Assembly (NCBI GenBank): GCA_944327245.1
Contig: CALVHD010000002.1
Span: 1 to 64,000 of the forward strand
Direction: 5' to 3'
Length of the DNA stretch: 64,000 nucleotides
Source: Candidatus Gastranaerophilales bacterium
Lineage (GTDB): Bacteria > Cyanobacteriota > Vampirovibrionia > Gastranaerophilales > Gastranaerophilaceae
Shown here: positions 1 through 64,000 of the stretch, one piece after another
Layout of the letters: every line of letters starts with the position of its first letter
Numbering within the stretch: position 1 is the stretch's first letter
The notes under the pieces: generated by a model
Databases searched by the model: none
What the model saw: the letters and a program-made list of their open reading frames with translations, nothing else
Told to the model about the DNA's origin: nothing
Program-made: the position numbers and the translations under genes

Positions 1-327
1 GTCGACAAATATAGCATCATCACCCTTGGCACAACTAACTTCATATTTATTAATTGCATAATAAACATCAACACCATTTACAGTATATAAATCATCTTCA
101 GGAGTGTCATAAATTTTAAACCATCCAGAAATAAGATATTTTGTTTTAGAAATTGAAGAGGCATCAAGATAAACATTGTCGCTAACTTTTACCCATTTAC
201 CATTTTCATTTTTTATGGTCATTATAATACTTTGTATTTGCTCTTTAACTGAATTACGAACTTCAGGGAATGATAGAGGAATTATATAAATAAGAACAAT
301 AATCGCGATTATGATAAATTTTTTCAT
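1..327 (-). CDS. Exported protein, N-terminal part, adhesin-E-like (cut by window edge)
   Basis: I translated this by hand: an open frame of 109 codons reads from an ATG at 327 to the window edge with no stop. The first ~20 residues are a hydrophobic signal or anchor segment (MKKFIIIAIIVLIYIIPLSF). A WVKVSDNVYLDASSISK stretch, a later SGWFKIYD and a cysteine in KYEVSC follow. The spacing of Trp-Val, Tyr-x-Asp-x-x-Ser-Ile, Trp-x-Lys and Cys resembles the surface-adhesin E family (PF16747). That is family resemblance by eye only. The C-terminus lies outside the window. Confidence 0.55.
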   Translation of the reverse strand, partial: MKKFIIIAIIVLIYIIPLSFPEVRNSVKEQIQSIIMTIKNENGKWVKVSDNVYLDASSISKTKYLISGWFKIYDTPEDDLYTVNGVDVYYAINKYEVSCAKGDDAIFVD

Positions 328-396
328 AGGATTATTATATTTAAAATTTGAAAATGAGTAAAGTTGAATTAACTTTAAACTTCTACTTTAAAGTTA

Positions 397-594
397 TCAA
401 AAATTGTTTTTTTCAGATTTAGTTTTTAAATTAATTGTGCCATAACCTTCTTGAACAACTTTTTTACAAACAGCACCAGTATAACCACTTTTGTAAGTTT
501 CTGACTGTAAAGATTCAAAAAACGCCAACAAAGTGGTATTTGGTCGAAGTATGCGAAAAGTAAATGTTAAAAGGAAATTTAAAAGGTAACTTTT
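397..594 (-). pseudogene. Possible 3' remnant of a degraded gene
   Basis: This minus-strand frame is open from a TAG at 595-597 down to a TGA at 397-399 and has no ATG. The translation has protein-like composition: FFESLQSETYKSGYTGAVC, then KKVVQEGYGTINLKTKSEKNNF. A stop closes the frame just upstream, so if this was coding it is the tail of a lost gene. No family recognised. It partly overlaps the small plus-strand frame at 564-653, and at most one of the two need be real. Confidence 0.25.
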
Positions 595-653
595 CTATTT
601 TTGATATAGTATTAACAAAAGATGAGCTTGATAAAATATGGAACAAAAAATAG
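564..653 (+). pseudogene. 29-codon ORF, possible C-terminal fragment
   Basis: A short plus-strand frame starts at ATG 564 and ends at TAG 651-653, overlapping the next gene's ATG (638) by 16 bases. It encodes MLKGNLKGNFSIFDIVLTK followed by DELDKIWNKK. The ending looks like the tail of a larger protein. The tight overlap with a small membrane protein gene is the kind of arrangement seen for toxin tails with immunity genes, but no toxin family is recognisable, so this is only a suggestion. Confidence 0.2.
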
Positions 654-1195
654 ATAACAAGCATATTATGAAGTATATTTTAAAGGCAATATTATATATT
701 GCCTTTGTTTACTATATTTATATGTATCTTATAGGTTTTTTTACAATTATATCTGTAACTATTTTTGTTATTTTAAATTCTATTTTTGAAATGTTATTTT
801 CGAATTATTCCGAGTATCAATTTATTGATTTAGCTATTGTAGTATATTTTGCTTGTTTTATAGTTTTTTCACCTATTATTTGTTATATTTTAGCTAAAAT
901 ATTCGGCATTTTTAAATATATTGATAAATTAAAAAATTTAATAACTAAATTTTTGGTCCTTATTTTAATTTCTTTTCTATCATCTGTAATTTTATTTATA
1001 AAAGTAAGCAATAATGGTATTGATTTACCTTTATCATTGCATTTATCTTTGACGCTATTTGGCTTAATTCCAGCGTTTTTATTGTATAAATATTTTAAGT
1101 ATTTAACTAAAAAATATCCAACTCCATTTGAAAAAATTGGTTATTATTGCTCTATTGAGTTTTATAAAAGTTTATTTAAAAGAAAAAATTTCTAA
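638..1195 (+). CDS. Small multi-pass membrane protein, unknown
   Basis: A 185-residue protein with about four strongly hydrophobic segments (roughly residues 15-50, 62-90, 100-125 and 130-150) and a basic C-terminal tail ending KSLFKRKNF. No family motif recognised. The start is not marked by a good Shine-Dalgarno sequence; a second Met at residue 11 is possible. It lies in a patch with gene remnants and a tRNA repeat, so it may be accessory cargo. Confidence 0.5.
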   Translation: MEQKIDNKHIMKYILKAILYIAFVYYIYMYLIGFFTIISVTIFVILNSIFEMLFSNYSEYQFIDLAIVVYFACFIVFSPIICYILAKIFGIFKYIDKLKNLITKFLVLILISFLSSVILFIKVSNNGIDLPLSLHLSLTLFGLIPAFLLYKYFKYLTKKYPTPFEKIGYYCSIEFYKSLFKRKNF

Positions 1196-1264
1196 AATCT
1201 CTTACATAATTCCTTGCAAATTAATACAATAGCTCAAAGAAATTACAATAGAAATATATATATG

Positions 1265-1600
1265 CTAAAATCTAACCCTATCAGAAACAAACATAATAAA
1301 TACCAATAAAAATGAAATAAACATATAAATAATTATGCTAATTAAATTAAATATAATTATTTTCCAATCTTTTTTGGTTTTGTTTTTTAAAAATATTTTT
1401 ATAAAAAATATAAAGATTAAAAATAAATCTAAAACAAGTATTAAAATAATATCAGCAAAACCAAGAAAAATAACGATAAAAAGAAGTTTTTCAAAAAAAT
1501 CAACATTAATCAGTACAATTAAAAAACTTAAAATAGGAGCTAATAGCAAAACCAAAAGTGCAATTGAAATATATTTAAAAATTTTATCTATTTTATTCAT
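1265..1600 (-). CDS. Small membrane protein, unknown
   Basis: A 111-residue, almost wholly hydrophobic protein with three to four predicted helices, broken by a basic loop (KNKTKKDWK) near residue 75. It is convergent with the neighbouring membrane protein gene, with a 69-base gap. The opposite strand also reads open (1335-1643), but that product is a Lys/Ile-rich shadow of this hydrophobic sequence. Function unknown. Confidence 0.45.
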   Translation of the reverse strand: MNKIDKIFKYISIALLVLLLAPILSFLIVLINVDFFEKLLFIVIFLGFADIILILVLDLFLIFIFFIKIFLKNKTKKDWKIIIFNLISIIIYMFISFLLVFIMFVSDRVRF

Positions 1601-1659
1601 TTTATTATTTTACCTAACAAAAAAGTCCATTTCAGCAGTTTGATTTTTGCAGGTTATCA

Positions 1660-1900
1660 TAATTTTCCGACCCGAAAACGCCCTCGCAGAGCGACCTAAA
1701 CCAAAATAATCTATCTAGCCGTACAAATCAACCTGGACAAAAAACTACATTCGCTAAAAATCAATGCTCATCGCATTGATTTTTTACGCTCTCACCCTAA
1801 CAAATAAAAAATTTGCCGCGTCTCACTCTGCCGAAGAAAAGTCCGGAGGAGTTTTCTGAGAGGACATAAGCGAAGCGGTTGCTCCGAGACGCAATCCTAT
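1660..1900. repeat. Locally GC-richer noncoding block beside tRNA-Phe
   Basis: This stretch is visibly richer in G and C than its surroundings and carries no convincing gene. It includes the hairpin at 1756-1784, the first copy of a tRNA-derived repeat, and a GCGTCTC (1818-1824) facing GAGACGC (1886-1892). A minus-strand frame (1797-1988) runs through it but translates the tRNA itself and is not believable. It may be a short mobile repeat or the residue of an integrated element. Confidence 0.35.
1756..1785. terminator. Strong 12-bp stem-loop, bidirectional terminator-like
   Basis: AAAAATCAATGC (1756-1767) pairs with GCATTGATTTTT (1773-1784) around a 5-base loop. The A/T ends give a T-run on either strand, so it could stop transcription in both directions. 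It lies downstream of tRNA-Phe on the minus strand. Confidence 0.6.
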
Positions 1901-1941
1901 AGTCAAGTCTTAGAATTAATACAAAAAATTTGCCGCGTCTC
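1806..1941. repeat. 19-bp direct repeat of the tRNA-Phe 3' end (att-like)
   Basis: AAAAAATTTGCCGCGTCTC occurs at 1806-1824 and again at 1923-1941. The second copy includes the last 11 bases of the tRNA-Phe gene plus 8 bases of 3' flank. A duplicated tRNA 3' end is the usual scar of site-specific integration and excision. No integrase gene is present in the window. Confidence 0.6.
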
Positions 1942-2003
1942 GGAATCGAACCAAGGACACAGGGATTTTCAGTCCCTTGCTCTACCAACTGAGCTAACGC
2001 GGC
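1931..2003 (-). tRNA. tRNA-Phe (GAA)
   Basis: A 73-nt cloverleaf can be drawn on the minus strand: acceptor GCCGCGT/ACGCGGC, D arm GCTCAGTTGGTAGAGC, anticodon stem AGGGA/TCCCT around loop CTGAAAA (anticodon GAA), and T arm CTTGG-TTCGATT-CCGAG. The 3' CCA is not encoded. A copy of its 3' end lies 117 bp downstream. Confidence 0.95.
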
Positions 2004-2137
2004 AAATTATTCAATTTTATTAACTAATGTAAAAAATAATCAGTTAAACTATGCAACTCAAATTAAGCTGATAAAATAATAATACCAGTTCAAACTTACA
2101 AGTCAATAAAAATTTTTTATGCCACAAAGGAGAAAAA

Positions 2138-2506
2138 ATGAAAATCAGCAATATTGCCAACACCAGCTTCAAGTCCAATGTTAAAATTATGGATACTTTA
2201 TGTGGAAAACCCGAAGACAGATTTAACAACACAGAAATTGCAGCAATTAAAAGAGCTCTTAAAAAACTTGAAAACAACGGCAATAATGATACGGTAAAAA
2301 TCTTCCTAAAACCAAATGATAGCGATAATATTTATCTAAAAGTCCAACAAAACAAAGGAAATAGAGTACTTGAGGGTGCAATATCTTTAAATCTTTTCTA
2401 CCAAGATTTAAGCACTCAAGATATTATTAATGCCTACAATACAGCCTCTATTGTAGCAAGCAAAACAAAACCCGTAAGAAAAAGCACATTCAGCAAATAT
2501 ATCTAA
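2138..2506 (+). CDS. Lineage-specific protein with N-terminal SFKSN motif
   Basis: A 122-residue soluble protein preceded by a strong Shine-Dalgarno (AAAGGAG, 2126-2132). No known domain recognised. The N-terminus MKISNIANTSFKSNVKI holds a short Ser-Phe-Lys-Ser-Asn motif. Related short motifs occur in the otherwise unrelated proteins at 28168 (ISFTGN), 60879 (NSFKFKAN) and 26653 (PSFKGG). The rest is mixed helix and strand with a charged middle (IKRALKKLENN). Function unknown. Confidence 0.7.
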   Translation: MKISNIANTSFKSNVKIMDTLCGKPEDRFNNTEIAAIKRALKKLENNGNNDTVKIFLKPNDSDNIYLKVQQNKGNRVLEGAISLNLFYQDLSTQDIINAYNTASIVASKTKPVRKSTFSKYI

Positions 2507-2516
2507 ATAAAGATAT

Positions 2517-3554
2517 TTAATTTTCAAGCAAAATTTTGATAGCTTCACCATCTCTATGCATTTCAATTGCCTTTTTTGCATATTTCATATCCATACGCTT
2601 TGTTATTAATTTTTCTACATCAACCTCTCCTGATGAAATCAAACCAAGCGCTTCTCTGAAATACTTTGGCGTATGATGAAATGAACTAATTATCTTAACT
2701 TCATCATAGTGCAGTCTTTTGGTGTCTATATTAACTGATGTTCCTGAAGCACATCCGCCAAAGAAATGAACATAACCGCCTTTTCTAACTAAAGAAAACA
2801 TTTTTTCCCACATAGACGGCAATCCGACACACTCAATTGCTACGTCCAGCCCTCTGTGTTCATTAGTATAATTCATTATAAATTCGCTCGGGTCAGGATA
2901 TTTATTAACATCAATTACAATATCAGCCCCTGCAAACTCATGCGCTAATTGCAATTTTAGCGGATTTCTACCCATTACAATAACCTTAGCACCTTTTAAT
3001 TTCGCTAATTTTGCAAACATTAAACCAATAGGACCTATACCCATAACCCCAACAACGTCACCTTTGTTAATAGGAGTTTTTGCTATTCCATGAACAACAT
3101 TTGATAATGGCTCACAAAATGCCGCTTGGGCAAAAGAAAGATTTTTAGGAATAATCAGAGTATTTTTCTCAACTATTCTTCTTGGAACGGCAATATATTG
3201 AGCATAAGCACCATTTAATAAATCAAGGTTTTCACAAAGCTCATATTCACCACGTTTGCAATAAAAACACTCTCCGCAAGGCGCTGAATTAGCACAAACT
3301 ACTCTATCGCCTATATTAAAACCTTGAACAGCTTCATCCATTTTTTCAATTGTACCTGAAAATTCATGCCCAAAACCCGAAGGCACCTTTTTAATTAAAA
3401 CAGGATGACCTCTTTTAAAAGTTTTGACATCAGTTCCGCAGGTAAGCGCCGCCTGAACTTTAACAAGAATTTCTCCTTCTTTTAATTCGGGTATTTTTAC
3501 TTCTTCATATCTTATGTCGTTAGGCGCATAATAGCGCACTGCTTTCATTTTCAT
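2517..3554 (-). CDS. Zinc-dependent medium-chain dehydrogenase (sorbitol/threonine dehydrogenase-like)
   Basis: A 345-residue MDR-family NAD(P)-dependent alcohol or polyol dehydrogenase. Visible residues: catalytic-zinc ligands C39, H63-E64 and probably E148; structural-zinc cysteines C93, C96, C99 and C107; and the nucleotide-binding GIGPIG at about 172-177. Length is typical. The start overlaps the stop of the upstream dehydrogenase by 4 bases (ATGA), so the two are co-transcribed and probably act in one pathway. The family oxidises secondary alcohols of sugars or polyols; the substrate cannot be read from the sequence. Confidence 0.88.
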   Translation of the reverse strand: MKMKAVRYYAPNDIRYEEVKIPELKEGEILVKVQAALTCGTDVKTFKRGHPVLIKKVPSGFGHEFSGTIEKMDEAVQGFNIGDRVVCANSAPCGECFYCKRGEYELCENLDLLNGAYAQYIAVPRRIVEKNTLIIPKNLSFAQAAFCEPLSNVVHGIAKTPINKGDVVGVMGIGPIGLMFAKLAKLKGAKVIVMGRNPLKLQLAHEFAGADIVIDVNKYPDPSEFIMNYTNEHRGLDVAIECVGLPSMWEKMFSLVRKGGYVHFFGGCASGTSVNIDTKRLHYDEVKIISSFHHTPKYFREALGLISSGEVDVEKLITKRMDMKYAKKAIEMHRDGEAIKILLEN

Positions 3555-4531
3555 ACTTCAATATACGCCTTAAAAATCTTATTATTAAAACTATCATCAA
3601 CTGCTTTTGCTAAATTGTCAAGAGTATAATGACTACTTAACCCTTTAACATTTACAATTTTTTCATTTAAAAATTTAGCAGACAACTCTATATCATAAGG
3701 AGATGGCGAGTAGCTGGATATAATGCTTAATTCTCTATAATATATTTCATTGTTAGAAAAACCTTTTAAATCATCTTCAACAGATGAAAAAACAATAATT
3801 TTTCCGCCATCTATAACATATTTTAGTGCTGTTTCTATTGCCTTTGAATTTCCCGCAGTTAAAAAAACAGCATCATATTTTTTATTTTCATCAAGTGAAA
3901 ATCCGTCATCTATTGCTTTTTTCATTCTATCCGGTGAAATATCGAACCCAAAAGCTTGAACTTTAAAAGCTCTCAAAGCTTTTAACATTAATAAACCAAT
4001 TGAACCCAAACCGATAGTTAAAGCACTAAAATCGGAATTATCATTTTTAATATCAAAACCGGCCCTTCTAACTGCCCTGATGCAGCAAGATAAAGGCTCC
4101 AAAAACGCCTTTTCATCATTTTTTAATTCATCATTCATTTTATATACGGTATATTTCAAATGATTTTCATCAACTTTAATATATTCACTAAATCCGGACG
4201 GAAAGATATTGCTATGTTTAAAAGTCCTACACATTGAATAAGATTGATTTTTGCAATATTCGCAATTAAAACAAGGATAATGGTGCCCCAAGGCTACAAC
4301 ATCACCTTTTTTGAAATCAGAAATTGAGTTTATTTCATCAATCACACCAACAACTTCGTGTCCTAATACAATATTTTTTTCTGTTTGTTTATTGCTGTGT
4401 ATAATTTTAACTAAATCAGAACCACATAAACCACAGCCAAGGACCTTAATTATAGCTCCTTTTTCATCTAAAATCGGCTTTTCAAGATTAATTATTTGAA
4501 CCTTACCGTCAATTAATTTTGCACTTTTCAT
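3551..4531 (-). CDS. Second zinc-dependent medium-chain dehydrogenase
   Basis: A 326-residue MDR-family enzyme. Numbered from ATG 4531 it shows C36, H58-E59, a four-cysteine structural-zinc loop (C87, C90, C93, C101) and a Rossmann GLGSIG. An upstream in-frame TTG (4543) could extend it by four residues, but the ATG at 4531 with GAGAG in front looks better. It is first in a two-gene operon with the overlapping dehydrogenase downstream. The two differ clearly in sequence, so this is not a recent duplication. Substrate unknown. Confidence 0.85.
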   Translation of the reverse strand: MKSAKLIDGKVQIINLEKPILDEKGAIIKVLGCGLCGSDLVKIIHSNKQTEKNIVLGHEVVGVIDEINSISDFKKGDVVALGHHYPCFNCEYCKNQSYSMCRTFKHSNIFPSGFSEYIKVDENHLKYTVYKMNDELKNDEKAFLEPLSCCIRAVRRAGFDIKNDNSDFSALTIGLGSIGLLMLKALRAFKVQAFGFDISPDRMKKAIDDGFSLDENKKYDAVFLTAGNSKAIETALKYVIDGGKIIVFSSVEDDLKGFSNNEIYYRELSIISSYSPSPYDIELSAKFLNEKIVNVKGLSSHYTLDNLAKAVDDSFNNKIFKAYIEV

Positions 4532-4587
4532 TTTTTCTCTCAATTTTTCAGTTTAAAAATAATAGCTTTTAAATTATACTATAAACT

Positions 4588-5631
4588 ATGCTTGATGATG
4601 AAATTAAAAAAAATATTTCTAAATGTTCCCGCTGTGCCCTGTGTATCCAAAATTGTCCTATTTACGAAATAAAAAAAGATGAAAACAACACATCTCGAGG
4701 GCTGATTTGTAAATTATCGGGCTACGAAAAAGGATTGCTAAACGAAAAAGAAATAAAAAAAGACTTAAAAATTTGTCTTGAATGTTCAAAATGCGCTTCA
4801 AACTGTCCGTCTAAAATCAACACAACAAAAATTTTTGCCTATAAAAACGCTTATTTTAGTCCCTCTAAAATAAGTCAAAGGTTGTTTTTATCAATTAAAC
4901 TTTTGCCGATTAAATTTTTATATTTTATAAACTTTTTTAAACCAACCAAAAAAACAGCTCTTAAATCCGAACTTTTATATTTCAAAGGCTGTGTTGCAAA
5001 AGCTCAGCATAAAACAACTTTTTTAGATGAAATTTTAACACAAGCTGATTTTTTGTGCTGCGGCTTGCCATATTTAGCTAGCGGAGATATTAAAAACTAT
5101 ACTAAAGCTAAAAAAAATAATATAGAAATTATCAAAAAAGCCAAAAAAGTTGTTGTTGATTGCGCAAGCTGCAAAAGCGCATTACTTAATTATGATGAAC
5201 TTTCAGAAAATGACAAAGAAAAAATTGTATTTTTTTATGACCTTTTAAAAGATAAAAAATTTGAACTAAAAGACAATTCAAAATACAAAAATAAAACAAT
5301 AACCTTTCATAAACCTTGCCATATGGATAAAAAAGACTTTGAAAATATTGAAAAATTCTTATCAAACATTAAAAATCTAAATTATAAACGCCTCGATAAT
5401 TTTGATACTTGCTGCGGATTTGGAGGAAGCTATTTTGTATATCACCCCATTATTGCAACAAAAATTGCCCTAAAAAAGGCCGCTGCGATTAAAAGTTCAA
5501 AAGCTGATTTAATTTTAACCGCATGCCCGTCTTGCACAATGGGATTAAGATATAACCAGTTAATCTCGCTAAATTTTAAAAAAACTCTTGAATTAAGAGA
5601 TTTTATTGAAAATGAGCTTATTATAAACTAA
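4588..5631 (+). CDS. GlcF/LutA-like Fe-S oxidoreductase subunit
   Basis: A 347-residue protein with two N-terminal 4Fe-4S ferredoxin motifs (CSRCALCIQNCP and CLECSKCASNCP), then two CCG-type cysteine-rich domains (CCGLP...DCASC and HKPCH...CCGFGG...CPSC). This is the layout of glycolate oxidase subunit GlcF, lactate utilisation LutA and heterodisulfide reductase HdrD. It would carry electrons from a flavoprotein partner. No FAD-binding GlcD-type gene lies next to it, which is unusual. It is divergent from the dehydrogenase pair, and its end overlaps the convergent membrane-protein gene by 11 bases. Confidence 0.85.
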   Translation: MLDDEIKKNISKCSRCALCIQNCPIYEIKKDENNTSRGLICKLSGYEKGLLNEKEIKKDLKICLECSKCASNCPSKINTTKIFAYKNAYFSPSKISQRLFLSIKLLPIKFLYFINFFKPTKKTALKSELLYFKGCVAKAQHKTTFLDEILTQADFLCCGLPYLASGDIKNYTKAKKNNIEIIKKAKKVVVDCASCKSALLNYDELSENDKEKIVFFYDLLKDKKFELKDNSKYKNKTITFHKPCHMDKKDFENIEKFLSNIKNLNYKRLDNFDTCCGFGGSYFVYHPIIATKIALKKAAAIKSSKADLILTACPSCTMGLRYNQLISLNFKKTLELRDFIENELIIN

Positions 5632-6616
5632 TATAATGCATCAAAATCTCAATTATTTTTTCATGACTATTTAAAACAAACACGACAATAATAGACACAA
5701 CAAGCCCGATTATTGCCTTGGTTAAGTCTTTTATTAAATGCTTATATACCTTTTTTTCCGTAATAAAACGCAATCTGTTATATAGGGCAATTTCTCTGCC
5801 TGCCAAAACCCCCAAAAATACCCAAGTAGTTGACATTGGAATATTATTCACCGTCTGAAAATAAATTAAAATTAATGCATAAACACAATCAATAATAGTA
5901 GCGCTTCTGGGGTCTTGCGTATTTGTTTTCAATTTAACAATATTTTGAATTTCTCCGCCTCTTTTGTAGCACAACAAATATAATAAAATCAAAAACACCA
6001 ACAAACTTAATATCATTTGAAATAAAGTTAATTTTCTTGGCAAATAAATGAATAAAACAGCCCCGTCCTGCAATAACCAAGCACTCCACAAAAATGCAGT
6101 TGATAACCATTTTGCAATTATCCAAGGAGTTGAAATTGGCTTATTTTTCATATATAAGAATATTTTTTCAACCCTGCGGGCTATAAAAAAATACAATATC
6201 AAAGAACATAATAAAGCTGTCACATATCCGATAAAAGATTTCGCAACCATCAATCCGACTACTGTGGATGACGAAAAAACACTAACAATCAAAAATGCCG
6301 TTGCAACCGGAATTCCTTTTTTTGTTAAATATAATAACACCAAAGGAGGTAACACATGCCACCAATAGAAAGTCTGCGCGTGCGGTATTCTATCCAATCG
6401 ATGGAAAGCCATATCCCCATCATTAATATACCAGCCGATACTAAAGGTTAAAACCATTACCAAACCGACATAAAGCCAAATCTGCCACACAGGCCTATTT
6501 TTTGTAGTATTTAAAAAAGTACCCAATGTTTGTATGGCATCATTTGAAACGCAAGCATACAGGGAAAGTAAAAACCCCATTATCATGAATATAAAGCTTG
6601 GCGTAACCTCAATCAT
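5621..6616 (-). CDS. PiT-like polytopic membrane protein (possible anion/phosphate permease)
   Basis: A 331-residue integral membrane protein with about eight to nine hydrophobic segments. Near the N-terminus is SNDAIQTLGT and near the C-terminus PMSTTWVFLGVLAGREIA. These two motifs resemble the inverted-repeat signature of inorganic phosphate transporters (ND...G-T and P-x-S-x-T...G). The rest does not look like a standard PiT, so the substrate is uncertain. It is convergent with the GlcF-like gene and directly downstream of yebC on the same strand (17-base gap). Confidence 0.6.
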   Translation of the reverse strand: MIEVTPSFIFMIMGFLLSLYACVSNDAIQTLGTFLNTTKNRPVWQIWLYVGLVMVLTFSIGWYINDGDMAFHRLDRIPHAQTFYWWHVLPPLVLLYLTKKGIPVATAFLIVSVFSSSTVVGLMVAKSFIGYVTALLCSLILYFFIARRVEKIFLYMKNKPISTPWIIAKWLSTAFLWSAWLLQDGAVLFIYLPRKLTLFQMILSLLVFLILLYLLCYKRGGEIQNIVKLKTNTQDPRSATIIDCVYALILIYFQTVNNIPMSTTWVFLGVLAGREIALYNRLRFITEKKVYKHLIKDLTKAIIGLVVSIIVVFVLNSHEKIIEILMHYISL

Positions 6617-6633
6617 ACATTTTCCGTTTTACA

Positions 6634-7428
6634 CTACATATCAACAGATGCGATAACTTCATCGCTCGCTTCAAAATTAGAATAAACATTTTGAACATCA
6701 TCATGCTCATCTAATTTTTCTAAAAGCAATAAAACTTTTTTCGCTATAGCCGGATCTGTTATTTCGTTTGAATTTGATGGAATTCTTGTTGCTTGTGCGC
6801 TTTTTATTGCGTAGCCCAAGCCCTCCAGTCCTTGCGCTGTTTTTTCAAGATTTTCCGGTAAAGTTTTAATTTTGTAATCGTCTTCTTCCTCGTCTTCATA
6901 AACATCAATAGGATCAAACTCCATTGAATCTTCAAACAATTTATCAAAATCAAACATTTTAACTTCTTCTTTAGAGCGTTTAGATTTTTCCTGCGGTTTA
7001 TCTATTGCAATAATTCCGTATGGTTCAAAAATCCAACCCACACAGCCGGTTTCACCAAGATTTCCGCCAAATTTTGTAAAATAACTTCTTATATCGCCTG
7101 CAGTCCTATTTCTGTTATCCGTTGCTGCTTCAATAAAAACAGCAACTCCACCGGCGCCATAACCCTCATAAGTTATTTCTTCAAAATTATCACCCGCTAA
7201 ATTGCCGCAGCCTTTATCTATGGCTCTTTTAATTGTGTCATTAGGCAACCCGCCGGCTTTAGCTTTTTCAACAGCAGTTCTTAAACGAAAATTTCCGTTC
7301 AAATCACCGCCGCCAATTTTGGCTGCTATAATTATTTCTCTTGAAAATTTAGCAAAATTTGCACCGCGAGCCGCGTCTGCTTTTGCTTTTTTATGTTTAA
7401 TATTTGCCCACTTAGAGTGTCCTGACAT
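6634..7428 (-). CDS. yebC: YebC/PmpR-family protein (TACO1 family)
   Basis: A 264-residue protein starting with the family hallmark MSGHSKWANIKHKK, followed by AARGANFAKFSREI and an AVEKAKAGGLPNDTIKRAI helix. YebC-family proteins were described as DNA-binding regulators and more recently as translation factors that help ribosomes through difficult sequences. A somewhat acidic insertion (FDPIDVYEDEEEDDY) around residue 175 makes it slightly longer than usual. It is divergent from the TPR gene. Confidence 0.93.
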   Translation of the reverse strand: MSGHSKWANIKHKKAKADAARGANFAKFSREIIIAAKIGGGDLNGNFRLRTAVEKAKAGGLPNDTIKRAIDKGCGNLAGDNFEEITYEGYGAGGVAVFIEAATDNRNRTAGDIRSYFTKFGGNLGETGCVGWIFEPYGIIAIDKPQEKSKRSKEEVKMFDFDKLFEDSMEFDPIDVYEDEEEDDYKIKTLPENLEKTAQGLEGLGYAIKSAQATRIPSNSNEITDPAIAKKVLLLLEKLDEHDDVQNVYSNFEASDEVIASVDM

Positions 7429-7472
7429 ATTTTAATTCCTTTTTTATTTTCTTTATGTAATAATTAAAGCAT

Positions 7473-7934
7473 ATGCAAAATGAATTATCAAGAATTGACT
7501 ATATAAGAGAATTAATAGCTGATTGCAGATATGATGACGCTATGGAATTACTTCACATTGCAACAGAAGAAGAACCTGACAATGTGGATTATAACTACGA
7601 ATTAGCCCGAATATTTATGGAGATGGGCAATTGGGCAAGTGCAATTTCTAATTTAGAATTAGTAACAGAAAAAACAAGAAATCACTTGTTATATTATATG
7701 CTGGCTGAAGCATATCAGGCAGATAATCAAATAGATAGAGCCATTGGCGCATATTTAAAGTCAATAATGCTAAATGAAAAATTTGCACTGCCATATAAAA
7801 AACTCGGGATGTTATTTTTAAGCAGAAATGATAAAATTTCATCAATAGAATATTTTGAAGACTATCTGAAATTAGATATACCTGAAGATGAAAAGATAAG
7901 TATAGCTAAACTTTTAGATAGGATTAAAAAATGA
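7473..7934 (+). CDS. Small TPR protein
   Basis: A 153-residue protein made of about three to four tetratricopeptide-type helical hairpins, with repeats around residues 18-50 (YDDAMELLHIATEEEPDN), 52-85 and 86-120. TPRs mediate protein-protein contacts; no partner can be named. Its stop overlaps the start of the glutaredoxin gene (ATGA), so the two are translationally coupled. Confidence 0.8.
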   Translation: MQNELSRIDYIRELIADCRYDDAMELLHIATEEEPDNVDYNYELARIFMEMGNWASAISNLELVTEKTRNHLLYYMLAEAYQADNQIDRAIGAYLKSIMLNEKFALPYKKLGMLFLSRNDKISSIEYFEDYLKLDIPEDEKISIAKLLDRIKK

Positions 7935-8188
7935 AAAACGTAGAAATTTATACTCTTGATTACTGCCCATTTTGCATGAAAGCAAAATTATTCTTAGAAA
8001 ATCATAAAGTAAATTTTAAAGAAATTCCTTGCGATGATAATGAAGACGAAATGAGAAAAAAATTAACCAAAGACTATAATCTCAAATCTTTGGCTACTTT
8101 TCCTCAAATTATTATTGATGGCATAAATATAGGCGGTTACAGCGATTTAATAGATAAATACAACAATAACCTAATATCTTTTGATTAA
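7931..8188 (+). CDS. Glutaredoxin
   Basis: An 85-residue GrxC-type glutaredoxin. It has the dithiol motif CPFC near residue 13 (YTLDYCPFCMKAKLFL), the cis-Pro TFPQIIIDG stretch and a GGYSDL C-terminal helix cap. It would reduce disulfides or glutathione-type mixed disulfides in the cytoplasm. It is coupled to the upstream TPR gene and ends tail to tail with thioredoxin, sharing a TTAA double stop. Confidence 0.92.
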   Translation: MKNVEIYTLDYCPFCMKAKLFLENHKVNFKEIPCDDNEDEMRKKLTKDYNLKSLATFPQIIIDGINIGGYSDLIDKYNNNLISFD

Positions 8189-8508
8189 AGATATTTTTTA
8201 ATATTTGATATTATTGCACTTTTTGGCATCATTCCAACCATAACCTCTTTAACTTCTTTATTTTGAAAAATTAAAACGCTTGGCAAAGAAGCTATGCCAT
8301 ATTCTTTTGCTTTTTGCGGATTTTTATCTACATCTATTTTTACAACTTTAATTGTTCCGATAAATTCATTTTGTATTTGCTCTAGCACAGGAGCAAGCTT
8401 ACGGCAAGGCCCGCACCAAGGCGCCCAAAAATCAACAAGAACAATTTGAGAAGAATTAAATACGACATTTTCAAAACTGCTGTCATTTATTTCTTCAATA
8501 TTTGCCAC
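8185..8508 (-). CDS. trxA: Thioredoxin
   Basis: A 107-residue thioredoxin with WCGPC active site (C32, C35), the preceding VDFWAPW strand and the cis-Pro SLPSVL loop. The start is GTG at 8508, with AGGAGG five to six bases upstream. It is divergent from nth and convergent with glutaredoxin. Standard cytoplasmic disulfide reductase. Confidence 0.96.
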
Positions 8509-8544
8509 ATTTACCTCCTTTTTCTTTTTTTATATAATTATACC

Positions 8545-9186
8545 ATGGATATCGATAACATTTTTTTAATTTTAAAACATGATTTTGACAACAACATACT
8601 GCCTCACAGCGAATTTGTAGACTTTATGGAAAACATAAAAAATCCTTATATTGTTTTGATTTGTTGCATTTTATCTTTAAGAACAAACGACAAAACCACA
8701 ATCGGCGCCTCTAAAAGAATGCTTGAATTAGCTAAAACTCCCGATGAAATGATAAAAGTTGATGTTGATTCCCTGCAAAATGCAATTTATCCTGTAGGAT
8801 TTTACAAAAACAAAGCTTTGCAAATAATTGAATTATCAAAAATTATTGTTGAAAAATATCATTCAAAAGTTCCCAAAACCATTGACGAATTAACACAATT
8901 CAAGGGCGTAGGAAGAAAAACCGCCAACCTTGTTTTAACTAAAGGTTTTGGACTTAAGGGAATATGTGTCGATGTACATGTTCACCGAATTTCCAACCGT
9001 CTTGGTTATGTAAAAACAAAAACACCCGATGAAACAGAAATGGAATTAAGGAAAATTCTGCCTAAAAAATATTGGATAGATTTTAATACCTATCTTGTAA
9101 CTTTAGGGCAAAACATCTGTAAACCACAAAAGCCAAATTGCGCCAATTGTCCAATTTCAAAATATTGCAAGAAAGTGTTTAATTAA
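8545..9186 (+). CDS. nth: Endonuclease III (DNA glycosylase/AP lyase)
   Basis: A 213-residue HhH-GPD base-excision repair enzyme. Visible: the helix-hairpin-helix with catalytic lysine ([12 protein letters not shown]), catalytic aspartate in [13 protein letters not shown], and a C-terminal 4Fe-4S cluster spaced C-x6-C-x2-C-x5-C. I chose ATG 8545. The frame is open upstream to 8446, but that extension lies inside the divergent trxA gene and is not Nth-like. It ends tail to tail with the ferritin gene (TTAA shared stops). Confidence 0.95.
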
Positions 9187-9668
9187 ACACTTTCTTTGAT
9201 ACCAAGCTCTAAAATTTCAATGTTTGGAGAAATTATATTTGAATTTTTTATTCTGAATACAAGTTTTCTCATTTTTCCAACATTTATGACCTGCTTTGAA
9301 ATAAGATTTGCAACATATTCTATAGCAGCCACATCATCAGCATCTTTTGCAATCTTATATAATTCATATAATTTTGTTAAAGTAAACTCTTCGCAAGCCA
9401 ACGCACTTGAAAATAAATCAGATACATTTATCCAATCAACAGAAGGCTCATCTATTTTCAAAAGAGTTAATTTTTCATCTCTTAAAATAATGTAATCATA
9501 AATTTTCTGCGCATTGTTTAATTTTTGAGAAGCAATATGCTTCATATAATCACAAAAGCCTTTCATAGCAATTTCATCAAAATATGTTGACATTGCAAAA
9601 TACAAATATGCACTATAAAATTCATGATTAATTTGCTTATTAAAAGCATCAACTAATTTTGTTTCCAT
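9183..9668 (-). CDS. Ferritin-family protein with degenerate ferroxidase site
   Basis: A 161-residue protein whose [20 protein letters not shown]-terminus aligns with bacterial ferritin FtnA. Aligning by eye to E. coli FtnA, E17, Y24, E94 and Q127 are kept. E49 becomes Q, E50 becomes K (K49 here), H53 becomes N (N52 here), and the EQxEEE motif becomes KQVINV. The di-iron oxidation site is therefore probably lost. It may form mixed cages or have another role. It lies 13 bases downstream of desulfoferrodoxin in an apparent operon. Confidence 0.85.
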
Positions 9669-9681
9669 TTTACTTTCTTTC

Positions 9682-10059
9682 TTATTTTGTAGTCCAAACG
9701 CCGTCTATATTGCAGTAAATTCTGATATAAAATCCTTCTTTGCAATTACATTTAAAAGACATTTCAGGTTTGTCGGTTTCTTTTAAATATTTTCTTTTAA
9801 TATATATACCGTCATTTGAAATTGCTTCAATGAATTCAATATGGTGTTCTATAGTTGCACCATGGGTAAAAGTAACCTTCTTTTCAACATCATCAATGTG
9901 TTCAATATGAGCATAATGAGGATTATTTTCACTTGCTATATGTTCACTCATCAATTTCATATTTTCATTACAACAAACTAATGTACCCTCACCTTCATGA
10001 ACTACTTCAACAACATTAGAACAAACATCACACTTGTAAATTTCCATTTTTTTAGTCAT
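9682..10059 (-). CDS. Desulfoferrodoxin-like protein with altered catalytic iron site
   Basis: A 125-residue, two-domain superoxide-reductase-like protein. The N-terminal rubredoxin-type centre is intact (C10, C13, C29, C30). For the catalytic centre, H48, H66, H72 and C116 match the expected ligands. The last histidine ligand is D119 (YCNIDG instead of YCN-x-HG), and the catalytic Glu-Lys before the first His is Asn-Pro. Two extra cysteines (C104, C106) sit nearby. It is first in an operon with the ferritin-like gene. Superoxide reduction is likely altered or lost. Confidence 0.85.
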   Translation of the reverse strand: MTKKMEIYKCDVCSNVVEVVHEGEGTLVCCNENMKLMSEHIASENNPHYAHIEHIDDVEKKVTFTHGATIEHHIEFIEAISNDGIYIKRKYLKETDKPEMSFKCNCKEGFYIRIYCNIDGVWTTK

Positions 10060-10100
10060 AATCTTTCCTTTCTTAATCTTTTAAAATTCTGACATGGCAA

Positions 10101-10165
10101 TTTTTCAAAAGAAATTAGTCAACAAGGCTAACTCTTTTGAAAAAAAGAAAGAAAAATGATATAAT
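10101..10165 (+). promoter_or_regulatory. Promoter of the RHH gene overlapping a 12-bp inverted repeat
   Basis: TTTTTCAAAAGA (10101-10112) and TCTTTTGAAAAA (10133-10144) form a perfect 12-bp inverted repeat with 20 bases between. A second inner pair (TTAG/CTAA) lies inside. A good sigma-70 promoter, TTGAAA (10137-10142) and TATAAT (10160-10165) with a 17-bp spacer, has its -35 box within the right arm. The site separates the desulfoferrodoxin/ferritin operon from the RHH regulator gene, as an operator would. Confidence 0.6.
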
Positions 10166-10183
10166 GCAAAAAAGAGGTAAATT

Positions 10184-10372
10184 ATGGCAAAAATTTTAAT
10201 TTCAATGAAAGATAATTTCTTAAAAACCATTGATGAAATGGCGCAAAAAGAGCAAAGAACCCGCTCTGAGCTAATTAGAGAAGCCCTTAGAAGTTATATT
10301 AAAAAAGCTAACACCATAGCCCCTAAAAAAGCTCAACAAGAAGCTACATTGCTCGAGTCTTTGCTAGACTAA
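10184..10372 (+). CDS. Ribbon-helix-helix (CopG/Arc-type) DNA-binding protein
   Basis: A 62-residue protein with an N-terminal beta strand (AKILISMKD), then two helices with the RHH signature RTRSELIREALRSYI. A Shine-Dalgarno (AGAGG) lies 5 to 10 bases upstream. No toxin gene follows, so it looks like a stand-alone repressor, not an antitoxin. Its promoter carries the inverted repeat described at 10101-10165, so autoregulation and control of the divergent iron-protein operon are plausible. Its 3' end overlaps the convergent GH13 gene by 29 bases. Confidence 0.85.
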   Translation: MAKILISMKDNFLKTIDEMAQKEQRTRSELIREALRSYIKKANTIAPKKAQQEATLLESLLD

Positions 10373-11882
10373 CCATATAAACCTGAATTTCTAAAGGTTC
10401 AAGAGTGGTTTTTATTAAACTTTTTTCAATTTTCGGTTGTCTTTTAGTATTAATCAATGAAAACAAGTAATCTTTTCTTAAATATTTAGATTTTAAATTA
10501 ACATCTTGATTTTGATTTTCATCTAAAGAACCGACAACAATAAGTTCTCTGTCTTTATCTGTTATTGAATAAGCAAAAACTTTTTCGTTTTTTGTATCCA
10601 AGATTTTAAACGTACCGCCGTTAATTAAATCAAGATTTCTTTCTTTAAAGCTGATTGCTTTTAAATATTTCTTTTTTAGTTCAGAATGTTTTAATCTGAT
10701 TGGTCCTGTTAAATTAAAAATGTCAAACATTCCGCTATGCACAAAATAATACTCATCATCTGTCTGGCTATTTTTAGCTTTTTTATTTTCATAAGAGTAA
10801 GTAAAATCATCTCCTTGTGAAAAACCATCTAAGAAATATGAATTAACAGGCAAGGTTGTTGTTAACCATAAAACCATATCCCAATAATTTTTACCTCTTA
10901 GAATAGGCGCTTGCTGGTCATGCGTTGCAAAAGACGCCATGATGGATTTACCTTTATTTTTCTTTAAATTCTTTAAGTTATTTTTAATTTTTCTATCAAA
11001 CTCATTCTTGCTTTTAATATTTTTAAAATCACTCCAAGAGCCGTAGTAACAATCAAAACCTGCCTCCAACAACTCATCAATCGAAGTGTATTTACTAACC
11101 GCCAAAGGTGCAGGATTGCCCCATTCCAGACTTGCTTCAGCCAAGAACAGAAAATTTTCATTTTTGCTTCTGGCGTAGTTAATTATCTCTTTCCAGAATT
11201 CTTTTGGTTTAATTGCGGCAACATCAACTCTAATGCCGTCAAAACCGATTTCTTGCGCCATATCTACGAAACTTTTAAAATTATTCAAAGTATCTTTATA
11301 TAAAGTTTTGCCATCTTTGTCGTATATTTTAAACAACCTGACATCTGTCCAATCAGCAGGAATTATTGCTTCTTGTTTCTTATCCAAAACGAACCAATTC
11401 GGTTTTCTTAAACTAAAATCATAAGAACCGCAACTTGGTAAATCTAAAATGACATTTAAATCAAGACTGTGAGCAGTTTTTATAAATTCTTTTGCCTCAT
11501 CTATAGCCGGCATATCATTTTTATTATCATCCAACTGAGGATTAATTGTATTAAATGAATCCATAGCATACAATGAACCTGCTGTTCCTAATGCTTTTAA
11601 TTTACCGCTCGGAGTAATCGGAAGCACATAGATTGTATTTATTCCTTCGTTTTTAAGACTTTGCAATTTATCTTTTGCATTTAAAAATGTGCCTTTAATA
11701 TCACCTTCATCCTCATCAATTATACTGTCATGGTTTTTATCAACCGCACCAAAATTTCTGATATTTATAGTGTAAATAACAGCTTTGTTATTTTTAAATA
11801 CTTCTCTTAAATTTTCCCTTGCATCCAATTGAGGAGACAACAGAAGCAAAGCTAATACCCCGATAACTAATTTTCTTTTCAT
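10344..11882 (-). CDS. Exported GH13 alpha-amylase-family protein
   Basis: A 512-residue protein with a signal peptide (first ~21 residues, LLLLSPQLDA) and a GH13 barrel. Catalytic residues seen: nucleophile D220 (GFDGIRVD), acid E249 (FLAEAS) and the transition-state Asp in ATHDQQ near 322. A DKNHDSIIDEDEGD loop (48-61) resembles a calcium-binding EF-hand. In conserved region I the usual D-x-V-x-N-H reads DLPSCGS, so the Asn-His pair is missing; specificity may differ from starch amylases. It would act on alpha-glucans in the periplasm or outside the cell. Confidence 0.85.
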   Translation of the reverse strand: MKRKLVIGVLALLLLSPQLDARENLREVFKNNKAVIYTINIRNFGAVDKNHDSIIDEDEGDIKGTFLNAKDKLQSLKNEGINTIYVLPITPSGKLKALGTAGSLYAMDSFNTINPQLDDNKNDMPAIDEAKEFIKTAHSLDLNVILDLPSCGSYDFSLRKPNWFVLDKKQEAIIPADWTDVRLFKIYDKDGKTLYKDTLNNFKSFVDMAQEIGFDGIRVDVAAIKPKEFWKEIINYARSKNENFLFLAEASLEWGNPAPLAVSKYTSIDELLEAGFDCYYGSWSDFKNIKSKNEFDRKIKNNLKNLKKNKGKSIMASFATHDQQAPILRGKNYWDMVLWLTTTLPVNSYFLDGFSQGDDFTYSYENKKAKNSQTDDEYYFVHSGMFDIFNLTGPIRLKHSELKKKYLKAISFKERNLDLINGGTFKILDTKNEKVFAYSITDKDRELIVVGSLDENQNQDVNLKSKYLRKDYLFSLINTKRQPKIEKSLIKTTLEPLEIQVYMVSLAKTRAM

Positions 11883-11959
11883 AATATAAAAGTATATAGG
11901 AAAAATAAATTTAGTGTATAATAATTAAGATGTAATTTTTTAGTATTTAGGGTTTTTAA

Positions 11960-14161
11960 ATGAATAAATTTTTTAATATATTTAAAAATGAAGAGCTGTT
12001 TAAAACATCAAAAGCGGCCGGTTTTTTTGCATTTATTTTTGTAGCATTAATTATTACCTCGCTATTATCCGTTAGATATTACTTATATCAAAATATAATT
12101 GTAAACGGCATTGCCCAAAAAACAATTTTAGCCAAAAACAATTTTGAAGTTATAGACAAACAAAGAACAGAATTAATTAAAAGAGAAGTTGCAAATAAAA
12201 TCCGTCCGATTGTTGTACCAGTTGAAGGAGATTACATCAAAACAGATCTTCAAAAAGCTATTGATGATATTGAAAAAATTAAAAAAGAAAAAAAGACATA
12301 TCAAATTAAACAAAAAGAACTCTTTGATTTGTTGGAAATTAACGACACGGAAAGAAAAAAAGCAGCCGTAACATATATTCTTACAGCATCAGAAGCCAAT
12401 CTAAGCTCAGCTTATACAAATACAAAATATATCCTAAACGAATTATTAAATGTTGGCGTTTTTGATACCGATATCAAAAATTTCTTGAGTGAAGATTTTA
12501 TTGAAAAAACTCTTGGCTTACACGTTAAAAAGAGCCAATATCCTTTAATTTCAAGCTTGATTGAACATTCTGTTATTCCAAACTTAATCATAGATGAATA
12601 TGCAACAGAAATTGCAAGAAAAAATGCCAAAAATGCAGTTAAACCTTATGTTGTATCCTTTAAAAAAGGAGATAAAATTCTCCAACTGGGTGAAAAAGTT
12701 ACTCAACTTAAAAAAGATGCACTAAAACAATCAGGATATAATGTTTTAGAACTCAATAAGGGTGGAGTTTTTGGAATTTTTGCAATTGTTTGTTTAACAA
12801 TGTATTGTTTAATTTTATACATACAAAAATATGAAAAAAAATTCTACACGCCAAGATACATGGCCTATATTGCAGCTTCTTCCATTGTTCTAACATATGT
12901 TTGTATATTAATTTCAAACTCGAGCCTAATATCTAATTATATTATGCCTTTTGTTGCTTTTACGATGATTTTGGCAATTTTTACCAATCCGATTTTATCG
13001 TTTTTAGTTTCGATATTAATGCTTGCAATATTAGCAGTAACACTATTTTTTGACCCTCAACACGTATATGTTTTTATAATTGCAATTCTGGCTTCAAGCT
13101 ATCTTGTATCTCGAATTTCATATTCAAAAAGATTTGACATAATTTGGTGCGGTATGCAAATTGGCGTAATTATGTTTTTTGCAATGTTTTTTGTTTTGTG
13201 TTTCGAAATTCAAACACAAGCAATTTTTAAATTTTTACAATACCAAGCACAAAATCCTTTCGTGGGACTCCTGAACGGATTAATCTCATCAATGATAGCA
13301 ATGTTTTTAATACCTATTATAGAAAAAGTATTTAAAATTATATCTCCGTATGGGCTTATTGAACTTGCAGACCAAAATCAAGAACTCCTCACAAAAATGA
13401 GAAGCTCAGCCCCCGGAACTTTCCACCATTCCCTAATGGTTGCCAATCTTTGCGAAGCGGCAGCCGCAGCAATTGGAGCAGATTCAATTTTAGCTCGTGT
13501 GGGCGCTTTTTATCATGATATCGGCAAACTTCAAAGACCTTTATTCTTTATTGAAAATCAATCTTATTTTGGAGTTGAAAATCCTCATACAACACTGACT
13601 CCAAGACAAAGTAAAATGGTTATCACCTTACACACCAAAGATGGTATAGAAATAGCAAAAAAATACGGACTTCCGCAAGTAATTATTGATTTTATACAAC
13701 AACACCACGGAGAAAGCTTAGCAGGGCATTTCTACAACAAAGCCATCGAACAAGAGGGAATTGAAAATGTTTCTGAAAATCAATTCCGCTACCCCGGACC
13801 AAAACCGCAAACAAAAGAAACGGCAATTTTAATGCTGGCTGACGCACTGGAAAGTGCTGTTCGTTCACTTAAAAAACCTACTCAAGAAGAAATTGAAGCG
13901 ATAGTTAATAAAATTTTCACAGAAAGACTAAACGACGGTCAACTATCAGACAGCCCTCTAACACTAAAAGATATAAAAATTATTGCAATGACTTTTAATA
14001 AAATACTAAGAGGAATGCAGCATGACAGAATTAAATATCAAGAAAGAGTTATGAACGAAATAGCAGATAAAAACAAAATAACAATTCAGAATACAACCGA
14101 TGATGAATTTGAAAGAAAAATTCAAGAACTGCAAAACAAAAATAAGGATAAAAATGAATAG
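11960..14161 (+). CDS. pgpH: PgpH-like 7TM-HD cyclic-di-AMP phosphodiesterase
   Basis: A 733-residue membrane protein: one N-terminal helix, a large extracytoplasmic domain (about 40-265), seven hydrophobic helices (about 270-480), then a cytoplasmic HD domain (about 500-680) with FHHSLMVANL, FYHDIGKL and QQHHGE motifs. This is the 7TMR-HDED/HD architecture of PgpH, which hydrolyses c-di-AMP. It heads a conserved pgpH-ybeY-dgkA block known from Firmicutes and cyanobacteria, and its stop overlaps the ybeY start. Confidence 0.93.
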   Translation: MNKFFNIFKNEELFKTSKAAGFFAFIFVALIITSLLSVRYYLYQNIIVNGIAQKTILAKNNFEVIDKQRTELIKREVANKIRPIVVPVEGDYIKTDLQKAIDDIEKIKKEKKTYQIKQKELFDLLEINDTERKKAAVTYILTASEANLSSAYTNTKYILNELLNVGVFDTDIKNFLSEDFIEKTLGLHVKKSQYPLISSLIEHSVIPNLIIDEYATEIARKNAKNAVKPYVVSFKKGDKILQLGEKVTQLKKDALKQSGYNVLELNKGGVFGIFAIVCLTMYCLILYIQKYEKKFYTPRYMAYIAASSIVLTYVCILISNSSLISNYIMPFVAFTMILAIFTNPILSFLVSILMLAILAVTLFFDPQHVYVFIIAILASSYLVSRISYSKRFDIIWCGMQIGVIMFFAMFFVLCFEIQTQAIFKFLQYQAQNPFVGLLNGLISSMIAMFLIPIIEKVFKIISPYGLIELADQNQELLTKMRSSAPGTFHHSLMVANLCEAAAAAIGADSILARVGAFYHDIGKLQRPLFFIENQSYFGVENPHTTLTPRQSKMVITLHTKDGIEIAKKYGLPQVIIDFIQQHHGESLAGHFYNKAIEQEGIENVSENQFRYPGPKPQTKETAILMLADALESAVRSLKKPTQEEIEAIVNKIFTERLNDGQLSDSPLTLKDIKIIAMTFNKILRGMQHDRIKYQERVMNEIADKNKITIQNTTDDEFERKIQELQNKNKDKNE

Positions 14162-14642
14162 CTCTTTTACATTGTCAAAAATTGACAATATCAATTTAAA
14201 AAAATACAATATAACCTTTAAAAATCTAAAACCTAAAATTAAAAAATTGCTTGATATAATGCTTAATTTAAAAGAATTAAAAACAAGCAAAATATTTTCA
14301 AACAATATTTCTAAAATCAGATTTGATTTATCATTTTGTTGTGATGAAACAATTCATCAAATAAATAAAGAATACAGATTTAAAGACAGTCCAACAGATG
14401 TTATAACTTTTTCATTATTTGTTGATGATATAAATTCAATAATCCATAGAAAAACAGCTGATTTAGGTCAAATTATTATATCTGTTGAAACAGCCGACAA
14501 ACAAAAAAAACAAACTCTGGAAAAAGAAATATTAACCCTAATCTGTCATGGAATTTTACATCTATTTGGATTTGACCATTTAGAAAAAAAGGATTACGAT
14601 TTTGTTGTAAATATCCAAAATAAAGTCTTAGAGGAATTATGA
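14154..14642 (+). CDS. ybeY: Endoribonuclease YbeY (16S rRNA maturation)
   Basis: A 162-residue protein with the metal-binding HGxLHLxGFDH motif near the C-terminus (CHGILHLFGFDHLE) and the family DVITFSL and EYR segments. The ATG at 14154 (AAGGATAAAA in front, overlapping the pgpH stop as ATGAATAG) is preferred to an in-frame start at 14100 inside pgpH. YbeY acts in rRNA 3'-end processing and ribosome quality control. It is coupled to dgkA by a 4-base overlap. Confidence 0.93.
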   Translation: MNSSFTLSKIDNINLKKYNITFKNLKPKIKKLLDIMLNLKELKTSKIFSNNISKIRFDLSFCCDETIHQINKEYRFKDSPTDVITFSLFVDDINSIIHRKTADLGQIIISVETADKQKKQTLEKEILTLICHGILHLFGFDHLEKKDYDFVVNIQNKVLEEL

Positions 14643-15019
14643 ATAAATTTCAATCAAGAAGTTTTCAAAAAAGTTTAATGTTCGCCCTAAATGGTTTAAG
14701 ACTTGCTTTTCGCTCGCAAAGAAACTTTAGAAAACATCTTGTTATAGCTTTTTTTACTATTTCAATAGCTTTTTTGTTAAGGGTTGATATTGTTGAATTT
14801 TGTATTATATTATTTGCTAACACATTTGTGCTTGTAATGGAGATGATGAATTCCGTTATAGAATTTGTAATTGATGCATATTACAAAAACAAATGGGCAA
14901 AACTTGCCAAACTGTCTAAAGACATAGCAGCAGGTGCTGTTTTATTATCAGCAGTTACAAGCGCAATAATATCATTTTTAATTTATGGAAGTAAAATTTA
15001 TCAATTGTATTACAACTAG
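14639..15019 (+). CDS. dgkA: Diacylglycerol/undecaprenol kinase
   Basis: A 126-residue membrane protein with three transmembrane helices and the family signature VMEMMNSVIEFVID, plus AKLSKDIAAGAVLLS. In Gram-positive and cyanobacterial-type gene blocks this family phosphorylates undecaprenol or diacylglycerol, feeding lipid-carrier recycling for cell-wall synthesis. It is the third gene of the pgpH-ybeY-dgkA operon and overlaps the ybeY stop by 4 bases. Confidence 0.92.
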   Translation: MNKFQSRSFQKSLMFALNGLRLAFRSQRNFRKHLVIAFFTISIAFLLRVDIVEFCIILFANTFVLVMEMMNSVIEFVIDAYYKNKWAKLAKLSKDIAAGAVLLSAVTSAIISFLIYGSKIYQLYYN

Positions 15020-15029
15020 AAAGGCAAAT

Positions 15030-15446
15030 ATGGATAAAAATTTTCAAACACTGGCACCAAAATACTTTCTCGAAGAAGGATTTTCTTGTTCTGAATCAAT
15101 AGTAAAATCAGCTTATGAATTAGGGCTTGTTCCAAAAGAATTAATAAATGCAGCAACATCATTTTCGGGCGGAATGGGCTCAGGCTGCTTATGTGGAGCT
15201 ATTGCCGGTTCTCAAATGGTTTTAGGTTATTTACATGGAAAATACCAAGATAACACTGTAAGAGCCTTAGCAAAAGAATTTTATCAACGTTTCATCAAAA
15301 TCCATAAAGTTACATGCTGCAAAATCTTAACAAAAGACTATAAAGATTTTCACTCATCTGAGCGCAAAAAACATTGCTCAAATATGGTTTTTGACTGCGC
15401 AAAAATTCTGGATGAAATGTTAGCTGAAATCAAAATTAATGTTTAA
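15030..15446 (+). CDS. C_GCAxxG_C_C family redox/metal protein
   Basis: A 138-residue protein with the family pattern: Cys in GFSCSES (about 20), GCLCGAIAGSQ (about 55-65), then CC (KVTCCKIL) and two more cysteines (HCSNMVFDC). PF09719 members are small, probably redox-active or metal-binding proteins of unknown function. ATG 15030 with AGAAAGG in front is preferred; the open frame begins further upstream inside dgkA. It ends with an 11-base convergent overlap with rsmI. Confidence 0.88.
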   Translation: MDKNFQTLAPKYFLEEGFSCSESIVKSAYELGLVPKELINAATSFSGGMGSGCLCGAIAGSQMVLGYLHGKYQDNTVRALAKEFYQRFIKIHKVTCCKILTKDYKDFHSSERKKHCSNMVFDCAKILDEMLAEIKINV

Positions 15447-16260
15447 AATCTAAACACTTTTTATAAACTAAATTTCTATTTACATTATATAGCTCTGACA
15501 AAACTGATGAGATATCTTTATCTTTTAGTTTCAGGGCTTTTAATTTCTTTATTTTTTCATCAATATCAACTTCATTTTCTTGAACTGTTTTGTGAAGTAA
15601 TACTGCAATTTCGCCCTTTAAAGTATTGTTTTCATAATATTCAATTACTTCTTTAATGTTATCAGTAATTATTTGTTCAAATTTTTTTGTCAACTCTCTT
15701 GCAATTGTAATTTTTTTATTGGGATATGTTTCTAAAATTACGTTAAGAGTATCTTTTAACCTCATGGGACTTTCATAAAAAACTAAATTTTCACAGTTAT
15801 TTTTTATTATTGTTTCTTTGATTTTATTTTTTGTTCTATCAATAAAACCGATAAATTTAAAATCTTCATCTTGCCTTGAAACTGCCGACAATAGGGTTGT
15901 AATTGCACTTGGGCCCGGAATTGGAATTACCCTAAAACCTTCTTTTATAACTGCCTCAACTAAAATATTCCCCGGATCAGATATCAAAGGAGTACCGGCA
16001 TCAGAAACAAGTGCTATTTTTTTACCTTCTTTTAAATAATTTAAAAATAATTCAACTCTGGATGATTCGCTAAATTTATGATAGCTTAATAATTTTGTGG
16101 TTATTGAATACTTATTAAGCAACACTTGGGTTGTTCTTGTGTCTTCAGCAGCAATTATATCAACATTTTTTAAAACATCCAGCGCTCTTAGTGTTATATC
16201 ATCAAGATTTCCTATAGGAGTAGCCACGCAATACAATGCTGATATTATAGAATTTGCCAA
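15436..16260 (-). CDS. rsmI: 16S rRNA (cytidine-1402-2'-O)-methyltransferase
   Basis: A 274-residue tetrapyrrole-methylase-fold enzyme with LYCVATPIGNLDDITLRAL, AEDTRTT, SDAGTPLISDPG and PGPSAITTLLS motifs. It uses S-adenosylmethionine to methylate C1402 of 16S rRNA. The likely start is TTG at 16260 with AAGAAGG about five bases before it. It overlaps the end of cysS by 16 bases, so the two are co-transcribed. Confidence 0.95.
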   Translation of the reverse strand: MANSIISALYCVATPIGNLDDITLRALDVLKNVDIIAAEDTRTTQVLLNKYSITTKLLSYHKFSESSRVELFLNYLKEGKKIALVSDAGTPLISDPGNILVEAVIKEGFRVIPIPGPSAITTLLSAVSRQDEDFKFIGFIDRTKNKIKETIIKNNCENLVFYESPMRLKDTLNVILETYPNKKITIARELTKKFEQIITDNIKEVIEYYENNTLKGEIAVLLHKTVQENEVDIDEKIKKLKALKLKDKDISSVLSELYNVNRNLVYKKCLDFKH

Positions 16261-17642
16261 GTTGTACCTTCTTTTGAATCTTTTAATTGAATTTTATAAT
16301 TTAAAAGCTTATCTCTGATTTCATCGGATTTTTGCCAGTCTTTATTATCTCTTGCTTGTTTTCTTAATTCAATTATTTTTTCAATTGCTTCTTTTGCTGA
16401 CGTAGTTTTATCAAGATTAAATTCGTCATATAAAGGCTTAACTATTTCATTTAATTCTTCAAGAGAAACCTCTTTTTCTGATAGCGAAAAATCAAACCCT
16501 AAAGTTGAACCTAAATAAACAAGAGTACTGGCATTAAGTTCTTTGTCAATGCCTTTTTTAATTTTATCAACCAAAGAAAATAAAACAGCCAAAGCTTTTG
16601 ATGTGTTCAAATCATCATCCATTGCGTTTTTAAATTCAACTATAGCTTCATCATTATATTTATCTGAGATTTCTATACCTGCAATTGAATTTATAAGGCG
16701 TTTTGCGCCGTTTTTAGCAGAAGTTAAACCGCTATCACTGAATTCAACAGGCATTCTGTAATGATTTGTTAAAATAAATAATCTTATTGCATTTGTGTCA
16801 TAATTTTTTAATACATCATCTATTGTTAAAAAATTATTCAATGATTTTGACATCTTTTCTTTGTTAATCATAACAAATCCGTTGTGCATCCAATATTTTG
16901 CAAATTGACATCCGTTTGCACATTCTGATTGAGCTCTTTCGTTTTCATGATGAGGAAAAGCTAAATCAGCACCGCCTGCGTGGATATCTATTGTTTCACC
17001 CAGATGTTTTTTGCTCATAGCAGAACACTCAATATGCCAGCCCGGACGTCCTTTACCCCAAGGAGAATTATAACCATGGAGCTCATCTTTTTTCCACAAT
17101 GCAAAATCCAGAGGACTTTCTTTTTTATCATTTTTCTCAACTCTTGCCCCGTTTAAAAGGTCTTTTATCGGCTGAGAAGACAATTCGCCATATTTATTAT
17201 ATTTTTCAACTCTAAAATAAACATCTCCGTCAACAGCGTATGCAAAGCCATTAGCTTCCAATTTTTTCACCATGGCAATCATCTCGCCTATAGTTTTTGT
17301 TGCCCTTGGCTCAATATCAGGTTTAAGTACATTTAGGGCGTTCATTGAATTTATAAATGATTTATAATATTTATCTGTAATAACTGACGGTTCAACGTTT
17401 TGCTCGTCCGCTTTTTTTAAAATTTTATCGTCAACATCCGTTACATTTCTGCAATATGTAACTTCATAACCTAAAAATTTTAAATATCTGTATAAAACAT
17501 CCCAAGTTATATAACATCTTGCATGCCCTAAGTGTGCATTATCATAAACAGTAGGACCGCAAACATACATCTTAACTTTGTTTTTTTCTATTGGTTCAAA
17601 TTCTTCAATTTTATTTGATAAAGTATTATATATTTTTAGCAT
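16245..17642 (-). CDS. cysS: Cysteinyl-tRNA synthetase
   Basis: A 465-residue class I synthetase. It has YVCGPTVYDNAHLGHAR (zinc cysteine plus HIGH-type motif), WHIECSAMS, the HAGGADLAFPHHENE zinc site and KMSKSLNN (KMSKS). Length and layout are typical. It is upstream of rsmI in an operon and divergent from purA, with an inverted repeat between them. Confidence 0.97.
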   Translation of the reverse strand: MLKIYNTLSNKIEEFEPIEKNKVKMYVCGPTVYDNAHLGHARCYITWDVLYRYLKFLGYEVTYCRNVTDVDDKILKKADEQNVEPSVITDKYYKSFINSMNALNVLKPDIEPRATKTIGEMIAMVKKLEANGFAYAVDGDVYFRVEKYNKYGELSSQPIKDLLNGARVEKNDKKESPLDFALWKKDELHGYNSPWGKGRPGWHIECSAMSKKHLGETIDIHAGGADLAFPHHENERAQSECANGCQFAKYWMHNGFVMINKEKMSKSLNNFLTIDDVLKNYDTNAIRLFILTNHYRMPVEFSDSGLTSAKNGAKRLINSIAGIEISDKYNDEAIVEFKNAMDDDLNTSKALAVLFSLVDKIKKGIDKELNASTLVYLGSTLGFDFSLSEKEVSLEELNEIVKPLYDEFNLDKTTSAKEAIEKIIELRKQARDNKDWQKSDEIRDKLLNYKIQLKDSKEGTTWQIL

Positions 17643-17647
17643 AGCTT

Positions 17648-17679
17648 TATTTTACTATAAAATTTTTCATAGTAAAATA
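17648..17679. promoter_or_regulatory. 11-bp inverted repeat between cysS and purA
   Basis: TATTTTACTAT (17648-17658) and ATAGTAAAATA (17669-17679) are perfect inverted copies with a 10-base spacer, in the short gap between the divergent cysS and purA genes. It could be an operator or part of overlapping promoters; no specific regulator can be named. Confidence 0.4.
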
Positions 17680-17712
17680 ATATAGTCAATCAATTAATTA
17701 TTTGGGGGAGAT

Positions 17713-19002
17713 ATGAAAAATACCGTTGTAGTTGGTGCGCAATTTGGAGATGAAGGAAAAGCTAAAATCACAGACTTATTAGCACAAAACGCTGATTTTA
17801 TAACAAGATTTCAAGGAGGCTCTAATGCAGGTCACACCGTTGTTGCAAATGGCAAAAAATATGCTTTTCACCTTGTTCCATCCGGTATTTTATATGAAAA
17901 TAAAATCTGCATGATTGGTGCAGGCTGCGTTATAAAAGTTGATGACTTAAAAAACGAAATAGATGGAATAATAAAACAAGGAATTTCTAAAGAACATTTT
18001 GAAAAATGCCTTAAAATATCTCCCCTAGCTCACATTACAATGAAATATCACACAGATATTGATGGATATAGCGAAAATTCCCTTGGAAAAGACAAAATAG
18101 GAACAACAAAAAAAGGAATAGGCCCGACTTATACAGACAAATATAACAGATGCGGAATAAGAGTTGAAGATTTATTTAACAAAGAAACTCTATCAAAAAA
18201 ACTTGATACAATTCTGCCTAAAAAAAATAAAGAACTTGAATTTGTATATAATTTGAAAACTTATACAAAAGATGAAATTTTAGCTGAATGCGATGAATAT
18301 AGAAAAATTTTAGCCCCGTATGTTGATTTTAATTGGCAAGAAAATTTATTAAATTATAAAAATAATAAATCCATTCTTTTTGAAGGTGCTCAGGGTGTTA
18401 TGCTTGATGTTGACTATGGAACATATCCATATGTAACATCTTCAAGCCCTACAGCAGGAGGCGCAGGTATCGGAGCTTCCATGGGTCCATTGACAATTCA
18501 AAGAGCAATCGGCGTATTTAAAGCATATATGACCAGAGTTGGCGAAGGTGCATTTATAACAGAATTAAACGACGAAACAGGTGAAAAACTAAGACAAATC
18601 GGAGGAGAATTCGGCGTTACTACAGGCAGAGCACGTCGTTGCGGATGGTTTGACGCGATAAGCGCAAAATATGCCGTTTTAGTAGGCGGATTAAATGAAG
18701 TTGCTCTAACAAAACTGGATGTATTAGACTCTTTTGACGAAATCAAAGTTGCAGTTGCTTACAAAAACAAATTAACAGGTGAAACCACAACACAATATCC
18801 GACAAACGTATATACACACTACGATTGGGAACCAATATATGAAACTCACAAAGGCTGGAAAACATCTGTTTCAAACTGCAAAAATTATGATGAATTACCT
18901 CAAAACGCCAAAAAATACCTAAAACGTCTTGAAGAACTTTTGGGAATAAAAATTTCAATAATCAGTGTTGGACCCGATAGAGAACAAACGATTTTCATAT
19001 AG
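17713..19002 (+). CDS. purA: Adenylosuccinate synthetase
   Basis: A 429-residue enzyme that joins IMP and aspartate using GTP, the first step from IMP to AMP. Landmarks: VVVGAQFGDEGKAK (usually QWGDEGKGK), GGSNAGHT, GTTKKGIGPTY, TTGRARRCGWFD and TKLDVLD. The GKGK-to-GKAK and W-to-F changes in the nucleotide loop are unusual, but the other motifs are intact, so activity is expected. SD GGGGGAG lies just before the ATG. Its end overlaps the convergent regulator gene by 8 bases. Confidence 0.96.
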   Translation: MKNTVVVGAQFGDEGKAKITDLLAQNADFITRFQGGSNAGHTVVANGKKYAFHLVPSGILYENKICMIGAGCVIKVDDLKNEIDGIIKQGISKEHFEKCLKISPLAHITMKYHTDIDGYSENSLGKDKIGTTKKGIGPTYTDKYNRCGIRVEDLFNKETLSKKLDTILPKKNKELEFVYNLKTYTKDEILAECDEYRKILAPYVDFNWQENLLNYKNNKSILFEGAQGVMLDVDYGTYPYVTSSSPTAGGAGIGASMGPLTIQRAIGVFKAYMTRVGEGAFITELNDETGEKLRQIGGEFGVTTGRARRCGWFDAISAKYAVLVGGLNEVALTKLDVLDSFDEIKVAVAYKNKLTGETTTQYPTNVYTHYDWEPIYETHKGWKTSVSNCKNYDELPQNAKKYLKRLEELLGIKISIISVGPDREQTIFI

Positions 19003-19339
19003 AAGTTATTTTGTAATACTGATATAAAGAAGAAATTATATTAATATTATCGCTATTTAAAGCTTCACTTAGCTCTTGTTTCATTTTGTGTATATTATTT
19101 TCTTCTTCAGTAAAATATAGCTGCCATGGTGCAATATTAAGAGCATTTGCAATTGCTACAAGATTTTCGCACTGTGGATAATTATGCCCTGATTCAATTC
19201 TTGATAAGCTTTTCATTTCCATATTAACAATTTCAGCCAATCTGTCTTGAGATAAACCTCTTTTTTTTCTGTATAATTTTATTTTCTCACCTATATTTTT
19301 TTTTAATTTTTTTGCATCAGTATTATAAGTCAACAACAT
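18995..19339 (-). CDS. XRE-family transcriptional regulator
   Basis: A 114-residue protein with a Cro/C1-type helix-turn-helix at about 15-70 (RKKRGLSQDRLAEIVNM, then LSRIESGHNYP) and a short helical tail. Such small XRE proteins are usually repressors. Its upstream region faces the pilin-leader gene at 19497, so control of that gene is possible but unproven. It overlaps the purA end by 8 bases. Confidence 0.9.
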   Translation of the reverse strand: MLLTYNTDAKKLKKNIGEKIKLYRKKRGLSQDRLAEIVNMEMKSLSRIESGHNYPQCENLVAIANALNIAPWQLYFTEEENNIHKMKQELSEALNSDNINIISSLYQYYKITSI

Positions 19340-19496
19340 ATCTCTTCCCCCGTCGTTGATAAAATTCTAATTTCAAAAAGGGTGTATAATAACTTATTTT
19401 AAATGAGATTTTTTTAATAATTCTAATTTATAGTTGTAATTTATAGAATTATAATGTAAAATTTTGATTAAAAATATCATCTAAAAGGTAAACACA

Positions 19497-21920
19497 ATGG
19501 ATAACATAAAAAAAGGCTTCTCGTTGGTCGAGTTGCTTATTTCGCTTATTGTAATTTCTTGTATAACTGCAGCTTTTACTCCTTTGATAACTAAAAAGTT
19601 TTCTTCTGGTGTCTTTGGTGGCTCGATTTCTGATATTAGTGCAGATTGTGAGAAATTTGGTCCTAATTGTAATCTTTGCACAAGTAATATTTGTCTATCT
19701 TGTACAGGGTTAACTTGTGCTCGTGATGAATATAAAGATAATAAAAGTTGTAGTTGTAAAAAATGTATTGATAAATTTGGTGCTGATTGTACTAAATGTA
19801 ATGAAGATAAATGTTTAACATGTCCAAGTGGACAATATTTAAATAGAGATGATAATTGTGTATCTTGTACAACTAAATTTAGTGATTGCGCTACCTGTAA
19901 TGAGGATCAATGTTTAAGCTGTAAAGATGGAAAGATATTAACTGACCCGACATCAACTACCCCATGCAGCAATTTTACTTGTTCAAGTCCTGATTTTATG
20001 CAAATTGGAAATCTTTGTATTACAAAGAAAAATATGGGAGATAGTGATAGTTTAACAATATCTGGAGGGGTAAACGTAGTAGATGTAGGAACAACCTGCG
20101 ATGTTAATAGTGCAAACTTTTGTTGTTGGAAAGGAAATACAGCTGGCACATGCAATAATGAAAACGGTGGTGGATACTCAGGTTGCAATAGAACAGTATG
20201 TGATCACTGGGCAGCAGAAAAAATTTGTGATAATTTCCATGCCGGAAATTTTACTTGGCGATTACCTACAGCCACAGAGATGAGCAACTGGGGAATTAAT
20301 TCAATAAATACAGGAACTTTGGGACTACAATTTTGCGATGATCATTCAGGTTATTCATCAGCCTTATGTCAAGCAACAAATAAGTGTCTAGGTTCCGATG
20401 ACGGATATTGCTACCCAAATGGTGTATGGAGTAAAGAATTAGATAGTTCGGCAAAAACATATTATTACTACTTAAATAGCGGCAATTGGGTTAGACACGC
20501 ATATTACAATACTCGCGCACATTCCACACGCTGCGTTGCAACTATGCCTCAAAGCTGTACTCAAAGAGCAGGTGCCGGTTGTTTAGCTTGTGATGGAGCA
20601 ACTTGTCTATCTTGTGATACAGGTTATGTATTAAAAAATGGAAAATGTGAACCGTTTGATTGCTCCGGCGATGATTTTATACAAGTTGGAAACCTTTGTG
20701 TAACAAAGAAAAATATGGGCGATGGTGATGAATTAAAAATTCCATCAGGAGTAAACGTAGTAAACACTGGGTCTACTTGTTCACCCAGCAGCACAAATTT
20801 TTGTTGTTGGAAGGGTAATACCATAAGTACGTGTGACAATGGAAATGACGGATACTCAGGATGTAACAGAACAGTTTGCGATCATTATGCAGCAGATTAT
20901 ATTTGTAAAAACTTTCATGCAGGTGATTATACTTGGCGCCTTGCAAAAACAAACGAAATGCTATATTGGGGGGTCAATTCTAAATATGTGAATCATAATG
21001 CACTTCAACTCTGCGATTACTATTCTAATAACTTGTCTGCAACATGTGCTGATTCTCGCAGATGCCCCGGAGCATATGACGATTCATGTAGCCCAAATGA
21101 CTTATGGAGCAATGAAGTACTTAGTTCTACTATTGCCTATAGTTATTATTTAACAAATGGTAATTGGAATCAAACTAATTATTATGAACGTTCTTATGCT
21201 TATTCTGTACGTTGTGTTACTGAAATGCCTGAATCTTGTGCACAGAAAACAGGTCAATCAAAATGCACATCTTGCAATGGAAGTACATGTTTATCTTGTG
21301 ATTCAGAAGCTGGATATGTGCTCAGGAACGGCAAATGCGAAAACACTTTCTGTAAAGGCAGTGATTTTATGCTTATTGGAAACCTTTGTATAACAAGAAA
21401 AAACATGGGTGACAGCGCAACTCTAAATATTCCAAGCGGGGTCAATGTGGTTAATGTAGGTACTACATGTAATCCTAGTAGTACAAACTTCTGTTGCTGG
21501 AAAGGTCAAACAGCAAACCCTTGTGATAACGCAAATGGAGGAGGATATTCAGGTTGTAATCGAACGGCATGCGATTGGTGGGCAGCTGATTATATTTGTA
21601 AAAATTTTAATTACAATGGTTTATATTGGAGATTGCCGACAATAATAGAAATGAATAACTGGGACATTAATTCAAAAAACCTAGGTATCAATGGGCTACA
21701 ATTGTGTGACATTTTGGCAGGATACAACTCTGCATTTTGCCAAAATGTTCAGAAATGCAATGGTTCATATAACGGTTGGTGTACAGTTAATCAGATTTGG
21801 AGTGGTACATGTAATGATTTCAATAATAGCAAATCTTTTATACTCTATGGCGGTGCAATTGGCTCAGATACACGTAATAATATGTATAGTTATTCGGTAC
21901 GTTGTGTGACTGAATTATAA
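19497..21920 (+). CDS. Pilin-leader, Cys-rich surface protein with three repeated domains
   Basis: An 807-residue protein. It starts with a class III/type IV prepilin leader (KKG then FSLVELLISLIVI, E at +5). Residues 51-162 are rich in C-x2-C-x(4)-CLSC-type motifs like EGF or furin-type repeats. Three ~182-residue domains follow at about 166-347, 393-574 and 623-805. Each holds IGNLCIT, NFCCWKG, GYSGCNRT, a W-R-L motif and a final S(V/T)RCV; the first two are followed by a CxxC-type linker. The W-R-L-P-T...SVRCV frame resembles the Fibrobacter-major-paralogous/DUF1566-type lectin-like fold. Probably displayed outside the cell and disulfide-bonded. Confidence 0.75.
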   Translation: MDNIKKGFSLVELLISLIVISCITAAFTPLITKKFSSGVFGGSISDISADCEKFGPNCNLCTSNICLSCTGLTCARDEYKDNKSCSCKKCIDKFGADCTKCNEDKCLTCPSGQYLNRDDNCVSCTTKFSDCATCNEDQCLSCKDGKILTDPTSTTPCSNFTCSSPDFMQIGNLCITKKNMGDSDSLTISGGVNVVDVGTTCDVNSANFCCWKGNTAGTCNNENGGGYSGCNRTVCDHWAAEKICDNFHAGNFTWRLPTATEMSNWGINSINTGTLGLQFCDDHSGYSSALCQATNKCLGSDDGYCYPNGVWSKELDSSAKTYYYYLNSGNWVRHAYYNTRAHSTRCVATMPQSCTQRAGAGCLACDGATCLSCDTGYVLKNGKCEPFDCSGDDFIQVGNLCVTKKNMGDGDELKIPSGVNVVNTGSTCSPSSTNFCCWKGNTISTCDNGNDGYSGCNRTVCDHYAADYICKNFHAGDYTWRLAKTNEMLYWGVNSKYVNHNALQLCDYYSNNLSATCADSRRCPGAYDDSCSPNDLWSNEVLSSTIAYSYYLTNGNWNQTNYYERSYAYSVRCVTEMPESCAQKTGQSKCTSCNGSTCLSCDSEAGYVLRNGKCENTFCKGSDFMLIGNLCITRKNMGDSATLNIPSGVNVVNVGTTCNPSSTNFCCWKGQTANPCDNANGGGYSGCNRTACDWWAADYICKNFNYNGLYWRLPTIIEMNNWDINSKNLGINGLQLCDILAGYNSAFCQNVQKCNGSYNGWCTVNQIWSGTCNDFNNSKSFILYGGAIGSDTRNNMYSYSVRCVTEL

Positions 21921-21949
21921 AATTTTAATTAATATTTTTTGTGTATTTA

Positions 21950-21975
21950 GGGGGGAATTACCCCCTTGTTTTTAT
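21950..21975 (+). terminator. Rho-independent terminator of the Cys-rich gene
   Basis: GGGGG pairs with CCCCC (within 21950-21965) around a short AATTA loop, followed by TTGTTTTTAT. It lies 30 bases after the stop of the 807-residue gene. Confidence 0.75.
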
Positions 21976-21976
21976 C

Positions 21977-22264
21977 TTAATTATAATACCTGTTATAATA
22001 TTCAGGGCTATAGCGTTGTTTTGCGCTAATTCCATATGACCTTGAACGATTTATATTAGGATAAGGATTATCTCTTGACGGATACTGAATATTTCTTGTC
22101 GGACTTACGTTTCTCATTCTTTGCATTCTTAGTGCTCTCATTCTTTGATTTTGTAATTGCTGTTGAATGCCTAAGTATTGTGAATATTGATATTCGCCAA
22201 ATTCTGCACCAAAAACACAAGATAATAAAAAGCAAGAAAATATTATTAAGAGCCTGACTTTCAT
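21977..22264 (-). CDS. Small exported Arg/Gln/Tyr-rich protein
   Basis: A 95-residue protein with a clear signal peptide (MKVRLLIIFSCFLLSCVFGA); the LLSC could also act as a weak lipobox. The mature part is rich in Gln, Arg, Met and Tyr, with repeated QRMR/LRMQRMR units (about 40-52), and ends in PEYYNRYYN. No family recognised. It is convergent with the Cys-rich surface gene. Confidence 0.6.
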   Translation of the reverse strand: MKVRLLIIFSCFLLSCVFGAEFGEYQYSQYLGIQQQLQNQRMRALRMQRMRNVSPTRNIQYPSRDNPYPNINRSRSYGISAKQRYSPEYYNRYYN

Positions 22265-22316
22265 ATAACCATTATAATTGCTTTAACTAATAAATTAACC
22301 ATTCAATTATGTTATT

Positions 22317-22805
22317 TTAAACTTGTTTTATAAAAACTTTATCATATAAAAAATATTCATCTCCAATATATTTTGCACTTTCTTTTTGAAATTTAAACCC
22401 GTTTTTTTCAAAAAAATTATGCGCATTTTTTAATTTTTTATTAATGCTGACTGAAAATTTTCTGTTTTTAAACATATTATAAATACTATTTAAGATGAAT
22501 TTTCCTATTTTTTTATTTCTTTTTTCTTTTAAAAGATAAATTTTTTCTATATAAACTGTTTTTTCATCAGCCTTTAATTCTAAAAAACCGACAATATCCC
22601 TATTTTCTTTTATAAAATATAATTCACAATCATCTATTACAATTTTATTTTTTAAAGTTTCTAATTCAACAAAAGATAATATATAATCTATAACATCTTT
22701 TTTTAAAATATCGAAATAAACTTCTCTATAAATTTCATCAATTAAATCAACTAAAATTTTAAGCTCTATTTTACTTTTAGGATTTATTCTTACAATCAAA
22801 AACAT
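22317..22805 (-). CDS. GNAT-family N-acetyltransferase
   Basis: A 162-residue GNAT-fold protein. The acetyl-CoA-binding segment is YIEKIYLLKEKRNKKIGKFIL (about 90-110), matching the V-x(5)-R-x-x-G-[IV]-G pattern loosely. The late NAHNFFEKNGFK motif is typical of the family C-terminus. Substrate unknown. Product is very Lys/Ile-rich, as expected for the base composition. Confidence 0.8.
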   Translation of the reverse strand: MFLIVRINPKSKIELKILVDLIDEIYREVYFDILKKDVIDYILSFVELETLKNKIVIDDCELYFIKENRDIVGFLELKADEKTVYIEKIYLLKEKRNKKIGKFILNSIYNMFKNRKFSVSINKKLKNAHNFFEKNGFKFQKESAKYIGDEYFLYDKVFIKQV

Positions 22806-22851
22806 ATAATTAATATTAGCATATTTAAAAATATTTATGTTAAAATATTGA

Positions 22852-24141
<1,290 letters not shown>

Positions 24142-24146
24142 ATTTT

Positions 24147-24175
24147 AAAAAACAGGGCATATGCCCTGTTTTTTA
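24147..24175. terminator. Bidirectional terminator after ahcY
   Basis: AACAGGGCAT pairs with ATGCCCTGTT (24151-24170), flanked by an A-run and a TTTTT run. It serves ahcY on the plus strand and overlaps the end of the convergent response-regulator gene (stop at 24173). Confidence 0.85.
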
Positions 24176-25456
24176 TTGCCCTAAAAACTTTTCAATCCAG
24201 CTAAGCATATCATCTATTTCATAAGGTTTTGGCATATATAAATCTGCACCTGTTTTTAATATTTCCTTTTTATTTAAGAAAGACGATGAGAAAATAAGCT
24301 TTATGTTATCTTTTGTCACCTTTCTTGCTAATTTAGTAAAATCAGATTGTTTTTTTTCTCCCCAATCTAAAACCACAACATCAGGCTTAAAAGTTCTGTA
24401 TAAAACATTAAACTCTTTTTCATTTTGCGCAATTTGAGCTTCGATATTATTTAATTCACACACACTTTTTAAAAGATAAGAAAGAGAACTGTCCAGTTCT
24501 AAAATCAAAACCTTATTTTTCTTTTTTTGTTCTGTTACAACTCCATTTAACCTTATTCTGTCTATAACATAAGTTGACATATCAGGATTTATACAAAGTT
24601 TTATAAGCTCATTAAGCTCATTTAAAACATCAATATAATTGTTTGTATTATTACCCTTTAAAACTGCCGCAATATTAAGATGCATAAGATTATTTCTTTT
24701 TTCTTGAATATTATCGCTCGATTGTATTGTAAAATTATTGCTGTATTCAACTTTTGAATAAAACTTATTTAAAATATTATCAAATGCAAAAGTTAAAAAA
24801 GAAGCAATTTTTTCAGCTTGTATTGAATTTGTAATTATAATTAATTCATCATCAGCATTATGACCTGCAAAATCATCTTCTGACAATGTTGAATTAATTA
24901 AAGCGCTAAGCGTTTGCAAAACTTTTTCATAGGCAATTTCACCATGGGTTTTTCTATATAAATCAATATCTTTAATTTTAACCAGAAGATACGAAGCTGT
25001 TTTTTTATATTCAAGAGTTTTTTTAATTGCTTTCAGGGTTATGTTTTTATCAAAAAGTCGAGTAATAGGATTAATTGAACTTTCAATATATCTTCTTAAA
25101 TGAGCTTTAAAACGCATTTGGAACTCTTTTTTTGAAATTTCTTCCCCTAAAAAATCGTCAGCTCCCATTTCAAGAGTTTCAAGTTTATCTTCAAGATCGC
25201 TTGATTTTGAAACCGCAATAATAATAGGTCTTGAACTATAAGTTAAAACTCTTATTTTTCTTATAAATTCACTTAATTTTTCCTTAATTGTATCTGAAAT
25301 AATAATAAATTCTACTTCTTGCTTTTGAATGATGACCAATGCCTCTGATAAATCTTTACAAACAAAAACATCTTGCTTAAAACCCTCAATTAACTTCTTG
25401 TATTTAATTGCAAGCTCTTTTCTGGCGCTAATTATTAAAACTGCTGCTTTATACAA
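24173..25456 (-). CDS. Response regulator: REC, degenerate GGDEF, REC
   Basis: A 427-residue protein. Residues ~1-120 look like a receiver (FIIISDTI holds a candidate phospho-Asp). Residues ~135-260 have a diguanylate-cyclase fold whose GGDEF site reads HNADDEL, so it is probably inactive as a cyclase. Residues ~315-427 are a second receiver with VVVLDWGEK and conserved lysine in YMPKPYE. It lies two bases after the histidine kinase stop, so they form one two-component system. Output may be by protein contact, since no DNA-binding domain is visible. Confidence 0.8.
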   Translation of the reverse strand: MYKAAVLIISARKELAIKYKKLIEGFKQDVFVCKDLSEALVIIQKQEVEFIIISDTIKEKLSEFIRKIRVLTYSSRPIIIAVSKSSDLEDKLETLEMGADDFLGEEISKKEFQMRFKAHLRRYIESSINPITRLFDKNITLKAIKKTLEYKKTASYLLVKIKDIDLYRKTHGEIAYEKVLQTLSALINSTLSEDDFAGHNADDELIIITNSIQAEKIASFLTFAFDNILNKFYSKVEYSNNFTIQSSDNIQEKRNNLMHLNIAAVLKGNNTNNYIDVLNELNELIKLCINPDMSTYVIDRIRLNGVVTEQKKKNKVLILELDSSLSYLLKSVCELNNIEAQIAQNEKEFNVLYRTFKPDVVVLDWGEKKQSDFTKLARKVTKDNIKLIFSSSFLNKKEILKTGADLYMPKPYEIDDMLSWIEKFLGQ

Positions 25457-25458
25457 AA

Positions 25459-26181
25459 CTAAACTCCTATGTTTTTTGTTTGTTTTTCTATTTCATAAAT
25501 TGGTAAATATACCAAAAACTCTGTCTTTAATTTATCTTGTTCGGATTTTACTTCTATTTTTCCTTGCATTTTATCAACTAAATTCTTAACTATGTATAAA
25601 CCCAAACCGCTCCCTTGAGCTTTTGAATTTATATACGAATCAATTCTATAAAACTTTTCAAAAATCTTAGGAATTTTATCTTTCTCAATATAATTTCCCC
25701 AATTCGTTATGGAAAAAACCACAAAATCATTTTTTGCAAATATTTTAATATCAATTTTTTTAGAATTTTTTGAATATTTTGCCGCATTATCAAGAATATT
25801 CAACAAAATTTGTTGAGTTTTGTCGCTATCCGCTAAACAAAATAACTCATTTTTTGCTTTCTCAATATTAAATTGAAAATCAGAATAGTTCATCGAAACA
25901 ACATTAACGCAATTTTTCATTATTTGATTTGCGTTAACTTTAATTAAAACGAGGTTTTCAGAATTTGAATCCAGTTTTGCAACATTTAAAACATTTTCAA
26001 TCAAATTTATTAATCTTTGAGATTGATTTGAAATTATTTTTAAAAATTCTTTTTTCTTATCATCGTCCAATTTATCCCAAGAATTAAGCATTGTTTGAGA
26101 AAAACCCTTAATGCTGGTTAAAGGCGTCCTAATCTCATGAGATAAAGTAGATATAAATTCTTCTTTTATACTTTTTTTCAT
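25459..26181 (-). CDS. Soluble histidine kinase without sensor domain
   Basis: A 240-residue kinase core. The HisKA H-box is FISTLSHEIRTPLTSIKGF (phospho-His near 15), the N-box LLNILDNAAKYS, the F-box IFEKFYRID and the G-box GSGLGLYIVK. There is no membrane segment or recognised sensor domain, so it may respond through a partner. It sits between mrnC and the REC-GGDEF-REC regulator. Confidence 0.93.
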   Translation of the reverse strand: MKKSIKEEFISTLSHEIRTPLTSIKGFSQTMLNSWDKLDDDKKKEFLKIISNQSQRLINLIENVLNVAKLDSNSENLVLIKVNANQIMKNCVNVVSMNYSDFQFNIEKAKNELFCLADSDKTQQILLNILDNAAKYSKNSKKIDIKIFAKNDFVVFSITNWGNYIEKDKIPKIFEKFYRIDSYINSKAQGSGLGLYIVKNLVDKMQGKIEVKSEQDKLKTEFLVYLPIYEIEKQTKNIGV

Positions 26182-26198
26182 AATTTAATTATATTTTT

Positions 26199-26564
26199 TT
26201 ATTTTAATTCTTCAATATTTTCTTTAATAAAATTCAAAATTTCTTCTAATCTCTTTTTATCATTCAAATAAAAATATCCGATTAAAACCTCAAAAGAGGT
26301 TGCAAGCGTGTGAATTTTCGGATTATTCTTTTTACTTATTGAAATTTTTAAATTTCTTCCCCTTTTTTGAATTTCAAGCTCTTCATTTGTTAATTTATCA
26401 GAAATTAAATTCATAAAATCAGCCTGAGCTTGAGCGCAGACAAACTTTGTTGAAAAATTGTGCATACTTTTTTGGCTGTTTGTTTTTTTTATAACAAGCT
26501 CTCTGATAAAAAGCTCCCAAACGCAATCACCAATATATGCATAATGTTTCAAATTATATTCCAT
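26199..26564 (-). CDS. mrnC: Mini-ribonuclease III
   Basis: A 121-residue protein that keeps the RNase III catalytic fold without the dsRNA-binding domain. Motifs: AYIGDCVWELFIREL (catalytic Asp), FVCAQAQADF, EIQKRGRNLK and FEVLIGYFYL. Mini-III trims 23S rRNA precursors in Bacillus and plastids. Start ATG at 26564. It is first in an operon with the kinase and response regulator, an unexpected pairing that may just reflect tight packing. Confidence 0.9.
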   Translation of the reverse strand: MEYNLKHYAYIGDCVWELFIRELVIKKTNSQKSMHNFSTKFVCAQAQADFMNLISDKLTNEELEIQKRGRNLKISISKKNNPKIHTLATSFEVLIGYFYLNDKKRLEEILNFIKENIEELK

Positions 26565-26652
26565 ATCTTTATAATAACAAAAATTTACATTATTTTGGCA
26601 ATTTTTTTATTTGCAGATACTTTAATATAGTATAGGAGTTATTGTTTTAATC

Positions 26653-27825
26653 ATGTCAAATGAAATAACAACACAAAATAAAAACAGTATTGGCTCGAAA
26701 ATGATTGGTTTCATGGCATTTCCCATGATAACAACAGGTGTGGGTGCAATAAATTCAATAAGAAGAAATGGCGGAATTAAAAACGCTCTAAGTGCTTGCG
26801 AAGTTGAAAACTTTAAAAAACTGGGTCAATCACTTGAGCCAATACATAAAGATATTTTTTCAAGAAGCATAGCTCTATCGCAAAATTATGAAGAATACAA
26901 AGGTATTTCAAAAAAAGCAGCTAAATATGCAAAAAAAGCTCTAAAAGCCAAACAAGGAAAAATTTCTTTATTGGATAATTTTTTAAATTTATTCAGAAAG
27001 AATAAAGTAACTCCGGAAAATATACTTAGCTCTCAAGCAACAGCAAAAAATAAACTCAATGATTCATTAAATTTAATTAAAAGCGGAAAAGAAATAGTTG
27101 AAACTTCAACCAAAACAGGCTTTAAAAATACTGCTAAAAATTTATTTAAAAATGAAATAAAAAACCCTATTGTTATTGCCATGACAGCATTAGAATTAGC
27201 ACCTGAAATAACAGGCAAAGTCATTCCTGCATTTAAAAACGAAGGCTTTATTGCAGGACTAAAACAAACGGGTAAGTCAATATTAAAAGTTGGAAGCAAT
27301 TTTGTTTCATATGCTGCAGGCGGCGCAATAGGCAGAGTTTTAGGCGCAACAATAGGTACAATAATCTGCCCTGGAGCAGGAAGTGCAATAGGCGCCAGTG
27401 TTGGCGATATGCTGGGTTCAGCAATTATTGGTTCAACCGCTACAGATGCTGTTAATAAAATAATCGGTGAAGATGAAATTATAAAAGAAAACAAAGAAGT
27501 TGAAAATACAAAAGAAGTAAGTCAAAATGCTTCCAGCGAAATAAATACAATCAATAATCAAACAGAAAATAAACCAATTTCAAACCAAGAAGTTACAAAA
27601 TCTCAACAAACAAATAATCAAGCGTTAACTCAAGCTGAAATCGCCAACATACCAAGCTTTAAAGAAGCAAGAGCAAAATATGCAACTACTTCAAATACAC
27701 CTTCTTTTAAGGGAGGCTCAATTAAAAAAGGTTACCAAAAACCTCAAAACGGCATATACGCTACTCAATGGGTGAACGAAATGGCGCAAGCAAAACGCCA
27801 AAAACAACTGGACACCCTTAGTTAA
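26653..27825 (+). CDS. Unknown protein with glycine-zipper region and C-terminal SFKGG motif
   Basis: A 390-residue protein without a recognised domain. Residues ~215-265 are a Gly/Ala-rich zipper (GGAIGRVLGATIGTI, then GSAIGASVGDMLG), the kind of sequence that inserts in or stacks against membranes. A polar Asn/Gln-rich region (~275-330) follows. The end carries PSFKEARAKYA and TPSFKGGSIKKG, related to the SFKSN/FTGN motifs in three other proteins here. SD-like GGAG lies before the start. Convergent 8-base overlap with the next gene. Confidence 0.65.
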   Translation: MSNEITTQNKNSIGSKMIGFMAFPMITTGVGAINSIRRNGGIKNALSACEVENFKKLGQSLEPIHKDIFSRSIALSQNYEEYKGISKKAAKYAKKALKAKQGKISLLDNFLNLFRKNKVTPENILSSQATAKNKLNDSLNLIKSGKEIVETSTKTGFKNTAKNLFKNEIKNPIVIAMTALELAPEITGKVIPAFKNEGFIAGLKQTGKSILKVGSNFVSYAAGGAIGRVLGATIGTIICPGAGSAIGASVGDMLGSAIIGSTATDAVNKIIGEDEIIKENKEVENTKEVSQNASSEINTINNQTENKPISNQEVTKSQQTNNQALTQAEIANIPSFKEARAKYATTSNTPSFKGGSIKKGYQKPQNGIYATQWVNEMAQAKRQKQLDTLS

Positions 27826-28048
27826 TAGCGCTTCCTAAAGCTTTAAGGTTTTCATACGGAACGCCCGCTTCAGACAACTCTTCAGCCGAAATTCCAAAAA
27901 GACTGATTGTATTTAATACATTCTTTTTATCGTATCGTTTTTTTGATTTTTCCGTAATCATTTTAAATATGTTGTTAACAGCCGTTTCCCTAGTCATAAA
28001 ATACGATGTATTTGACTTGTAGAGAGTTCTTCTTTTACATTTTCCCAT
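27818..28048 (-). CDS. Small basic protein, unknown
   Basis: A 76-residue protein with a basic N-terminus (MGKCKRRTLYK) and two to three helices; the C-terminal part (LFGISAEELSEAGVPYENLKALG) could form a helix-turn-helix-like pair. AAAGG lies before the ATG. No family recognised. It is convergent with the glycine-zipper gene and divergent from the RelA/SpoT-like gene. Confidence 0.55.
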   Translation of the reverse strand: MGKCKRRTLYKSNTSYFMTRETAVNNIFKMITEKSKKRYDKKNVLNTISLFGISAEELSEAGVPYENLKALGSAIN

Positions 28049-28167
28049 AGCCTTTATTTTCTAATATTTTTTATTTATTGTAAAGTTTATGTATCGTTAT
28101 GTAAATTTTATTTTTAAATAGCAATTATTTTTCTTTTTATGCTTTATAAATTAGTCTGGAGGATAAA

Positions 28168-29328
28168 GTGCTTAACAATATATCATTCATTACTTTCAAA
28201 AATAAAATAAACAAAAACAACAAAGTTCAATATAAAAACTCAAGGCCGATTTATTTTACACCAAAAAGAAATAATCTTGCACCCTTAAGCCAAGATACAA
28301 TCAGCTTTACAGGAAATCATGGCAAATTAAATCACTCTTTATTTGAAGCATTCGACAATATTGGAGCATGTACTCAAGTAAGAGATGATTCAAAGCCTGC
28401 TATGACAGACTTAAAAAACACTCTTGAAACAGCCCTAAATTGCTTTATTGCAACAAAAAGCAATCCCTATGGACCTATTGATTCTATTCACACAAGAGTT
28501 AAGACTCCTGACAGCATTAAAGAAAAAACCATAGATAAATTAAATGCTGCAATCACATCTGCTGAACCTTGGGCATTTAATCCAAACAGCATCGAAGATA
28601 TAAAAAATGTTGTGGGTGATGTTATAGGTGCTCGTATCATTTTAAGAAAATCAGATGCAAAACAAACATCACAAATTATAAAAGTTTTAGCTGACTTAGC
28701 TAAACAAGGAAAACTTAAAATAACAAAAATTGAAAACTTTATTCCTAAAGACATGCAAGGAGATTTGAGATATTTTACAGATTCTGATTTAAACGAACTG
28801 AAAAATTCGGCAAATGCAAACAGAAGCAAAAACCAAAGTCCCATAGAAATAAAAAACAATACAAAAAGCACGGGATACATGGCACTGCATATTGATGTTG
28901 ATTTATCTAACCCTGATTATAAAGTAAGAAATAACGGATACAAAGGCGAAATCCAAATAGTAGGATATGACGTTGCAAAACTAAAAGACGTTGAAGATTT
29001 TTGCTACAAAATGAAATCAGACAAAGATATTAAAAGCGGACATTTTGCCTACAAACCCCTTTCTGACTATTTTAAAAGCTTATATCAAGACAATGAGGAC
29101 TATCCTGATTTAGAAAAAGATTATGAGTCATATACCGCAAGAGCATATTTACTTCAAAGGGCAAAGGAACCTTTAAATCCTGACAACAAAAAAAGGAAAA
29201 ATACACTTCCTACAATTGAAGAATGCGGTCTGGAAGGAAAAATTCCAAAAGGACTTGATTTTAATATTTTAAACAGCATAAGATTATACTGTGACAAAAT
29301 TTACGAAATTGCAACTTCAAACACATAA
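28168..29328 (+). CDS. RelA/SpoT-like nucleotidyltransferase-domain protein with FTGN motif
   Basis: A 386-residue protein. The N-terminal ~50 residues are basic and Asn-rich and end in DTISFTGN (43-50). Residues ~105-300 resemble the RelA/SpoT synthetase fold: HTRVKTPDSIKEK (108-120), GDVIGARIIL (150-159), TKSTGYMALH (232-241) and GEIQIVG (260-266). No hydrolase (HD) or TGS/ACT regulatory domain is present. It may be a small alarmone synthetase, or a toxin of that fold. The start is GTG with GGAGG in front. Confidence 0.65.
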   Translation: MLNNISFITFKNKINKNNKVQYKNSRPIYFTPKRNNLAPLSQDTISFTGNHGKLNHSLFEAFDNIGACTQVRDDSKPAMTDLKNTLETALNCFIATKSNPYGPIDSIHTRVKTPDSIKEKTIDKLNAAITSAEPWAFNPNSIEDIKNVVGDVIGARIILRKSDAKQTSQIIKVLADLAKQGKLKITKIENFIPKDMQGDLRYFTDSDLNELKNSANANRSKNQSPIEIKNNTKSTGYMALHIDVDLSNPDYKVRNNGYKGEIQIVGYDVAKLKDVEDFCYKMKSDKDIKSGHFAYKPLSDYFKSLYQDNEDYPDLEKDYESYTARAYLLQRAKEPLNPDNKKRKNTLPTIEECGLEGKIPKGLDFNILNSIRLYCDKIYEIATSNT

Positions 29329-29374
29329 AAAATAAATAAAGATTTTATATCTGTGCTTGTAATTATGCTATATT

Positions 29375-29398
29375 TATCACATTATAATTAATGTGATA
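29375..29398. promoter_or_regulatory. 24-bp palindrome over the pgi -10 box
   Basis: TATCACATTA (29375-29384) and TAATGTGATA (29389-29398) are perfect inverted arms around TAAT. A TATAAT -10 candidate (29383-29388) lies inside, 33 bases before the pgi ATG. A regulator bound here would block transcription. No clear -35 box at normal spacing is visible. Confidence 0.55.
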
Positions 29399-29420
29399 TT
29401 ACATTAACAGGAGGAATATT

Positions 29421-30644
29421 ATGACAAATGCAACAGTTGAAGTTGTAAAAAAATGCTGCTGTTCACAATTCCAAGAATTGGCTAAAAAAGCAGTTGAAGA
29501 TATTAAAAACAGAAAAGGCAAAGTCGGTCAATTTTTAAACTGGATTGAAGTTCTTCCTAATATTGAACTTGAAAATTTAGACAAAATGGAAGAAATGGTT
29601 AAAATCGCAAAAGGTGACAAATACACCGATTTAGCAATTTTAGGCATTGGCGGCTCTCGTCATACAACTGAAAACATCACAAAATTATTAGGCATAGATG
29701 AACACGTTCATTTCTTTTCATCAGTTGAGCCTTTGAGTTTTGATCGCTGGATTTCAAGATTAGATTTAGACAAAACTTTATTTTTGGTTGTATCAAAATC
29801 AGGCGGTACTCTTGAAACTACTGTCGGATATGAAAAAGCTAAAGAAGCAGTTATTAATCACACTAAAAACAATGATATTTCAGGCCAATTTGTTGCAATG
29901 ACAGACAAAAATTCAGAAAAATCCGCCCTAAGAAGAATAGTAGATAGCGGAGTTATTAAATTATCCGGCTATGTTCATGACGATGTTGGCGGAAGATTTT
30001 CAATTTTAGATGATGCTACAATATTTACTTTATTATTCTTAGGAATTAAAAAAGAAGATGTTAAAGAATTATTACAAGCATCCTTAGAAGCTCAAAAAGA
30101 ATTTTTAAATCCTGATATAGAACAAAATGAAGCTTTACAACTTGCAAAATTCAACGTAAAAGCTAAAAATATGGGCAAAAATAAACATTTTGTTGAATAT
30201 TTTGGTGATGAATTCTTTGGAACAACCCTATGGGAAAAACAATTGAAAAATGAATCACTAAAAGCAAGAATTTCAACCGATACTAATGTAGGCCCCGGAT
30301 ATTTACACTATAATGCTGAGGCAGATTTAGACGTCAACAATACGGATTCATTCTTTACTTTTGTCTATGTTGAAACATCAGACAAAGTTATGAATGCGGT
30401 AATGGAAGGTGTTATTAGTGCATACAGCGCTCAACACCCTGTTTCAAAAATCGTTTTAAAAGATTTATCAATGAAATCCGTTGCAAGATTTTTTGAATTA
30501 AAACACTTTGAAACGCTATACACAGGCTGGATTTTAAGAGCACTAAAAGGCGACTTTACACCAATGGAAAAAGCTTTAGATGAAGTTCTTCAACCAAATG
30601 TAGAAAAATACAAAAAAGAAGTTAAAAAAGCATTGGCAAAATAA
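29421..30644 (+). CDS. pgi: Glucose-6-phosphate isomerase
   Basis: A 407-residue SIS-fold enzyme that interconverts glucose-6-P and fructose-6-P. Motifs: LAILGIGGSRHTTEN, VVSKSGGTLETTVGYE and VGGRFSILDDATIF. It is shorter than the ~550-residue E. coli form but close to Gram-positive and archaeal-type lengths. Strong SD AGGAGG. A palindrome lies in its promoter and a long hairpin after its stop. The decarboxylase gene follows on the same strand. Confidence 0.93.
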   Translation: MTNATVEVVKKCCCSQFQELAKKAVEDIKNRKGKVGQFLNWIEVLPNIELENLDKMEEMVKIAKGDKYTDLAILGIGGSRHTTENITKLLGIDEHVHFFSSVEPLSFDRWISRLDLDKTLFLVVSKSGGTLETTVGYEKAKEAVINHTKNNDISGQFVAMTDKNSEKSALRRIVDSGVIKLSGYVHDDVGGRFSILDDATIFTLLFLGIKKEDVKELLQASLEAQKEFLNPDIEQNEALQLAKFNVKAKNMGKNKHFVEYFGDEFFGTTLWEKQLKNESLKARISTDTNVGPGYLHYNAEADLDVNNTDSFFTFVYVETSDKVMNAVMEGVISAYSAQHPVSKIVLKDLSMKSVARFFELKHFETLYTGWILRALKGDFTPMEKALDEVLQPNVEKYKKEVKKALAK

Positions 30645-30649
30645 AAACA

Positions 30650-30683
30650 TATTGAAGGCGATATTTAAATATCGCCTTCAATA
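30650..30683 (+). terminator. Perfect 34-bp palindrome between pgi and the decarboxylase gene
   Basis: TATTGAAGGCGATATTT and its exact complement AAATATCGCCTTCAATA abut with no spacer. As RNA it would form a 14-15 bp stem with a tiny loop. No T-run follows on the plus strand, so it may act as a partial terminator or protect the pgi mRNA end. Confidence 0.6.
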
Positions 30684-30710
30684 ATAAACACAAAAGAGGT
30701 ATTGACAACA

Positions 30711-32360
30711 ATGGCAAAAATTAAATTAATAGACTACCTGATAAAAGAACTAAACAACCTTGGAATAGAAGATATCTTCGGACTTCCGGGTGATTTCAAT
30801 TTTGATATTGTCGAAGCAATTGAAAAAAATAAAAACGTAAACTGGATAGGCTCAACTAACGAATTAAATGCCGGTTATGCCGCTGACGGTTACGCCAGAA
30901 TTAGAGGATACGGCGCAATGGTAAGCACATACGGCGTAGGCGAACTATCAGCAATAAATGCCATATCTGGAGCTATGGCAGAAAACGTTCCCGTAATGAA
31001 AATTGTTGGCGTACCTTCAACAAAACATATAGAAAAGAAAACTTTATTGCATCACAACCTTGCTGATGTTAATTATCGAGCATTTGAAAAAGCATATTCA
31101 AATGTCGTTGAAGCAACTGCTTTTTTAAATAAAGAAAATGCCAAACATGAAATTGACAGGTTAATAAACATAATGATTAAAACAAAAAAACCTGTTTATG
31201 TGGCAATTCCTATGGATATTTGTTCAATAGAAGTTGAAGACAATTTTAAAAAAGATGAAATTATTTCCGATAAAGATAATTTAAAAACCGTTGTTAATTT
31301 AATTATTAAAGAAATAGAACAATCTTCTTCACCTGTTATTATCGCAGATATTCTAACAAGAAGATTTAACGCGGTCAAAGAAATAAATGATTTCATCAAA
31401 AAAACAAACATTCCAAGTTGTTCTTTTTTAAGAGGTATGGACATTATTAACAATGATAATAAAAATTATCTTGGTGTATATGTTGGCAAATTAGATAATA
31501 AAATTTGCTATGAATACACCGGCTCTTCAGACTGTATACTGGCTTTGGGAACAGTTATTTCAGACTTAAACACAATGGGCTTTGATATTAATTTTAATCT
31601 TAAAGATTGCATAAATATTCAGCCTTTTTATACTGAAATTAAAGGTAAAAGATTTGAAAATGTATTAATTAAAGATGTAATTGAGGAATTGACAAAACAA
31701 ACAAATTACAAATCAAATATCGAATTAAAAAGAACTCTTAAATACAATCCTTCTGAACTAACAGAAGAAAAAACACTAAAATGTGATTATATCTATCCAA
31801 GATTAAACGAATTTTTAAAAGAAGACGATATATTTATAACAGAAGTGGGACTTGTTCCTTTTGGTGCAATTCCAATGAATTTGCCTAAAAATATCTCTAT
31901 TCAAAATCAAATTTTATGGGGATCAATAGGCTGGGCAACACCATGCACCGAAGGATGTGCTATGGCAGACAAAAACAGAAGAACAATACTAGTGACAGGC
32001 GATGGCGCACATCAACTAACTTTCCAAGAAATTTCAACGATGATGAGATACAATATAAAACCGATTATATTTGTAATCAACAATTCAGGTTATACGGTTG
32101 AGAGAATTCTTTGCGATGATGTTAATTATAAATACAACGACATTGCTTGCTGGGATTATCAAGAACTTCCAAAAGCATTTAAGGGAAATTGTTTTACTGC
32201 TTGCGCAAAAACCAATAAAGAATTTGATGAAATACTTAAAATAGTTGAAAAAGAACAAAAAGAAAGAATGTGCTATATTGAATTAAAAACAGATTATTTA
32301 GACATTCCTTATTTATCTTTGGGAATTGCAAAATATCCTGAAAAATTCAAAAATAACTAG
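30711..32360 (+). CDS. ThDP-dependent 2-oxo acid decarboxylase (indolepyruvate/pyruvate decarboxylase-like)
   Basis: A 549-residue enzyme. It has the N-terminal FGLPGDFN and NELNAGYAADGYAR (catalytic Glu), a His-His pair (LLHHNLAD) as in decarboxylases, and the ThDP-binding GDGAHQLTFQE...NNSGYTVE. The family converts pyruvate or aromatic 2-oxo acids to aldehydes; which one is unclear. ATG 30711 is chosen over a TTG at 30702. Together with the alcohol dehydrogenases it could make alcohols in fermentation. It abuts the convergent flhB stop with no gap. Confidence 0.88.
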   Translation: MAKIKLIDYLIKELNNLGIEDIFGLPGDFNFDIVEAIEKNKNVNWIGSTNELNAGYAADGYARIRGYGAMVSTYGVGELSAINAISGAMAENVPVMKIVGVPSTKHIEKKTLLHHNLADVNYRAFEKAYSNVVEATAFLNKENAKHEIDRLINIMIKTKKPVYVAIPMDICSIEVEDNFKKDEIISDKDNLKTVVNLIIKEIEQSSSPVIIADILTRRFNAVKEINDFIKKTNIPSCSFLRGMDIINNDNKNYLGVYVGKLDNKICYEYTGSSDCILALGTVISDLNTMGFDINFNLKDCINIQPFYTEIKGKRFENVLIKDVIEELTKQTNYKSNIELKRTLKYNPSELTEEKTLKCDYIYPRLNEFLKEDDIFITEVGLVPFGAIPMNLPKNISIQNQILWGSIGWATPCTEGCAMADKNRRTILVTGDGAHQLTFQEISTMMRYNIKPIIFVINNSGYTVERILCDDVNYKYNDIACWDYQELPKAFKGNCFTACAKTNKEFDEILKIVEKEQKERMCYIELKTDYLDIPYLSLGIAKYPEKFKNN

Positions 32361-33560
32361 CTAATCATTATTGGAATTTTCGCTGTCTTTTTCCATGGAT
32401 TTAAATTTTTCAAGAGATTGATTTCTTTTTCTTTGCAATTCTTGCTGTGCTTGAATATCGCCTTTTTCAAGAGCTGTTTTTCTAATTCTTTCTTGTTCTT
32501 TTGCTGTTGTTTTCTTAAGTTTGTAAACAAAGATTAGAATTTCAGCAATTGCTTTATACAAATCAGGCGGAATTTGCCTGTTAACCTCAACCAACCTAAA
32601 CAATGCACGAGCAACGGGAGGGTTTTCAATAACGGGGATATTGTGTTCTTTTGCAATCTGCTTAATTTTTTGAGCAAATAATTCAGTCCCTTTCGCAACA
32701 AGAGTGGGAGATTCCATTGTGGCTGCATCATACTTAATAGCACATGCCACATGGGTCGGATTTGTAACCACAAAATCACAAGTTGTAACCGCATCCATCA
32801 TTTTTTGCTGCAAAAGCTGCTGTCTTCTTTGTCTAAGTGCAGCTTTAACATTAGGATCACCTTCAGAATTTTTATATTCATCTTTTACTTCTTTGAAAGA
32901 CATTTTTTGATCTTGAAGAAACTTCCACTTTGTAACCCCATAATCAGCAGCAGCGATAACCAAAAAAGCAATACCCGCTTTTATAACGAAATCAAGAATT
33001 AATGCCCCAAATTGAATTAAAATCGCAAAATGATTATCCACAGCAGCAAGCATAAGTATATCTTCAAAATGATCAGAATAAACCATATATCCGACAATAC
33101 CAAGCACAATAACTTTTGCAATATTTTTAAATAAGTCAAACAAAGTCTTTGGACTCATTAAATTTTTAAAATATTTTGTAGGATTAAATTTTTCAGCATT
33201 AAACTCCATGGGTTTTGTAGTAAACAAAGGCCCAATTTGTATCATATCACCCAATATTCCGACAAAAGAAGCTAAAACCAAAATCGGAAGCAGAATTAAT
33301 GCCGCAGGTATAACCGTTTTGGTAAACAAATAAGCATATCCTATTTCATTCAAATGTTTATTTGGAATTTGTTCATAAATAACGGTAAACAATGCACTCA
33401 ATTGTCCCCATATTAAAGGCGAAATCAGGTAAATAAAAGAAAACATAACAATTATTGCAATAGCTACAGATAAATCTTTTGATTTAACCACTTGCCCTTG
33501 TTCTCTGGCTTTTCTTAGTTTTTGCTGACTTGCCTCAAACTGTTTATTTTCGTCGCCCAT
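32361..33560 (-). CDS. flhB: FlhB-family export-gate switch protein
   Basis: A 399-residue protein with N-terminal cytoplasmic stretch, four transmembrane helices (~30-205) and a cytoplasmic C-domain with the NPTH self-cleavage site (267-270) and PVARALF. FlhB/SctU proteins sit in flagellar and injectisome export gates and set substrate order. No other flagellar or type III gene is in the window. The C-terminus is long and charged (KDSENSNND). It is 4 bases after the 841-residue gene, in the same operon. Confidence 0.93.
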   Translation of the reverse strand: MGDENKQFEASQQKLRKAREQGQVVKSKDLSVAIAIIVMFSFIYLISPLIWGQLSALFTVIYEQIPNKHLNEIGYAYLFTKTVIPAALILLPILVLASFVGILGDMIQIGPLFTTKPMEFNAEKFNPTKYFKNLMSPKTLFDLFKNIAKVIVLGIVGYMVYSDHFEDILMLAAVDNHFAILIQFGALILDFVIKAGIAFLVIAAADYGVTKWKFLQDQKMSFKEVKDEYKNSEGDPNVKAALRQRRQQLLQQKMMDAVTTCDFVVTNPTHVACAIKYDAATMESPTLVAKGTELFAQKIKQIAKEHNIPVIENPPVARALFRLVEVNRQIPPDLYKAIAEILIFVYKLKKTTAKEQERIRKTALEKGDIQAQQELQRKRNQSLEKFKSMEKDSENSNND

Positions 33561-33564
33561 TGTA

Positions 33565-36090
33565 CTACTGTTCTAATTTTATTTCAGCCACTTTCGGATC
33601 AAGCAATTTTTTGCCTGATTCATCAAATTCAATCTGCAAAAGTTGTCTTTCTTCATATTTAATTGTCTTAACAACAACTCCTTTACCATATTTTTTATGG
33701 ATTATCACATCGCCTATTTTATATGTTTCAGAAGGAGTTTCGTTTTGTTCTTCTTTAAATATTGGTAAATTCTCTTTTTCTATCGGAACAGTCGTATCAA
33801 TATCAATGCCGGTTTCTTTATCTACATTAATACTTTGAATATTTTCACTCGGCTTTTTATCAATAATCTCATTAAAACTTGCATCTATAGAATTATTTGC
33901 AATTTCATTTAAATCAATATCATTATTTAAACTGCTAGTGTTATGAAAATTATTTATTTCATCTTTTTTTTTATTATCTTGAGTATCGTCTTGCGTTTTA
34001 TATTCAACATCGTCTACTACAATTTTTTCTTTTTTCAATTCTTCTTGTTCATATTGCAGAGAGCTTTCTTTTGCAATTTGGAAGAAATCAAGTTCTTCAT
34101 CAGAAAAATCAAGTTCGCTTTCTTCTCCTTGGTTTTGAGGAGCATTGTCTTGAGTTTGAGCAACTTCAAGTTCTACATCATCAGGATCAATAAGCTCAGC
34201 ATCTTTTACGTTAAATTTTTCTTTTAAGATGGCGTCTTTTTCTTCCCTTGAAACTGCTTCTTGAGCCAATTTCTCATTCTTATCCAAATCTTTATCGATA
34301 TTTTCTTTTACTTCATCTTTTGGTTGAGATGGAGTATTAACAATATCCAATGTATCTAAAATTTCTTCATTCTCACCAAAAGGCAAAATCTCATCTTCAT
34401 TATTATCTTTATCGATGTTTTCTTCTTGTGTATTTACATCATCTATAATATCCTCATTTTGAACTATTGCTGATTTTTCTTCTAATTGAGGATTTATTTC
34501 TTCTAATTGCTGAAATTCATCTTTTTTTGCTTCTGCAACAGGTGTTTCATCGTCATCAACGCTAAAATCATCATGTGTTGTTTTTTCTTCAATATCTGAA
34601 AATTCATCTTTCGTATCAGACGGATTAACAATTTCTTCAAAATCTTCATCAGGAACATTATCTGAACTTGGAGGATTAAAATCATCATCAAAAGATTCAG
34701 GTGTATTTTCTTTTTCTTTTGATTTAATTTGAGTTTCTTCAAATTCTGTTAATTCTTCAATTAATTTTTGTGAATCATTTTTTGATTCAAAACCTGAAGA
34801 AGAAACATTTTGTTCGGTTTGATTTTCAGAATTAGCCATAGAAAGAGCTATTTTTCTATAATTTTTTCTTCTTTCTTGCATTTCAAGAGTGTAATCTTTA
34901 GCAAGATACAAGAAATAATCCGTATTTTCACCAAAAATTATACATTCATCCGAAATCAGATTTGCAAGTGCGAAGTTAGCATTTAAAAAATCTGTTCTTT
35001 GGTACAAACTCGGCAATAAAACATAATTTTTGCAATATTGCATTATAGAAGGAAGTTTTTTGTAATTGTACGAAACATTAGGAATGAATTTTATATTTTT
35101 CTTTTCTGTATATATTGTATTAATTAAATCAACATCACAGTTTTCATCATTAATTCTTGTAATTAAATAAACTTCCTGATTAATTGCACTCACAAAATAT
35201 TCTAAATATGCCTTTTGCCACAATGAACTAACACCTGACAAATCAACTATTGTAATAGGATTTTTTTCAATTGTTTTAAACAGTGTTTCTACTTCTTTTT
35301 TTGTTTTTGCAAAAATTTCATCCAATTGAGCTTTTTTCAATCTGACTAACAGAAGTTTTAATTCAGGATATGGAGTAGCCTTATATTGTTCTAAAAGAAC
35401 TCTTGCAAAAATATTAAAAGGAATAAATTCAAAAGCTTGTCTTTTTGCATATTTCTTAATTTCTAATAAAATTGAACCTGCAATTTGTTGAAATTCAAGA
35501 CTTGCATCAGACAAACACTTATCAAAAACAAAATCTATCGTTGAATAATTAAGCGGCAATCTAAAATTCTTACCTGCTTTGATTTTTTGTGCATCGTCAA
35601 GATCAACTATACCTGTTGAATCAATTATTATAGTATGCTTTTGAACTGATAGTTTTTTAGCTAAATTCAGAGAAACCGCATTTGAACTTTCAACCTTGTC
35701 AGCCAAAATTATAGAATTATTGTCAAAAAAATCAAATTGAACGTTAAGAGAGCTGGAACTTTTAACATTTGTACCAAAAACAAAAGTTTTTTTGCCATGA
35801 TTGATAAAGTTTTCTACTTCATCTTGTTTTATCTTGATAATTTCACATTCTTTATTTGGCGTAAAATTATCATAAGGCATTACTTCATTGTTTTGTGTAA
35901 TTTTATAAAACAATTTCAACTTGGCGACATTTTGAGATGAATCAAATTTATCGTCATATATTTCGATAATTTGCGCTAAATATCTGTCCTCATCAGATTT
36001 TACCATCAAAAAATCAAACAATTTAAACGGTTCAACTTTGGGGTTAAATAAAATTCTTATACTATTATTTAAAGCATTAGCTACTTGCAT
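33565..36090 (-). CDS. 841-residue protein: HerA-like fold without P-loop, acidic middle, Tudor-like C-terminus
   Basis: Three regions. Residues ~1-420 are globular; 12-100 could be a small beta barrel, and IIIDSTG (154-160) and IVDLSG (281-286) look like Walker B-type strands. Where Walker A should be the sequence is ADKVESSNAV (130-139), without GKS/T, so a HerA-type ATPase that has lost its site is possible. Residues ~425-790 are very acidic and probably unfolded. Residues ~790-841 (GDVIIHKKYGKGVVV...FDESGKKLL) match the CarD/UvrD C-terminal Tudor-like fold. Operon with flhB. Confidence 0.5.
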   Translation of the reverse strand: MQVANALNNSIRILFNPKVEPFKLFDFLMVKSDEDRYLAQIIEIYDDKFDSSQNVAKLKLFYKITQNNEVMPYDNFTPNKECEIIKIKQDEVENFINHGKKTFVFGTNVKSSSSLNVQFDFFDNNSIILADKVESSNAVSLNLAKKLSVQKHTIIIDSTGIVDLDDAQKIKAGKNFRLPLNYSTIDFVFDKCLSDASLEFQQIAGSILLEIKKYAKRQAFEFIPFNIFARVLLEQYKATPYPELKLLLVRLKKAQLDEIFAKTKKEVETLFKTIEKNPITIVDLSGVSSLWQKAYLEYFVSAINQEVYLITRINDENCDVDLINTIYTEKKNIKFIPNVSYNYKKLPSIMQYCKNYVLLPSLYQRTDFLNANFALANLISDECIIFGENTDYFLYLAKDYTLEMQERRKNYRKIALSMANSENQTEQNVSSSGFESKNDSQKLIEELTEFEETQIKSKEKENTPESFDDDFNPPSSDNVPDEDFEEIVNPSDTKDEFSDIEEKTTHDDFSVDDDETPVAEAKKDEFQQLEEINPQLEEKSAIVQNEDIIDDVNTQEENIDKDNNEDEILPFGENEEILDTLDIVNTPSQPKDEVKENIDKDLDKNEKLAQEAVSREEKDAILKEKFNVKDAELIDPDDVELEVAQTQDNAPQNQGEESELDFSDEELDFFQIAKESSLQYEQEELKKEKIVVDDVEYKTQDDTQDNKKKDEINNFHNTSSLNNDIDLNEIANNSIDASFNEIIDKKPSENIQSINVDKETGIDIDTTVPIEKENLPIFKEEQNETPSETYKIGDVIIHKKYGKGVVVKTIKYEERQLLQIEFDESGKKLLDPKVAEIKLEQ

Positions 36091-36221
36091 AAATAAACTT
36101 TCTATAAATTAATTCAATTATACCAGCATATTATCCATAATCCAACAAGGAAGTTTATATTTAACTCTATAATACAACAAAAACATTAGAATTTGCAATT
36201 TTTATTTTTAAAAATAAATGC

Positions 36222-36250
36222 TTGACAGTTTTTTATGTCCACAATAATAT
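36222..36250 (+). promoter_or_regulatory. Sigma-70 promoter of the tRNA-tuf cluster
   Basis: TTGACA (36222-36227) and TAATAT (36245-36250) with a 17-base spacer, 15 bases before the first tRNA. This is the best consensus promoter I see in the window and suits a highly expressed operon. A second TTGACA (36466-36471) lies before tRNA-Tyr, with only a weak -10. Confidence 0.85.
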
Positions 36251-36265
36251 ATATTTATGGAAAAT

Positions 36266-36337
36266 GCCGATGTAGCTCAATGGTAGAGCAACGGTTTTGT
36301 AAACCGTAGGTTGCGGGTTCGAGTCCCATCATCGGCT
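36266..36337 (+). tRNA. tRNA-Thr (TGT)
   Basis: A 72-nt cloverleaf: acceptor GCCGATG/CATCGGC, D arm GCTCAATGGTAGAGC, anticodon stem ACGGT/ACCGT around TTTGTAA (anticodon TGT). The T stem has one mismatch. First gene of the tRNA-tuf cluster. Confidence 0.95.
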
Positions 36338-36358
36338 TTTTTTAATAATTTGCGTCTT

Positions 36359-36430
36359 GCCCTTGTGGCGCAGGGGTAGCGCACTCCCTTGGTAAGGGAG
36401 AGGCCGTGAGTTCAAATCTCATCAAGGGCA
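36359..36430 (+). tRNA. tRNA-Thr (GGT)
   Basis: A 72-nt cloverleaf: acceptor GCCCTTG/CAAGGGC, anticodon stem CTCCC/GGGAG around loop TTGGTAA (anticodon GGT). It sits 21 bases after the other tRNA-Thr; with it, all ACN codons can be read. Confidence 0.95.
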
Positions 36431-36515
36431 TTTTAAAAAAAGTTTATTTCATAATTGATTGCAAATTGACAACTGAATATTCAATAATCAATTATCTAAA
36501 AAAATTTTTAGATAT

Positions 36516-36598
36516 GGGTAGATGCCCGAGTGGCTAAAGGGAGCAGACTGTAAATCTGCCGTCATACGACTACGGTGGTTCGAATCCACCTCTGCCCA
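36516..36598 (+). tRNA. tRNA-Tyr (GTA)
   Basis: An 83-nt class II tRNA with a long variable arm (GTCATACGACTACGG region). Acceptor GGGTAGA/TCTGCCC and anticodon stem GCAGA/TCTGC around CTGTAAA (anticodon GTA). Followed 61 bases later by tuf. Confidence 0.95.
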
Positions 36599-36659
36599 TA
36601 TCTTTATATAAAAACTAAAACAATAACAATGAAAATAAGAAAGAAGGAGAACTTATCTT

Positions 36660-37868
36660 ATGGCTAGAGAAAAATACGAAAGAACCAAGCCACACGTTAA
36701 CGTTGGTACTATTGGTCACGTTGACCACGGTAAAACAACATTAACTGCTGCTATTACAGGTTGTATGGCTGCTGCAGGTCAAGCAGAAGCAAAGAAATTC
36801 GATGAAATCGATGCTGCTCCTGAAGAAAAAGCACGTGGTATCACCATTTCAACTGCTCACGTTGAATATGAAACTGAAAAACGCCACTATGCACACGTTG
36901 ACTGCCCAGGCCACGCTGACTATGTTAAAAACATGATTACAGGTGCTGCACAAATGGATGGTGCTATTCTTGTAGTTGCTGCTACTGATGGTGCTATGCC
37001 TCAAACTAAAGAACACATCTTACTTGCACGTCAAGTTGGTGTTCCTAACATTGTAGTATTCTTAAATAAATGTGATATGGTTGATGACCCTGAGTTATTA
37101 GACCTTGTTGAAATGGAAGTTAGAGAACTATTATCTTCTTATGAATTTGACGGAGATAACATTCCTTTCATTAAAGGTTCAGCTTTAAAAGCTCTTGAAG
37201 CTGTTCAAGCTAACCCATCTATTAAACGTGGCGAAGACAAATGGGTTGATAAAATTTGGGAATTAATGGATGCTATCGATTCATATTTCCCTGAACCGGT
37301 TCGTGACTTAGACAAACCATTCTTAATGCCTGTTGAAGACGTATTCTCAATCACAGGTCGTGGTACAGTTGCTACAGGTAGAGTAGAACGTGGTATCGTA
37401 AAAGTTGGTGATGAAGTTGAATTGGTTGGTTTAGGCGAAACTAAGAAAACAACCGTAACAGGTGTTGAAATGTTCAGAAAATCTCTTGATCAAGGTCAAG
37501 CAGGTGACAACATCGGTGCTTTATTACGTGGTATCGATAAAACTGAAATTCAACGTGGTCAAGTTTTAGCTAAACCTGGTTCAATTACACCTCACAAAAA
37601 ATTCACAGCTAACGTTTACGTATTGAAAAAAGAAGAAGGCGGACGTCATACTCCATTCTTCCCTGGTTACAGACCACAATTCTACATCAGAACAACTGAC
37701 GTAACAGGTTCAATCAAATTTGACGGCGAAATGGTAATGCCTGGTGATAACGTTGTAATGGAAGTTGAATTAATCAACCCTGTTGCAATCGAACAAGGTA
37801 TGAAATTCGCTATCCGTGAAGGCGGTAGAACAGTTGGCGCCGGCGTTGTAGATAAAATTATTGAATAA
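36660..37868 (+). CDS. tuf: Elongation factor Tu
   Basis: A 402-residue GTPase that brings aminoacyl-tRNA to the ribosome. It starts [20 protein letters not shown] with the G1 loop [17 protein letters not shown] (G3) and NKCDMVD (G4), and ends [13 protein letters not shown]. It is a few residues longer than E. coli EF-Tu, with [13 protein letters not shown] a likely insertion. SD AAGGAGA. Codon use is more GC3-rich than neighbours, as for highly expressed genes. It follows tRNA-Thr, -Thr and -Tyr as in the classic tufB cluster. Confidence 0.98.
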
Positions 37869-37890
37869 TAATTTTCAGTTTATACAAATT

Positions 37891-37920
37891 AAGAGGGTAA
37901 AGATTCTTTACCCTCTTTTT
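37891..37920 (+). terminator. Terminator after tuf
   Basis: AAGAGGGTAAAG pairs with CTTTACCCTCTT around ATT, followed by TTT. It lies 22 bases after the tuf stop. Confidence 0.9.
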
Positions 37921-37949
37921 GTGCATATCATATAAAATCAAATTATATA

Positions 37950-37985
37950 AAATGAGGGATAAAGCATTTTTTACCCCTCATTTTT
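37950..37985 (-). terminator. Terminator of the DUF378 gene
   Basis: AATGAGGG (37951-37958) pairs with CCCTCATT (37975-37982), extended by TAAA/TTTA with one mismatch. On the minus strand it is followed by TTATATAATTT. Its plus-strand side also ends in a T-run, so it may work both ways. Confidence 0.7.
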
Positions 37986-37986
37986 T

Positions 37987-38214
37987 CTAGCAATTATAAT
38001 GTGAGCACTCTCCTTCTTCTCTAATTGAGAATACAAAATAACCTACTGCAGATAATCCGACAAGCGTATAAATTATTCTTGCCATAGCTGTCATATCACC
38101 AAACAAGAAACCAACAAGGTCAAAATTAAATGCACCGATTAACCCCCAGTTTAGCGCTCCTATTAATACCAGTGAATAACAAACCCATTTAAAAACGTTC
38201 ATAAGTGTATTCAT
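37987..38214 (-). CDS. DUF378-family small membrane protein
   Basis: A 75-residue protein with two transmembrane helices: VCYSLVLIGALNWGLIGAFNF, then a short loop and MARIIYTLVGLSAVGYFVFS. The GALNWGL and YTLVGLSA segments match DUF378 (YuzA). The tail EEGECSHYNC holds two cysteines. Function unknown. It has its own terminator. Confidence 0.88.
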   Translation of the reverse strand: MNTLMNVFKWVCYSLVLIGALNWGLIGAFNFDLVGFLFGDMTAMARIIYTLVGLSAVGYFVFSIREEGECSHYNC

Positions 38215-38271
38215 AATTTTTCTCCTTTTCCACTGATATTATTCATTAATTTTTTAATAAAATTAATAGAC

Positions 38272-38309
38272 AAAAGTGCAGTATTGAATTAATACAATAC
38301 TGCACTTTT
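38272..38309 (-). terminator. Terminator after the small ETAGTIA-repeat gene
   Basis: AAAAGTGCAGTATTG (38272-38286) pairs with CAATACTGCACTTTT (38295-38309) around an 8-base loop; on the minus strand TTTTGTC follows. It lies between the DUF378 start and the 71-residue gene. Confidence 0.85.
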
Positions 38310-38325
38310 TTAAAATCTTCTTCAA

Positions 38326-38541
38326 TTATGCCATAGCGCTAAATGAACCTCCTCCGCCTTGGGATGAAGATTGAGCGGAAGAAGAACCAGATGCAGCACT
38401 TGCTATAGTACCTGCTGTTTCACTTGTTTGATTAAACAGCGGTTGAGGCTGAGCCTGAGCAATTGTGCCTGCTGTTTCAGTTTTGGGCATATCTTCTTTC
38501 TTTTGCAAACTTTGCGAATTTAAATTAATTGATGCATCCAT
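38326..38541 (-). CDS. 71-residue Ser/Gln/Gly-rich protein with two ETAGTIA repeats
   Basis: A small, hydrophilic, low-complexity protein. ETAGTIA occurs twice (residues ~22-28 and ~41-47), each followed by Ala/Ser/Gln, and the tail is SSSAQSSSQGGGGSFSAMA. There is no signal peptide. AAGGAAAGAGAAG precedes the ATG and a strong terminator follows, so it is likely expressed. It could be a peptide precursor or a structural small protein; no maturation enzyme lies next to it. Confidence 0.6.
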   Translation of the reverse strand: MDASINLNSQSLQKKEDMPKTETAGTIAQAQPQPLFNQTSETAGTIASAASGSSSAQSSSQGGGGSFSAMA

Positions 38542-38700
38542 TTTTGTCTTCTCTTTCCTTTAAACTAAAACTTATCATATTTTTATATTCCACAAAAATT
38601 AATATTCTAAACCTTGATTTACAAAAGTTATAATTTTGCTTAAATATTATAAGATTATATTCTATTGTTTTTTATTGAAATAACTTGTATTATTAATATT

Positions 38701-40017
38701 ATGGATATAAAATACAATACCGATGTAATAGTTGTAGGGGCAGGCCCATGCGGAATTAGCGCAGCATTAGAAATTGCTCGTGGCGGCAAAAAAGTTGTGC
38801 TTTTAGATAGAGCAAAATACATAGGTTCTAAAAATATGTATGGCGGTGCTATCTATAAAACTGCTCTAAAGGAAATTTTTCAAGAAGATTTTAACACACT
38901 TCCCTATGAAAGAATAATTAATTCTCACAGCTGGACTTTTTTGAATAATACCGGCTCAGTTTCAATAACATACAAAGACAGTCAAAACGCTGAAGCGTTT
39001 GCAATTAAAAGATTTAATCTTGAAAAATGGATGTTGGAAATAGCAAAAAAAGAAGGGGTATATTATGCACCCAATACTTTAGTTAAACATTTAATTCAAC
39101 AAGACGGCTATGTAATTGGCGTTGAAACCGAATTGGAAAAATACTATGCCCCGATAGTAATTCTTGCTGACGGAGTTAATTCTCTTTTAGCAAAAGAACT
39201 TAATTTAAGAGAAAAATACAAACCAAAAGACGTTATTTTATCAGCCAAAGAAACAATTAAACTTGACAAAAAAACAATCGAAGAAAGATTTAATCTAAAA
39301 GAAGATTTGACAAACGGCGCAACAAAATTATATATAGGCAATCCTGATAATATTAAAAACGTTTTTATGATGGGCTTTTTATATACCTTTAAAGACACAA
39401 TAATGCTCGGAGTTGGGGCAAATTTAGCAGATTTAGTCAAAAACAAGCTAAACATAAATGATTTATTGGAACACTTAAAAAATCATAACGATATTCATCC
39501 TTTAATTAAAGACGGAAAAACACTGGAATACAGCGCACACTTAATTCCTGAAACAGGATACAACAAAATGCCAAAATTAACAGACAATGGTGTTATAATC
39601 GCAGGCGATGCCGCAGGATTTATCAACAGTGTTCATTTTGAAGGAACAAACTACGCACTGATTTCCGGTAAATTGGCCGGAAAAACAGCGCTTAATGCTC
39701 TGAATGAAAATAACTATTCTCAAAATTATCTTTCTTTATACAAAAAAGAACTTGATAAATCTTTCATTTTAAAAGACTTATATACATATAGAAACATAAT
39801 TGATAGGCTATACTCAAGACGCGGTTCAATTATGAACTATTACCCCAAAAAAATGAAAGAATTTTTCGAAATAATTACAAGTGCAAATTGCAAATCAAAG
39901 AGTTCTCAATTTAGAAATTATTTCTTAAGTTTTCTTAACGATAGAAATATAAAAGAACTCATAAAAGATGGCTTTAGCGCATTTAGATGTGTTTTAGATA
40001 TATTTTTTGGAAGATAA
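38701..40017 (+). CDS. fixC: FixC-like flavoprotein-quinone oxidoreductase
   Basis: A 438-residue FAD enzyme of the ETF-quinone oxidoreductase family: VIVVGAGPCGISAALEIARG (FAD-binding), LDRAKYIGSKNMYGGAIY, and IAGDAAGFINSVHFEGTNYA near residue 300. FixC passes electrons between an electron-transfer flavoprotein (FixAB) and quinone or ferredoxin. ATG 38701 is preferred to the earlier in-frame start. fixX follows 3 bases after the stop. No fixA/fixB (etfAB) is in the window. Confidence 0.92.
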   Translation: MDIKYNTDVIVVGAGPCGISAALEIARGGKKVVLLDRAKYIGSKNMYGGAIYKTALKEIFQEDFNTLPYERIINSHSWTFLNNTGSVSITYKDSQNAEAFAIKRFNLEKWMLEIAKKEGVYYAPNTLVKHLIQQDGYVIGVETELEKYYAPIVILADGVNSLLAKELNLREKYKPKDVILSAKETIKLDKKTIEERFNLKEDLTNGATKLYIGNPDNIKNVFMMGFLYTFKDTIMLGVGANLADLVKNKLNINDLLEHLKNHNDIHPLIKDGKTLEYSAHLIPETGYNKMPKLTDNGVIIAGDAAGFINSVHFEGTNYALISGKLAGKTALNALNENNYSQNYLSLYKKELDKSFILKDLYTYRNIIDRLYSRRGSIMNYYPKKMKEFFEIITSANCKSKSSQFRNYFLSFLNDRNIKELIKDGFSAFRCVLDIFFGR

Positions 40018-40020
40018 ACT

Positions 40021-40317
40021 ATGGAAAATAATGTTAACAAAAAATCAATACAAGACAAATTAGCAACTATTAAGTATAATTGTGATAATAAGACACATTT
40101 AATTGTTAATCAAAAAAAATGTGCAAAATGCAAAGACAAACCCTGCTTGGCAATATGCCCCGCAAATGTTTACAGCATAGATGAAAATACAAAAGAAATA
40201 ATTGTGCAGTATGAAAATTGCCTGGAATGCGGCGCATGCAGATTAGCATGTCCTAAAGGCGCAATTGATTGGAATTACCCGTCATCAAGCTGCGGAGTAA
40301 TTTACAAAAACAGTTAA
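40021..40317 (+). CDS. fixX: FixX-like ferredoxin
   Basis: A 98-residue ferredoxin-like protein, partner of FixC. Cysteine-rich segments are CAKCKDKPCLAICPA (about 34-48) and CLECGACRLACPKGAIDW (about 73-90), ending in SCGVIY. The FixX pattern is recognisable, though the first cluster motif is partly altered as in other FixX proteins. Same operon as fixC. Confidence 0.92.
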   Translation: MENNVNKKSIQDKLATIKYNCDNKTHLIVNQKKCAKCKDKPCLAICPANVYSIDENTKEIIVQYENCLECGACRLACPKGAIDWNYPSSSCGVIYKNS

Positions 40318-40335
40318 CAATTACAAGGAGCAAAT

Positions 40336-40782
40336 ATGGAAAATCAATATTTTTCAAGATGGTATGACAAAGATCCTGTTTTATCAATGTCTATGAGAAC
40401 ATTGGCAAATTCATCGGATGAAAGACAAATTGCGGTTGCATTAAATTTAATTAAGGTTATTATCGAACATAATATTCAAGATAATAAATATGAAAATGTT
40501 GAAGATATTATGTCAGCTGTTGAAGACGGAAGAATACAACGCGGACATTCTCGCTGGTATGACATAGATTCAACCGTTAGAACAGCAATACAAATGCTTG
40601 AAAAATGCCCCAGTGATACCAAGAAAAAAGTTGCGCTTGATATGGCTCAAATTGTTATTGAAAAAATTATTCAAGATGAAGACAAAGAAGAGCTTGAGCG
40701 TGAAGAAAAAGAACAGCAGGAACTGGATGGAAAAATAATAGATTTTGATTTAGATAAAGCATTAGAAGAAGAAAATGAATGA
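40336..40782 (+). CDS. Unknown protein with two tandem SRWYD modules
   Basis: A 148-residue soluble protein. A ~45-residue module occurs twice: FSRWYDKDPVLSMSMRTL (7-24) through VIIEHNIQD (~45-53), and HSRWYDIDSTVRTAIQML (~75-92) through VIEKIIQDED (~112-122). The tail (EELEREEKEQQELDGKI) is acidic. No family recognised. It sits between fixX and the TPR gene, overlapping the latter by 8 bases. Confidence 0.65.
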   Translation: MENQYFSRWYDKDPVLSMSMRTLANSSDERQIAVALNLIKVIIEHNIQDNKYENVEDIMSAVEDGRIQRGHSRWYDIDSTVRTAIQMLEKCPSDTKKKVALDMAQIVIEKIIQDEDKEELEREEKEQQELDGKIIDFDLDKALEEENE

Positions 40783-41704
40783 TACGGAAAGATTTGATAA
40801 TCTTCAAAAAACAGTTAAAATAAATCCTAAAAATTTCCAAGCAAGACGAGAGTTAATAATGATGTGCTTGGATTTAGGCTTTGAAAAAGCCGCACTTTCT
40901 CATATTAAATATTTACTTGAAATTTTTCCTGATGATGCTAATTTATATTTTAACACCGGAATTTGTTGGGAAAAATTAAAAGATATCAACAAGGCAATTG
41001 ATGCTTATAAAAAAGCAGTTGAACTAAAACCCGATGAACCTGATTTTCTTTATAATTTAGCACTGTGTTACGAACAAAAAAATGAAATTGATTTAGCCTT
41101 AGAAAATTTTAAAAAAGTAATTTACTACAAAAATGAAGATGCTAATGCTTTTTTTTCAATAGGCATTTTGTATTCTAAAAAAAATGACCCTAAAACCGCA
41201 ATAAAATGTTTTAAAAAAGCAATAGAATATAATTACAGCGATTATTTTGCACATTTTTATTTAGCCGAAGAATATAAAAAGGTAAATGAAATTGATTTTG
41301 CCCTTGTTGAATATAGAAAAGTTTTAGAATTATCTCCTGATTATTCTTGGGCATATTTTAATATTGCTCAAATTTATTGGGAATTGGGAAGAATTGACGA
41401 TTCGATCATAATGCTCAAAAAAACAGTTGAAAAAAACCCAAAAGACATAGAAGCATATAAACTTTTGGTTCAAATTTTGATTAAACAAAAAAAACAAGAC
41501 GAAGCCCTTGAAATTTTATCAAAAATCAGCGAAAAACAAGAAAATGGTGATATTTACTATTTAATGTCTAAAATATTTGAAATAAACAAAGACAATAATT
41601 CTCGTCTTGACTGTTTAGAACTTGCGCTGGATAATAAAAACACTCTTACTTTTAATAATTTATCAGTAGAAAATGAATACAAAGAGCTGAAAAATGCAAG
41701 CTAA
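40775..41704 (+). CDS. TPR-repeat protein
   Basis: A 309-residue protein of about seven TPR motifs with clear helical pairs such as AIDAYKKAVELKPDEPDF (~75-92), ALENFKKVIYYKNEDANAF and AIKCFKKAIEYNYSDYF. It has no membrane segment, so it is probably a cytoplasmic scaffold. It lies between the SRWYD-module gene and dprA, with overlaps of 8 and 11 bases, so the whole stretch to aroE is likely one operon. Confidence 0.85.
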   Translation: MNDTERFDNLQKTVKINPKNFQARRELIMMCLDLGFEKAALSHIKYLLEIFPDDANLYFNTGICWEKLKDINKAIDAYKKAVELKPDEPDFLYNLALCYEQKNEIDLALENFKKVIYYKNEDANAFFSIGILYSKKNDPKTAIKCFKKAIEYNYSDYFAHFYLAEEYKKVNEIDFALVEYRKVLELSPDYSWAYFNIAQIYWELGRIDDSIIMLKKTVEKNPKDIEAYKLLVQILIKQKKQDEALEILSKISEKQENGDIYYLMSKIFEINKDNNSRLDCLELALDNKNTLTFNNLSVENEYKELKNAS

Positions 41705-42830
41705 AATCAACCAATTAAAATTAAATACAATTAATAATATCGAAAAAACAAAATATTACTGCGCATTTAATTACTTACCCATAAGGCCTTTATTTAAATC
41801 AAAACTTTTTGAATATTTTGACTGCGATATCAAAAGAGCTTTTGAAGTTAACAACAATGATTTAAAAAATATTGCAGATTATTATAATATCTCAATTCCT
41901 AAAAATCTCCTGAAAAAAATTGATGAATTAGATATTGACAAATGCTTTAGTGAAGCATTTTCAGATGAAGAAATTAAAATCTTAACCTATGAAGATGAAA
42001 AATATCCTGATTGCTTAAAAGAAATTCCGGATTATCCTTTATCTTTGTTCTACAAAGGCAATTTAGAAAACATTGATTTTAACTATGCACTTGCTGTTGT
42101 TGGCTCCAGAAATGCATCCATGCAGGCTAAAATCGCTCTTGATAAAATCATTTCAGGATTTGACAAAACAAACATTACAATTGTTTCAGGTTTAGCCTAT
42201 GGAATTGACACCCAAGCACACATAAGCGCACTAAAAAATAACCTGAAAACAATAGCCGTAATTGGAAGCGGCTTAGATATAATTTATCCCTCGTCAAATA
42301 AAAATTTATTTTATGATATAGTAAATGGTAACGGAGCTATTTTAAGTGAATATCCGCTAAAAACAAGACCCATGGCTCAAAACTTTCCGCAGAGAAACAG
42401 AATTATCACAGGAATAAGCAAAGGTACACTTGTTGGAGAAGCAAGACTGAAATCAGGTGCTATGATTAGCGCAAATTTGACTCTTGACTACAACAGAGAG
42501 CTTATGTGTATACCGGGAAATATAACCAATCCAAACACAGAAGGCATTTACCACTTAATCAAAACAGGCGCAGCCATTGTTGTAAATTCAAAAGATATTC
42601 TTGAGCAAATGAACTGGGAAATAAAAGAAACAAAAAAGGAAGATTTAACACTTAATTTAGATGATTTACAAAAAAAGATATTAAAAAGCATATCTCTTGA
42701 CTCAAAAACATTTGATGAAATAATGGATGATATAAAAGAAGATGTTTCTTTGGCTATGGCAGCCTTAACACAACTGGAATTATCAGGAATAATCAAACAA
42801 TCAGTCAATAAATATTATAAATGTATATAG
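41694..42830 (+). CDS. dprA: DNA-processing protein DprA
   Basis: A 378-residue Rossmann-fold single-strand DNA binding protein that loads RecA during natural transformation. Motifs: VVGSRNAS, IVSGLAYGIDTQAH, VIGSGLDIIYP, NFPQRNRIITGIS and a GAMISA. The C-terminal winged-helix region (~300-378) is present. It overlaps the TPR gene by 11 bases and topA follows 7 bases later, the usual dprA-topA order. Confidence 0.95.
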   Translation: MQAKINQLKLNTINNIEKTKYYCAFNYLPIRPLFKSKLFEYFDCDIKRAFEVNNNDLKNIADYYNISIPKNLLKKIDELDIDKCFSEAFSDEEIKILTYEDEKYPDCLKEIPDYPLSLFYKGNLENIDFNYALAVVGSRNASMQAKIALDKIISGFDKTNITIVSGLAYGIDTQAHISALKNNLKTIAVIGSGLDIIYPSSNKNLFYDIVNGNGAILSEYPLKTRPMAQNFPQRNRIITGISKGTLVGEARLKSGAMISANLTLDYNRELMCIPGNITNPNTEGIYHLIKTGAAIVVNSKDILEQMNWEIKETKKEDLTLNLDDLQKKILKSISLDSKTFDEIMDDIKEDVSLAMAALTQLELSGIIKQSVNKYYKCI

Positions 42831-42837
42831 GTTAATT

Positions 42838-45129
42838 ATGGCAACTGCAAAAACTAAAAATAAAGAAGATAAATCTGAAAAAACTCTTGTGATAGTGGAA
42901 TCTCCGGCTAAATCTAAAACAATAGGCAAAATACTTGGTAATAATTACATTATTCAAGCTTCAATGGGTCATGTCAGAGATTTGGCCTCTAAGGGACTAG
43001 GGTTTGATATAGAAAACAACTTTAAACCGACTTTTGAAATCATACCCGAGAAGAAAAAAATAGTAAACGAATTAAACAAAATAGCAAAAACAGTTGATAG
43101 AATTTACCTTGCATCAGATCCCGATAGGGAAGGAGAAGCCATTGCTTGGCATGTTAAAGAATGCCTAAAATTTCCACAAGATAAAATTTTTAGAATAGTT
43201 TTTAACGAAATAACTCCGCACGCAATTAAAGAGGCTGTAGCTAATTATCATCAAATTGATATGTTAAAAGTTGAAGCACAAAAAACAAGACAAATTCTGG
43301 ACAAGCTTGTAGGTTTCAAAATCAGTCCGATTTTATGGGAAAAAATGAAAAATTATAAACTTTCGGCAGGACGCGTGCAATCTGTCGCCCTAAAAATGAT
43401 TTGCGAAAGAGAAGATGAAATTGAAGCATTTATTCCACAAGAATATTGGAGTTTAGATGCCATATTAAACAAAAAAGATAAAAAAGATTTTGATTTTAGC
43501 GCCCAATTGTCAAGAATAATTAAAAACAATAAAGATGAAAAACTTGAAATAAAAAATAAAGAAGAAATTGATAAGATATTAAAAAATCTTGAAAATGCAA
43601 AATATCTTGTATCAAAAATAACACCCAGAGATACCACAAGAAAACCTCAACCTCCTTTTATAACTTCAACCCTGCAAAGAGAGGCAAGTTCAAAGCTTGG
43701 CTATGGCGTATCAAAAACTATGCAAATAGCTCAAAAACTTTATGAAGGTATTGATTTAGGGGATGGCTCTGTTGGTTTAATAACCTATATGAGAACAGAT
43801 TCTACCAGAATTTCAGACGATGCTCAATCAGCCGCTAAAGAATATATTACAAAAAACTATGGAGATGAATATTACCCAAAAACTCCAAATGTATATGCTA
43901 AGAAAAAACAAAATACTCAAGACGCCCATGAGGCAATACGCCCATCATACATCGATAAAACTCCCGAAAGCATTAAAAAATATTTAACAAGCGAGCAATA
44001 TAAACTCTATAAACTTATTTGGGAAAGATTTATGGCTTCTCAAATGGCAAATGCTAAGGTTAAAAACCTGACTGTTGATATTACTGCAGATAAATATATT
44101 TTTAAGATGGGTTCATCAAAATTTGTTTTTGACGGCTTCACAAAAATTTATGCTGATACTGAAGATGTTGTAGCGCAAAAATTTCCATCTTTAGAAGTCG
44201 GGGATGAACTAAATCTGAAAAAACTAATTCCCGAACAACATTTTACTCAACCTCCCTCAAGATATTCTGAAGCAAGCTTGGTTAAACAGCTAGAAGAATA
44301 CGGCATAGGAAGACCATCTACATATGCACCTATTATTACCAAAATTCAACAAAGAAATTATGTTGAAAAAATTGAAAATAAATCCTTAAAACCAACCCCC
44401 TTAGGCAGAGCTGTTTGTAAGCAATTAAACGAAAACTTTGTTGACATTATGGATTATAAATTCACTGCCAAAATGGAATCATCTTTAGATGATATAGCAG
44501 AGGACAAACAAAATAGTATTGAATTTTTAAACAACTTCTGGAAACCATTTTCAAAAACTCTTGATGAAGCACAAAAAAATATGAAAAGGGTAGATATTGA
44601 AACAGATAAAACATGCCCAAATTGCGGCAGAAAAATGGTTGTTAAGTTATCTCGCTACGGAAAGCAATTTCTGGCATGTTCAGGGTATCCGGAGTGTAAA
44701 ACAGCACTCCCTATGGAAGAAGACAACAAAGAAATTCAAATTCCAAAAGATGAACCAACAGATAAAAAATGCGAAAAATGCGGATCTGATATGGTTATTA
44801 AAACAGGGCCATACGGAAAATATTATCAATGTTTAAATGAAAAATGCAAAAAAAGATTTTCAATTGTAGAATCATCAGGCGTTAAATGCCCTGAGTGCGA
44901 AAAAGCAAATAGGGATGGTGAACTGGTAAAAAGAAAATCCCGTTATGGAACATTTTTCTGGGGCTGTTCAAAATATCCCGACTGCACATTTGCTCTATGG
45001 GCAGAACCTACAGGCGAAAAATGTCCGGAATGCGGAAGTTTACTGGTTAAAAAATATTTAAAAAGAGGTAACAAGATTGCCTGCTCAAATAAAAATTGTA
45101 AGTATTCAAGAGATATGGATGAAGAATAA
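42838..45129 (+). CDS. topA: DNA topoisomerase I
   Basis: A 763-residue type IA topoisomerase: TOPRIM domain (TLVIVESPAKSKTIGKIL...SDPDREGEAIAWH), catalytic tyrosine in YMRTDSTRIS, and RPSTYAPIITKIQ. The C-terminus has four zinc-ribbon modules (CPNCG..., CEKCG..., CPECE..., CPECG...). It relaxes negative supercoils. It overlaps aroE by 1 base (TAATG). Confidence 0.97.
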   Translation: MATAKTKNKEDKSEKTLVIVESPAKSKTIGKILGNNYIIQASMGHVRDLASKGLGFDIENNFKPTFEIIPEKKKIVNELNKIAKTVDRIYLASDPDREGEAIAWHVKECLKFPQDKIFRIVFNEITPHAIKEAVANYHQIDMLKVEAQKTRQILDKLVGFKISPILWEKMKNYKLSAGRVQSVALKMICEREDEIEAFIPQEYWSLDAILNKKDKKDFDFSAQLSRIIKNNKDEKLEIKNKEEIDKILKNLENAKYLVSKITPRDTTRKPQPPFITSTLQREASSKLGYGVSKTMQIAQKLYEGIDLGDGSVGLITYMRTDSTRISDDAQSAAKEYITKNYGDEYYPKTPNVYAKKKQNTQDAHEAIRPSYIDKTPESIKKYLTSEQYKLYKLIWERFMASQMANAKVKNLTVDITADKYIFKMGSSKFVFDGFTKIYADTEDVVAQKFPSLEVGDELNLKKLIPEQHFTQPPSRYSEASLVKQLEEYGIGRPSTYAPIITKIQQRNYVEKIENKSLKPTPLGRAVCKQLNENFVDIMDYKFTAKMESSLDDIAEDKQNSIEFLNNFWKPFSKTLDEAQKNMKRVDIETDKTCPNCGRKMVVKLSRYGKQFLACSGYPECKTALPMEEDNKEIQIPKDEPTDKKCEKCGSDMVIKTGPYGKYYQCLNEKCKKRFSIVESSGVKCPECEKANRDGELVKRKSRYGTFFWGCSKYPDCTFALWAEPTGEKCPECGSLLVKKYLKRGNKIACSNKNCKYSRDMDEE

Positions 45130-45995
45130 TGGAAGATAAACTCTATAAATTTGCACTTATCGGATACCCTTTAGGGCATTCATACAGCCCTATAATTTAT
45201 AAAGCTGCTTTTAAAGACCTTGGAATAAATGGAACATATGAACTTTTGGCAACAGAAAGCGAAGATTTAGTTAATCAAATTAAACATTTAAGGACAAATA
45301 AATACTTTGGTTTCAATGTCACAATTCCACATAAAGTTCCAACCACTTTATTTTTATCTGAATTTGATGAATATGTTGATTTAGTTGGCGCCGTAAATAC
45401 GGTAAAAATTAAAGACGACTTATCTTTAGCAGGATACAACACCGATGTCTGGGGTTTTATGGAAGCAATTCCAAAAGATGTTTCCCTGAAAGGCAAAAAA
45501 GCGGCAGTGCTTGGTACCGGCGGCGCTTCAAGGGCAATTTGTGCCGGACTTTATAAAATGGGAATAGCTGAAATTGATATTTATACAAGAAATGTTATAA
45601 ACTCATCTCAAACCGTTAACACCCTTAGAGAAAAATTCAAATCCGTAAAAATACAATCCATACAAAACACTCTTATGGATACTCTGGAGGATATAGATAT
45701 TTTAGTTAATACAACTCCAGTAGGAATGAAAAACTACAGCGAAGATAACTGCATTGTAGATAATAAAAATATCGAATCCTTACCTAAAAATGCTATAGTA
45801 TATGATATTGTTTACAATCCTTTAAGGACACCTTTGATTTCTAAAGCAATAATGTATAATAAAAAATATATATGTGGTCTTGATATGTTAATCTATCAAG
45901 CACAAAGAGCAGTAGAGATATGGTTTAATAAGAAACCTGATTTTAAAACTATGAAAATAAGTGTTTTAGAGGAAATTTTAATAAATCAAAAATAA
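45129..45995 (+). CDS. aroE: Shikimate dehydrogenase
   Basis: A 288-residue NADP-dependent enzyme of the shikimate pathway. It has ALIGYPLGHSYSPI, the catalytic-lysine region NVTIPHK, GAVNTVK, GYNTDVWGF, and the nucleotide-binding VLGTGGASRAI. It is the last gene of the likely fixC-to-aroE operon and overlaps topA by one base. Confidence 0.95.
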   Translation: MEDKLYKFALIGYPLGHSYSPIIYKAAFKDLGINGTYELLATESEDLVNQIKHLRTNKYFGFNVTIPHKVPTTLFLSEFDEYVDLVGAVNTVKIKDDLSLAGYNTDVWGFMEAIPKDVSLKGKKAAVLGTGGASRAICAGLYKMGIAEIDIYTRNVINSSQTVNTLREKFKSVKIQSIQNTLMDTLEDIDILVNTTPVGMKNYSEDNCIVDNKNIESLPKNAIVYDIVYNPLRTPLISKAIMYNKKYICGLDMLIYQAQRAVEIWFNKKPDFKTMKISVLEEILINQK

Positions 45996-46109
45996 AATCT
46001 AAACAAATTGTATGATTTTTTAAATTTACAACTATACACAAATTAATATTACATGTATTATAATAATTGATAGATAGCATTAAAGTATGCAGAAATACAT
46101 AAAAAAATA

Positions 46110-46778
46110 ATGATTAGTAAAAAATACGGAACAAAAAAAGAGGGCTTCACTTTAGCAGAAGCGTTGATTACACTCGTGATAATTGGTATTATCGCGGCGT
46201 TAACCATACCATCTATTTTAATAAACACAGAGCAAAACGAATATCGTTCTGCCCTAAAAAAAGCCTTATCAACACTCAACTCAGTAATTGAGCTCAATAT
46301 TGCATTAGAAGGTTATGGTCCAATTGAAACAGTTGATATGAAAACCCCTGATGATGAAGATAGTTTATATAATTTCTTTAGAAAAAGAATGAATATTTTA
46401 TCTACTTCAAAAAGCTTCGATATGGGTGGTACAGCAAATTATACTTTCTTTACCGTTGACGGCATGAGATATGAATTTCCAACTACAATAACTATTGCGG
46501 GCGGAACTTTTGCCACAGATAATGGTCATTGCGGCACTCCTGATCAGCCAAGCGAAGACACAACTGGTACTGAGCGCAAAGATCCTTGCGTAATCATTGT
46601 AGATGTTAACGGTCAAAGAAAACCAAATCCGCAAAAAGATAAAACAAAAGGCTACAAAGTTCCTGCAGCAACTTCTAAATCAAAAATTCTTGATGTATAT
46701 CCGATATTAATTACAGATAAATCAGCATATCCTTTTGGCGTGGTTGGTCAACGTGCAGCATTTAAAGAACACGATTAA
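46110..46778 (+). CDS. Type IV pilin-like / pseudopilin protein
   Basis: A 222-residue protein with a classic prepilin leader: KKE then GFTLAEALITLVIIGIIAA (E at +5), to be cut before Phe by prepilin peptidase. The C-terminal part holds DNGHCGTP, DPCVIIVDVNGQRKPNP and a conserved-looking YPILITDKSAYPFGV. The C...C...VDVNG-x-x-x-PN module is typical of minor pseudopilin-like proteins in this lineage (from memory). Its stop shares TTAA with the convergent nrdG stop. Confidence 0.9.
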   Translation: MISKKYGTKKEGFTLAEALITLVIIGIIAALTIPSILINTEQNEYRSALKKALSTLNSVIELNIALEGYGPIETVDMKTPDDEDSLYNFFRKRMNILSTSKSFDMGGTANYTFFTVDGMRYEFPTTITIAGGTFATDNGHCGTPDQPSEDTTGTERKDPCVIIVDVNGQRKPNPQKDKTKGYKVPAATSKSKILDVYPILITDKSAYPFGVVGQRAAFKEHD

Positions 46779-47263
46779 GAATGAAGAATAATCTTGTTTT
46801 CTTTTAAAGATTCTTGCACATCAATTATTCTTTGATTTGAACTTCCAACCCAGTGAAGATTGTTATCGTTTAATTCTTTTTTAAATTCACCATCGACTAA
46901 TACATCGATATTTGATAAATCAATCTTATCTTTAACTTCTTCCCATAAAAAACCGGTATACAACCAAACAGTCTTTTTTGGAAGAGTATCTTTAACTTTT
47001 TTAGCTAGTCTTAACACTTCTTCAGTATTAAATGGATGCAAAGGATCACCACCGGAAAAAGTTATACCTGAAATGTGCTCTTTGGATAAAGCTTCAAAAA
47101 GTTCATCTTCTGCCTCTTTATCAAATTCAATTCCGCCTGCTACATCCCAAGTTTGAGGATTTTGACAACCATCACAACAATGTGTACAACCGGCTGTCCA
47201 CAATACAACTCTTAAACCATCCCCATTTAACATGTCGTCTTTAGTAATATTATGATAATTCAT
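46775..47263 (-). CDS. nrdG: Anaerobic ribonucleotide reductase activase
   Basis: A 162-residue radical-SAM enzyme that makes the glycyl radical on NrdD. Cluster motif C-x3-C-x2-C is read in AGCTHCCDGCQNP. SAM-binding ITFSGGDPLHP follows. ATG 47263 with GGGAGAGG in front is preferred to an earlier in-frame start. It is downstream of nrdD with a hairpin between. Confidence 0.95.
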   Translation of the reverse strand: MNYHNITKDDMLNGDGLRVVLWTAGCTHCCDGCQNPQTWDVAGGIEFDKEAEDELFEALSKEHISGITFSGGDPLHPFNTEEVLRLAKKVKDTLPKKTVWLYTGFLWEEVKDKIDLSNIDVLVDGEFKKELNDNNLHWVGSSNQRIIDVQESLKENKIILHS

Positions 47264-47298
47264 TTTTCCTCTCCCAATAAATAAAAATAAAACAAATA

Positions 47299-47340
47299 AA
47301 ATGCTTCTTTGTAGAACAAAGCCCATACAAAGAAGCATTT
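47299..47340 (-). terminator. 14-bp stem-loop between nrdD and nrdG
   Basis: AAATGCTTCTTTGT (47299-47312) and ACAAAGAAGCATTT (47327-47340) are perfect inverted copies around a 14-base loop, followed on the minus strand by TTATTTGTTTTATT. It may lower nrdG expression relative to nrdD or protect nrdD mRNA. Confidence 0.65.
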
Positions 47341-47348
47341 ATAACAAA

Positions 47349-49601
47349 TTACATACTTACTCTGTCTTTAATTTCTTCCATTTTATGGTCAGCAAGACGA
47401 GAATCGCCTTTTACTCTTGAATAAGCAAGATAACCATTCATTCTGTCAATTTTTGTCAGATTTTTTGAACCGCATTTTGGACAAACATCCATATTTAATT
47501 CTTGATGTCCGCAATCATCACAATATGACAATGAAAGATTAACACCTTCATAAAATCCTTTTTTCATAGCACGTCTGATAAGCGTTTCGACTGCTTTAGT
47601 GTTGTATGAAATAGGATATTTTACATATTGGATTTTTCCGCCATTCATCAAATCCCAAAATCTACCTTCTAAGTCTTGTTTTTCAATCGGACTAATTTGT
47701 TCAGAAACATGACAATGGAATGAATTAGATACATAGGGCTTATCTGAAACGTTTCCGACTATGCCATATTTTTTTCTAAATTGTTTAACTTGTAAACCGC
47801 AAAGATTTTCAGCAGGAGTACCATACAAAGCATACAACCAGCCGTCTTCTTTTTTAAATTCGGCAACTTTTTTATTAATATATTCCATTACTTCAATAGC
47901 AAATGCGCCATCTTCAACCAAAGACTTTCCATTATGAAGTTCTTGAAGTTCATTTAGAGCAGTTATACCAAATGATGCTGTTGCGGATTTTAAGAGCGGT
48001 TTGATTTTATCATGGAAACCTAAATGACCACCATAAAAACCACCTTCACAATATGCAAGCGGATTAACTGAAGCTCTCATTTCTCCTAAATATTCATAAG
48101 TTCTTATATGAATTTTTCTGATTAAATTCATATAGTAATCTAATACATCATAAAAATCTTTGCTTTCTTGTTTAGCTTTAGCATAAATCATAGGAAGATT
48201 TAAGCTTATTGCTCCGATATTAAAACGTCCCACAAAAACAGGCTTGTCATTTTCATCAGCAGGCTCCATGCCGCCTCTTTCAAACCAAGGAGATAAGAAT
48301 GCACGACAACCCATGGGGGACACAATTCTTTTATATTTTTTATACATCTCAGCAACATAACCTTCACCTGACAAGCTTAACCAATCAGGATACATGGTTT
48401 TTTTAGAACATTCAACACCTGCCTTAAAAAGCTTTTCAAGAGGTTTACCTTCGCCGTGTAATTCTTCATCATATAAAAATACAATTTTAGGAAATAACAC
48501 AGGCTTTTTGCATTCTTTTTTACCTTGTCCGTTTTGACGAGTTTTAAGACAAGCAAGCGTTGCCATAACTTCAAATTCGTTTTCACCAAGACCGGTTGTA
48601 ACCGTAATAAAAGGATAATCACCACGAGATGAAGCAACAGTGTTGAATTTATATTCCCAACCTTGAAAACCTTGTTCAAAATCATTTTGAACATCTTTCA
48701 TTGCTTCTTCTCTTGCTTTTTCAAATGATAGACCCATACAAATATATCTGTCATATTGTCTGTCAAATGTCTTTTGAGCATACGGAGCTAAAATTTTATC
48801 CACTTCAGGAACGGTAAAACCACCATATTGTTGACTTGCTGCAGCCATGACAATATCGCCTATAACATCAAAAGCGACATCAAGGCTTCTTGGTTCGTTA
48901 TACCAAATGTTACCCATTTCAAAGCCGCCTTTTAACACAGCAGCAACATCAAACAAGCAACAATTCATTGTATCTCTTCTTGCAGACATATCATGAATAT
49001 AGATATATCCTTCTTTTATTGCTTGTTTATCTTCAACTGTTAAGAAGAATTTTTTATATAATTCTTTATTTAATTCATTGAATATCAAAGAACGTTTTGT
49101 TGAAACTAAAGCAGAATCTGCATTGGCATTTTCTTTATCGCCGATATACATTATTCTTTGTGATTCTTGATATACTTTATCAAGCATTGAAACAAAATCA
49201 GTTTTATAGTTTCTGTAGTTTCTATAGCTTTCTGCTACTTTTGGACTAAGTGCTTGAAGTGCACTTTCAACAATATTATGCATCTGAATAATTTCAACTT
49301 CATCAGTATTCATTTCAAGAACAGATTTATTTACAAAAGTGCAAATATCTTTAATTTCTTTATCTGAAAAAGTAACAAGCATTCTTGTCGCAGATTTTTT
49401 AATTGCGTCTATAACTTTTTCAATATTATATTTTTCTTTTGTTCCGTCTTTTTTAACAATGATGATATTATTCAAGGATCTTCTTGAAAAATTCAAAACA
49501 TTTATAAGATTTTCACCGTTGTTTTTAATTGCATCTGTAGCAGGTGAATGCGAATTTTGTGTTATTGGTATAGCACCTATATCGTTTGAAATCTTTTGCA
49601 T
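47349..49601 (-). CDS. nrdD: Anaerobic (class III) ribonucleoside-triphosphate reductase
   Basis: A 750-residue glycyl-radical enzyme. An N-terminal ATP-cone (IIVKKDGTKEKYNIEKVIDAI, about 47-66 onwards) precedes the barrel. Near the C-terminus are the zinc site (CDDCG...CPKCG) and the radical glycine around G723 in RMNGYLAY. The enzyme works only without oxygen, so the organism grows anaerobically. nrdG follows. Confidence 0.96.
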   Translation of the reverse strand: MQKISNDIGAIPITQNSHSPATDAIKNNGENLINVLNFSRRSLNNIIIVKKDGTKEKYNIEKVIDAIKKSATRMLVTFSDKEIKDICTFVNKSVLEMNTDEVEIIQMHNIVESALQALSPKVAESYRNYRNYKTDFVSMLDKVYQESQRIMYIGDKENANADSALVSTKRSLIFNELNKELYKKFFLTVEDKQAIKEGYIYIHDMSARRDTMNCCLFDVAAVLKGGFEMGNIWYNEPRSLDVAFDVIGDIVMAAASQQYGGFTVPEVDKILAPYAQKTFDRQYDRYICMGLSFEKAREEAMKDVQNDFEQGFQGWEYKFNTVASSRGDYPFITVTTGLGENEFEVMATLACLKTRQNGQGKKECKKPVLFPKIVFLYDEELHGEGKPLEKLFKAGVECSKKTMYPDWLSLSGEGYVAEMYKKYKRIVSPMGCRAFLSPWFERGGMEPADENDKPVFVGRFNIGAISLNLPMIYAKAKQESKDFYDVLDYYMNLIRKIHIRTYEYLGEMRASVNPLAYCEGGFYGGHLGFHDKIKPLLKSATASFGITALNELQELHNGKSLVEDGAFAIEVMEYINKKVAEFKKEDGWLYALYGTPAENLCGLQVKQFRKKYGIVGNVSDKPYVSNSFHCHVSEQISPIEKQDLEGRFWDLMNGGKIQYVKYPISYNTKAVETLIRRAMKKGFYEGVNLSLSYCDDCGHQELNMDVCPKCGSKNLTKIDRMNGYLAYSRVKGDSRLADHKMEEIKDRVSM

Positions 49602-49784
49602 TAATTCCTCCTAATAACTTTCCGTATTTGTCCAGATTTAGAAAAACCTCTATATGTTTTTGCCGATTAAAATGCTTCGGTGATAAAATACTTACTTTGT
49701 TTTTCTATTTTTTATATTTTACTATATTTTTAAAGCATGAGTATCATTTTAAAGTATCAATTTTTAAATTATTTTTTAAAAGAT

Positions 49785-49813
49785 AAAAATCACTCCGATA
49801 TAGAGTGATTTTT
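49785..49813 (-). terminator. Terminator after the Skp-like gene
   Basis: AAAAATCACTC pairs with GAGTGATTTTT around a 7-base loop; it is T-flanked on both strands. It lies ~40 bases after the Skp stop. The ~170 bases from here to nrdD are AT-rich and presumably hold the nrdD promoter; I see no convincing operator. Confidence 0.8.
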
Positions 49814-49853
49814 ACACTTATTATTTTTTTTATCAAAAATTAACTTTACAAAT

Positions 49854-50318
49854 TTATTTTACTGAGGGCAAAATTTGATTTGTAATATCTGTGCCGCCAT
49901 ATAATAGTGCATCTTTTCTGAATACCAAATCATATCCTAAACCTTTAGCCTTGTCTGTTATAAGCTTATCAAGCTGAGTATCGACTTCATTTATCTTTTT
50001 AGCATAATTATCTTTTATTGATTTTTTCTTTTGAGTCAATTGAGCTTCATATTTCTTTATAAGAGCTTCTTTTCCGGCTTTAGTGCTTTGTTTTTTAATA
50101 TCAGCGCTTGCTGTATTGTACCATGCCAGCATGTCTTTTGTTTGTTTTGCTCTTGCACTTTCTGCTGATTTAATTGTTTTTGAAGCAGCTAAAAGTTTTG
50201 AAACATCAACATAAGCAACTTTTGCAGTTTTCATATCGGAAAAGGCGGCATTATTTAAACCAAAACCCACGCCAAAAGCTGCTATACACAATAAACATGC
50301 TGCTAAATTTTTTTTCAT
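49854..50318 (-). CDS. skp: OmpH/Skp-family periplasmic chaperone
   Basis: A 154-residue exported protein. The signal peptide is the first ~24 residues (LLCIAAFGVGFGLNNAAF). KVAYVDVSKLLAAS opens the Skp core, a long Lys/Gln-rich helical hairpin follows, and KGLGYDLVF closes it. Skp holds outer-membrane proteins in the periplasm. SD AAGGAGAAAG. It is 12 bases after nadE. Confidence 0.85.
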   Translation of the reverse strand: MKKNLAACLLCIAAFGVGFGLNNAAFSDMKTAKVAYVDVSKLLAASKTIKSAESARAKQTKDMLAWYNTASADIKKQSTKAGKEALIKKYEAQLTQKKKSIKDNYAKKINEVDTQLDKLITDKAKGLGYDLVFRKDALLYGGTDITNQILPSVK

Positions 50319-50330
50319 GACTTTCTCCTT

Positions 50331-52145
50331 TTAATTTGAGTAATCTATATTTGATATAATTGGTTGCTTATATTCAATTTTATTTATTGACCTTGCATCT
50401 ATGACAGGTCCTGGGGGTATTATATACCATTTATAAAGTGCTGTATTCAATCTTTTGAAGAATTTATTTAACCACTTGAGCTTGGTATCTTTATCGACTT
50501 GATTTTTTTTCTCATATAAAAATTCCTGCTTTAGCATATTATCCTTTGATTGATTAAGATTTTCAATCCTCCAAATGACCTCATCTAAAAATTCATAGGG
50601 CATAAGAGCATCTTCAGCTAAAAGTGTTTTTCCTGTTTTAGGGTCAATAGCAAGTTCAGCTCCCGGAGGTTTATTTATAATTGAAATCGGGATTGCATTT
50701 TTTGTTTTTCTATTTTCATTCATCCATCTTGCAAGAGCAAATAATTTTGTTTTAACAACATCAGATATAGGTGCATATCCTCCAGACATATCACCGTTTA
50801 TTGTTGCATAACCCATATATAATTCCGACTTATCTGATGTTGCAATAGGCAATGCTCCATATTCATTTGCTATACCCCATAATATCATAGCTCTTGAACG
50901 AGCTTGAATATTATCATTAGTGTATGAATTAGTGTATCTGTTACACCAATTTTTTGAAATCTCATCAAACATAGAGCTAAATTTATCTTTGATTAAATCA
51001 CACATGTCTTTTATTGGAATTTCAAGAAAATTAATTTTTAAATTATTTGCTAATTCCTTTGCATCATTCTTACTTTCAAGAGAGGTTAATTTTGATGGCA
51101 TTGAAATCCCGAAAACATTTTCAGCCCCCAATGCATCAGCCAATAAAACAGCACACACAGTAGAATCAAGACCTCCTGAAAGCCCTAATACTGCTTGTTT
51201 AAAACCATTTTTATTAAAATAATCACTTATTGCAACAATAATTGTTCTGTATGTTCTCTCTAAATCAGGTTTATGATCAAGAGAAAATTCTTTTTGAGAA
51301 TTCAAGGTTAATTCCAACCCTTTAGGTAAAGGGTTAATTTCACCCCCTAAGGAAAGATTTACCATTGCTAAATCTTCTTCAAAGGATTTAGCCATAGCAA
51401 CAAGTTTTCCATCTTCATCATACATTCTGGATAAACCGTCATAAACAAGTTCATCGTTTGCACCAACCTGATTAACATAGATATATTTTTTTGAATATTT
51501 TTTAGCACAATGACTCATCATATTGTGCTTTAATTGTTCTTTTTTGGCTCTTGTACAGGAAGCCGAAGGGCAAAGAAAAACGTCAACATCATTTGCAATT
51601 TTTTCTACAGGATCAATTTTATAAAGATTTTTTTCAAAAAATTCAAAATCATTCCATGCATCTTCGCAAATTATAACTCCATATTTAACATTGTTTAGAG
51701 TAAAAATCCTGTTTTCAAATTCTTCATTCCAAGATTCAAAATATCGGTAATCATTGTGTTCGCAATATGTAGGAAGTAATGTTTTTCTAATTGATTTAAC
51801 TATTTTCCCGTTTTCTATTAATGCCATAGAATTGTAGTAAGGTTTTCCGAATTTATCATTATTTATCTCCGGATATCCAATTAATACAGCAATATTTTCA
51901 CAATATATTTTAATCTCATCAAGAGCTTTTTGAGCTTGGTGTGAAATGTAAGGATACCTTGTTAAAATATCTCCAATAGGATAACCTATTAAAAACAACT
52001 CAGGAAAAACCACTAAATCTGCCTTTTTTTCTTTTGCAGTTTTAATTGCTTCAATGGCTTTGTTTTTATTATATTCAACATCTCCTGAAATAGGATTTAA
52101 CTGCGCCATTAAAATATTAGATGATTTTAAATATTTACTTTCCAT
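50331..52145 (-). CDS. nadE: Glutamine-dependent NAD synthetase
   Basis: A 604-residue two-domain enzyme. An N-terminal nitrilase-type glutaminase (~10-270; PELFLIGYP, ICEDAWND and SASC with catalytic Cys) feeds ammonia to the C-terminal synthetase (~290-604) with LGLSGGLDSTVCAVL as the ATP loop. It makes NAD from deamido-NAD. Upstream of skp in an operon. Confidence 0.96.
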   Translation of the reverse strand: MESKYLKSSNILMAQLNPISGDVEYNKNKAIEAIKTAKEKKADLVVFPELFLIGYPIGDILTRYPYISHQAQKALDEIKIYCENIAVLIGYPEINNDKFGKPYYNSMALIENGKIVKSIRKTLLPTYCEHNDYRYFESWNEEFENRIFTLNNVKYGVIICEDAWNDFEFFEKNLYKIDPVEKIANDVDVFLCPSASCTRAKKEQLKHNMMSHCAKKYSKKYIYVNQVGANDELVYDGLSRMYDEDGKLVAMAKSFEEDLAMVNLSLGGEINPLPKGLELTLNSQKEFSLDHKPDLERTYRTIIVAISDYFNKNGFKQAVLGLSGGLDSTVCAVLLADALGAENVFGISMPSKLTSLESKNDAKELANNLKINFLEIPIKDMCDLIKDKFSSMFDEISKNWCNRYTNSYTNDNIQARSRAMILWGIANEYGALPIATSDKSELYMGYATINGDMSGGYAPISDVVKTKLFALARWMNENRKTKNAIPISIINKPPGAELAIDPKTGKTLLAEDALMPYEFLDEVIWRIENLNQSKDNMLKQEFLYEKKNQVDKDTKLKWLNKFFKRLNTALYKWYIIPPGPVIDARSINKIEYKQPIISNIDYSN

Positions 52146-52200
52146 AACGTGATTTTAGCACAAAATAAATATTTAAAGCCAAAATAGTGCATTTATATGA

Positions 52201-53598
52201 TTATTTAACCTCAATTCTTATCTCAAAAGATCTATTCCAAGGAAGTGAATAATTAATTTCATCAGGATAATAATTTAAAAATTCTGAAATTTTTTTAGAA
52301 TAATCATTTAATTCGCCTCTTTTTTCAATCAATTTTTCAGCAAATAAAGGCGCATTTTCTCTTATTGATTTTCTTATTTGCGCTTGATAAACCCAATCAT
52401 CCATAAATCTTATAAACATTATTTTTTTAAAAGCTAAATTATTATATGACCCCTTTTTTAAAGCCAAAAATTTTACTATTGCAATCAACAATACGCAGCC
52501 TATCGTGTTTGCTGTTGTATTATAAGCGCAATAACCGTAAAAATTATCAGTTTTTAAATTAAAGAGCTTATCAATCAAGCCTTTATCTGAACCATTCGCA
52601 TTATTTATATCAGCTATGGCAGTTGGAGTATTTAAATTAATATCAATATTTTTTTTAAGTGTATTTATTACACTTCCAAGCACCAAATCACCTTGTTCAA
52701 TTTTAAAATTATTAATTATCAACTTAATATCGTAATTATTTATATCTACAGCGCTTTTAGCAAGTTCAATTTGACCCAAAACGCAATTTTTAACAGATAT
52801 ATCTTCATACTTCGAAATTAAATTGATTGATTTTTCTTCAATAAATACAGGGTTAAATCTGACATTTTTATTTATTGCTCTTGAAATTAAACCAAGAGGA
52901 ATTTCATCTGCTCCTGTTTTAATTTTTACATTTTTTAAATTAAACTTTTGAATTTCATTTTCCAAAAAATTTGCTTCTTTAATATTAAAACCAAATTCCG
53001 CACAATCATCTTTAGAAAAAATTAAAGTATCAAAAAAACCCTCTTTTGCCCATTCGAGATAAACTTGATTAATTTTAAAATTTCTTTTTCTCGTATTTAA
53101 ATAATCATCCAAAATTTCTTTTGGAACATCTGTTTCTGTTTTATTTTTTAATCCTAAAACTTCATTTTTGTGAGTTTCATATGACCAAGAAAAAATCTTC
53201 TTACCATATTCAGACCAATATTCTTTTTCTTCTTCATTAATGTTATTATTAGAAATTCTCATTACAGATGAAAAAGCAAGGATTTTATCAGCCTTTTTAA
53301 GAGCAATTTGTTTAAACTCTTCAATTCTTTTTTTAATTACATCAAAATCATCATTTGTTCGTCTTGAGCTTATTAATCCGCCATATGCAATTGTATCAAG
53401 ACATACGATTAAATTGTCAACTTTAGGTAAATTATCTATAAAAGATAAGATATTTTTTGTATCGGAATAAGTTGTTAAACCGCCGAGATATTTAATATTA
53501 GGCATAAAAAGCTCAATATCATTATCAATCGATAAAATATCATAAACTAAATCATAACAAATTGGTCTGTTATCTATCGGAATAAGAGCAATTTTCAT
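52201..53598 (-). CDS. DUF4127-family protein
   Basis: A 465-residue protein with the family opening MKIALIPIDNRPICYDLVY, then LGGLTTY, DTIAYGGLISSRR (about 80-92) and later DEIPLGL and FRFMDDW-like segments (FIRFMDDWVYQAQIR). The biochemical role of DUF4127 is unknown; the start and motifs recall sugar or hydrolase-like enzymes, but I do not assign one. The ATG at 53598 is preferred to a longer in-frame start with MNKIKNKIKIKV. Confidence 0.75.
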   Translation of the reverse strand: MKIALIPIDNRPICYDLVYDILSIDNDIELFMPNIKYLGGLTTYSDTKNILSFIDNLPKVDNLIVCLDTIAYGGLISSRRTNDDFDVIKKRIEEFKQIALKKADKILAFSSVMRISNNNINEEEKEYWSEYGKKIFSWSYETHKNEVLGLKNKTETDVPKEILDDYLNTRKRNFKINQVYLEWAKEGFFDTLIFSKDDCAEFGFNIKEANFLENEIQKFNLKNVKIKTGADEIPLGLISRAINKNVRFNPVFIEEKSINLISKYEDISVKNCVLGQIELAKSAVDINNYDIKLIINNFKIEQGDLVLGSVINTLKKNIDINLNTPTAIADINNANGSDKGLIDKLFNLKTDNFYGYCAYNTTANTIGCVLLIAIVKFLALKKGSYNNLAFKKIMFIRFMDDWVYQAQIRKSIRENAPLFAEKLIEKRGELNDYSKKISEFLNYYPDEINYSLPWNRSFEIRIEVK

Positions 53599-53722
53599 AA
53601 CTTTTATTTTAATCTTGTTTTTAATTTTGTTCAATAAATTTATATTTATAAAATTTAACTTGTTGACTCCAATTTTTGATATAAAATTATTCTATAATAA
53701 ATTATTTTTCTAGGAGATTATT

Positions 53723-55060
53723 TTGCACTTTAATTTAAAAGAAATAATAAATTGTTTGGAATGCGAAATCTTATATAAAAAAGATTTAATTGATGAAAAT
53801 ATATTATTCGATATTTCGACAGATACAAGAAAATTAAAAAAAGGCGATGTCTATCTTCCTTTAAGAGGAGAAAATTTTGACGGTCACAATTTTATCGACA
53901 AAGCAATTTCAATAGGTGCAAGAGGATATTTCACCCAAAATAAATTTAAAATAAACAAAGATGCTGATTTTGTAATTTATGTTAAAAATGCGCTAAACGC
54001 ATATTTAAAACTTGCAAACCATATAAGAAACAAAATTAACCCAAAAGTTATAGCCATAACGGGCTCTTGCGGAAAAACAACAACAAAAGAAATGCTCTAC
54101 AGCGTTTTTAATACACAATATAAAACCCACAAAACCGCCCTTAATCATAATAACGAAATAGGTCTTTGTGAAACAATGTTCAATATGCCCCCTGATACAG
54201 AAATTTGTATTGTAGAAATGGGCATGAGAAATTTAGGCGAAATTGAACTGTTATCAAAATATTCAAATCCCGATATAGGAATTATCACAAATATCGGTTC
54301 GGCCCATGTAGAAAAACTTGGAACACTTAAAAATATTGCTATAGCAAAATGCGAAATAGCTTCAAATCTTAAAAAAGAAGGCTTGTTCATCGGCGTTGAC
54401 TGCCCTCAAATTAAAGAAAATCTTAAATATGACGGCAAAAAAATATATACATCTTTAAATGATGCCAAAAATATAGAAGTTAAAATTGATTCCACAAAAT
54501 TTACCTACAAAAATTTTGAATACGAAATCAATCAATCAGGCGAATACAATGTTTCAAATGCAATATTAGTAATTGAAGCAGCACTATCTTGCAACATTTC
54601 ACAAGAAAACATCAAAAAAGGTCTTCTTGATTATAAGCCTATTGAAAAAAGATGGGAAAAAACAATAATAAACGGCTTAACATTTATAAACGACAGTTAT
54701 AATGCAAATCCGGAATCTATGAATGCCGTTTTGAAAACATTCTTATCGATATATCCAAAACCCATAATTCTGGTTTTGGGCGATATGGGCGAACTTGGCA
54801 AAGACGAAATAATGTATCATAAACAAGTTGGCGAATTTCTATCTAAATATAATGATGTTGAACTTTTAACAGTGGGAACTTTAGCTAAACATATTGCAAG
54901 AAATACAACTCTAAAGAGTGTCGAATTTGAAAATAATGAACAATGCGCAGATTATATTATTAAAAATGCTCCAAAGGGCGCAACAATTTTACTAAAAGCT
55001 TCAAGATTTATGAAATTTGAACAAATAATTGAAATGGTGGAAAAATATGATAATGATTAG
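53723..55060 (+). CDS. murF: UDP-MurNAc-tripeptide D-Ala-D-Ala ligase
   Basis: A 445-residue Mur ligase that adds the D-Ala-D-Ala dipeptide to the peptidoglycan precursor. ATP loop AITGSCGKTTTKEML, KTALNHNNEIG, and NDSYNANPESM. The start is TTG with AGGAG eight bases upstream. It opens the local cell-wall operon and overlaps mraY by 14 bases. Confidence 0.95.
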   Translation: MHFNLKEIINCLECEILYKKDLIDENILFDISTDTRKLKKGDVYLPLRGENFDGHNFIDKAISIGARGYFTQNKFKINKDADFVIYVKNALNAYLKLANHIRNKINPKVIAITGSCGKTTTKEMLYSVFNTQYKTHKTALNHNNEIGLCETMFNMPPDTEICIVEMGMRNLGEIELLSKYSNPDIGIITNIGSAHVEKLGTLKNIAIAKCEIASNLKKEGLFIGVDCPQIKENLKYDGKKIYTSLNDAKNIEVKIDSTKFTYKNFEYEINQSGEYNVSNAILVIEAALSCNISQENIKKGLLDYKPIEKRWEKTIINGLTFINDSYNANPESMNAVLKTFLSIYPKPIILVLGDMGELGKDEIMYHKQVGEFLSKYNDVELLTVGTLAKHIARNTTLKSVEFENNEQCADYIIKNAPKGATILLKASRFMKFEQIIEMVEKYDND

Positions 55061-56012
55061 TGTTGCAGGGCTTATTGCCTTGATTTTATGCTTACTTTTC
55101 GGCATACCTTATATTGAATTTATGAAAAAAAAGGCATACTCTCAATATTTAAGAGAAGAAGTTGCAAAAATGCACTCATATAAAGAAAAAACTCCGACTA
55201 CCGGCGGTGTTTTTATTATTGTTTCAATTATTATCGCCTCATTAATTGCTCTTTTTATGGCTCAAAAAGTTACAACAGGAGCAATGATAGTTTTAATGAC
55301 ATTAATTTTTTATACTTTTACGGGTTTTGAAGATGACATTAAAAAAATCAAGGCTCATCACAATCTCGGATTATCGGCAAGAGCAAAACTTTTACTGCAA
55401 ATTGCAGTTGCAATGCTGCCTGCTTTTTATATAATTTTTTCACACCAAACCCAAGTAACATTTTTAAACTTTAGCTTCGATTTAGGATGGTTTTATCCTG
55501 CTTTTGTTGTGTTTATGATGGTTGGAGCTTCAAATGCACTTAATTTGACAGACGGATTAGACGGATTAGCCGCCAGTTCATCTGTTATAGCTTTTTTGGC
55601 ATGCAGTATAATTTGTTTTCTGAACAATAATATTGATTTAGCTATTATTTCAATAGCAGCAAGCGCTTCTTGCTTTGGTTTTTTATATTTTAATAAAAAA
55701 CCTGCAAAAATATTTATGGGCGACACAGGTTCTTTAGCCCTTGGCGGACTGTTGGCTACTATTGCAATTATGGGAAAATTTGAATTATGGTTAATACCAA
55801 TAGCAATTGTATTTATTTGCGAAACTTTATCAGTCATGATTCAAGTTACAAGCTTCAAATTAACCGGAAAAAGAGTTTTTAAAATGAGCCCCATACATCA
55901 TCATTTTGAACTGTCAGGTTGGTCTGAAAATAAAATTGTAATTATATTCACGCTAATTACACTTATCAGCTCAATTATAAGCGTTTTAATTTATTTTTTA
56001 TATAAGGCATAA
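55047..56012 (+). CDS. mraY: Phospho-MurNAc-pentapeptide translocase
   Basis: A 321-residue, ~10-helix membrane enzyme that puts the precursor on undecaprenyl phosphate (lipid I). Signature: TPTTGGV, EDDIKK (acidic cytoplasmic loop), NALNLTDGLDGLA, FMGDTGSLALGG, and MSPIHHHFEL near the end. ATG 55047 fits best (GGTGG in front); the longer frame starting with TTG 55029 is less likely. Confidence 0.95.
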   Translation: MIMISVAGLIALILCLLFGIPYIEFMKKKAYSQYLREEVAKMHSYKEKTPTTGGVFIIVSIIIASLIALFMAQKVTTGAMIVLMTLIFYTFTGFEDDIKKIKAHHNLGLSARAKLLLQIAVAMLPAFYIIFSHQTQVTFLNFSFDLGWFYPAFVVFMMVGASNALNLTDGLDGLAASSSVIAFLACSIICFLNNNIDLAIISIAASASCFGFLYFNKKPAKIFMGDTGSLALGGLLATIAIMGKFELWLIPIAIVFICETLSVMIQVTSFKLTGKRVFKMSPIHHHFELSGWSENKIVIIFTLITLISSIISVLIYFLYKA

Positions 56013-56014
56013 AT

Positions 56015-57358
56015 ATGGATAACAATTTAACAAACAAAAAGGTATTAATCGTTGGTTTTTCTACAACAGGAGTTGCAGCTGCCAGATATTTTCAAGCCCA
56101 TGGAGCTAATGTATATATAAGCGAAGCTAATGAGAAATCAAACAAAAAACAAAAAGAAATAGATGAATTGTTATCGCTAAATATCAATATAGAATTCAAC
56201 AAACACAGCGATGAATTTATTGAAAATGCTGATTTTTGTATACTAAGCCCATCAATTCCTCCTGATAGCCCAATAATTAAAAAACTGGAAGAAAAAAATA
56301 TAAAATATTTTTCTGATATTGAGTATATTTCATTTGAAAATAATGAAAAAATAGTTTTAATAACAGGAACAAACGGGAAAACCACAACAACAGCCTTAAC
56401 ATCATATATTCTATCTAAAAAATTCAAAGCGCCTTATTGCGGCAATATTGGCATAAGCCCTTTTGAATATAAAGACAAAAATCCTGATTATTATGTAATT
56501 GAAGCAAGTTCATATCAATTAAATTATTCAAATACTCTTAAACCAAAAATAGGAATTTTTTGCAATTTAACTCCTGACCATATTTTATGGCATAAAACAA
56601 TAGAAAATTATTTTGAAGCCAAAGCAAAACCGTTTAGAAATATGGATAAAAACGATTATGCAATTTTAAATTATGACGATAAATATCTAAAACGCCTTGG
56701 CTCAGAAATAAAAGCGAAAGTTTACTATTTTTCTCTTGAAAAACAAAATTTTGAAAATTGCATTTATTTGGAAAACAACAAAATCATTTTCAAAAACGAA
56801 GAAATTATCGACATAAATGAAATGCAAATAGTTGGTCCTCATAATATACAAAACGCAATGTGTTCAATTGTTGCAGCAAAAATTTTAGGACTTGATAATA
56901 AAACTATAACTGAAGCTCTAAAAACATTTAAAGCTATAGAACACAGATTAGAATTCATCAGAACTATCGATGGAACTGATTATTATAATGATTCAAAAGC
57001 AACAAATCCCGAAGCAAGTATTGTTGCGATAAATTCTTTTGAAAATAAAAAAGTTGTCCTAATTGCAGGCGGCAGAGATAAAAAAACATCTCTAAAAGAA
57101 TTTATTGAAGCCATTAAAAACAAAATATCAAAAGTAATTTTAATCGGCGAAGCAACCGAAAGATTTAAAGAAGAATTATCCAAAAGCGGATACTATGATA
57201 TAGTTAATTCCAAAACACTAGAAGAAGCAATTGATATTGCTTCATTGGATAAACCTGACATTGTATTGTTATCTCCTGCATGTGCAAGTTTTGATATGTT
57301 TGAAAACTACGAAAAAAGAGGAGAGGCTTTTAAAAACTATGTACTATCAAAAAAATAG
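56015..57358 (+). CDS. murD: UDP-MurNAc-L-Ala D-Glu ligase
   Basis: A 447-residue Mur ligase that adds D-glutamate. N-terminal KVLIVGFSTTGVAAARY, ATP loop VLITGTNGKTTTTAL, IEASSYQLN, HRLEFI, NDSKATNPEAS and LIAGGRDKK. 2-base gap after mraY and a 20-base overlap with ftsW. Confidence 0.96.
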   Translation: MDNNLTNKKVLIVGFSTTGVAAARYFQAHGANVYISEANEKSNKKQKEIDELLSLNINIEFNKHSDEFIENADFCILSPSIPPDSPIIKKLEEKNIKYFSDIEYISFENNEKIVLITGTNGKTTTTALTSYILSKKFKAPYCGNIGISPFEYKDKNPDYYVIEASSYQLNYSNTLKPKIGIFCNLTPDHILWHKTIENYFEAKAKPFRNMDKNDYAILNYDDKYLKRLGSEIKAKVYYFSLEKQNFENCIYLENNKIIFKNEEIIDINEMQIVGPHNIQNAMCSIVAAKILGLDNKTITEALKTFKAIEHRLEFIRTIDGTDYYNDSKATNPEASIVAINSFENKKVVLIAGGRDKKTSLKEFIEAIKNKISKVILIGEATERFKEELSKSGYYDIVNSKTLEEAIDIASLDKPDIVLLSPACASFDMFENYEKRGEAFKNYVLSKK

Positions 57359-58484
57359 AAATCACATAACTCATACAAATACAACCTATACTCATACTCC
57401 TGCCGATAACTTATTAGTTGTGGTAGTTGTGTTTATAGTTGTTTTTGGAATTATGGCAGTATTTTCAGCATCCGCTCCTAAAGCAATAGGACTTGGCGAA
57501 AATCCTTTTTCTTTTACTCTAAAACAACTTATTTGGCTTATTTTAGGAGTAGGGGGTGCTTGTTTTTTTTCAAAATTTGACTATAGAAAACTAAAACCTT
57601 GGGCGGGTGCTTTATCTTTGTTTGTATTAGTTACTCTGGCGCTTGTTAAATTCTCTCCTTTAGGGGTAACTGTGAATGAAGCAAAAAGATGGCTTGTGAT
57701 AGGTCCAATTCAATTTCAACCCTCAGAGCTTGCAAAACCGGCTTTAGTTTTATATTTTGCAACATTATTTTCTAAAAATTGCTCCATTTTAGATTCAAGA
57801 AAATATCCGTTTTATATGATATTTGCCGCAATGCTTTTATTAATATATATGCAGCCTAATTTATCAATGATAATTCTTTTATTAATGACATCTCTTGCAA
57901 TGTATTATATAGCCGGAGGTTCTGCCAAAATTATCGCAGGCACATTTGGTCTTGGCGTCTTAGCTGTAGCAACAACAATAAGAAGTTACCAGTTGCAGCG
58001 TATTAAAGTTTGGTGGGATCCTTTTTCTGACGCCTTAGGAGCAGGATACAATATCATTCAATCAATGGTGGCATTTTCATCAGGAGGACTTTTTGGAGTT
58101 GGTTTTGGCAATTCAAAGCAAAAACTCTCATGGCTTCCTGAAGGACACACTGACTTTATTTTTGCAATTATAGGTGAAGAATTTGGCTTTTTAGGATGTT
58201 TCTTTTTAGTTTGCTTATTTTGCGTATTCTTACACAGAGGCTTTTTAATAGCCAAGAAATGCCCTGATATGTTCGGAAAAATTTTAGCGGTCGGAATAAC
58301 TTTTTCAATTTGTTTCCAAGCTTTCACAAATATGTCTGTAGCGTCATCCTTTGTTCCTGCAACGGGAATTCCTTTGCCATTCATTAGCTATGGCGGTTCG
58401 AGCTTATTTGTGTCATTATGTATGATTGGAGTATTAATTAATATTTCCAAAAAAAGAGTACAAAGGATAGTTCATTATGTCTAG
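57339..58484 (+). CDS. ftsW: FtsW peptidoglycan glycosyltransferase (SEDS family)
   Basis: A 381-residue, 10-helix SEDS protein that polymerises septal glycan. VFSASAP, KRWLVIGPIQFQPSELAKPA and GIPLPFISYGGSSL are present. ATG 57339 is inside the murD end; the longer frame from 57231 translates murD out of frame at first. The N-terminus is unusually Thr/His-rich (HITHTNTTYTHT). RodA and FtsW are hard to tell apart; the dcw context favours FtsW. Confidence 0.92.
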   Translation: MYYQKNRNHITHTNTTYTHTPADNLLVVVVVFIVVFGIMAVFSASAPKAIGLGENPFSFTLKQLIWLILGVGGACFFSKFDYRKLKPWAGALSLFVLVTLALVKFSPLGVTVNEAKRWLVIGPIQFQPSELAKPALVLYFATLFSKNCSILDSRKYPFYMIFAAMLLLIYMQPNLSMIILLLMTSLAMYYIAGGSAKIIAGTFGLGVLAVATTIRSYQLQRIKVWWDPFSDALGAGYNIIQSMVAFSSGGLFGVGFGNSKQKLSWLPEGHTDFIFAIIGEEFGFLGCFFLVCLFCVFLHRGFLIAKKCPDMFGKILAVGITFSICFQAFTNMSVASSFVPATGIPLPFISYGGSSLFVSLCMIGVLINISKKRVQRIVHYV

Positions 58485-59601
58485 CGAAAATAAAGAAAAA
58501 ACATATTTTATAACAGGAGGAGGCACAGGAGGTCACATATATCCTGCAATTTCAGTTATAAATGCCTTATTGGAATCAGGCGTTAAAAAGGAAAATATTT
58601 TTTATCTTGGAAATAAAAAAAATCTGGAATACGAAATAACTTCAAAAAACGGATATCAATTTTTATCTTATGGCGTTAAAGGTATGCCGAGAAAGTTTGG
58701 CCTTAAGCTAATTTTTTGGTTCATTGGTTTATTTTTTGCAATAATCAAAGCTTCGATTTATGTTATTAAATATAAACCAAACGTAATATTTGCAACAGGC
58801 GGATATGTTTGTGCTCCAATATTATTCTGCGCTTTAATGTTTGATATCCCATATGTACTTCATGATTGCGACATACAACCGGGAATTGTTACAAGATTTT
58901 TTGCAAAAAAAGCAAATAGCGTATCAATTGCATTTGAACAAGCAAAAAAATATATTAATTCAAAAAATGTTTTTGTTAACGGAAACCCAATAAGGCAAGA
59001 ATTCAAAACAATATCAAAAAAACAAGCAAGAAAAGAACTATCCCTAAAAGATGCTTTTACAATTTTAATTATGGGTGGTTCATTAGGTGCAAGAACAATT
59101 AACAATTCTTCTTTTAAAATTTTAAAAGAATATGCCAATAAAGAAAATATTGAAATAATTTGGCAAACAGGAAAGAAAAATTTTGATGAAGTAACAAAAA
59201 AAATCTTGGATGAAATGGGTGAGCTTCCAGATAATTTAGTATTACAACCCTATTTTGACAAAATGTATCTTGCTTTATTATCCTCAGATATCGTAATCTC
59301 AAGAGCAGGTTCACTTAGTCTGTCTGAAATTTGTGCTTGTTCCCTGCCATCTATTTTAATTCCTTATCCTTATGCAGCATGCGACCATCAAAAGAAAAAC
59401 GCTTTAAGCCTTGTAGATAACAAAATGGCTTTAATGCTGGAAGATAAAGATTGTAACAATGAAACACTCTTTAATATGGTTGATAATTTAATGAACAACA
59501 AAAAACTGTTGTCGGATTTATCATATAATGCATATAAAGCAGCTAAACTCAATTCAGCACAAAAAATTGTAGAAGAAATTAAACAAGCAATGAATAAATA
59601 A
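58477..59601 (+). CDS. murG: Lipid II synthase MurG (GlcNAc transferase)
   Basis: A 374-residue GT28 enzyme that adds GlcNAc to lipid I. The N-terminal GGGTGGHIYPAISV loop, ATGGYVCAP, GGSLGARTIN, and the C-terminal SRAGSLSLSEI are seen. It overlaps ftsW by 8 bases. Confidence 0.96.
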   Translation: MSSENKEKTYFITGGGTGGHIYPAISVINALLESGVKKENIFYLGNKKNLEYEITSKNGYQFLSYGVKGMPRKFGLKLIFWFIGLFFAIIKASIYVIKYKPNVIFATGGYVCAPILFCALMFDIPYVLHDCDIQPGIVTRFFAKKANSVSIAFEQAKKYINSKNVFVNGNPIRQEFKTISKKQARKELSLKDAFTILIMGGSLGARTINNSSFKILKEYANKENIEIIWQTGKKNFDEVTKKILDEMGELPDNLVLQPYFDKMYLALLSSDIVISRAGSLSLSEICACSLPSILIPYPYAACDHQKKNALSLVDNKMALMLEDKDCNNETLFNMVDNLMNNKKLLSDLSYNAYKAAKLNSAQKIVEEIKQAMNK

Positions 59602-59603
59602 CC

Positions 59604-60827
59604 ATGAAAACAGCGCAAGAAATATTAACATCAACCAACAAGTTTCATATCAACTTGGGATTAAAAAGAATTAAATTAATTTTAGCACTTTTGGATAATC
59701 CGCAAAGAAAATATAAAATAATTCATATTGCAGGCACAAACGGCAAAGGATCCACCTCTAAAATAATTAACGACATTTTAGTTGAACAATTTAAAAATGA
59801 AAATAAAAAAATAGGTTTATATACAAGCCCTCATCTTTTTTCATACAACGAAAGAATAAAAATAAACAATGAAAATATTTCAAGATATGTTTTTGACAGA
59901 TTAATTAATGACATCAATAATCTTGCTCTTAAAAATAACATAGATTTAACAGAATTTGAACTTTTAACAACGGTCGCATTTTATTACTTTTTTATTAAAA
60001 AAGTTGATTACGTCATACTTGAAACAGGCCTCGGAGGCAAATATGATGCAACAAATGTTATCGATAAATCAATTATTGATATAATAACAACAATTGATTT
60101 TGACCATACAGAACAACTTGGAAACACGATTAACAAAATCGCCCTTGAAAAAGCAGGAATAATTAAAGAAAATTCTAAAGTTATTGTTTCAAAAGATAAC
60201 CTTGGTTATGAAGTTATAAAAAAAGTTGCGAAAATCAAAAATGCTCAATTAATAGAACCAACAAAAATTGAAGTAAAATACGAAAACAATGAAAACTTCG
60301 CATATATTGAAAATAAAAAAATAAAATTTAACCTCTTGGGTTCTCATCAAGCCAAAAACCTTGCTTTAGCATTAACTGCAATTAACAATTTAGATATAAA
60401 AATCAATACAAAAGCAATAGAAAACGCTTTAGAAAATACAACTTGGAAATTCAGACTCGACTACAACAAACAAAAAAATCTTCTGATTGACAGCGCACAT
60501 AATCCATCAGGAACAGCTACGCTTGTTGATTTTTTAAAAAAACATTTTTCAACTTATAATAAAACATTCATTTTTGGATGTCTAAAAACCAAAGACTATA
60601 AAACAATGTTAAATATGCTTTTTGATATCAAAAAACAAACAGATAAAATTTATTTCTATGAATTTGAATACAAAAATGCACTAAAATTTGACGAGTTAGA
60701 AGATATTTTTAAAAAAGAATTAATAAAAATAAATTCTTTAGATGAAATTAAAAACATTATCAATAATGATAAAAATTTGAAAATAGTCTGCGGTTCAATA
60801 TACATGCTTGGAAACATTTTTAAATAA
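59604..60827 (+). CDS. folC: Folylpolyglutamate synthase/dihydrofolate synthase
   Basis: A 407-residue Mur-ligase-fold enzyme that adds glutamate to folates. ATP loop IAGTNGKGSTSKII, TSPHLFSYNERI, ETGLGGKYDATNV, DFDHTEQLGNTI and the late LIDSAHNPSGT. It follows murG by 2 bases where murC or murB might be expected. Confidence 0.95.
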   Translation: MKTAQEILTSTNKFHINLGLKRIKLILALLDNPQRKYKIIHIAGTNGKGSTSKIINDILVEQFKNENKKIGLYTSPHLFSYNERIKINNENISRYVFDRLINDINNLALKNNIDLTEFELLTTVAFYYFFIKKVDYVILETGLGGKYDATNVIDKSIIDIITTIDFDHTEQLGNTINKIALEKAGIIKENSKVIVSKDNLGYEVIKKVAKIKNAQLIEPTKIEVKYENNENFAYIENKKIKFNLLGSHQAKNLALALTAINNLDIKINTKAIENALENTTWKFRLDYNKQKNLLIDSAHNPSGTATLVDFLKKHFSTYNKTFIFGCLKTKDYKTMLNMLFDIKKQTDKIYFYEFEYKNALKFDELEDIFKKELIKINSLDEIKNIINNDKNLKIVCGSIYMLGNIFK

Positions 60828-60878
60828 AGTAAAAAAATTTTTTTTAGAGGAGTTATATAAAAGAAAGGAATAATATTA

Positions 60879-61991
60879 ATGAAAATTTCTCCTCTAACAT
60901 CCATTAAAATATCAAAAACAAATACCAATATACAAAATAATAAAAATTCTTTTAAATTTAAAGCAAACAAAGACAGCTTTGAAAAAAGCAATACCGAAGC
61001 CCCAATTCAAACTCTGAATTTTATCAAAAACAGCAATCTAAGAAAAGAAATTATAGATAACCTTTTAACCTCTGAAAGAGGAGGACATTTAGATGATGTT
61101 GAAAACACGTTTATTACAGTTGTTGAAACATGTCAAATGGCATATGCAAATAAAAATATTAAGTTAGACAATAAACAATTTGAAAATTTAATTAAGGCTA
61201 TATACTTAGTTTTGTATGCACAAAAACAAAATGACGAGGTCGAAGTTGACTATAGGCAGCTAAATTCTGTTTTTAACCTTATTAAAGACGACTTGCTTGA
61301 AAAAGATGATTTTGTTTTTGACGCTATTAAATATTCAAATTCTCAAAACGGAACAGACCCCAATATGCTAAGCGCTCTTTTGTTATGTCATAAAATGTTT
61401 GGCAATCAAAAAAATGCTTGCGAATTAAAATCGCTAATAAATTATTATTGTCTGGATGAAAACGGAAAAATATCAAAAGAAAAATTTCCTGCGCTTATAT
61501 TTTTGATGTTTGCAACTTGGGCATCAGACTTCGAACAATTTGAAGAATACAGAAAACACGTAATAGATGAAGATGGCAGCATAAACCCTGAAAAATATAA
61601 CTTTGTATTTGAATATGCAAAAACAATAGGCTCTGATATAATGAGAGAATTTTCCACAGATGAAATTTCTCAAAATTTGGGCTTCATAATGGAAATAAAA
61701 AAACAAATTTTAAACAAATTAGTTGAAAATTCAAAAGAGGGCAACGATTACGACCCACAAAAAGCACTGGAATCTTTCAAAAACTGGTATAATTATATTT
61801 CTGAAAACAAAGATTTTATAAACAGCAGTATTCCGCTAAACTACTACGACCATGGCAAAAGAAAAAAGATACCGCTTGCCCGAGCCATAAATAACCCGAA
61901 AATGAGATTTATATCAAATACGCCAAAATATGACACAAAGCTATATAGGCTCTATCAAGTGCTTTTAGGCGAATCACTGTTTAAAGGATAA
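60879..61991 (+). CDS. Lineage-specific protein with N-terminal SFKFKAN motif
   Basis: A 370-residue protein of unknown function. The N-terminus starts MKISPLTSIKIS, and a short motif (NSFKFKANKDSF, about 23-34) follows an Asn/Lys-rich linker; the opening matches the gene at 2138. The rest is mostly helical, with an EF-hand-like stretch (CLDENGKISKEKF) and DEDGSINPEKY that could bind calcium. Its end overlaps the convergent glycosyltransferase-like gene by 37 bases, the largest overlap here. Confidence 0.7.
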   Translation: MKISPLTSIKISKTNTNIQNNKNSFKFKANKDSFEKSNTEAPIQTLNFIKNSNLRKEIIDNLLTSERGGHLDDVENTFITVVETCQMAYANKNIKLDNKQFENLIKAIYLVLYAQKQNDEVEVDYRQLNSVFNLIKDDLLEKDDFVFDAIKYSNSQNGTDPNMLSALLLCHKMFGNQKNACELKSLINYYCLDENGKISKEKFPALIFLMFATWASDFEQFEEYRKHVIDEDGSINPEKYNFVFEYAKTIGSDIMREFSTDEISQNLGFIMEIKKQILNKLVENSKEGNDYDPQKALESFKNWYNYISENKDFINSSIPLNYYDHGKRKKIPLARAINNPKMRFISNTPKYDTKLYRLYQVLLGESLFKG

Positions 61992-63490
61992 AAAAACTGA
62001 CATCCGTTCCAAATTAAAATTTCATTTTGAGAAATTTGACATTTTCCGTTTAAACAATCCAAAGTGCCGTCAGGACACAATGTAAAATGACTGCAATTTT
62101 GACAAGTCTTAAGAGTTAAGCCTTTTGATTTTAGTTTATAAGTTATATCTTTTAGAGCATCATGCATTCTCAAAAAAGAATCAGTAGCAATAAAACGATT
62201 GCCTTCTCTAAAAATCACTTTTCTCATACCATCTTCAGAAACTAAATCCAGTTTACATATAAAATCTTTCTTGCCATTATTAACAACAGCATTAATTGTA
62301 GCAGAGTTAATATTTTCCTCTTCATATTTACTGTTTATAATAGAACGCATTGTAAGACTGTTTATTAATATCTTTAACTTTTGCCAACTCAAACATATAG
62401 GATACAATGTTAACCAAAGAATTTCTTTTAGAGTCATTCTTGATGTATTTATAGAAATAATAAAATTAACAAATAAAAACAACCCTAAAAGCAATAGCGG
62501 TTTCTTTGCAATATGGCTTGGCAAATATAAAGACAGTAAGCATAAAGCAATATAAGAAAATAAAACAAATAGTGAATTAGGTTTTAATAAAAATAAAATA
62601 AATTCTCTAAAGGCCGAATTTTTAAACATTAACAGCGGGAAATAATGACTGAATAATGTAATTTTATTTTGAATTGTCGGTGATGAAAAATCATAATTTT
62701 TCACATCAATTGCAGATATAATATAAGGTGAATAAGTTGTTTTAATGTCATTAGAAGCTAAATCAAGAGAAAACTCCAGCTCGGAATCTTTATCTTCTAT
62801 TCCGACATAGCCGATTTTTTCCAATGCATCTTTTGTTATTACAAAATTTTCACCATCTACAAAAAACGGTAATTCAAACATTGAACGAACAATATTATTT
62901 GTTCGATTTATATATTTTAAATATGCGCTTATGATTGAATTTTTAATTTTTTTAGCAAGTTGATTTTTTTCATTCATTGAAACTTTAGAACCAACAACAA
63001 CACCTGATTCTTTAATTGATTTATTAATATTTTCAAGATATTTTTCGCCAACCATTCTATTTGCGCCTAAAAATACATATGCATCATATTTTTCATCCGC
63101 AATCATTTTTTGAATTAATAAATTAGTGGCTTTGTCTTTTGAAAAATAATCAGGATTTTGAATATTATGTATTCTTGCACCCAGCGCAAAATCTCTCAAT
63201 GATGAAGGGTCGTTTTCCTCTTTTTGAAAAACCACATGCACTTCGTAATTTTCCTTAGAGTATGATTGATTATTTAAAACAGAAAGAAGCCTATCAAGAT
63301 TTTTGTCTTTATTTGTTGCATAAATTATTACACACAACTTCTTGTTATCGACAGTTATGCTTCTTGTTTTTTCCTGCATTTCAAAAAATTTTTCAATATC
63401 GTTTGCCTTTATGAAGAAAAAAAGCTGATAAACACAGTATATAAACAAATAAAGTATTATTATTGCAAAAAATGTATCAAATACTATCAT
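61955..63490 (-). CDS. GT2-like membrane protein lacking DxD, with C-terminal Cys cluster
   Basis: A 511-residue protein with an N-terminal membrane helix, a GT-A-like domain (~50-260) that resembles family 2 glycosyltransferases, then several helices (~290-380). The expected DxD reads GAN in VFLGANRMV; EDKDSELEF near 245 keeps the acidic ED. The C-terminus has five cysteines (C-x2-C-x5-C-x6-C-x4-C, residues ~465-486), a zinc-ribbon-like cluster. Possibly inactive or a partner subunit. Confidence 0.6.
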   Translation of the reverse strand: MIVFDTFFAIIILYLFIYCVYQLFFFIKANDIEKFFEMQEKTRSITVDNKKLCVIIYATNKDKNLDRLLSVLNNQSYSKENYEVHVVFQKEENDPSSLRDFALGARIHNIQNPDYFSKDKATNLLIQKMIADEKYDAYVFLGANRMVGEKYLENINKSIKESGVVVGSKVSMNEKNQLAKKIKNSIISAYLKYINRTNNIVRSMFELPFFVDGENFVITKDALEKIGYVGIEDKDSELEFSLDLASNDIKTTYSPYIISAIDVKNYDFSSPTIQNKITLFSHYFPLLMFKNSAFREFILFLLKPNSLFVLFSYIALCLLSLYLPSHIAKKPLLLLGLFLFVNFIISINTSRMTLKEILWLTLYPICLSWQKLKILINSLTMRSIINSKYEEENINSATINAVVNNGKKDFICKLDLVSEDGMRKVIFREGNRFIATDSFLRMHDALKDITYKLKSKGLTLKTCQNCSHFTLCPDGTLDCLNGKCQISQNEILIWNGCQFFYPLNSDSPKST

Positions 63491-63558
63491 ATATGTATTT
63501 TATAAAAAATACAGATAAAAATCTAGCTTTTTTTGTCTGATAAAGATATAATCAGTTT

Positions 63559-64000
63559 GTGATTAGTTTTTTAGGTCAATGTGTTCAAAATTTCTTTAGA
63601 GCCCTAAAGTATACCCTGCAGGGAAATGTCAGGGTTGGCGCAGTGTTCAATCAAATGGGCGCTATTGGTTTTGATTCGTTGGGAATTTGCCTATCGATAG
63701 TCTTTATATCTGCCTGCGTTATCGCGCTGCAAGTTGCAGAGCAATTTTTGATGTCAGGAGGAGATAGTTATATAGGGGGCTTTTTAGCAGTTGCTTTAAT
63801 AAGAGAAATTGCACCGGGGTTTGCTGCGCTGGCTCTGGCGGCTAGAGCAGGAACGGCAATAACGGCGCAAGTTGCTAACATGCAAGTAACAAATCAAATA
63901 GATGCCATTGAAGTTCTAAAAGTAGACCCGATTGGATACTATTTTGCACCAAGAATAATAGCGGGTGCCATAGGAATGTTTTGCATAGTTTTATTGGCAG
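63559..64000 (+). CDS. mlaE: MlaE-family ABC lipid-transport permease (5' part)
   Basis: A partial gene, 147 codons to the window edge, from GTG 63559. VRVGAVFNQMGAIGFDSLGI opens the domain; later FLAVALIREIAPGFAALALAARAG and NQIDAIEVLKVDP match MlaE/YrbE. This permease moves phospholipid between membranes in Gram-negative-type cells. No clear Shine-Dalgarno is seen at the GTG. Confidence 0.9.
   Translation, partial: MISFLGQCVQNFFRALKYTLQGNVRVGAVFNQMGAIGFDSLGICLSIVFISACVIALQVAEQFLMSGGDSYIGGFLAVALIREIAPGFAALALAARAGTAITAQVANMQVTNQIDAIEVLKVDPIGYYFAPRIIAGAIGMFCIVLLA

Follow-up and report, generated by a model that had tools for sequence, protein, structure and literature searches.

Ferritins without ferroxidase ligands, paired with altered desulfoferrodoxins, in one genus of Candidatus Melainabacteria

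In animal L-ferritin the iron site is replaced by a salt bridge between Lys62 and Glu107 (PMC11396501). Among bacteria, one review attributes rapid ferroxidase activity to all ferritin types except FtnB (PMC6315955), and another terms Salmonella FtnB a canonical ferritin (PMC8264917). For superoxide reductases (SORs), the SORGOdb paper gives the centre II motif as HX5H-CX2H, and the title of a work in its reference list assigns a catalytic role to E47 and K48 (PMC3116461). Titles and abstract openings in the open literature yielded no description of a desulfoferrodoxin gene paired with a ferritin that lacks its ferroxidase centre, and an open-literature search yielded no matching report on SOR residues 47, 48 and 119 together.

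A pair of this kind lies in the window, by which we mean the whole 64,000-nt stretch of DNA that was analysed. The window comes from a genome of 1.70 Mb (45 contigs, 97% complete) in Gastranaerophilales, an order of Candidatus Melainabacteria. Here g1 denotes the genus of the window genome, g52 and g55 denote other Gastranaerophilales genera, and L and G numbers denote loci and genomes, respectively. The locus consists of the following features:

8446..9186, plus strand: nth, endonuclease III-like, convergent to ftnX
9169..9196, minus strand: terminator-like palindrome where the 3′ ends of ftnX and nth converge (stem of 12 pairs, including 3 G-C; a candidate by pattern only)
9183..9668, minus strand: ftnX (name coined here), ferritin-fold protein of 161 aa without ferroxidase ligands (open reading frame, profile, structure, alignment)
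9682..10059, minus strand: dfx, desulfoferrodoxin, separated by 13 nt from ftnX downstream of it (open reading frame, profile, alignment, structure)

One terminator-like stem was found, compared with a mean of 0.4 (sd 0.9) in shuffled sequences. Also on the minus strand, at 10344..11882, is an alpha-amylase-like protein with what appears by eye to be a signal peptide; its family matches are weak, the TreS N-terminal domain scoring 45.7 bits where the cut-off is 678.35.

FtnX scores 86.4 bits with the Pfam Ferritin profile (PF00210; cut-off 24.5), and its closest relatives among sequences of solved structure are T. maritima ferritins (E 4.6e-26). An AlphaFold2 model of the monomer, built with 39 sequences, has a mean pLDDT of 91 and a pTM of 0.85, with lower pLDDT values of 60-80 over residues 141-161. 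The predicted helices (3-32, 36-62, 82-109, 113-145 and 148-160) would make up a four-helix bundle followed by helix E. The model superposes on T. maritima ferritin 7dy8 over 161 of 161 residues (Z 24.9, 1.3 Å) and on E. coli FtnA 1eum with residues 1..161 matched to chain residues 2..162 (Z 24.0, 1.4 Å). The ferritins of known structure listed by the superposition are 16 to 31% identical to FtnX. Reference sequences were FtnA and FtnB of E. coli K-12, taken from NC_000913, and T. maritima ferritin was also aligned. Residue n of window FtnX corresponds to residue n+1 of FtnA, and ligand positions are given in FtnA numbers.

In this register window FtnX carries the substitutions E49→Q, E50→K, H53→N, E126→K, E129→I and E130→N, such that EQHEEE of FtnA reads KQVINV, and it retains E17, Y24, E94 and Q127. 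A first-pass annotation, made by eye, had named Lys at E50, Asn at H53, KQVINV at EQxEEE and the same four retained residues, and alignment to FtnA agrees with it. The structural alignment to FtnA that it had proposed as a check gives the full-length match to 1eum, and the ligands are not restored in any register. An alternative alignment that would bring them back was ruled out, as the superposition runs end to end with zero net shift.

The ligand pattern was then compared among 26 FtnX orthologues, 40 ferritins from outside g1 and 28 canonical paralogues of g1, termed Ftn1. The 40 outside ferritins were drawn from the best 43 non-g1 matches (down to G069), with G272 (partial), G230 (contig end) and G257 omitted; L113 is g1's own Ftn1 and was counted as such. 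Position 50 is basic in every FtnX (24 K and 2 R), whereas Glu occupies it in 40/40 outside ferritins and 28/28 Ftn1, a contrast that places ligand loss beyond chance. At position 53, where all outside ferritins and all Ftn1 have His, FtnX has C (12), N (7), S (2), R (2), L (1), T (1) or V (1). Five further positions are intact in every member of both comparison sets and eroded in FtnX: E49 is retained in 12 of 26, E126 in 12, Q127 in 17, E129 in 1 and E130 in 2, with E130 absent from window FtnX and from 24 of the 26 overall, and replaced by Cys in 4. E94 and Y24, on the other hand, are kept in all sequences of the three sets, and E17 in all except two FtnX (Q in L010 and L020; 24/26 kept). 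The complete ligand set of catalytic H-type or FtnA-type subunits (E17, E50, H53, E94, Q127 and E130) is not found in FtnX. Every orthologue lacks both E50 and H53, plus one or more of E49, E126, E129 and E130, which lends good support to the expectation, voiced in the first-pass annotation, that no di-iron site forms. Every FtnX has thus lost ligands for iron, keeping the E17/Y24/E94 frame (E17 in 24/26) and gaining a fixed basic residue at position 50.

FtnX orthologues (at least 57% identity) are present in 26 of 28 g1 genomes. Of the two others, G006 (77% complete) yielded neither dfx nor ftnX, and G026 (82% complete) has dfx on a contig that ends 172 nt after the gene, which makes the absence of FtnX uninformative. 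In searches that reach relatives of FtnX only, matches of at least 247 bits among 383 family genomes were confined to the 26, the next best scoring 185.6. At the order level, 286 sampled genomes contained 34 matches at E 1e-38, of which 20 belong to g1 and the other 14 score no more than 185.6 bits. A contig search gave 40 loci: 25 in g1, 14 outside that retain E50, H53 and the EEE residues, and L076, too short to judge. A sequencing or assembly artefact was rejected, since the altered ferritin occurs in 26 genomes. In another genus of the family, a ferritin match at G033:C11:822413-822865 (minus strand) contains one in-frame TAG. The second, normal ferritin that the first-pass annotation had advised looking for exists in the window genome at C1:48610. 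This is Ftn1, and it is canonical and present in 28/28 g1 genomes, at a different locus from ftnX.

All 26 ftnX genes are preceded by dfx in the same orientation. Of 25 g1 loci, 23 have a gap of at most 32 nt between the two genes, while L055 and L056 have gaps of 322 and 421 nt; nth and trx come next after ftnX in all 25. The order dfx-ftn-nth-trx also occurs in L061-L063 (g52), L068 and L072, and was not seen in L066, L067, L069, L070 and L071. Given this shared order, ftnX most likely derives from the canonical ferritin of the dfx-ftn operon in this position and did not arise by a fresh duplication. In a tree of 62 ferritin and desulfoferrodoxin pairs, the bipartition that sets g1 apart has a support of 100 and is the longest internal branch, with 0.85 substitutions per site. 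A sister relationship of g1 and g52 was unsupported (node support 18).

What could such a protein do? We take Lys62 and Glu107 of the L-chain to be equivalent to E. coli positions 50 and 94. On this correspondence all 26 FtnX show the L-chain-type combination of a basic residue at E50/E62 with a retained E94/E107. Of the two roles that the first-pass annotation had offered, a structural ferritin subunit or a new function, the lysine, as in L-chains, speaks for the first. Our leading reading, to which we give roughly even weight, is that FtnX is a non-catalytic ferritin subunit with a plugged pocket, kept for forming a cage or complex, its gene being part of a repurposed iron/superoxide operon with an altered desulfoferrodoxin (Dfx). 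Its parts differ in strength. FtnX very probably has no rapid ferroxidase activity; a buried salt bridge from K50 to E94/E17 is probable, given the fold and the conservation; a role that is structural or complex-forming, and not storage, is a balanced proposition; and a joint new function of FtnX and Dfx is a tentative suggestion. Mechanistically, the ammonium group of K50 (R50 in two species) would occupy the former iron position and bridge E94/E17, locking the four-helix bundle much as Lys62-Glu107 does in animal L-chains. FtnX would be kept for its shape. Helix E and the BC loop, which is still conserved, would mediate its assembly, whether into an oligomer of FtnX alone or together with the cell's canonical ferritin. 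It would work with the altered Dfx encoded directly upstream, and the cell's iron oxidation would be left to Ftn1.

Support for this reading comes from K/R50, the loss of H53 and the retention of E94 and Y24, each in 26/26, from E17 in 24/26, from the full-length fold and the BC loop, and from purifying selection, the presence of Ftn1 in 28/28 genomes and the constant company of dfx. The 26 orthologues share 46 invariant columns, E94 included, and the BC loop is among their most conserved parts, with L62 R63 D64 E65 K66 L67, E74 P75 and D78 W79 I80 N81 (window numbering) invariant. Counting against it are the two orthologues with Q at E17, the encoding of Ftn1 at a different locus, and basic helices B and D, which would make FtnX a poor nucleation subunit. 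Leu50 (window numbering), directly after K49 (position 50 of FtnA), is also invariant. The haem-ligand Met of bacterioferritin presumably sits directly after the position-50 ligand; haem binding of the bacterioferritin type was rejected for FtnX, which has Leu where that Met would be.

The mean net charge of helix D is +3.1 in FtnX, as compared with -3.5 in the 40 canonical relatives and -3.7 in Ftn1. For helix B the corresponding means are +2.3, -0.8 and -4.2, with slight overlap between the ranges of FtnX and the 40 relatives. Helices B and D of ferritins face the cavity, and in animal L-chains acidic cavity residues favour mineral nucleation. As helices B and D of FtnX are instead net basic on average, the lumen would be basic and ill suited to nucleating mineral, a point against FtnX acting simply as an L-chain.

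Dfx has changed as well. The window protein has the two-domain fold (Z 17.1 to both 1dfx and 2ji2) and an intact Cys4 centre I (C10, C13, C29 and C30; CX2CX15CC). In centre II, H49, H69, H75 and C116 are retained, and the substitutions are E47→N, K48→P and H119→D, in numbers that we take to follow the Desulfovibrio-type SOR. Of the SOR centre II signature, HX5H is kept (H66-x5-H72 in the window) and CX2H is broken, reading C116-x2-D119 in the window; with 20 more orthologues, the break occurs in 21/26. Throughout the 26 g1 genomes K48 is gone; position 119 holds D in 21 of them and H in the other 5 (L012, L017, L019, L021 and L031). Outside g1, E47-K48 is present in 33/36 Dfx (exceptions: L094 with AV, L096 with AA and L115 with EY) and H119 in 36/36, the set of 36 omitting L109, L110, L111 and L118, which belong to the 40 ferritins and showed no dfx in the sequence stretch examined. 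The two altered positions covary without exception: N46 (the E47 position in window numbering) is found only with D119 (21) and D46 only with H119 (5). A 27th g1 Dfx, L147, is also N46/D119 and stands outside these counts. Parsimony requires two steps at each position. It looks as though a carboxylate had crossed the metal to its opposite side, but two events are few, and L031 counts as a separate one at a node with a support of 67.

The loss of K48 need not have abolished SOR activity. The PDB title of an SOR from Ignicoccus names a T24K variant, implying a native T at the place of the lysine; with T24 as the SOR lysine position and an active native enzyme, a lysine-free SOR seems to occur there. 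The five g1 species that retain H119 likewise count against loss of SOR function. Desulfoferrodoxin matches number one in the window genome and one each in 27 of the 28 g1 genomes, and a profile search for Fe/Mn-SOD (PF02777), positive in 12 of 14 control genomes, found none in the 28. In g55, L094 and L096 carry their AV and AA replacements of E47-K48 beside a fully canonical ferritin, so a change in Dfx does not require a change in the ferritin.

The basic charge of helices B and D, together with the remodelling of Dfx in parallel, on which the first-pass annotation is silent, points to a new role of the pair and not to a simple L-type storage subunit. The two changed sites suggest that dfx-ftnX was given a new job instead of being lost. 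A bolder explanation than our leading one, which we regard as possible but doubtful, is that FtnX forms a homo-oligomer whose basic lumen or surface binds a non-mineral cargo (an anion, nucleic acid or Dfx), with Dfx as a redox partner bearing a re-tuned site of Fe(His)3(Asp)(Cys) type. Both genes diverge from all examined relatives on the strongly supported g1 stem and have been constrained since, yet a single stem branch amounts to one event, so the coupling of FtnX and Dfx is putative. The flip of helix D from acidic to basic is accompanied by a conserved RKLVFRIKN stretch, in which F138, R139 and then N144 are specific to g1; its RKL part, however, is already present in the canonical ferritin L061. 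The pairing of Dfx residues 46 and 119 in 26/26 would fit a re-tuned site, but the second origin of D46/H119 (L031) hangs on the node of support 67, the loss of K48 may be compatible with SOR activity, as the Ignicoccus title implies, and the g55 loci indicate that the two changes are separable. It is a speculative prospect that the dfx-ftn operon, in related genera an ordinary pair for defence against superoxide and iron, was converted as a unit in one gut Melainabacteria genus, with a salt bridge for the di-iron centre, basic inner helices, a change from Fe(His)4Cys with E47/K48 to 3His-Asp-Cys with a carboxylate swap, and a new redox complex.

We consider it improbable that FtnX binds iron or another metal in a new site, using E17, E94 and Q127 together with variable carboxylates at 126 and 130 or with Cys53, and acts as a slow ferroxidase. 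The retention of E17 (24/26), Y24 and E94 would accord with this, as would Cys53 in 12, Cys130 in 4 and E126 in 12 of the 26, but a basic residue at position 50 of every orthologue would repel metal, and no additional candidate ligand is conserved.

Selection was estimated by the Nei-Gojobori method from pairs with 0.05<dS<1.5 only, and the dN/dS values are rough, dS being high in most pairs. Among the five closest species the medians are 0.066 for ftnX (9 of 10 pairs), 0.076 for dfx (10 pairs) and 0.049 for Ftn1 (10 pairs). Over all g1 pairs in range they are 0.167 (96), 0.259 (122) and 0.140 (308), respectively, and in the canonical g52 operon 0.059 for the ferritin (44 pairs) and 0.061 for dfx (19 pairs). 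Both genes, dfx most of all, evolve faster than their canonical counterparts; ftnX is nevertheless under purifying selection, and the values argue against neutral decay. No ftnX has an internal stop (26/26), and a recent pseudogene was rejected on the open frames together with dN/dS. That Ftn1 made the operon ferritin redundant and left it to slow decay is the least probable account and largely disfavoured: Ftn1 in 28/28 genomes, the free variation at positions 53, 126, 129 and 130 and g1-wide dN/dS above that of the g52 operon are consistent with it, but dN/dS near 0.07 among the five closest species, the uninterrupted frames, the invariant columns and the universal K/R50 all speak against it.

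FtnX seems to be a bacterial parallel, found in nature, to what animal L-chains do when Lys takes the place of Glu in the pocket for iron. Since a related genus preserves catalytic relatives at this locus, the use of a ferritin without a ferroxidase centre is directly testable. The altered SOR beside ftnX and the lack of Fe/Mn-SOD matches in the 28 genomes prompt one to ask how superoxide and iron are managed in these gut bacteria. The labels ‘ferritin’ and ‘desulfoferrodoxin’ are, at this locus, not proof of active enzymes.

Four known systems invite comparison. Animal L-chains, like FtnX, have an iron-site Glu replaced by a Lys that bridges Glu (in FtnX, by our inference) and a catalytic partner subunit in the same cell; FtnX differs in being bacterial, in its basic B and D helices where those of the L-chain are acidic, and in being encoded with a desulfoferrodoxin. 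E. coli FtnB (YecI, b1902) is also a paralogue beside a canonical ferritin, FtnA, and has lost centre residues (E50→N, H53→Q, E129→H and E130→D), but it is 16% identical to FtnX, has Asn and not Lys at position 50 and has other gene neighbours; the two losses are presumably independent. The canonical dfx-ftn operons (L061-L063 and L066-L072) contain the same gene pair at 40-48% identity, and L061-L063, L068 and L072 share the flanking nth-trx with the window locus, whereas all of them, unlike the window, retain every ferroxidase ligand and H119 of Dfx. Desulfoferrodoxins of the Dx-SOR/2Fe-SOR type have the two-domain fold and intact centre I of the window Dfx, in which, by contrast, CX2H of centre II is broken. 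Precedents for a ferritin of this kind were thus already known in animal L-chains and E. coli FtnB, and the finding of FtnX is real and well bounded.

Follow-up and report, generated by a model that had tools for sequence, protein, structure and literature searches.

The window analysed here is a stretch of 64,000 nucleotides from a Candidatus Gastranaerophilales bacterium. The gene of interest within it encodes P0001, an 807-residue Cys-rich protein with a prepilin-type leader and three Lcl_C domains in tandem, next to which a regulator of the XRE type is encoded in the opposite direction. The ORF, with its leader, Cys-rich part and three repeats, had been claimed in a preliminary description of this DNA, and it is real and intact. 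The features of the locus, in window positions, are as follows.

18995–19339, minus strand: XRE-type (HTH_3) regulator of 114 aa, divergent and private to the P0001 locus (HTH_3 match at 3.6e-11)
19340–19496, unstranded: XRE–P0001 intergenic region, with AATTCTAATTT twice and an inverted TAGAATTAT as putative operator-like half-sites
19497–21920, plus strand: P0001 gene, intact ORF (807 aa; prepilin leader, Cys-rich stalk and three Lcl_C domains)
19497–19631, plus strand: prepilin-type leader and hydrophobic helix (N_methyl PF07963 and TIGR02532; AF2 helix at residues 10–20, low confidence)
19632–19967, plus strand: Cys-rich stalk, residues 46–157, with 20 Cys (from sequence; Cys invariant in alignments; low synonymous divergence in most paralog pairs)
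19968–20543, plus strand: repeat 1, Lcl_C, C-type-lectin-like domain (Pfam, AF2 model, fold search)
20325–20537, plus strand: VR-like segment of repeat 1, residues 277–347 (homology to sister-species VRs and their DGR template)
20649–21224, plus strand: repeat 2, Lcl_C domain (Pfam)
21003–21218, plus strand: VR-like segment of repeat 2, residues 503–574 (same homology)
21339–21914, plus strand: repeat 3, Lcl_C domain (Pfam; the best stretch is residues 678–804)
21696–21908, plus strand: VR-like segment of repeat 3, residues 734–804 (same homology)

The whole protein contains 76 Cys. Its repeats are about 190 aa long (about residues 158–349, 385–576 and 615–807), are separated by short Cys-rich linkers (residues 350–384 and 577–614; 6 Cys), and are 52–55% identical in pairwise comparison; for repeats 1 and 2 the alignment score is 582, against a shuffle mean of -22 with an SD of 15. 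The similarity is unevenly distributed, reaching 62–65% before the VR-like segment and only 36–45% inside it, that is, in the last ~70 residues. At the DNA level the copies are only about 67–77% identical in blocks, so the triplication is old, as had been claimed. The description of the Cys-rich part as EGF/furin-type repeats, in contrast, found no match: a Pfam search of P0001 returned neither an EGF nor a furin profile at E<=1, and a relative in another genome of the genus (G010) matches Ephrin_rec_like weakly.

The leader is recognized by N_methyl in Pfam (5.6e-5, above cut-off) and by TIGR02532 in NCBIfam (17.8 bits for a cut-off of 16.3), and it carries a cleavage-type site G6/F-S-L-V-E, in which leader residues 1–6 precede the cut, F7 follows it and E stands at +5. 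The preliminary description had named the absence of a prepilin peptidase system as its own refutation. The same genome encodes, in a cluster, PilD with both A24 peptidase domains, PilB (T2SSE+MshEN), PilC (T2SSF) and a secretin, as well as a further T2SSE ATPase, and the earlier reading therefore survives its own refutation test. Behind the helix no pilin globular domain was found by Pfam, and the structural model of that region is weak (pLDDT 68), which makes assembly into a pilus uncertain. P0001 may be pilus-associated, T2SS-type or anchored in the inner membrane. In joining a prepilin leader to lectin-like modules it resembles the modular type IV pilins of Streptococcus sanguinis, PilB and PilA/PilC, which bear adhesive or lectin modules (PMC8179133, PMC9934059); those proteins, however, keep a pilin module, and none was detected in P0001.

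The repeated module had been called lectin-like, with a comparison to DUF1566 among the suggested checks, and this part of the description stood up well. Lcl_C/DUF1566 (PF07603) covers three stretches of the protein (6e-12; 46.3 bits for a Pfam cut-off of 34.9), and an AlphaFold2 model of the domain, built from 38 aligned domain copies, reached a pLDDT of 94 and a pTM of 0.91. Foldseek with this model gave nothing under 1e-3 and placed the C-terminal domain (CTD) of Legionella Lcl first (8q4e, E 2.6e-3). In VIA-align, where the Z values are moderate, the closest fold was the CTD of Bdellovibrio Bd2740 (8oks; Z 10.3, rmsd 2.3 over 100 residues), followed by the Lcl CTD (Z 9.5), the DGR protein TvpA (2y3c, Z 8.2) and many C-type lectins. 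No solved structure matched the domain profile convincingly in a search by sequence. Taken together, the moderate fold scores and the Pfam match make a C-type-lectin-like fold likely for the repeats, and the VR-like segments sit within this modelled domain. The two nearest structures belong to proteins of a different kind. The Lcl CTD, which shares the Pfam family and binds glycosaminoglycans, varies little among L. pneumophila strains (over 97% conserved), has no disulfides and is carried by a collagen-like stalk (PMC11162425), whereas the domains described here are hypervariable, Cys-rich and mounted on a prepilin leader. Bd2740 belongs to a family of surface recognition tips, but its trimeric fibres are of a different build (PMC10769870).

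P0001 is one member of a dispersed multigene family, which the preliminary description had missed. Its own MAG (1.70 Mb in 45 contigs, 97.35% complete) contains at least 13 dispersed family loci with a 5' end, six of them complete, plus four 3' fragments. The ends of contigs C3, C6, C8, C9, C11, C16, C18, C21, C26, C33 and C42 lie in or beside family genes; with such a large share of contig ends there, the family is under-assembled and the count is a lower bound. Matches to P0001 occur in 26 of the 28 genomes of the genus and are few and weak in other families. A phage origin was rejected: phage records held no match to P0001, viral contigs held no relatives, and the nearest phage RTs are only about 42% identical. 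In a tree of the domains, for which the input was picked by regex so that some domains were missed, the third repeats of this genome group together.

Divergence among the paralogs differs greatly along the gene. For the pair C2–C21a the synonymous p-distance is 0.06–0.23 in the helix and stalk but 0.53–0.88 in the domains. Synonymous distance in the helix and stalk is often low in other own pairs as well, though not uniformly, the stalks of C2–C23 and C2–C11 being more diverged; upstream of the leader the loci share no related DNA. From this combination of similar stalks, divergent domains and unrelated upstream DNA we infer gene conversion or other recombination among the dispersed copies, although a constraint at the DNA level could also keep stalk divergence low. 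In the lectin domains synonymous distances are near saturation, and in most comparisons the nonsynonymous distances of the VR-like segments are about twice those of the domain part before them (0.36–0.48 vs 0.13–0.29).

The XRE gene upstream had been proposed as a possible regulator of P0001, and it turned out to be a recurrent partner of the family. By the same test, a divergent XRE gene lies upstream of 41 of the 54 family loci with enough upstream DNA and of 0 of 180 other long genes (Fisher p 1e-34, for loci that are not independent across species). In the genome of P0001, 12 of the 20 HTH_3 genes over cut-off adjoin a family gene divergently and cover 12 of the 13 loci with a 5' end, the one at C21 having been identified by the HTH_3 search and not by phmmer. 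Nearly all of these regulators are well conserved at their locus, but they differ between loci. The window XRE shares 86–91% identity with its counterparts at this locus in three sister species and at most 39% with the XREs beside other family loci of its own genome; the own XREs are 21–52% identical among themselves, while for 10 of 11 another species has an 82–97% match beside a family gene, the exception being the C5 XRE with a best match of 51%. The intergenic region in the window contains AATTCTA/TAGAATT half-sites, and the stretch 19300–19560 has a mean column identity of 89% in four species. Judging from this arrangement, the locus-private XRE probably controls each adjacent gene separately, and the genes may be expressed in a mutually exclusive way.

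What the C-terminal ~70 residues of the repeats represent becomes clear from three sister species (G020, G025 and G017), in which they are the VRs of a DGR, a homology that the preliminary description had also overlooked. The cassette in G020 consists of a family gene, avd, RT and template, in this order, and cassettes of the same kind are present in G017 and G025. The Avd protein is identified by PF22296 (7e-9) and by a PHROG named Avd protein of DGR (2.6e-18). The RT matches RVT_1 (6e-14) and contains IGNLTSQ, which we take to be the SQ type of DGR RTs, and the template has Asn codons at the variable positions. When a VR is called templated at a non-adenine mismatch to the template below 0.15, the templated VRs number 7 of 12 in G020, 9 of 12 in G025 and 2 of 9 in G017 (loci measured). 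They differ from their own template at 33–53% of adenine sites, and in G020 and G025 their codon entropy is 0.10–0.16 bit at the third position vs 1.3–1.7 at positions 1–2. Where a protein has two domains, the templated VR is in some cases that of the first, so that internal sites are served too. The sister DGR thus rewrites VRs in trans and adenine-specifically, reaching many loci as well as tandem sites inside proteins, and non-templated members of the family coexist with the templated ones.

The locus of P0001 itself takes part in this process elsewhere in the genus. In all three sister species purA and the divergent XRE gene are kept next to a family gene. In G025 both of the two repeats of this gene are templated, with non-A mismatches of 0.03 and 0.06, and another family gene lies downstream of it; the three repeats of P0001 against two at the same locus in G025 bear out, between species, the suggestion that repeat number varies. 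In G017 the measured VR of the purA-locus gene is not templated (0.49). A G020 gene on another contig, which is probably the purA locus by its start and its downstream ORF, has a templated repeat 1 and a repeat 2 that is not. The downstream ORF in question lies in the window at 21977–22264 on the minus strand, encodes 95 aa with a lipoprotein-like N-terminus and no Pfam match, and is conserved at 79–82% identity in G017 and on the separate G020 contig.

In the genome of P0001 nothing of this machinery was detected at a MAG completeness of 97%. No RVT_1 profile match and no RT by protein search were found, no Avd by protein search, and no template by blastn with the G020 template. The 21 VR-like segments of the genome look equally unlike recent DGR products: relative to the sister templates their ratios of A to non-A mismatch are 0.8–1.6, their minimum non-adenine mismatch to any sister template is 0.35, their third-codon entropy is 1.49 bits, and the exact 14-base end TCGGTGCGCTGTGT, common to most templated VRs, is kept in 0 of the 21. 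An active DGR in this genome was rejected because the RT, Avd, template, third-codon and VR-end tests were all negative. A small contig with a DGR could nevertheless be missing from a MAG that is 97% complete. One may suppose that an active cassette was lost through assembly breaks at flanking family repeats, as many contig ends fall in family genes and as the cassettes of G020, G017 and G025 each have, on one flank, a family gene near a contig end. A working DGR should, however, leave some templated VRs, as it does in the sisters, and against the mismatch, entropy and VR-end values of all 21 segments we regard a missing cassette as quite unlikely.

The machinery was not found in the assembly, yet the variable positions are the same. 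The variability of the own VR-like segments follows the adenines of the sister template (Spearman 0.57, p 2e-7), a pattern equally expected from a shared ligand face and from an old DGR. An apparent residual imprint of a DGR, in the form of pyrimidine-ending codons (0.71 vs 0.57), was rejected as an effect of amino-acid composition, since four-fold codons at template AAY positions showed no pyrimidine excess in the own VRs (0.53 vs 0.49, p 0.47). The hypervariability of this genome thus affects the same positions as in the sisters, but it is old and looks frozen; given that neither DGR machinery nor a recent trace of templating was found, the variation would be inherited. It could be argued that these are ordinary structural proteins, minor pilins or T2SS pseudopilins, with domain repeats and with a variability due to neutral drift, in keeping with the prepilin leader, the pilus machinery of the genome and the near-saturated synonymous distances. 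This we consider very unlikely, since the variation is confined to positions that a DGR mutates in the sisters, nonsynonymous distance roughly doubles within the VRs, and the genes come with private regulators and a lectin fold.

A more serious alternative holds that the family was never a DGR target in this lineage, its variation having arisen by duplication, selection and gene conversion, and that the sister clade took up its DGR only afterwards. The distribution of the RT agrees with this, as the DGR RT clade of the G020/G025/G017 type occurs in 7 of the 28 genus genomes (G005, G010, G016, G017, G020, G022 and G025), far fewer than the genomes with P0001-like matches; so do the missing third-base imprint in the own VRs and the non-templated members in the sisters. 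The own variable positions nonetheless coincide with template adenines (as they also would on a shared ligand face), and the gene at the same locus is templated in G025. The RTs of G005, G010, G016 and G022 are 55–64% identical to the sister-type RT, and beside them lies a prepilin-leader target in G010 and G005 and a template-like ORF in G016, a target gene near the RT having been looked for in G022 with none identified; at this degree of RT identity the cassettes of G010 and G005 suggest an old association. Near-saturated synonymous sites, moreover, would erase any old imprint. With a shared face as the other explanation and a null four-fold control, loss here and later gain in the sisters are not told apart, and we see in the alternative a substantial possibility, short of an even chance.

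The reading we prefer, and hold to be probable, is that of a repertoire of surface lectins that is DGR-diversified in sister species, fixed in the genome of P0001, and under locus-private control. P0001 would be a surface lectin-like adhesin, one of at least 13 dispersed paralogs. Its prepilin-type leader and hydrophobic helix would serve as an anchor or as entry into a type IV pilus or T2SS-like machinery, and the disulfide-rich stalk would reach outward so that the three tandem Lcl_C domains show their hypervariable C-terminal faces, presumably for ligand binding. In the sisters Avd, RT and the template repeat would rewrite the VRs in trans, including those of the purA-locus gene of G025, while in the genome of P0001 the inherited variation would now be changing by point mutation and paralog recombination, mainly in the stalk. 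The conserved, locus-private divergent XRE would set the control of each gene. A bolder version, which we put forward tentatively and think rather doubtful, has a dozen or more scattered lectins, each with its own XRE switch, among which cells alternate over time, perhaps expressing a single member at any moment, while a trans-acting DGR, retained by some species but lost by others, refreshes the tips.

The familiar role of DGRs is to mutate a single tail fibre or lipoprotein. In the sisters, by comparison, many surface lectins at dispersed loci draw on one template, some of them with tandem sites in one protein, in an uncultured gut clade. Among DGR targets DUF1566/Lcl_C is reported to be the most frequent Pfam domain, and the proteins described here share with those targets the domain, the C-type-lectin-like fold and the position of the VR in the C-terminal half (PMC4159848, PMC6642488). 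They depart from them in that the family is dispersed, has a prepilin leader and private XREs, includes a genome without a detected RT, and has up to three VR-bearing domains per protein, those of P0001 being all untemplated. The use of a single template for many VRs, several per protein and in trans, is likewise shared with known multi-VR DGRs (PMC6642488; Thiohalocapsa PB-PSB1, PMC10907252), whose targets are phage-like or NACHT-linked sensors and others, whereas the targets here would be surface adhesins with one regulator per locus. The open literature, which omits most subscription journals, yielded no paper that names DGRs together with Gastranaerophilales or Melainabacteria. That nearly every hypervariable gene has a stable regulator of its own beside it suggests a controlled choice among variants, which would be a bacterial counterpart of antigen repertoires, and a single genus with and without the DGR machinery would allow its cost and benefit to be compared directly.

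Some further observations concern the RT loci of the genus. In G025 two template-like segments lie in tandem downstream of the RT (L071, 4316–4606 and 4699–5040, minus strand). The template-like segment by the RT of G010 (L072, 4822–5043, minus strand) is poor in Asn codons and differs from the VR without a bias toward adenines; it is perhaps a decaying template. Adenine-biased repeat pairs unlike the Lcl_C family are found at RT loci of G026 (L076, 1188–1374) and of G016 C1 (L080, 6381–7065), and these are probably separate DGRs with other targets.
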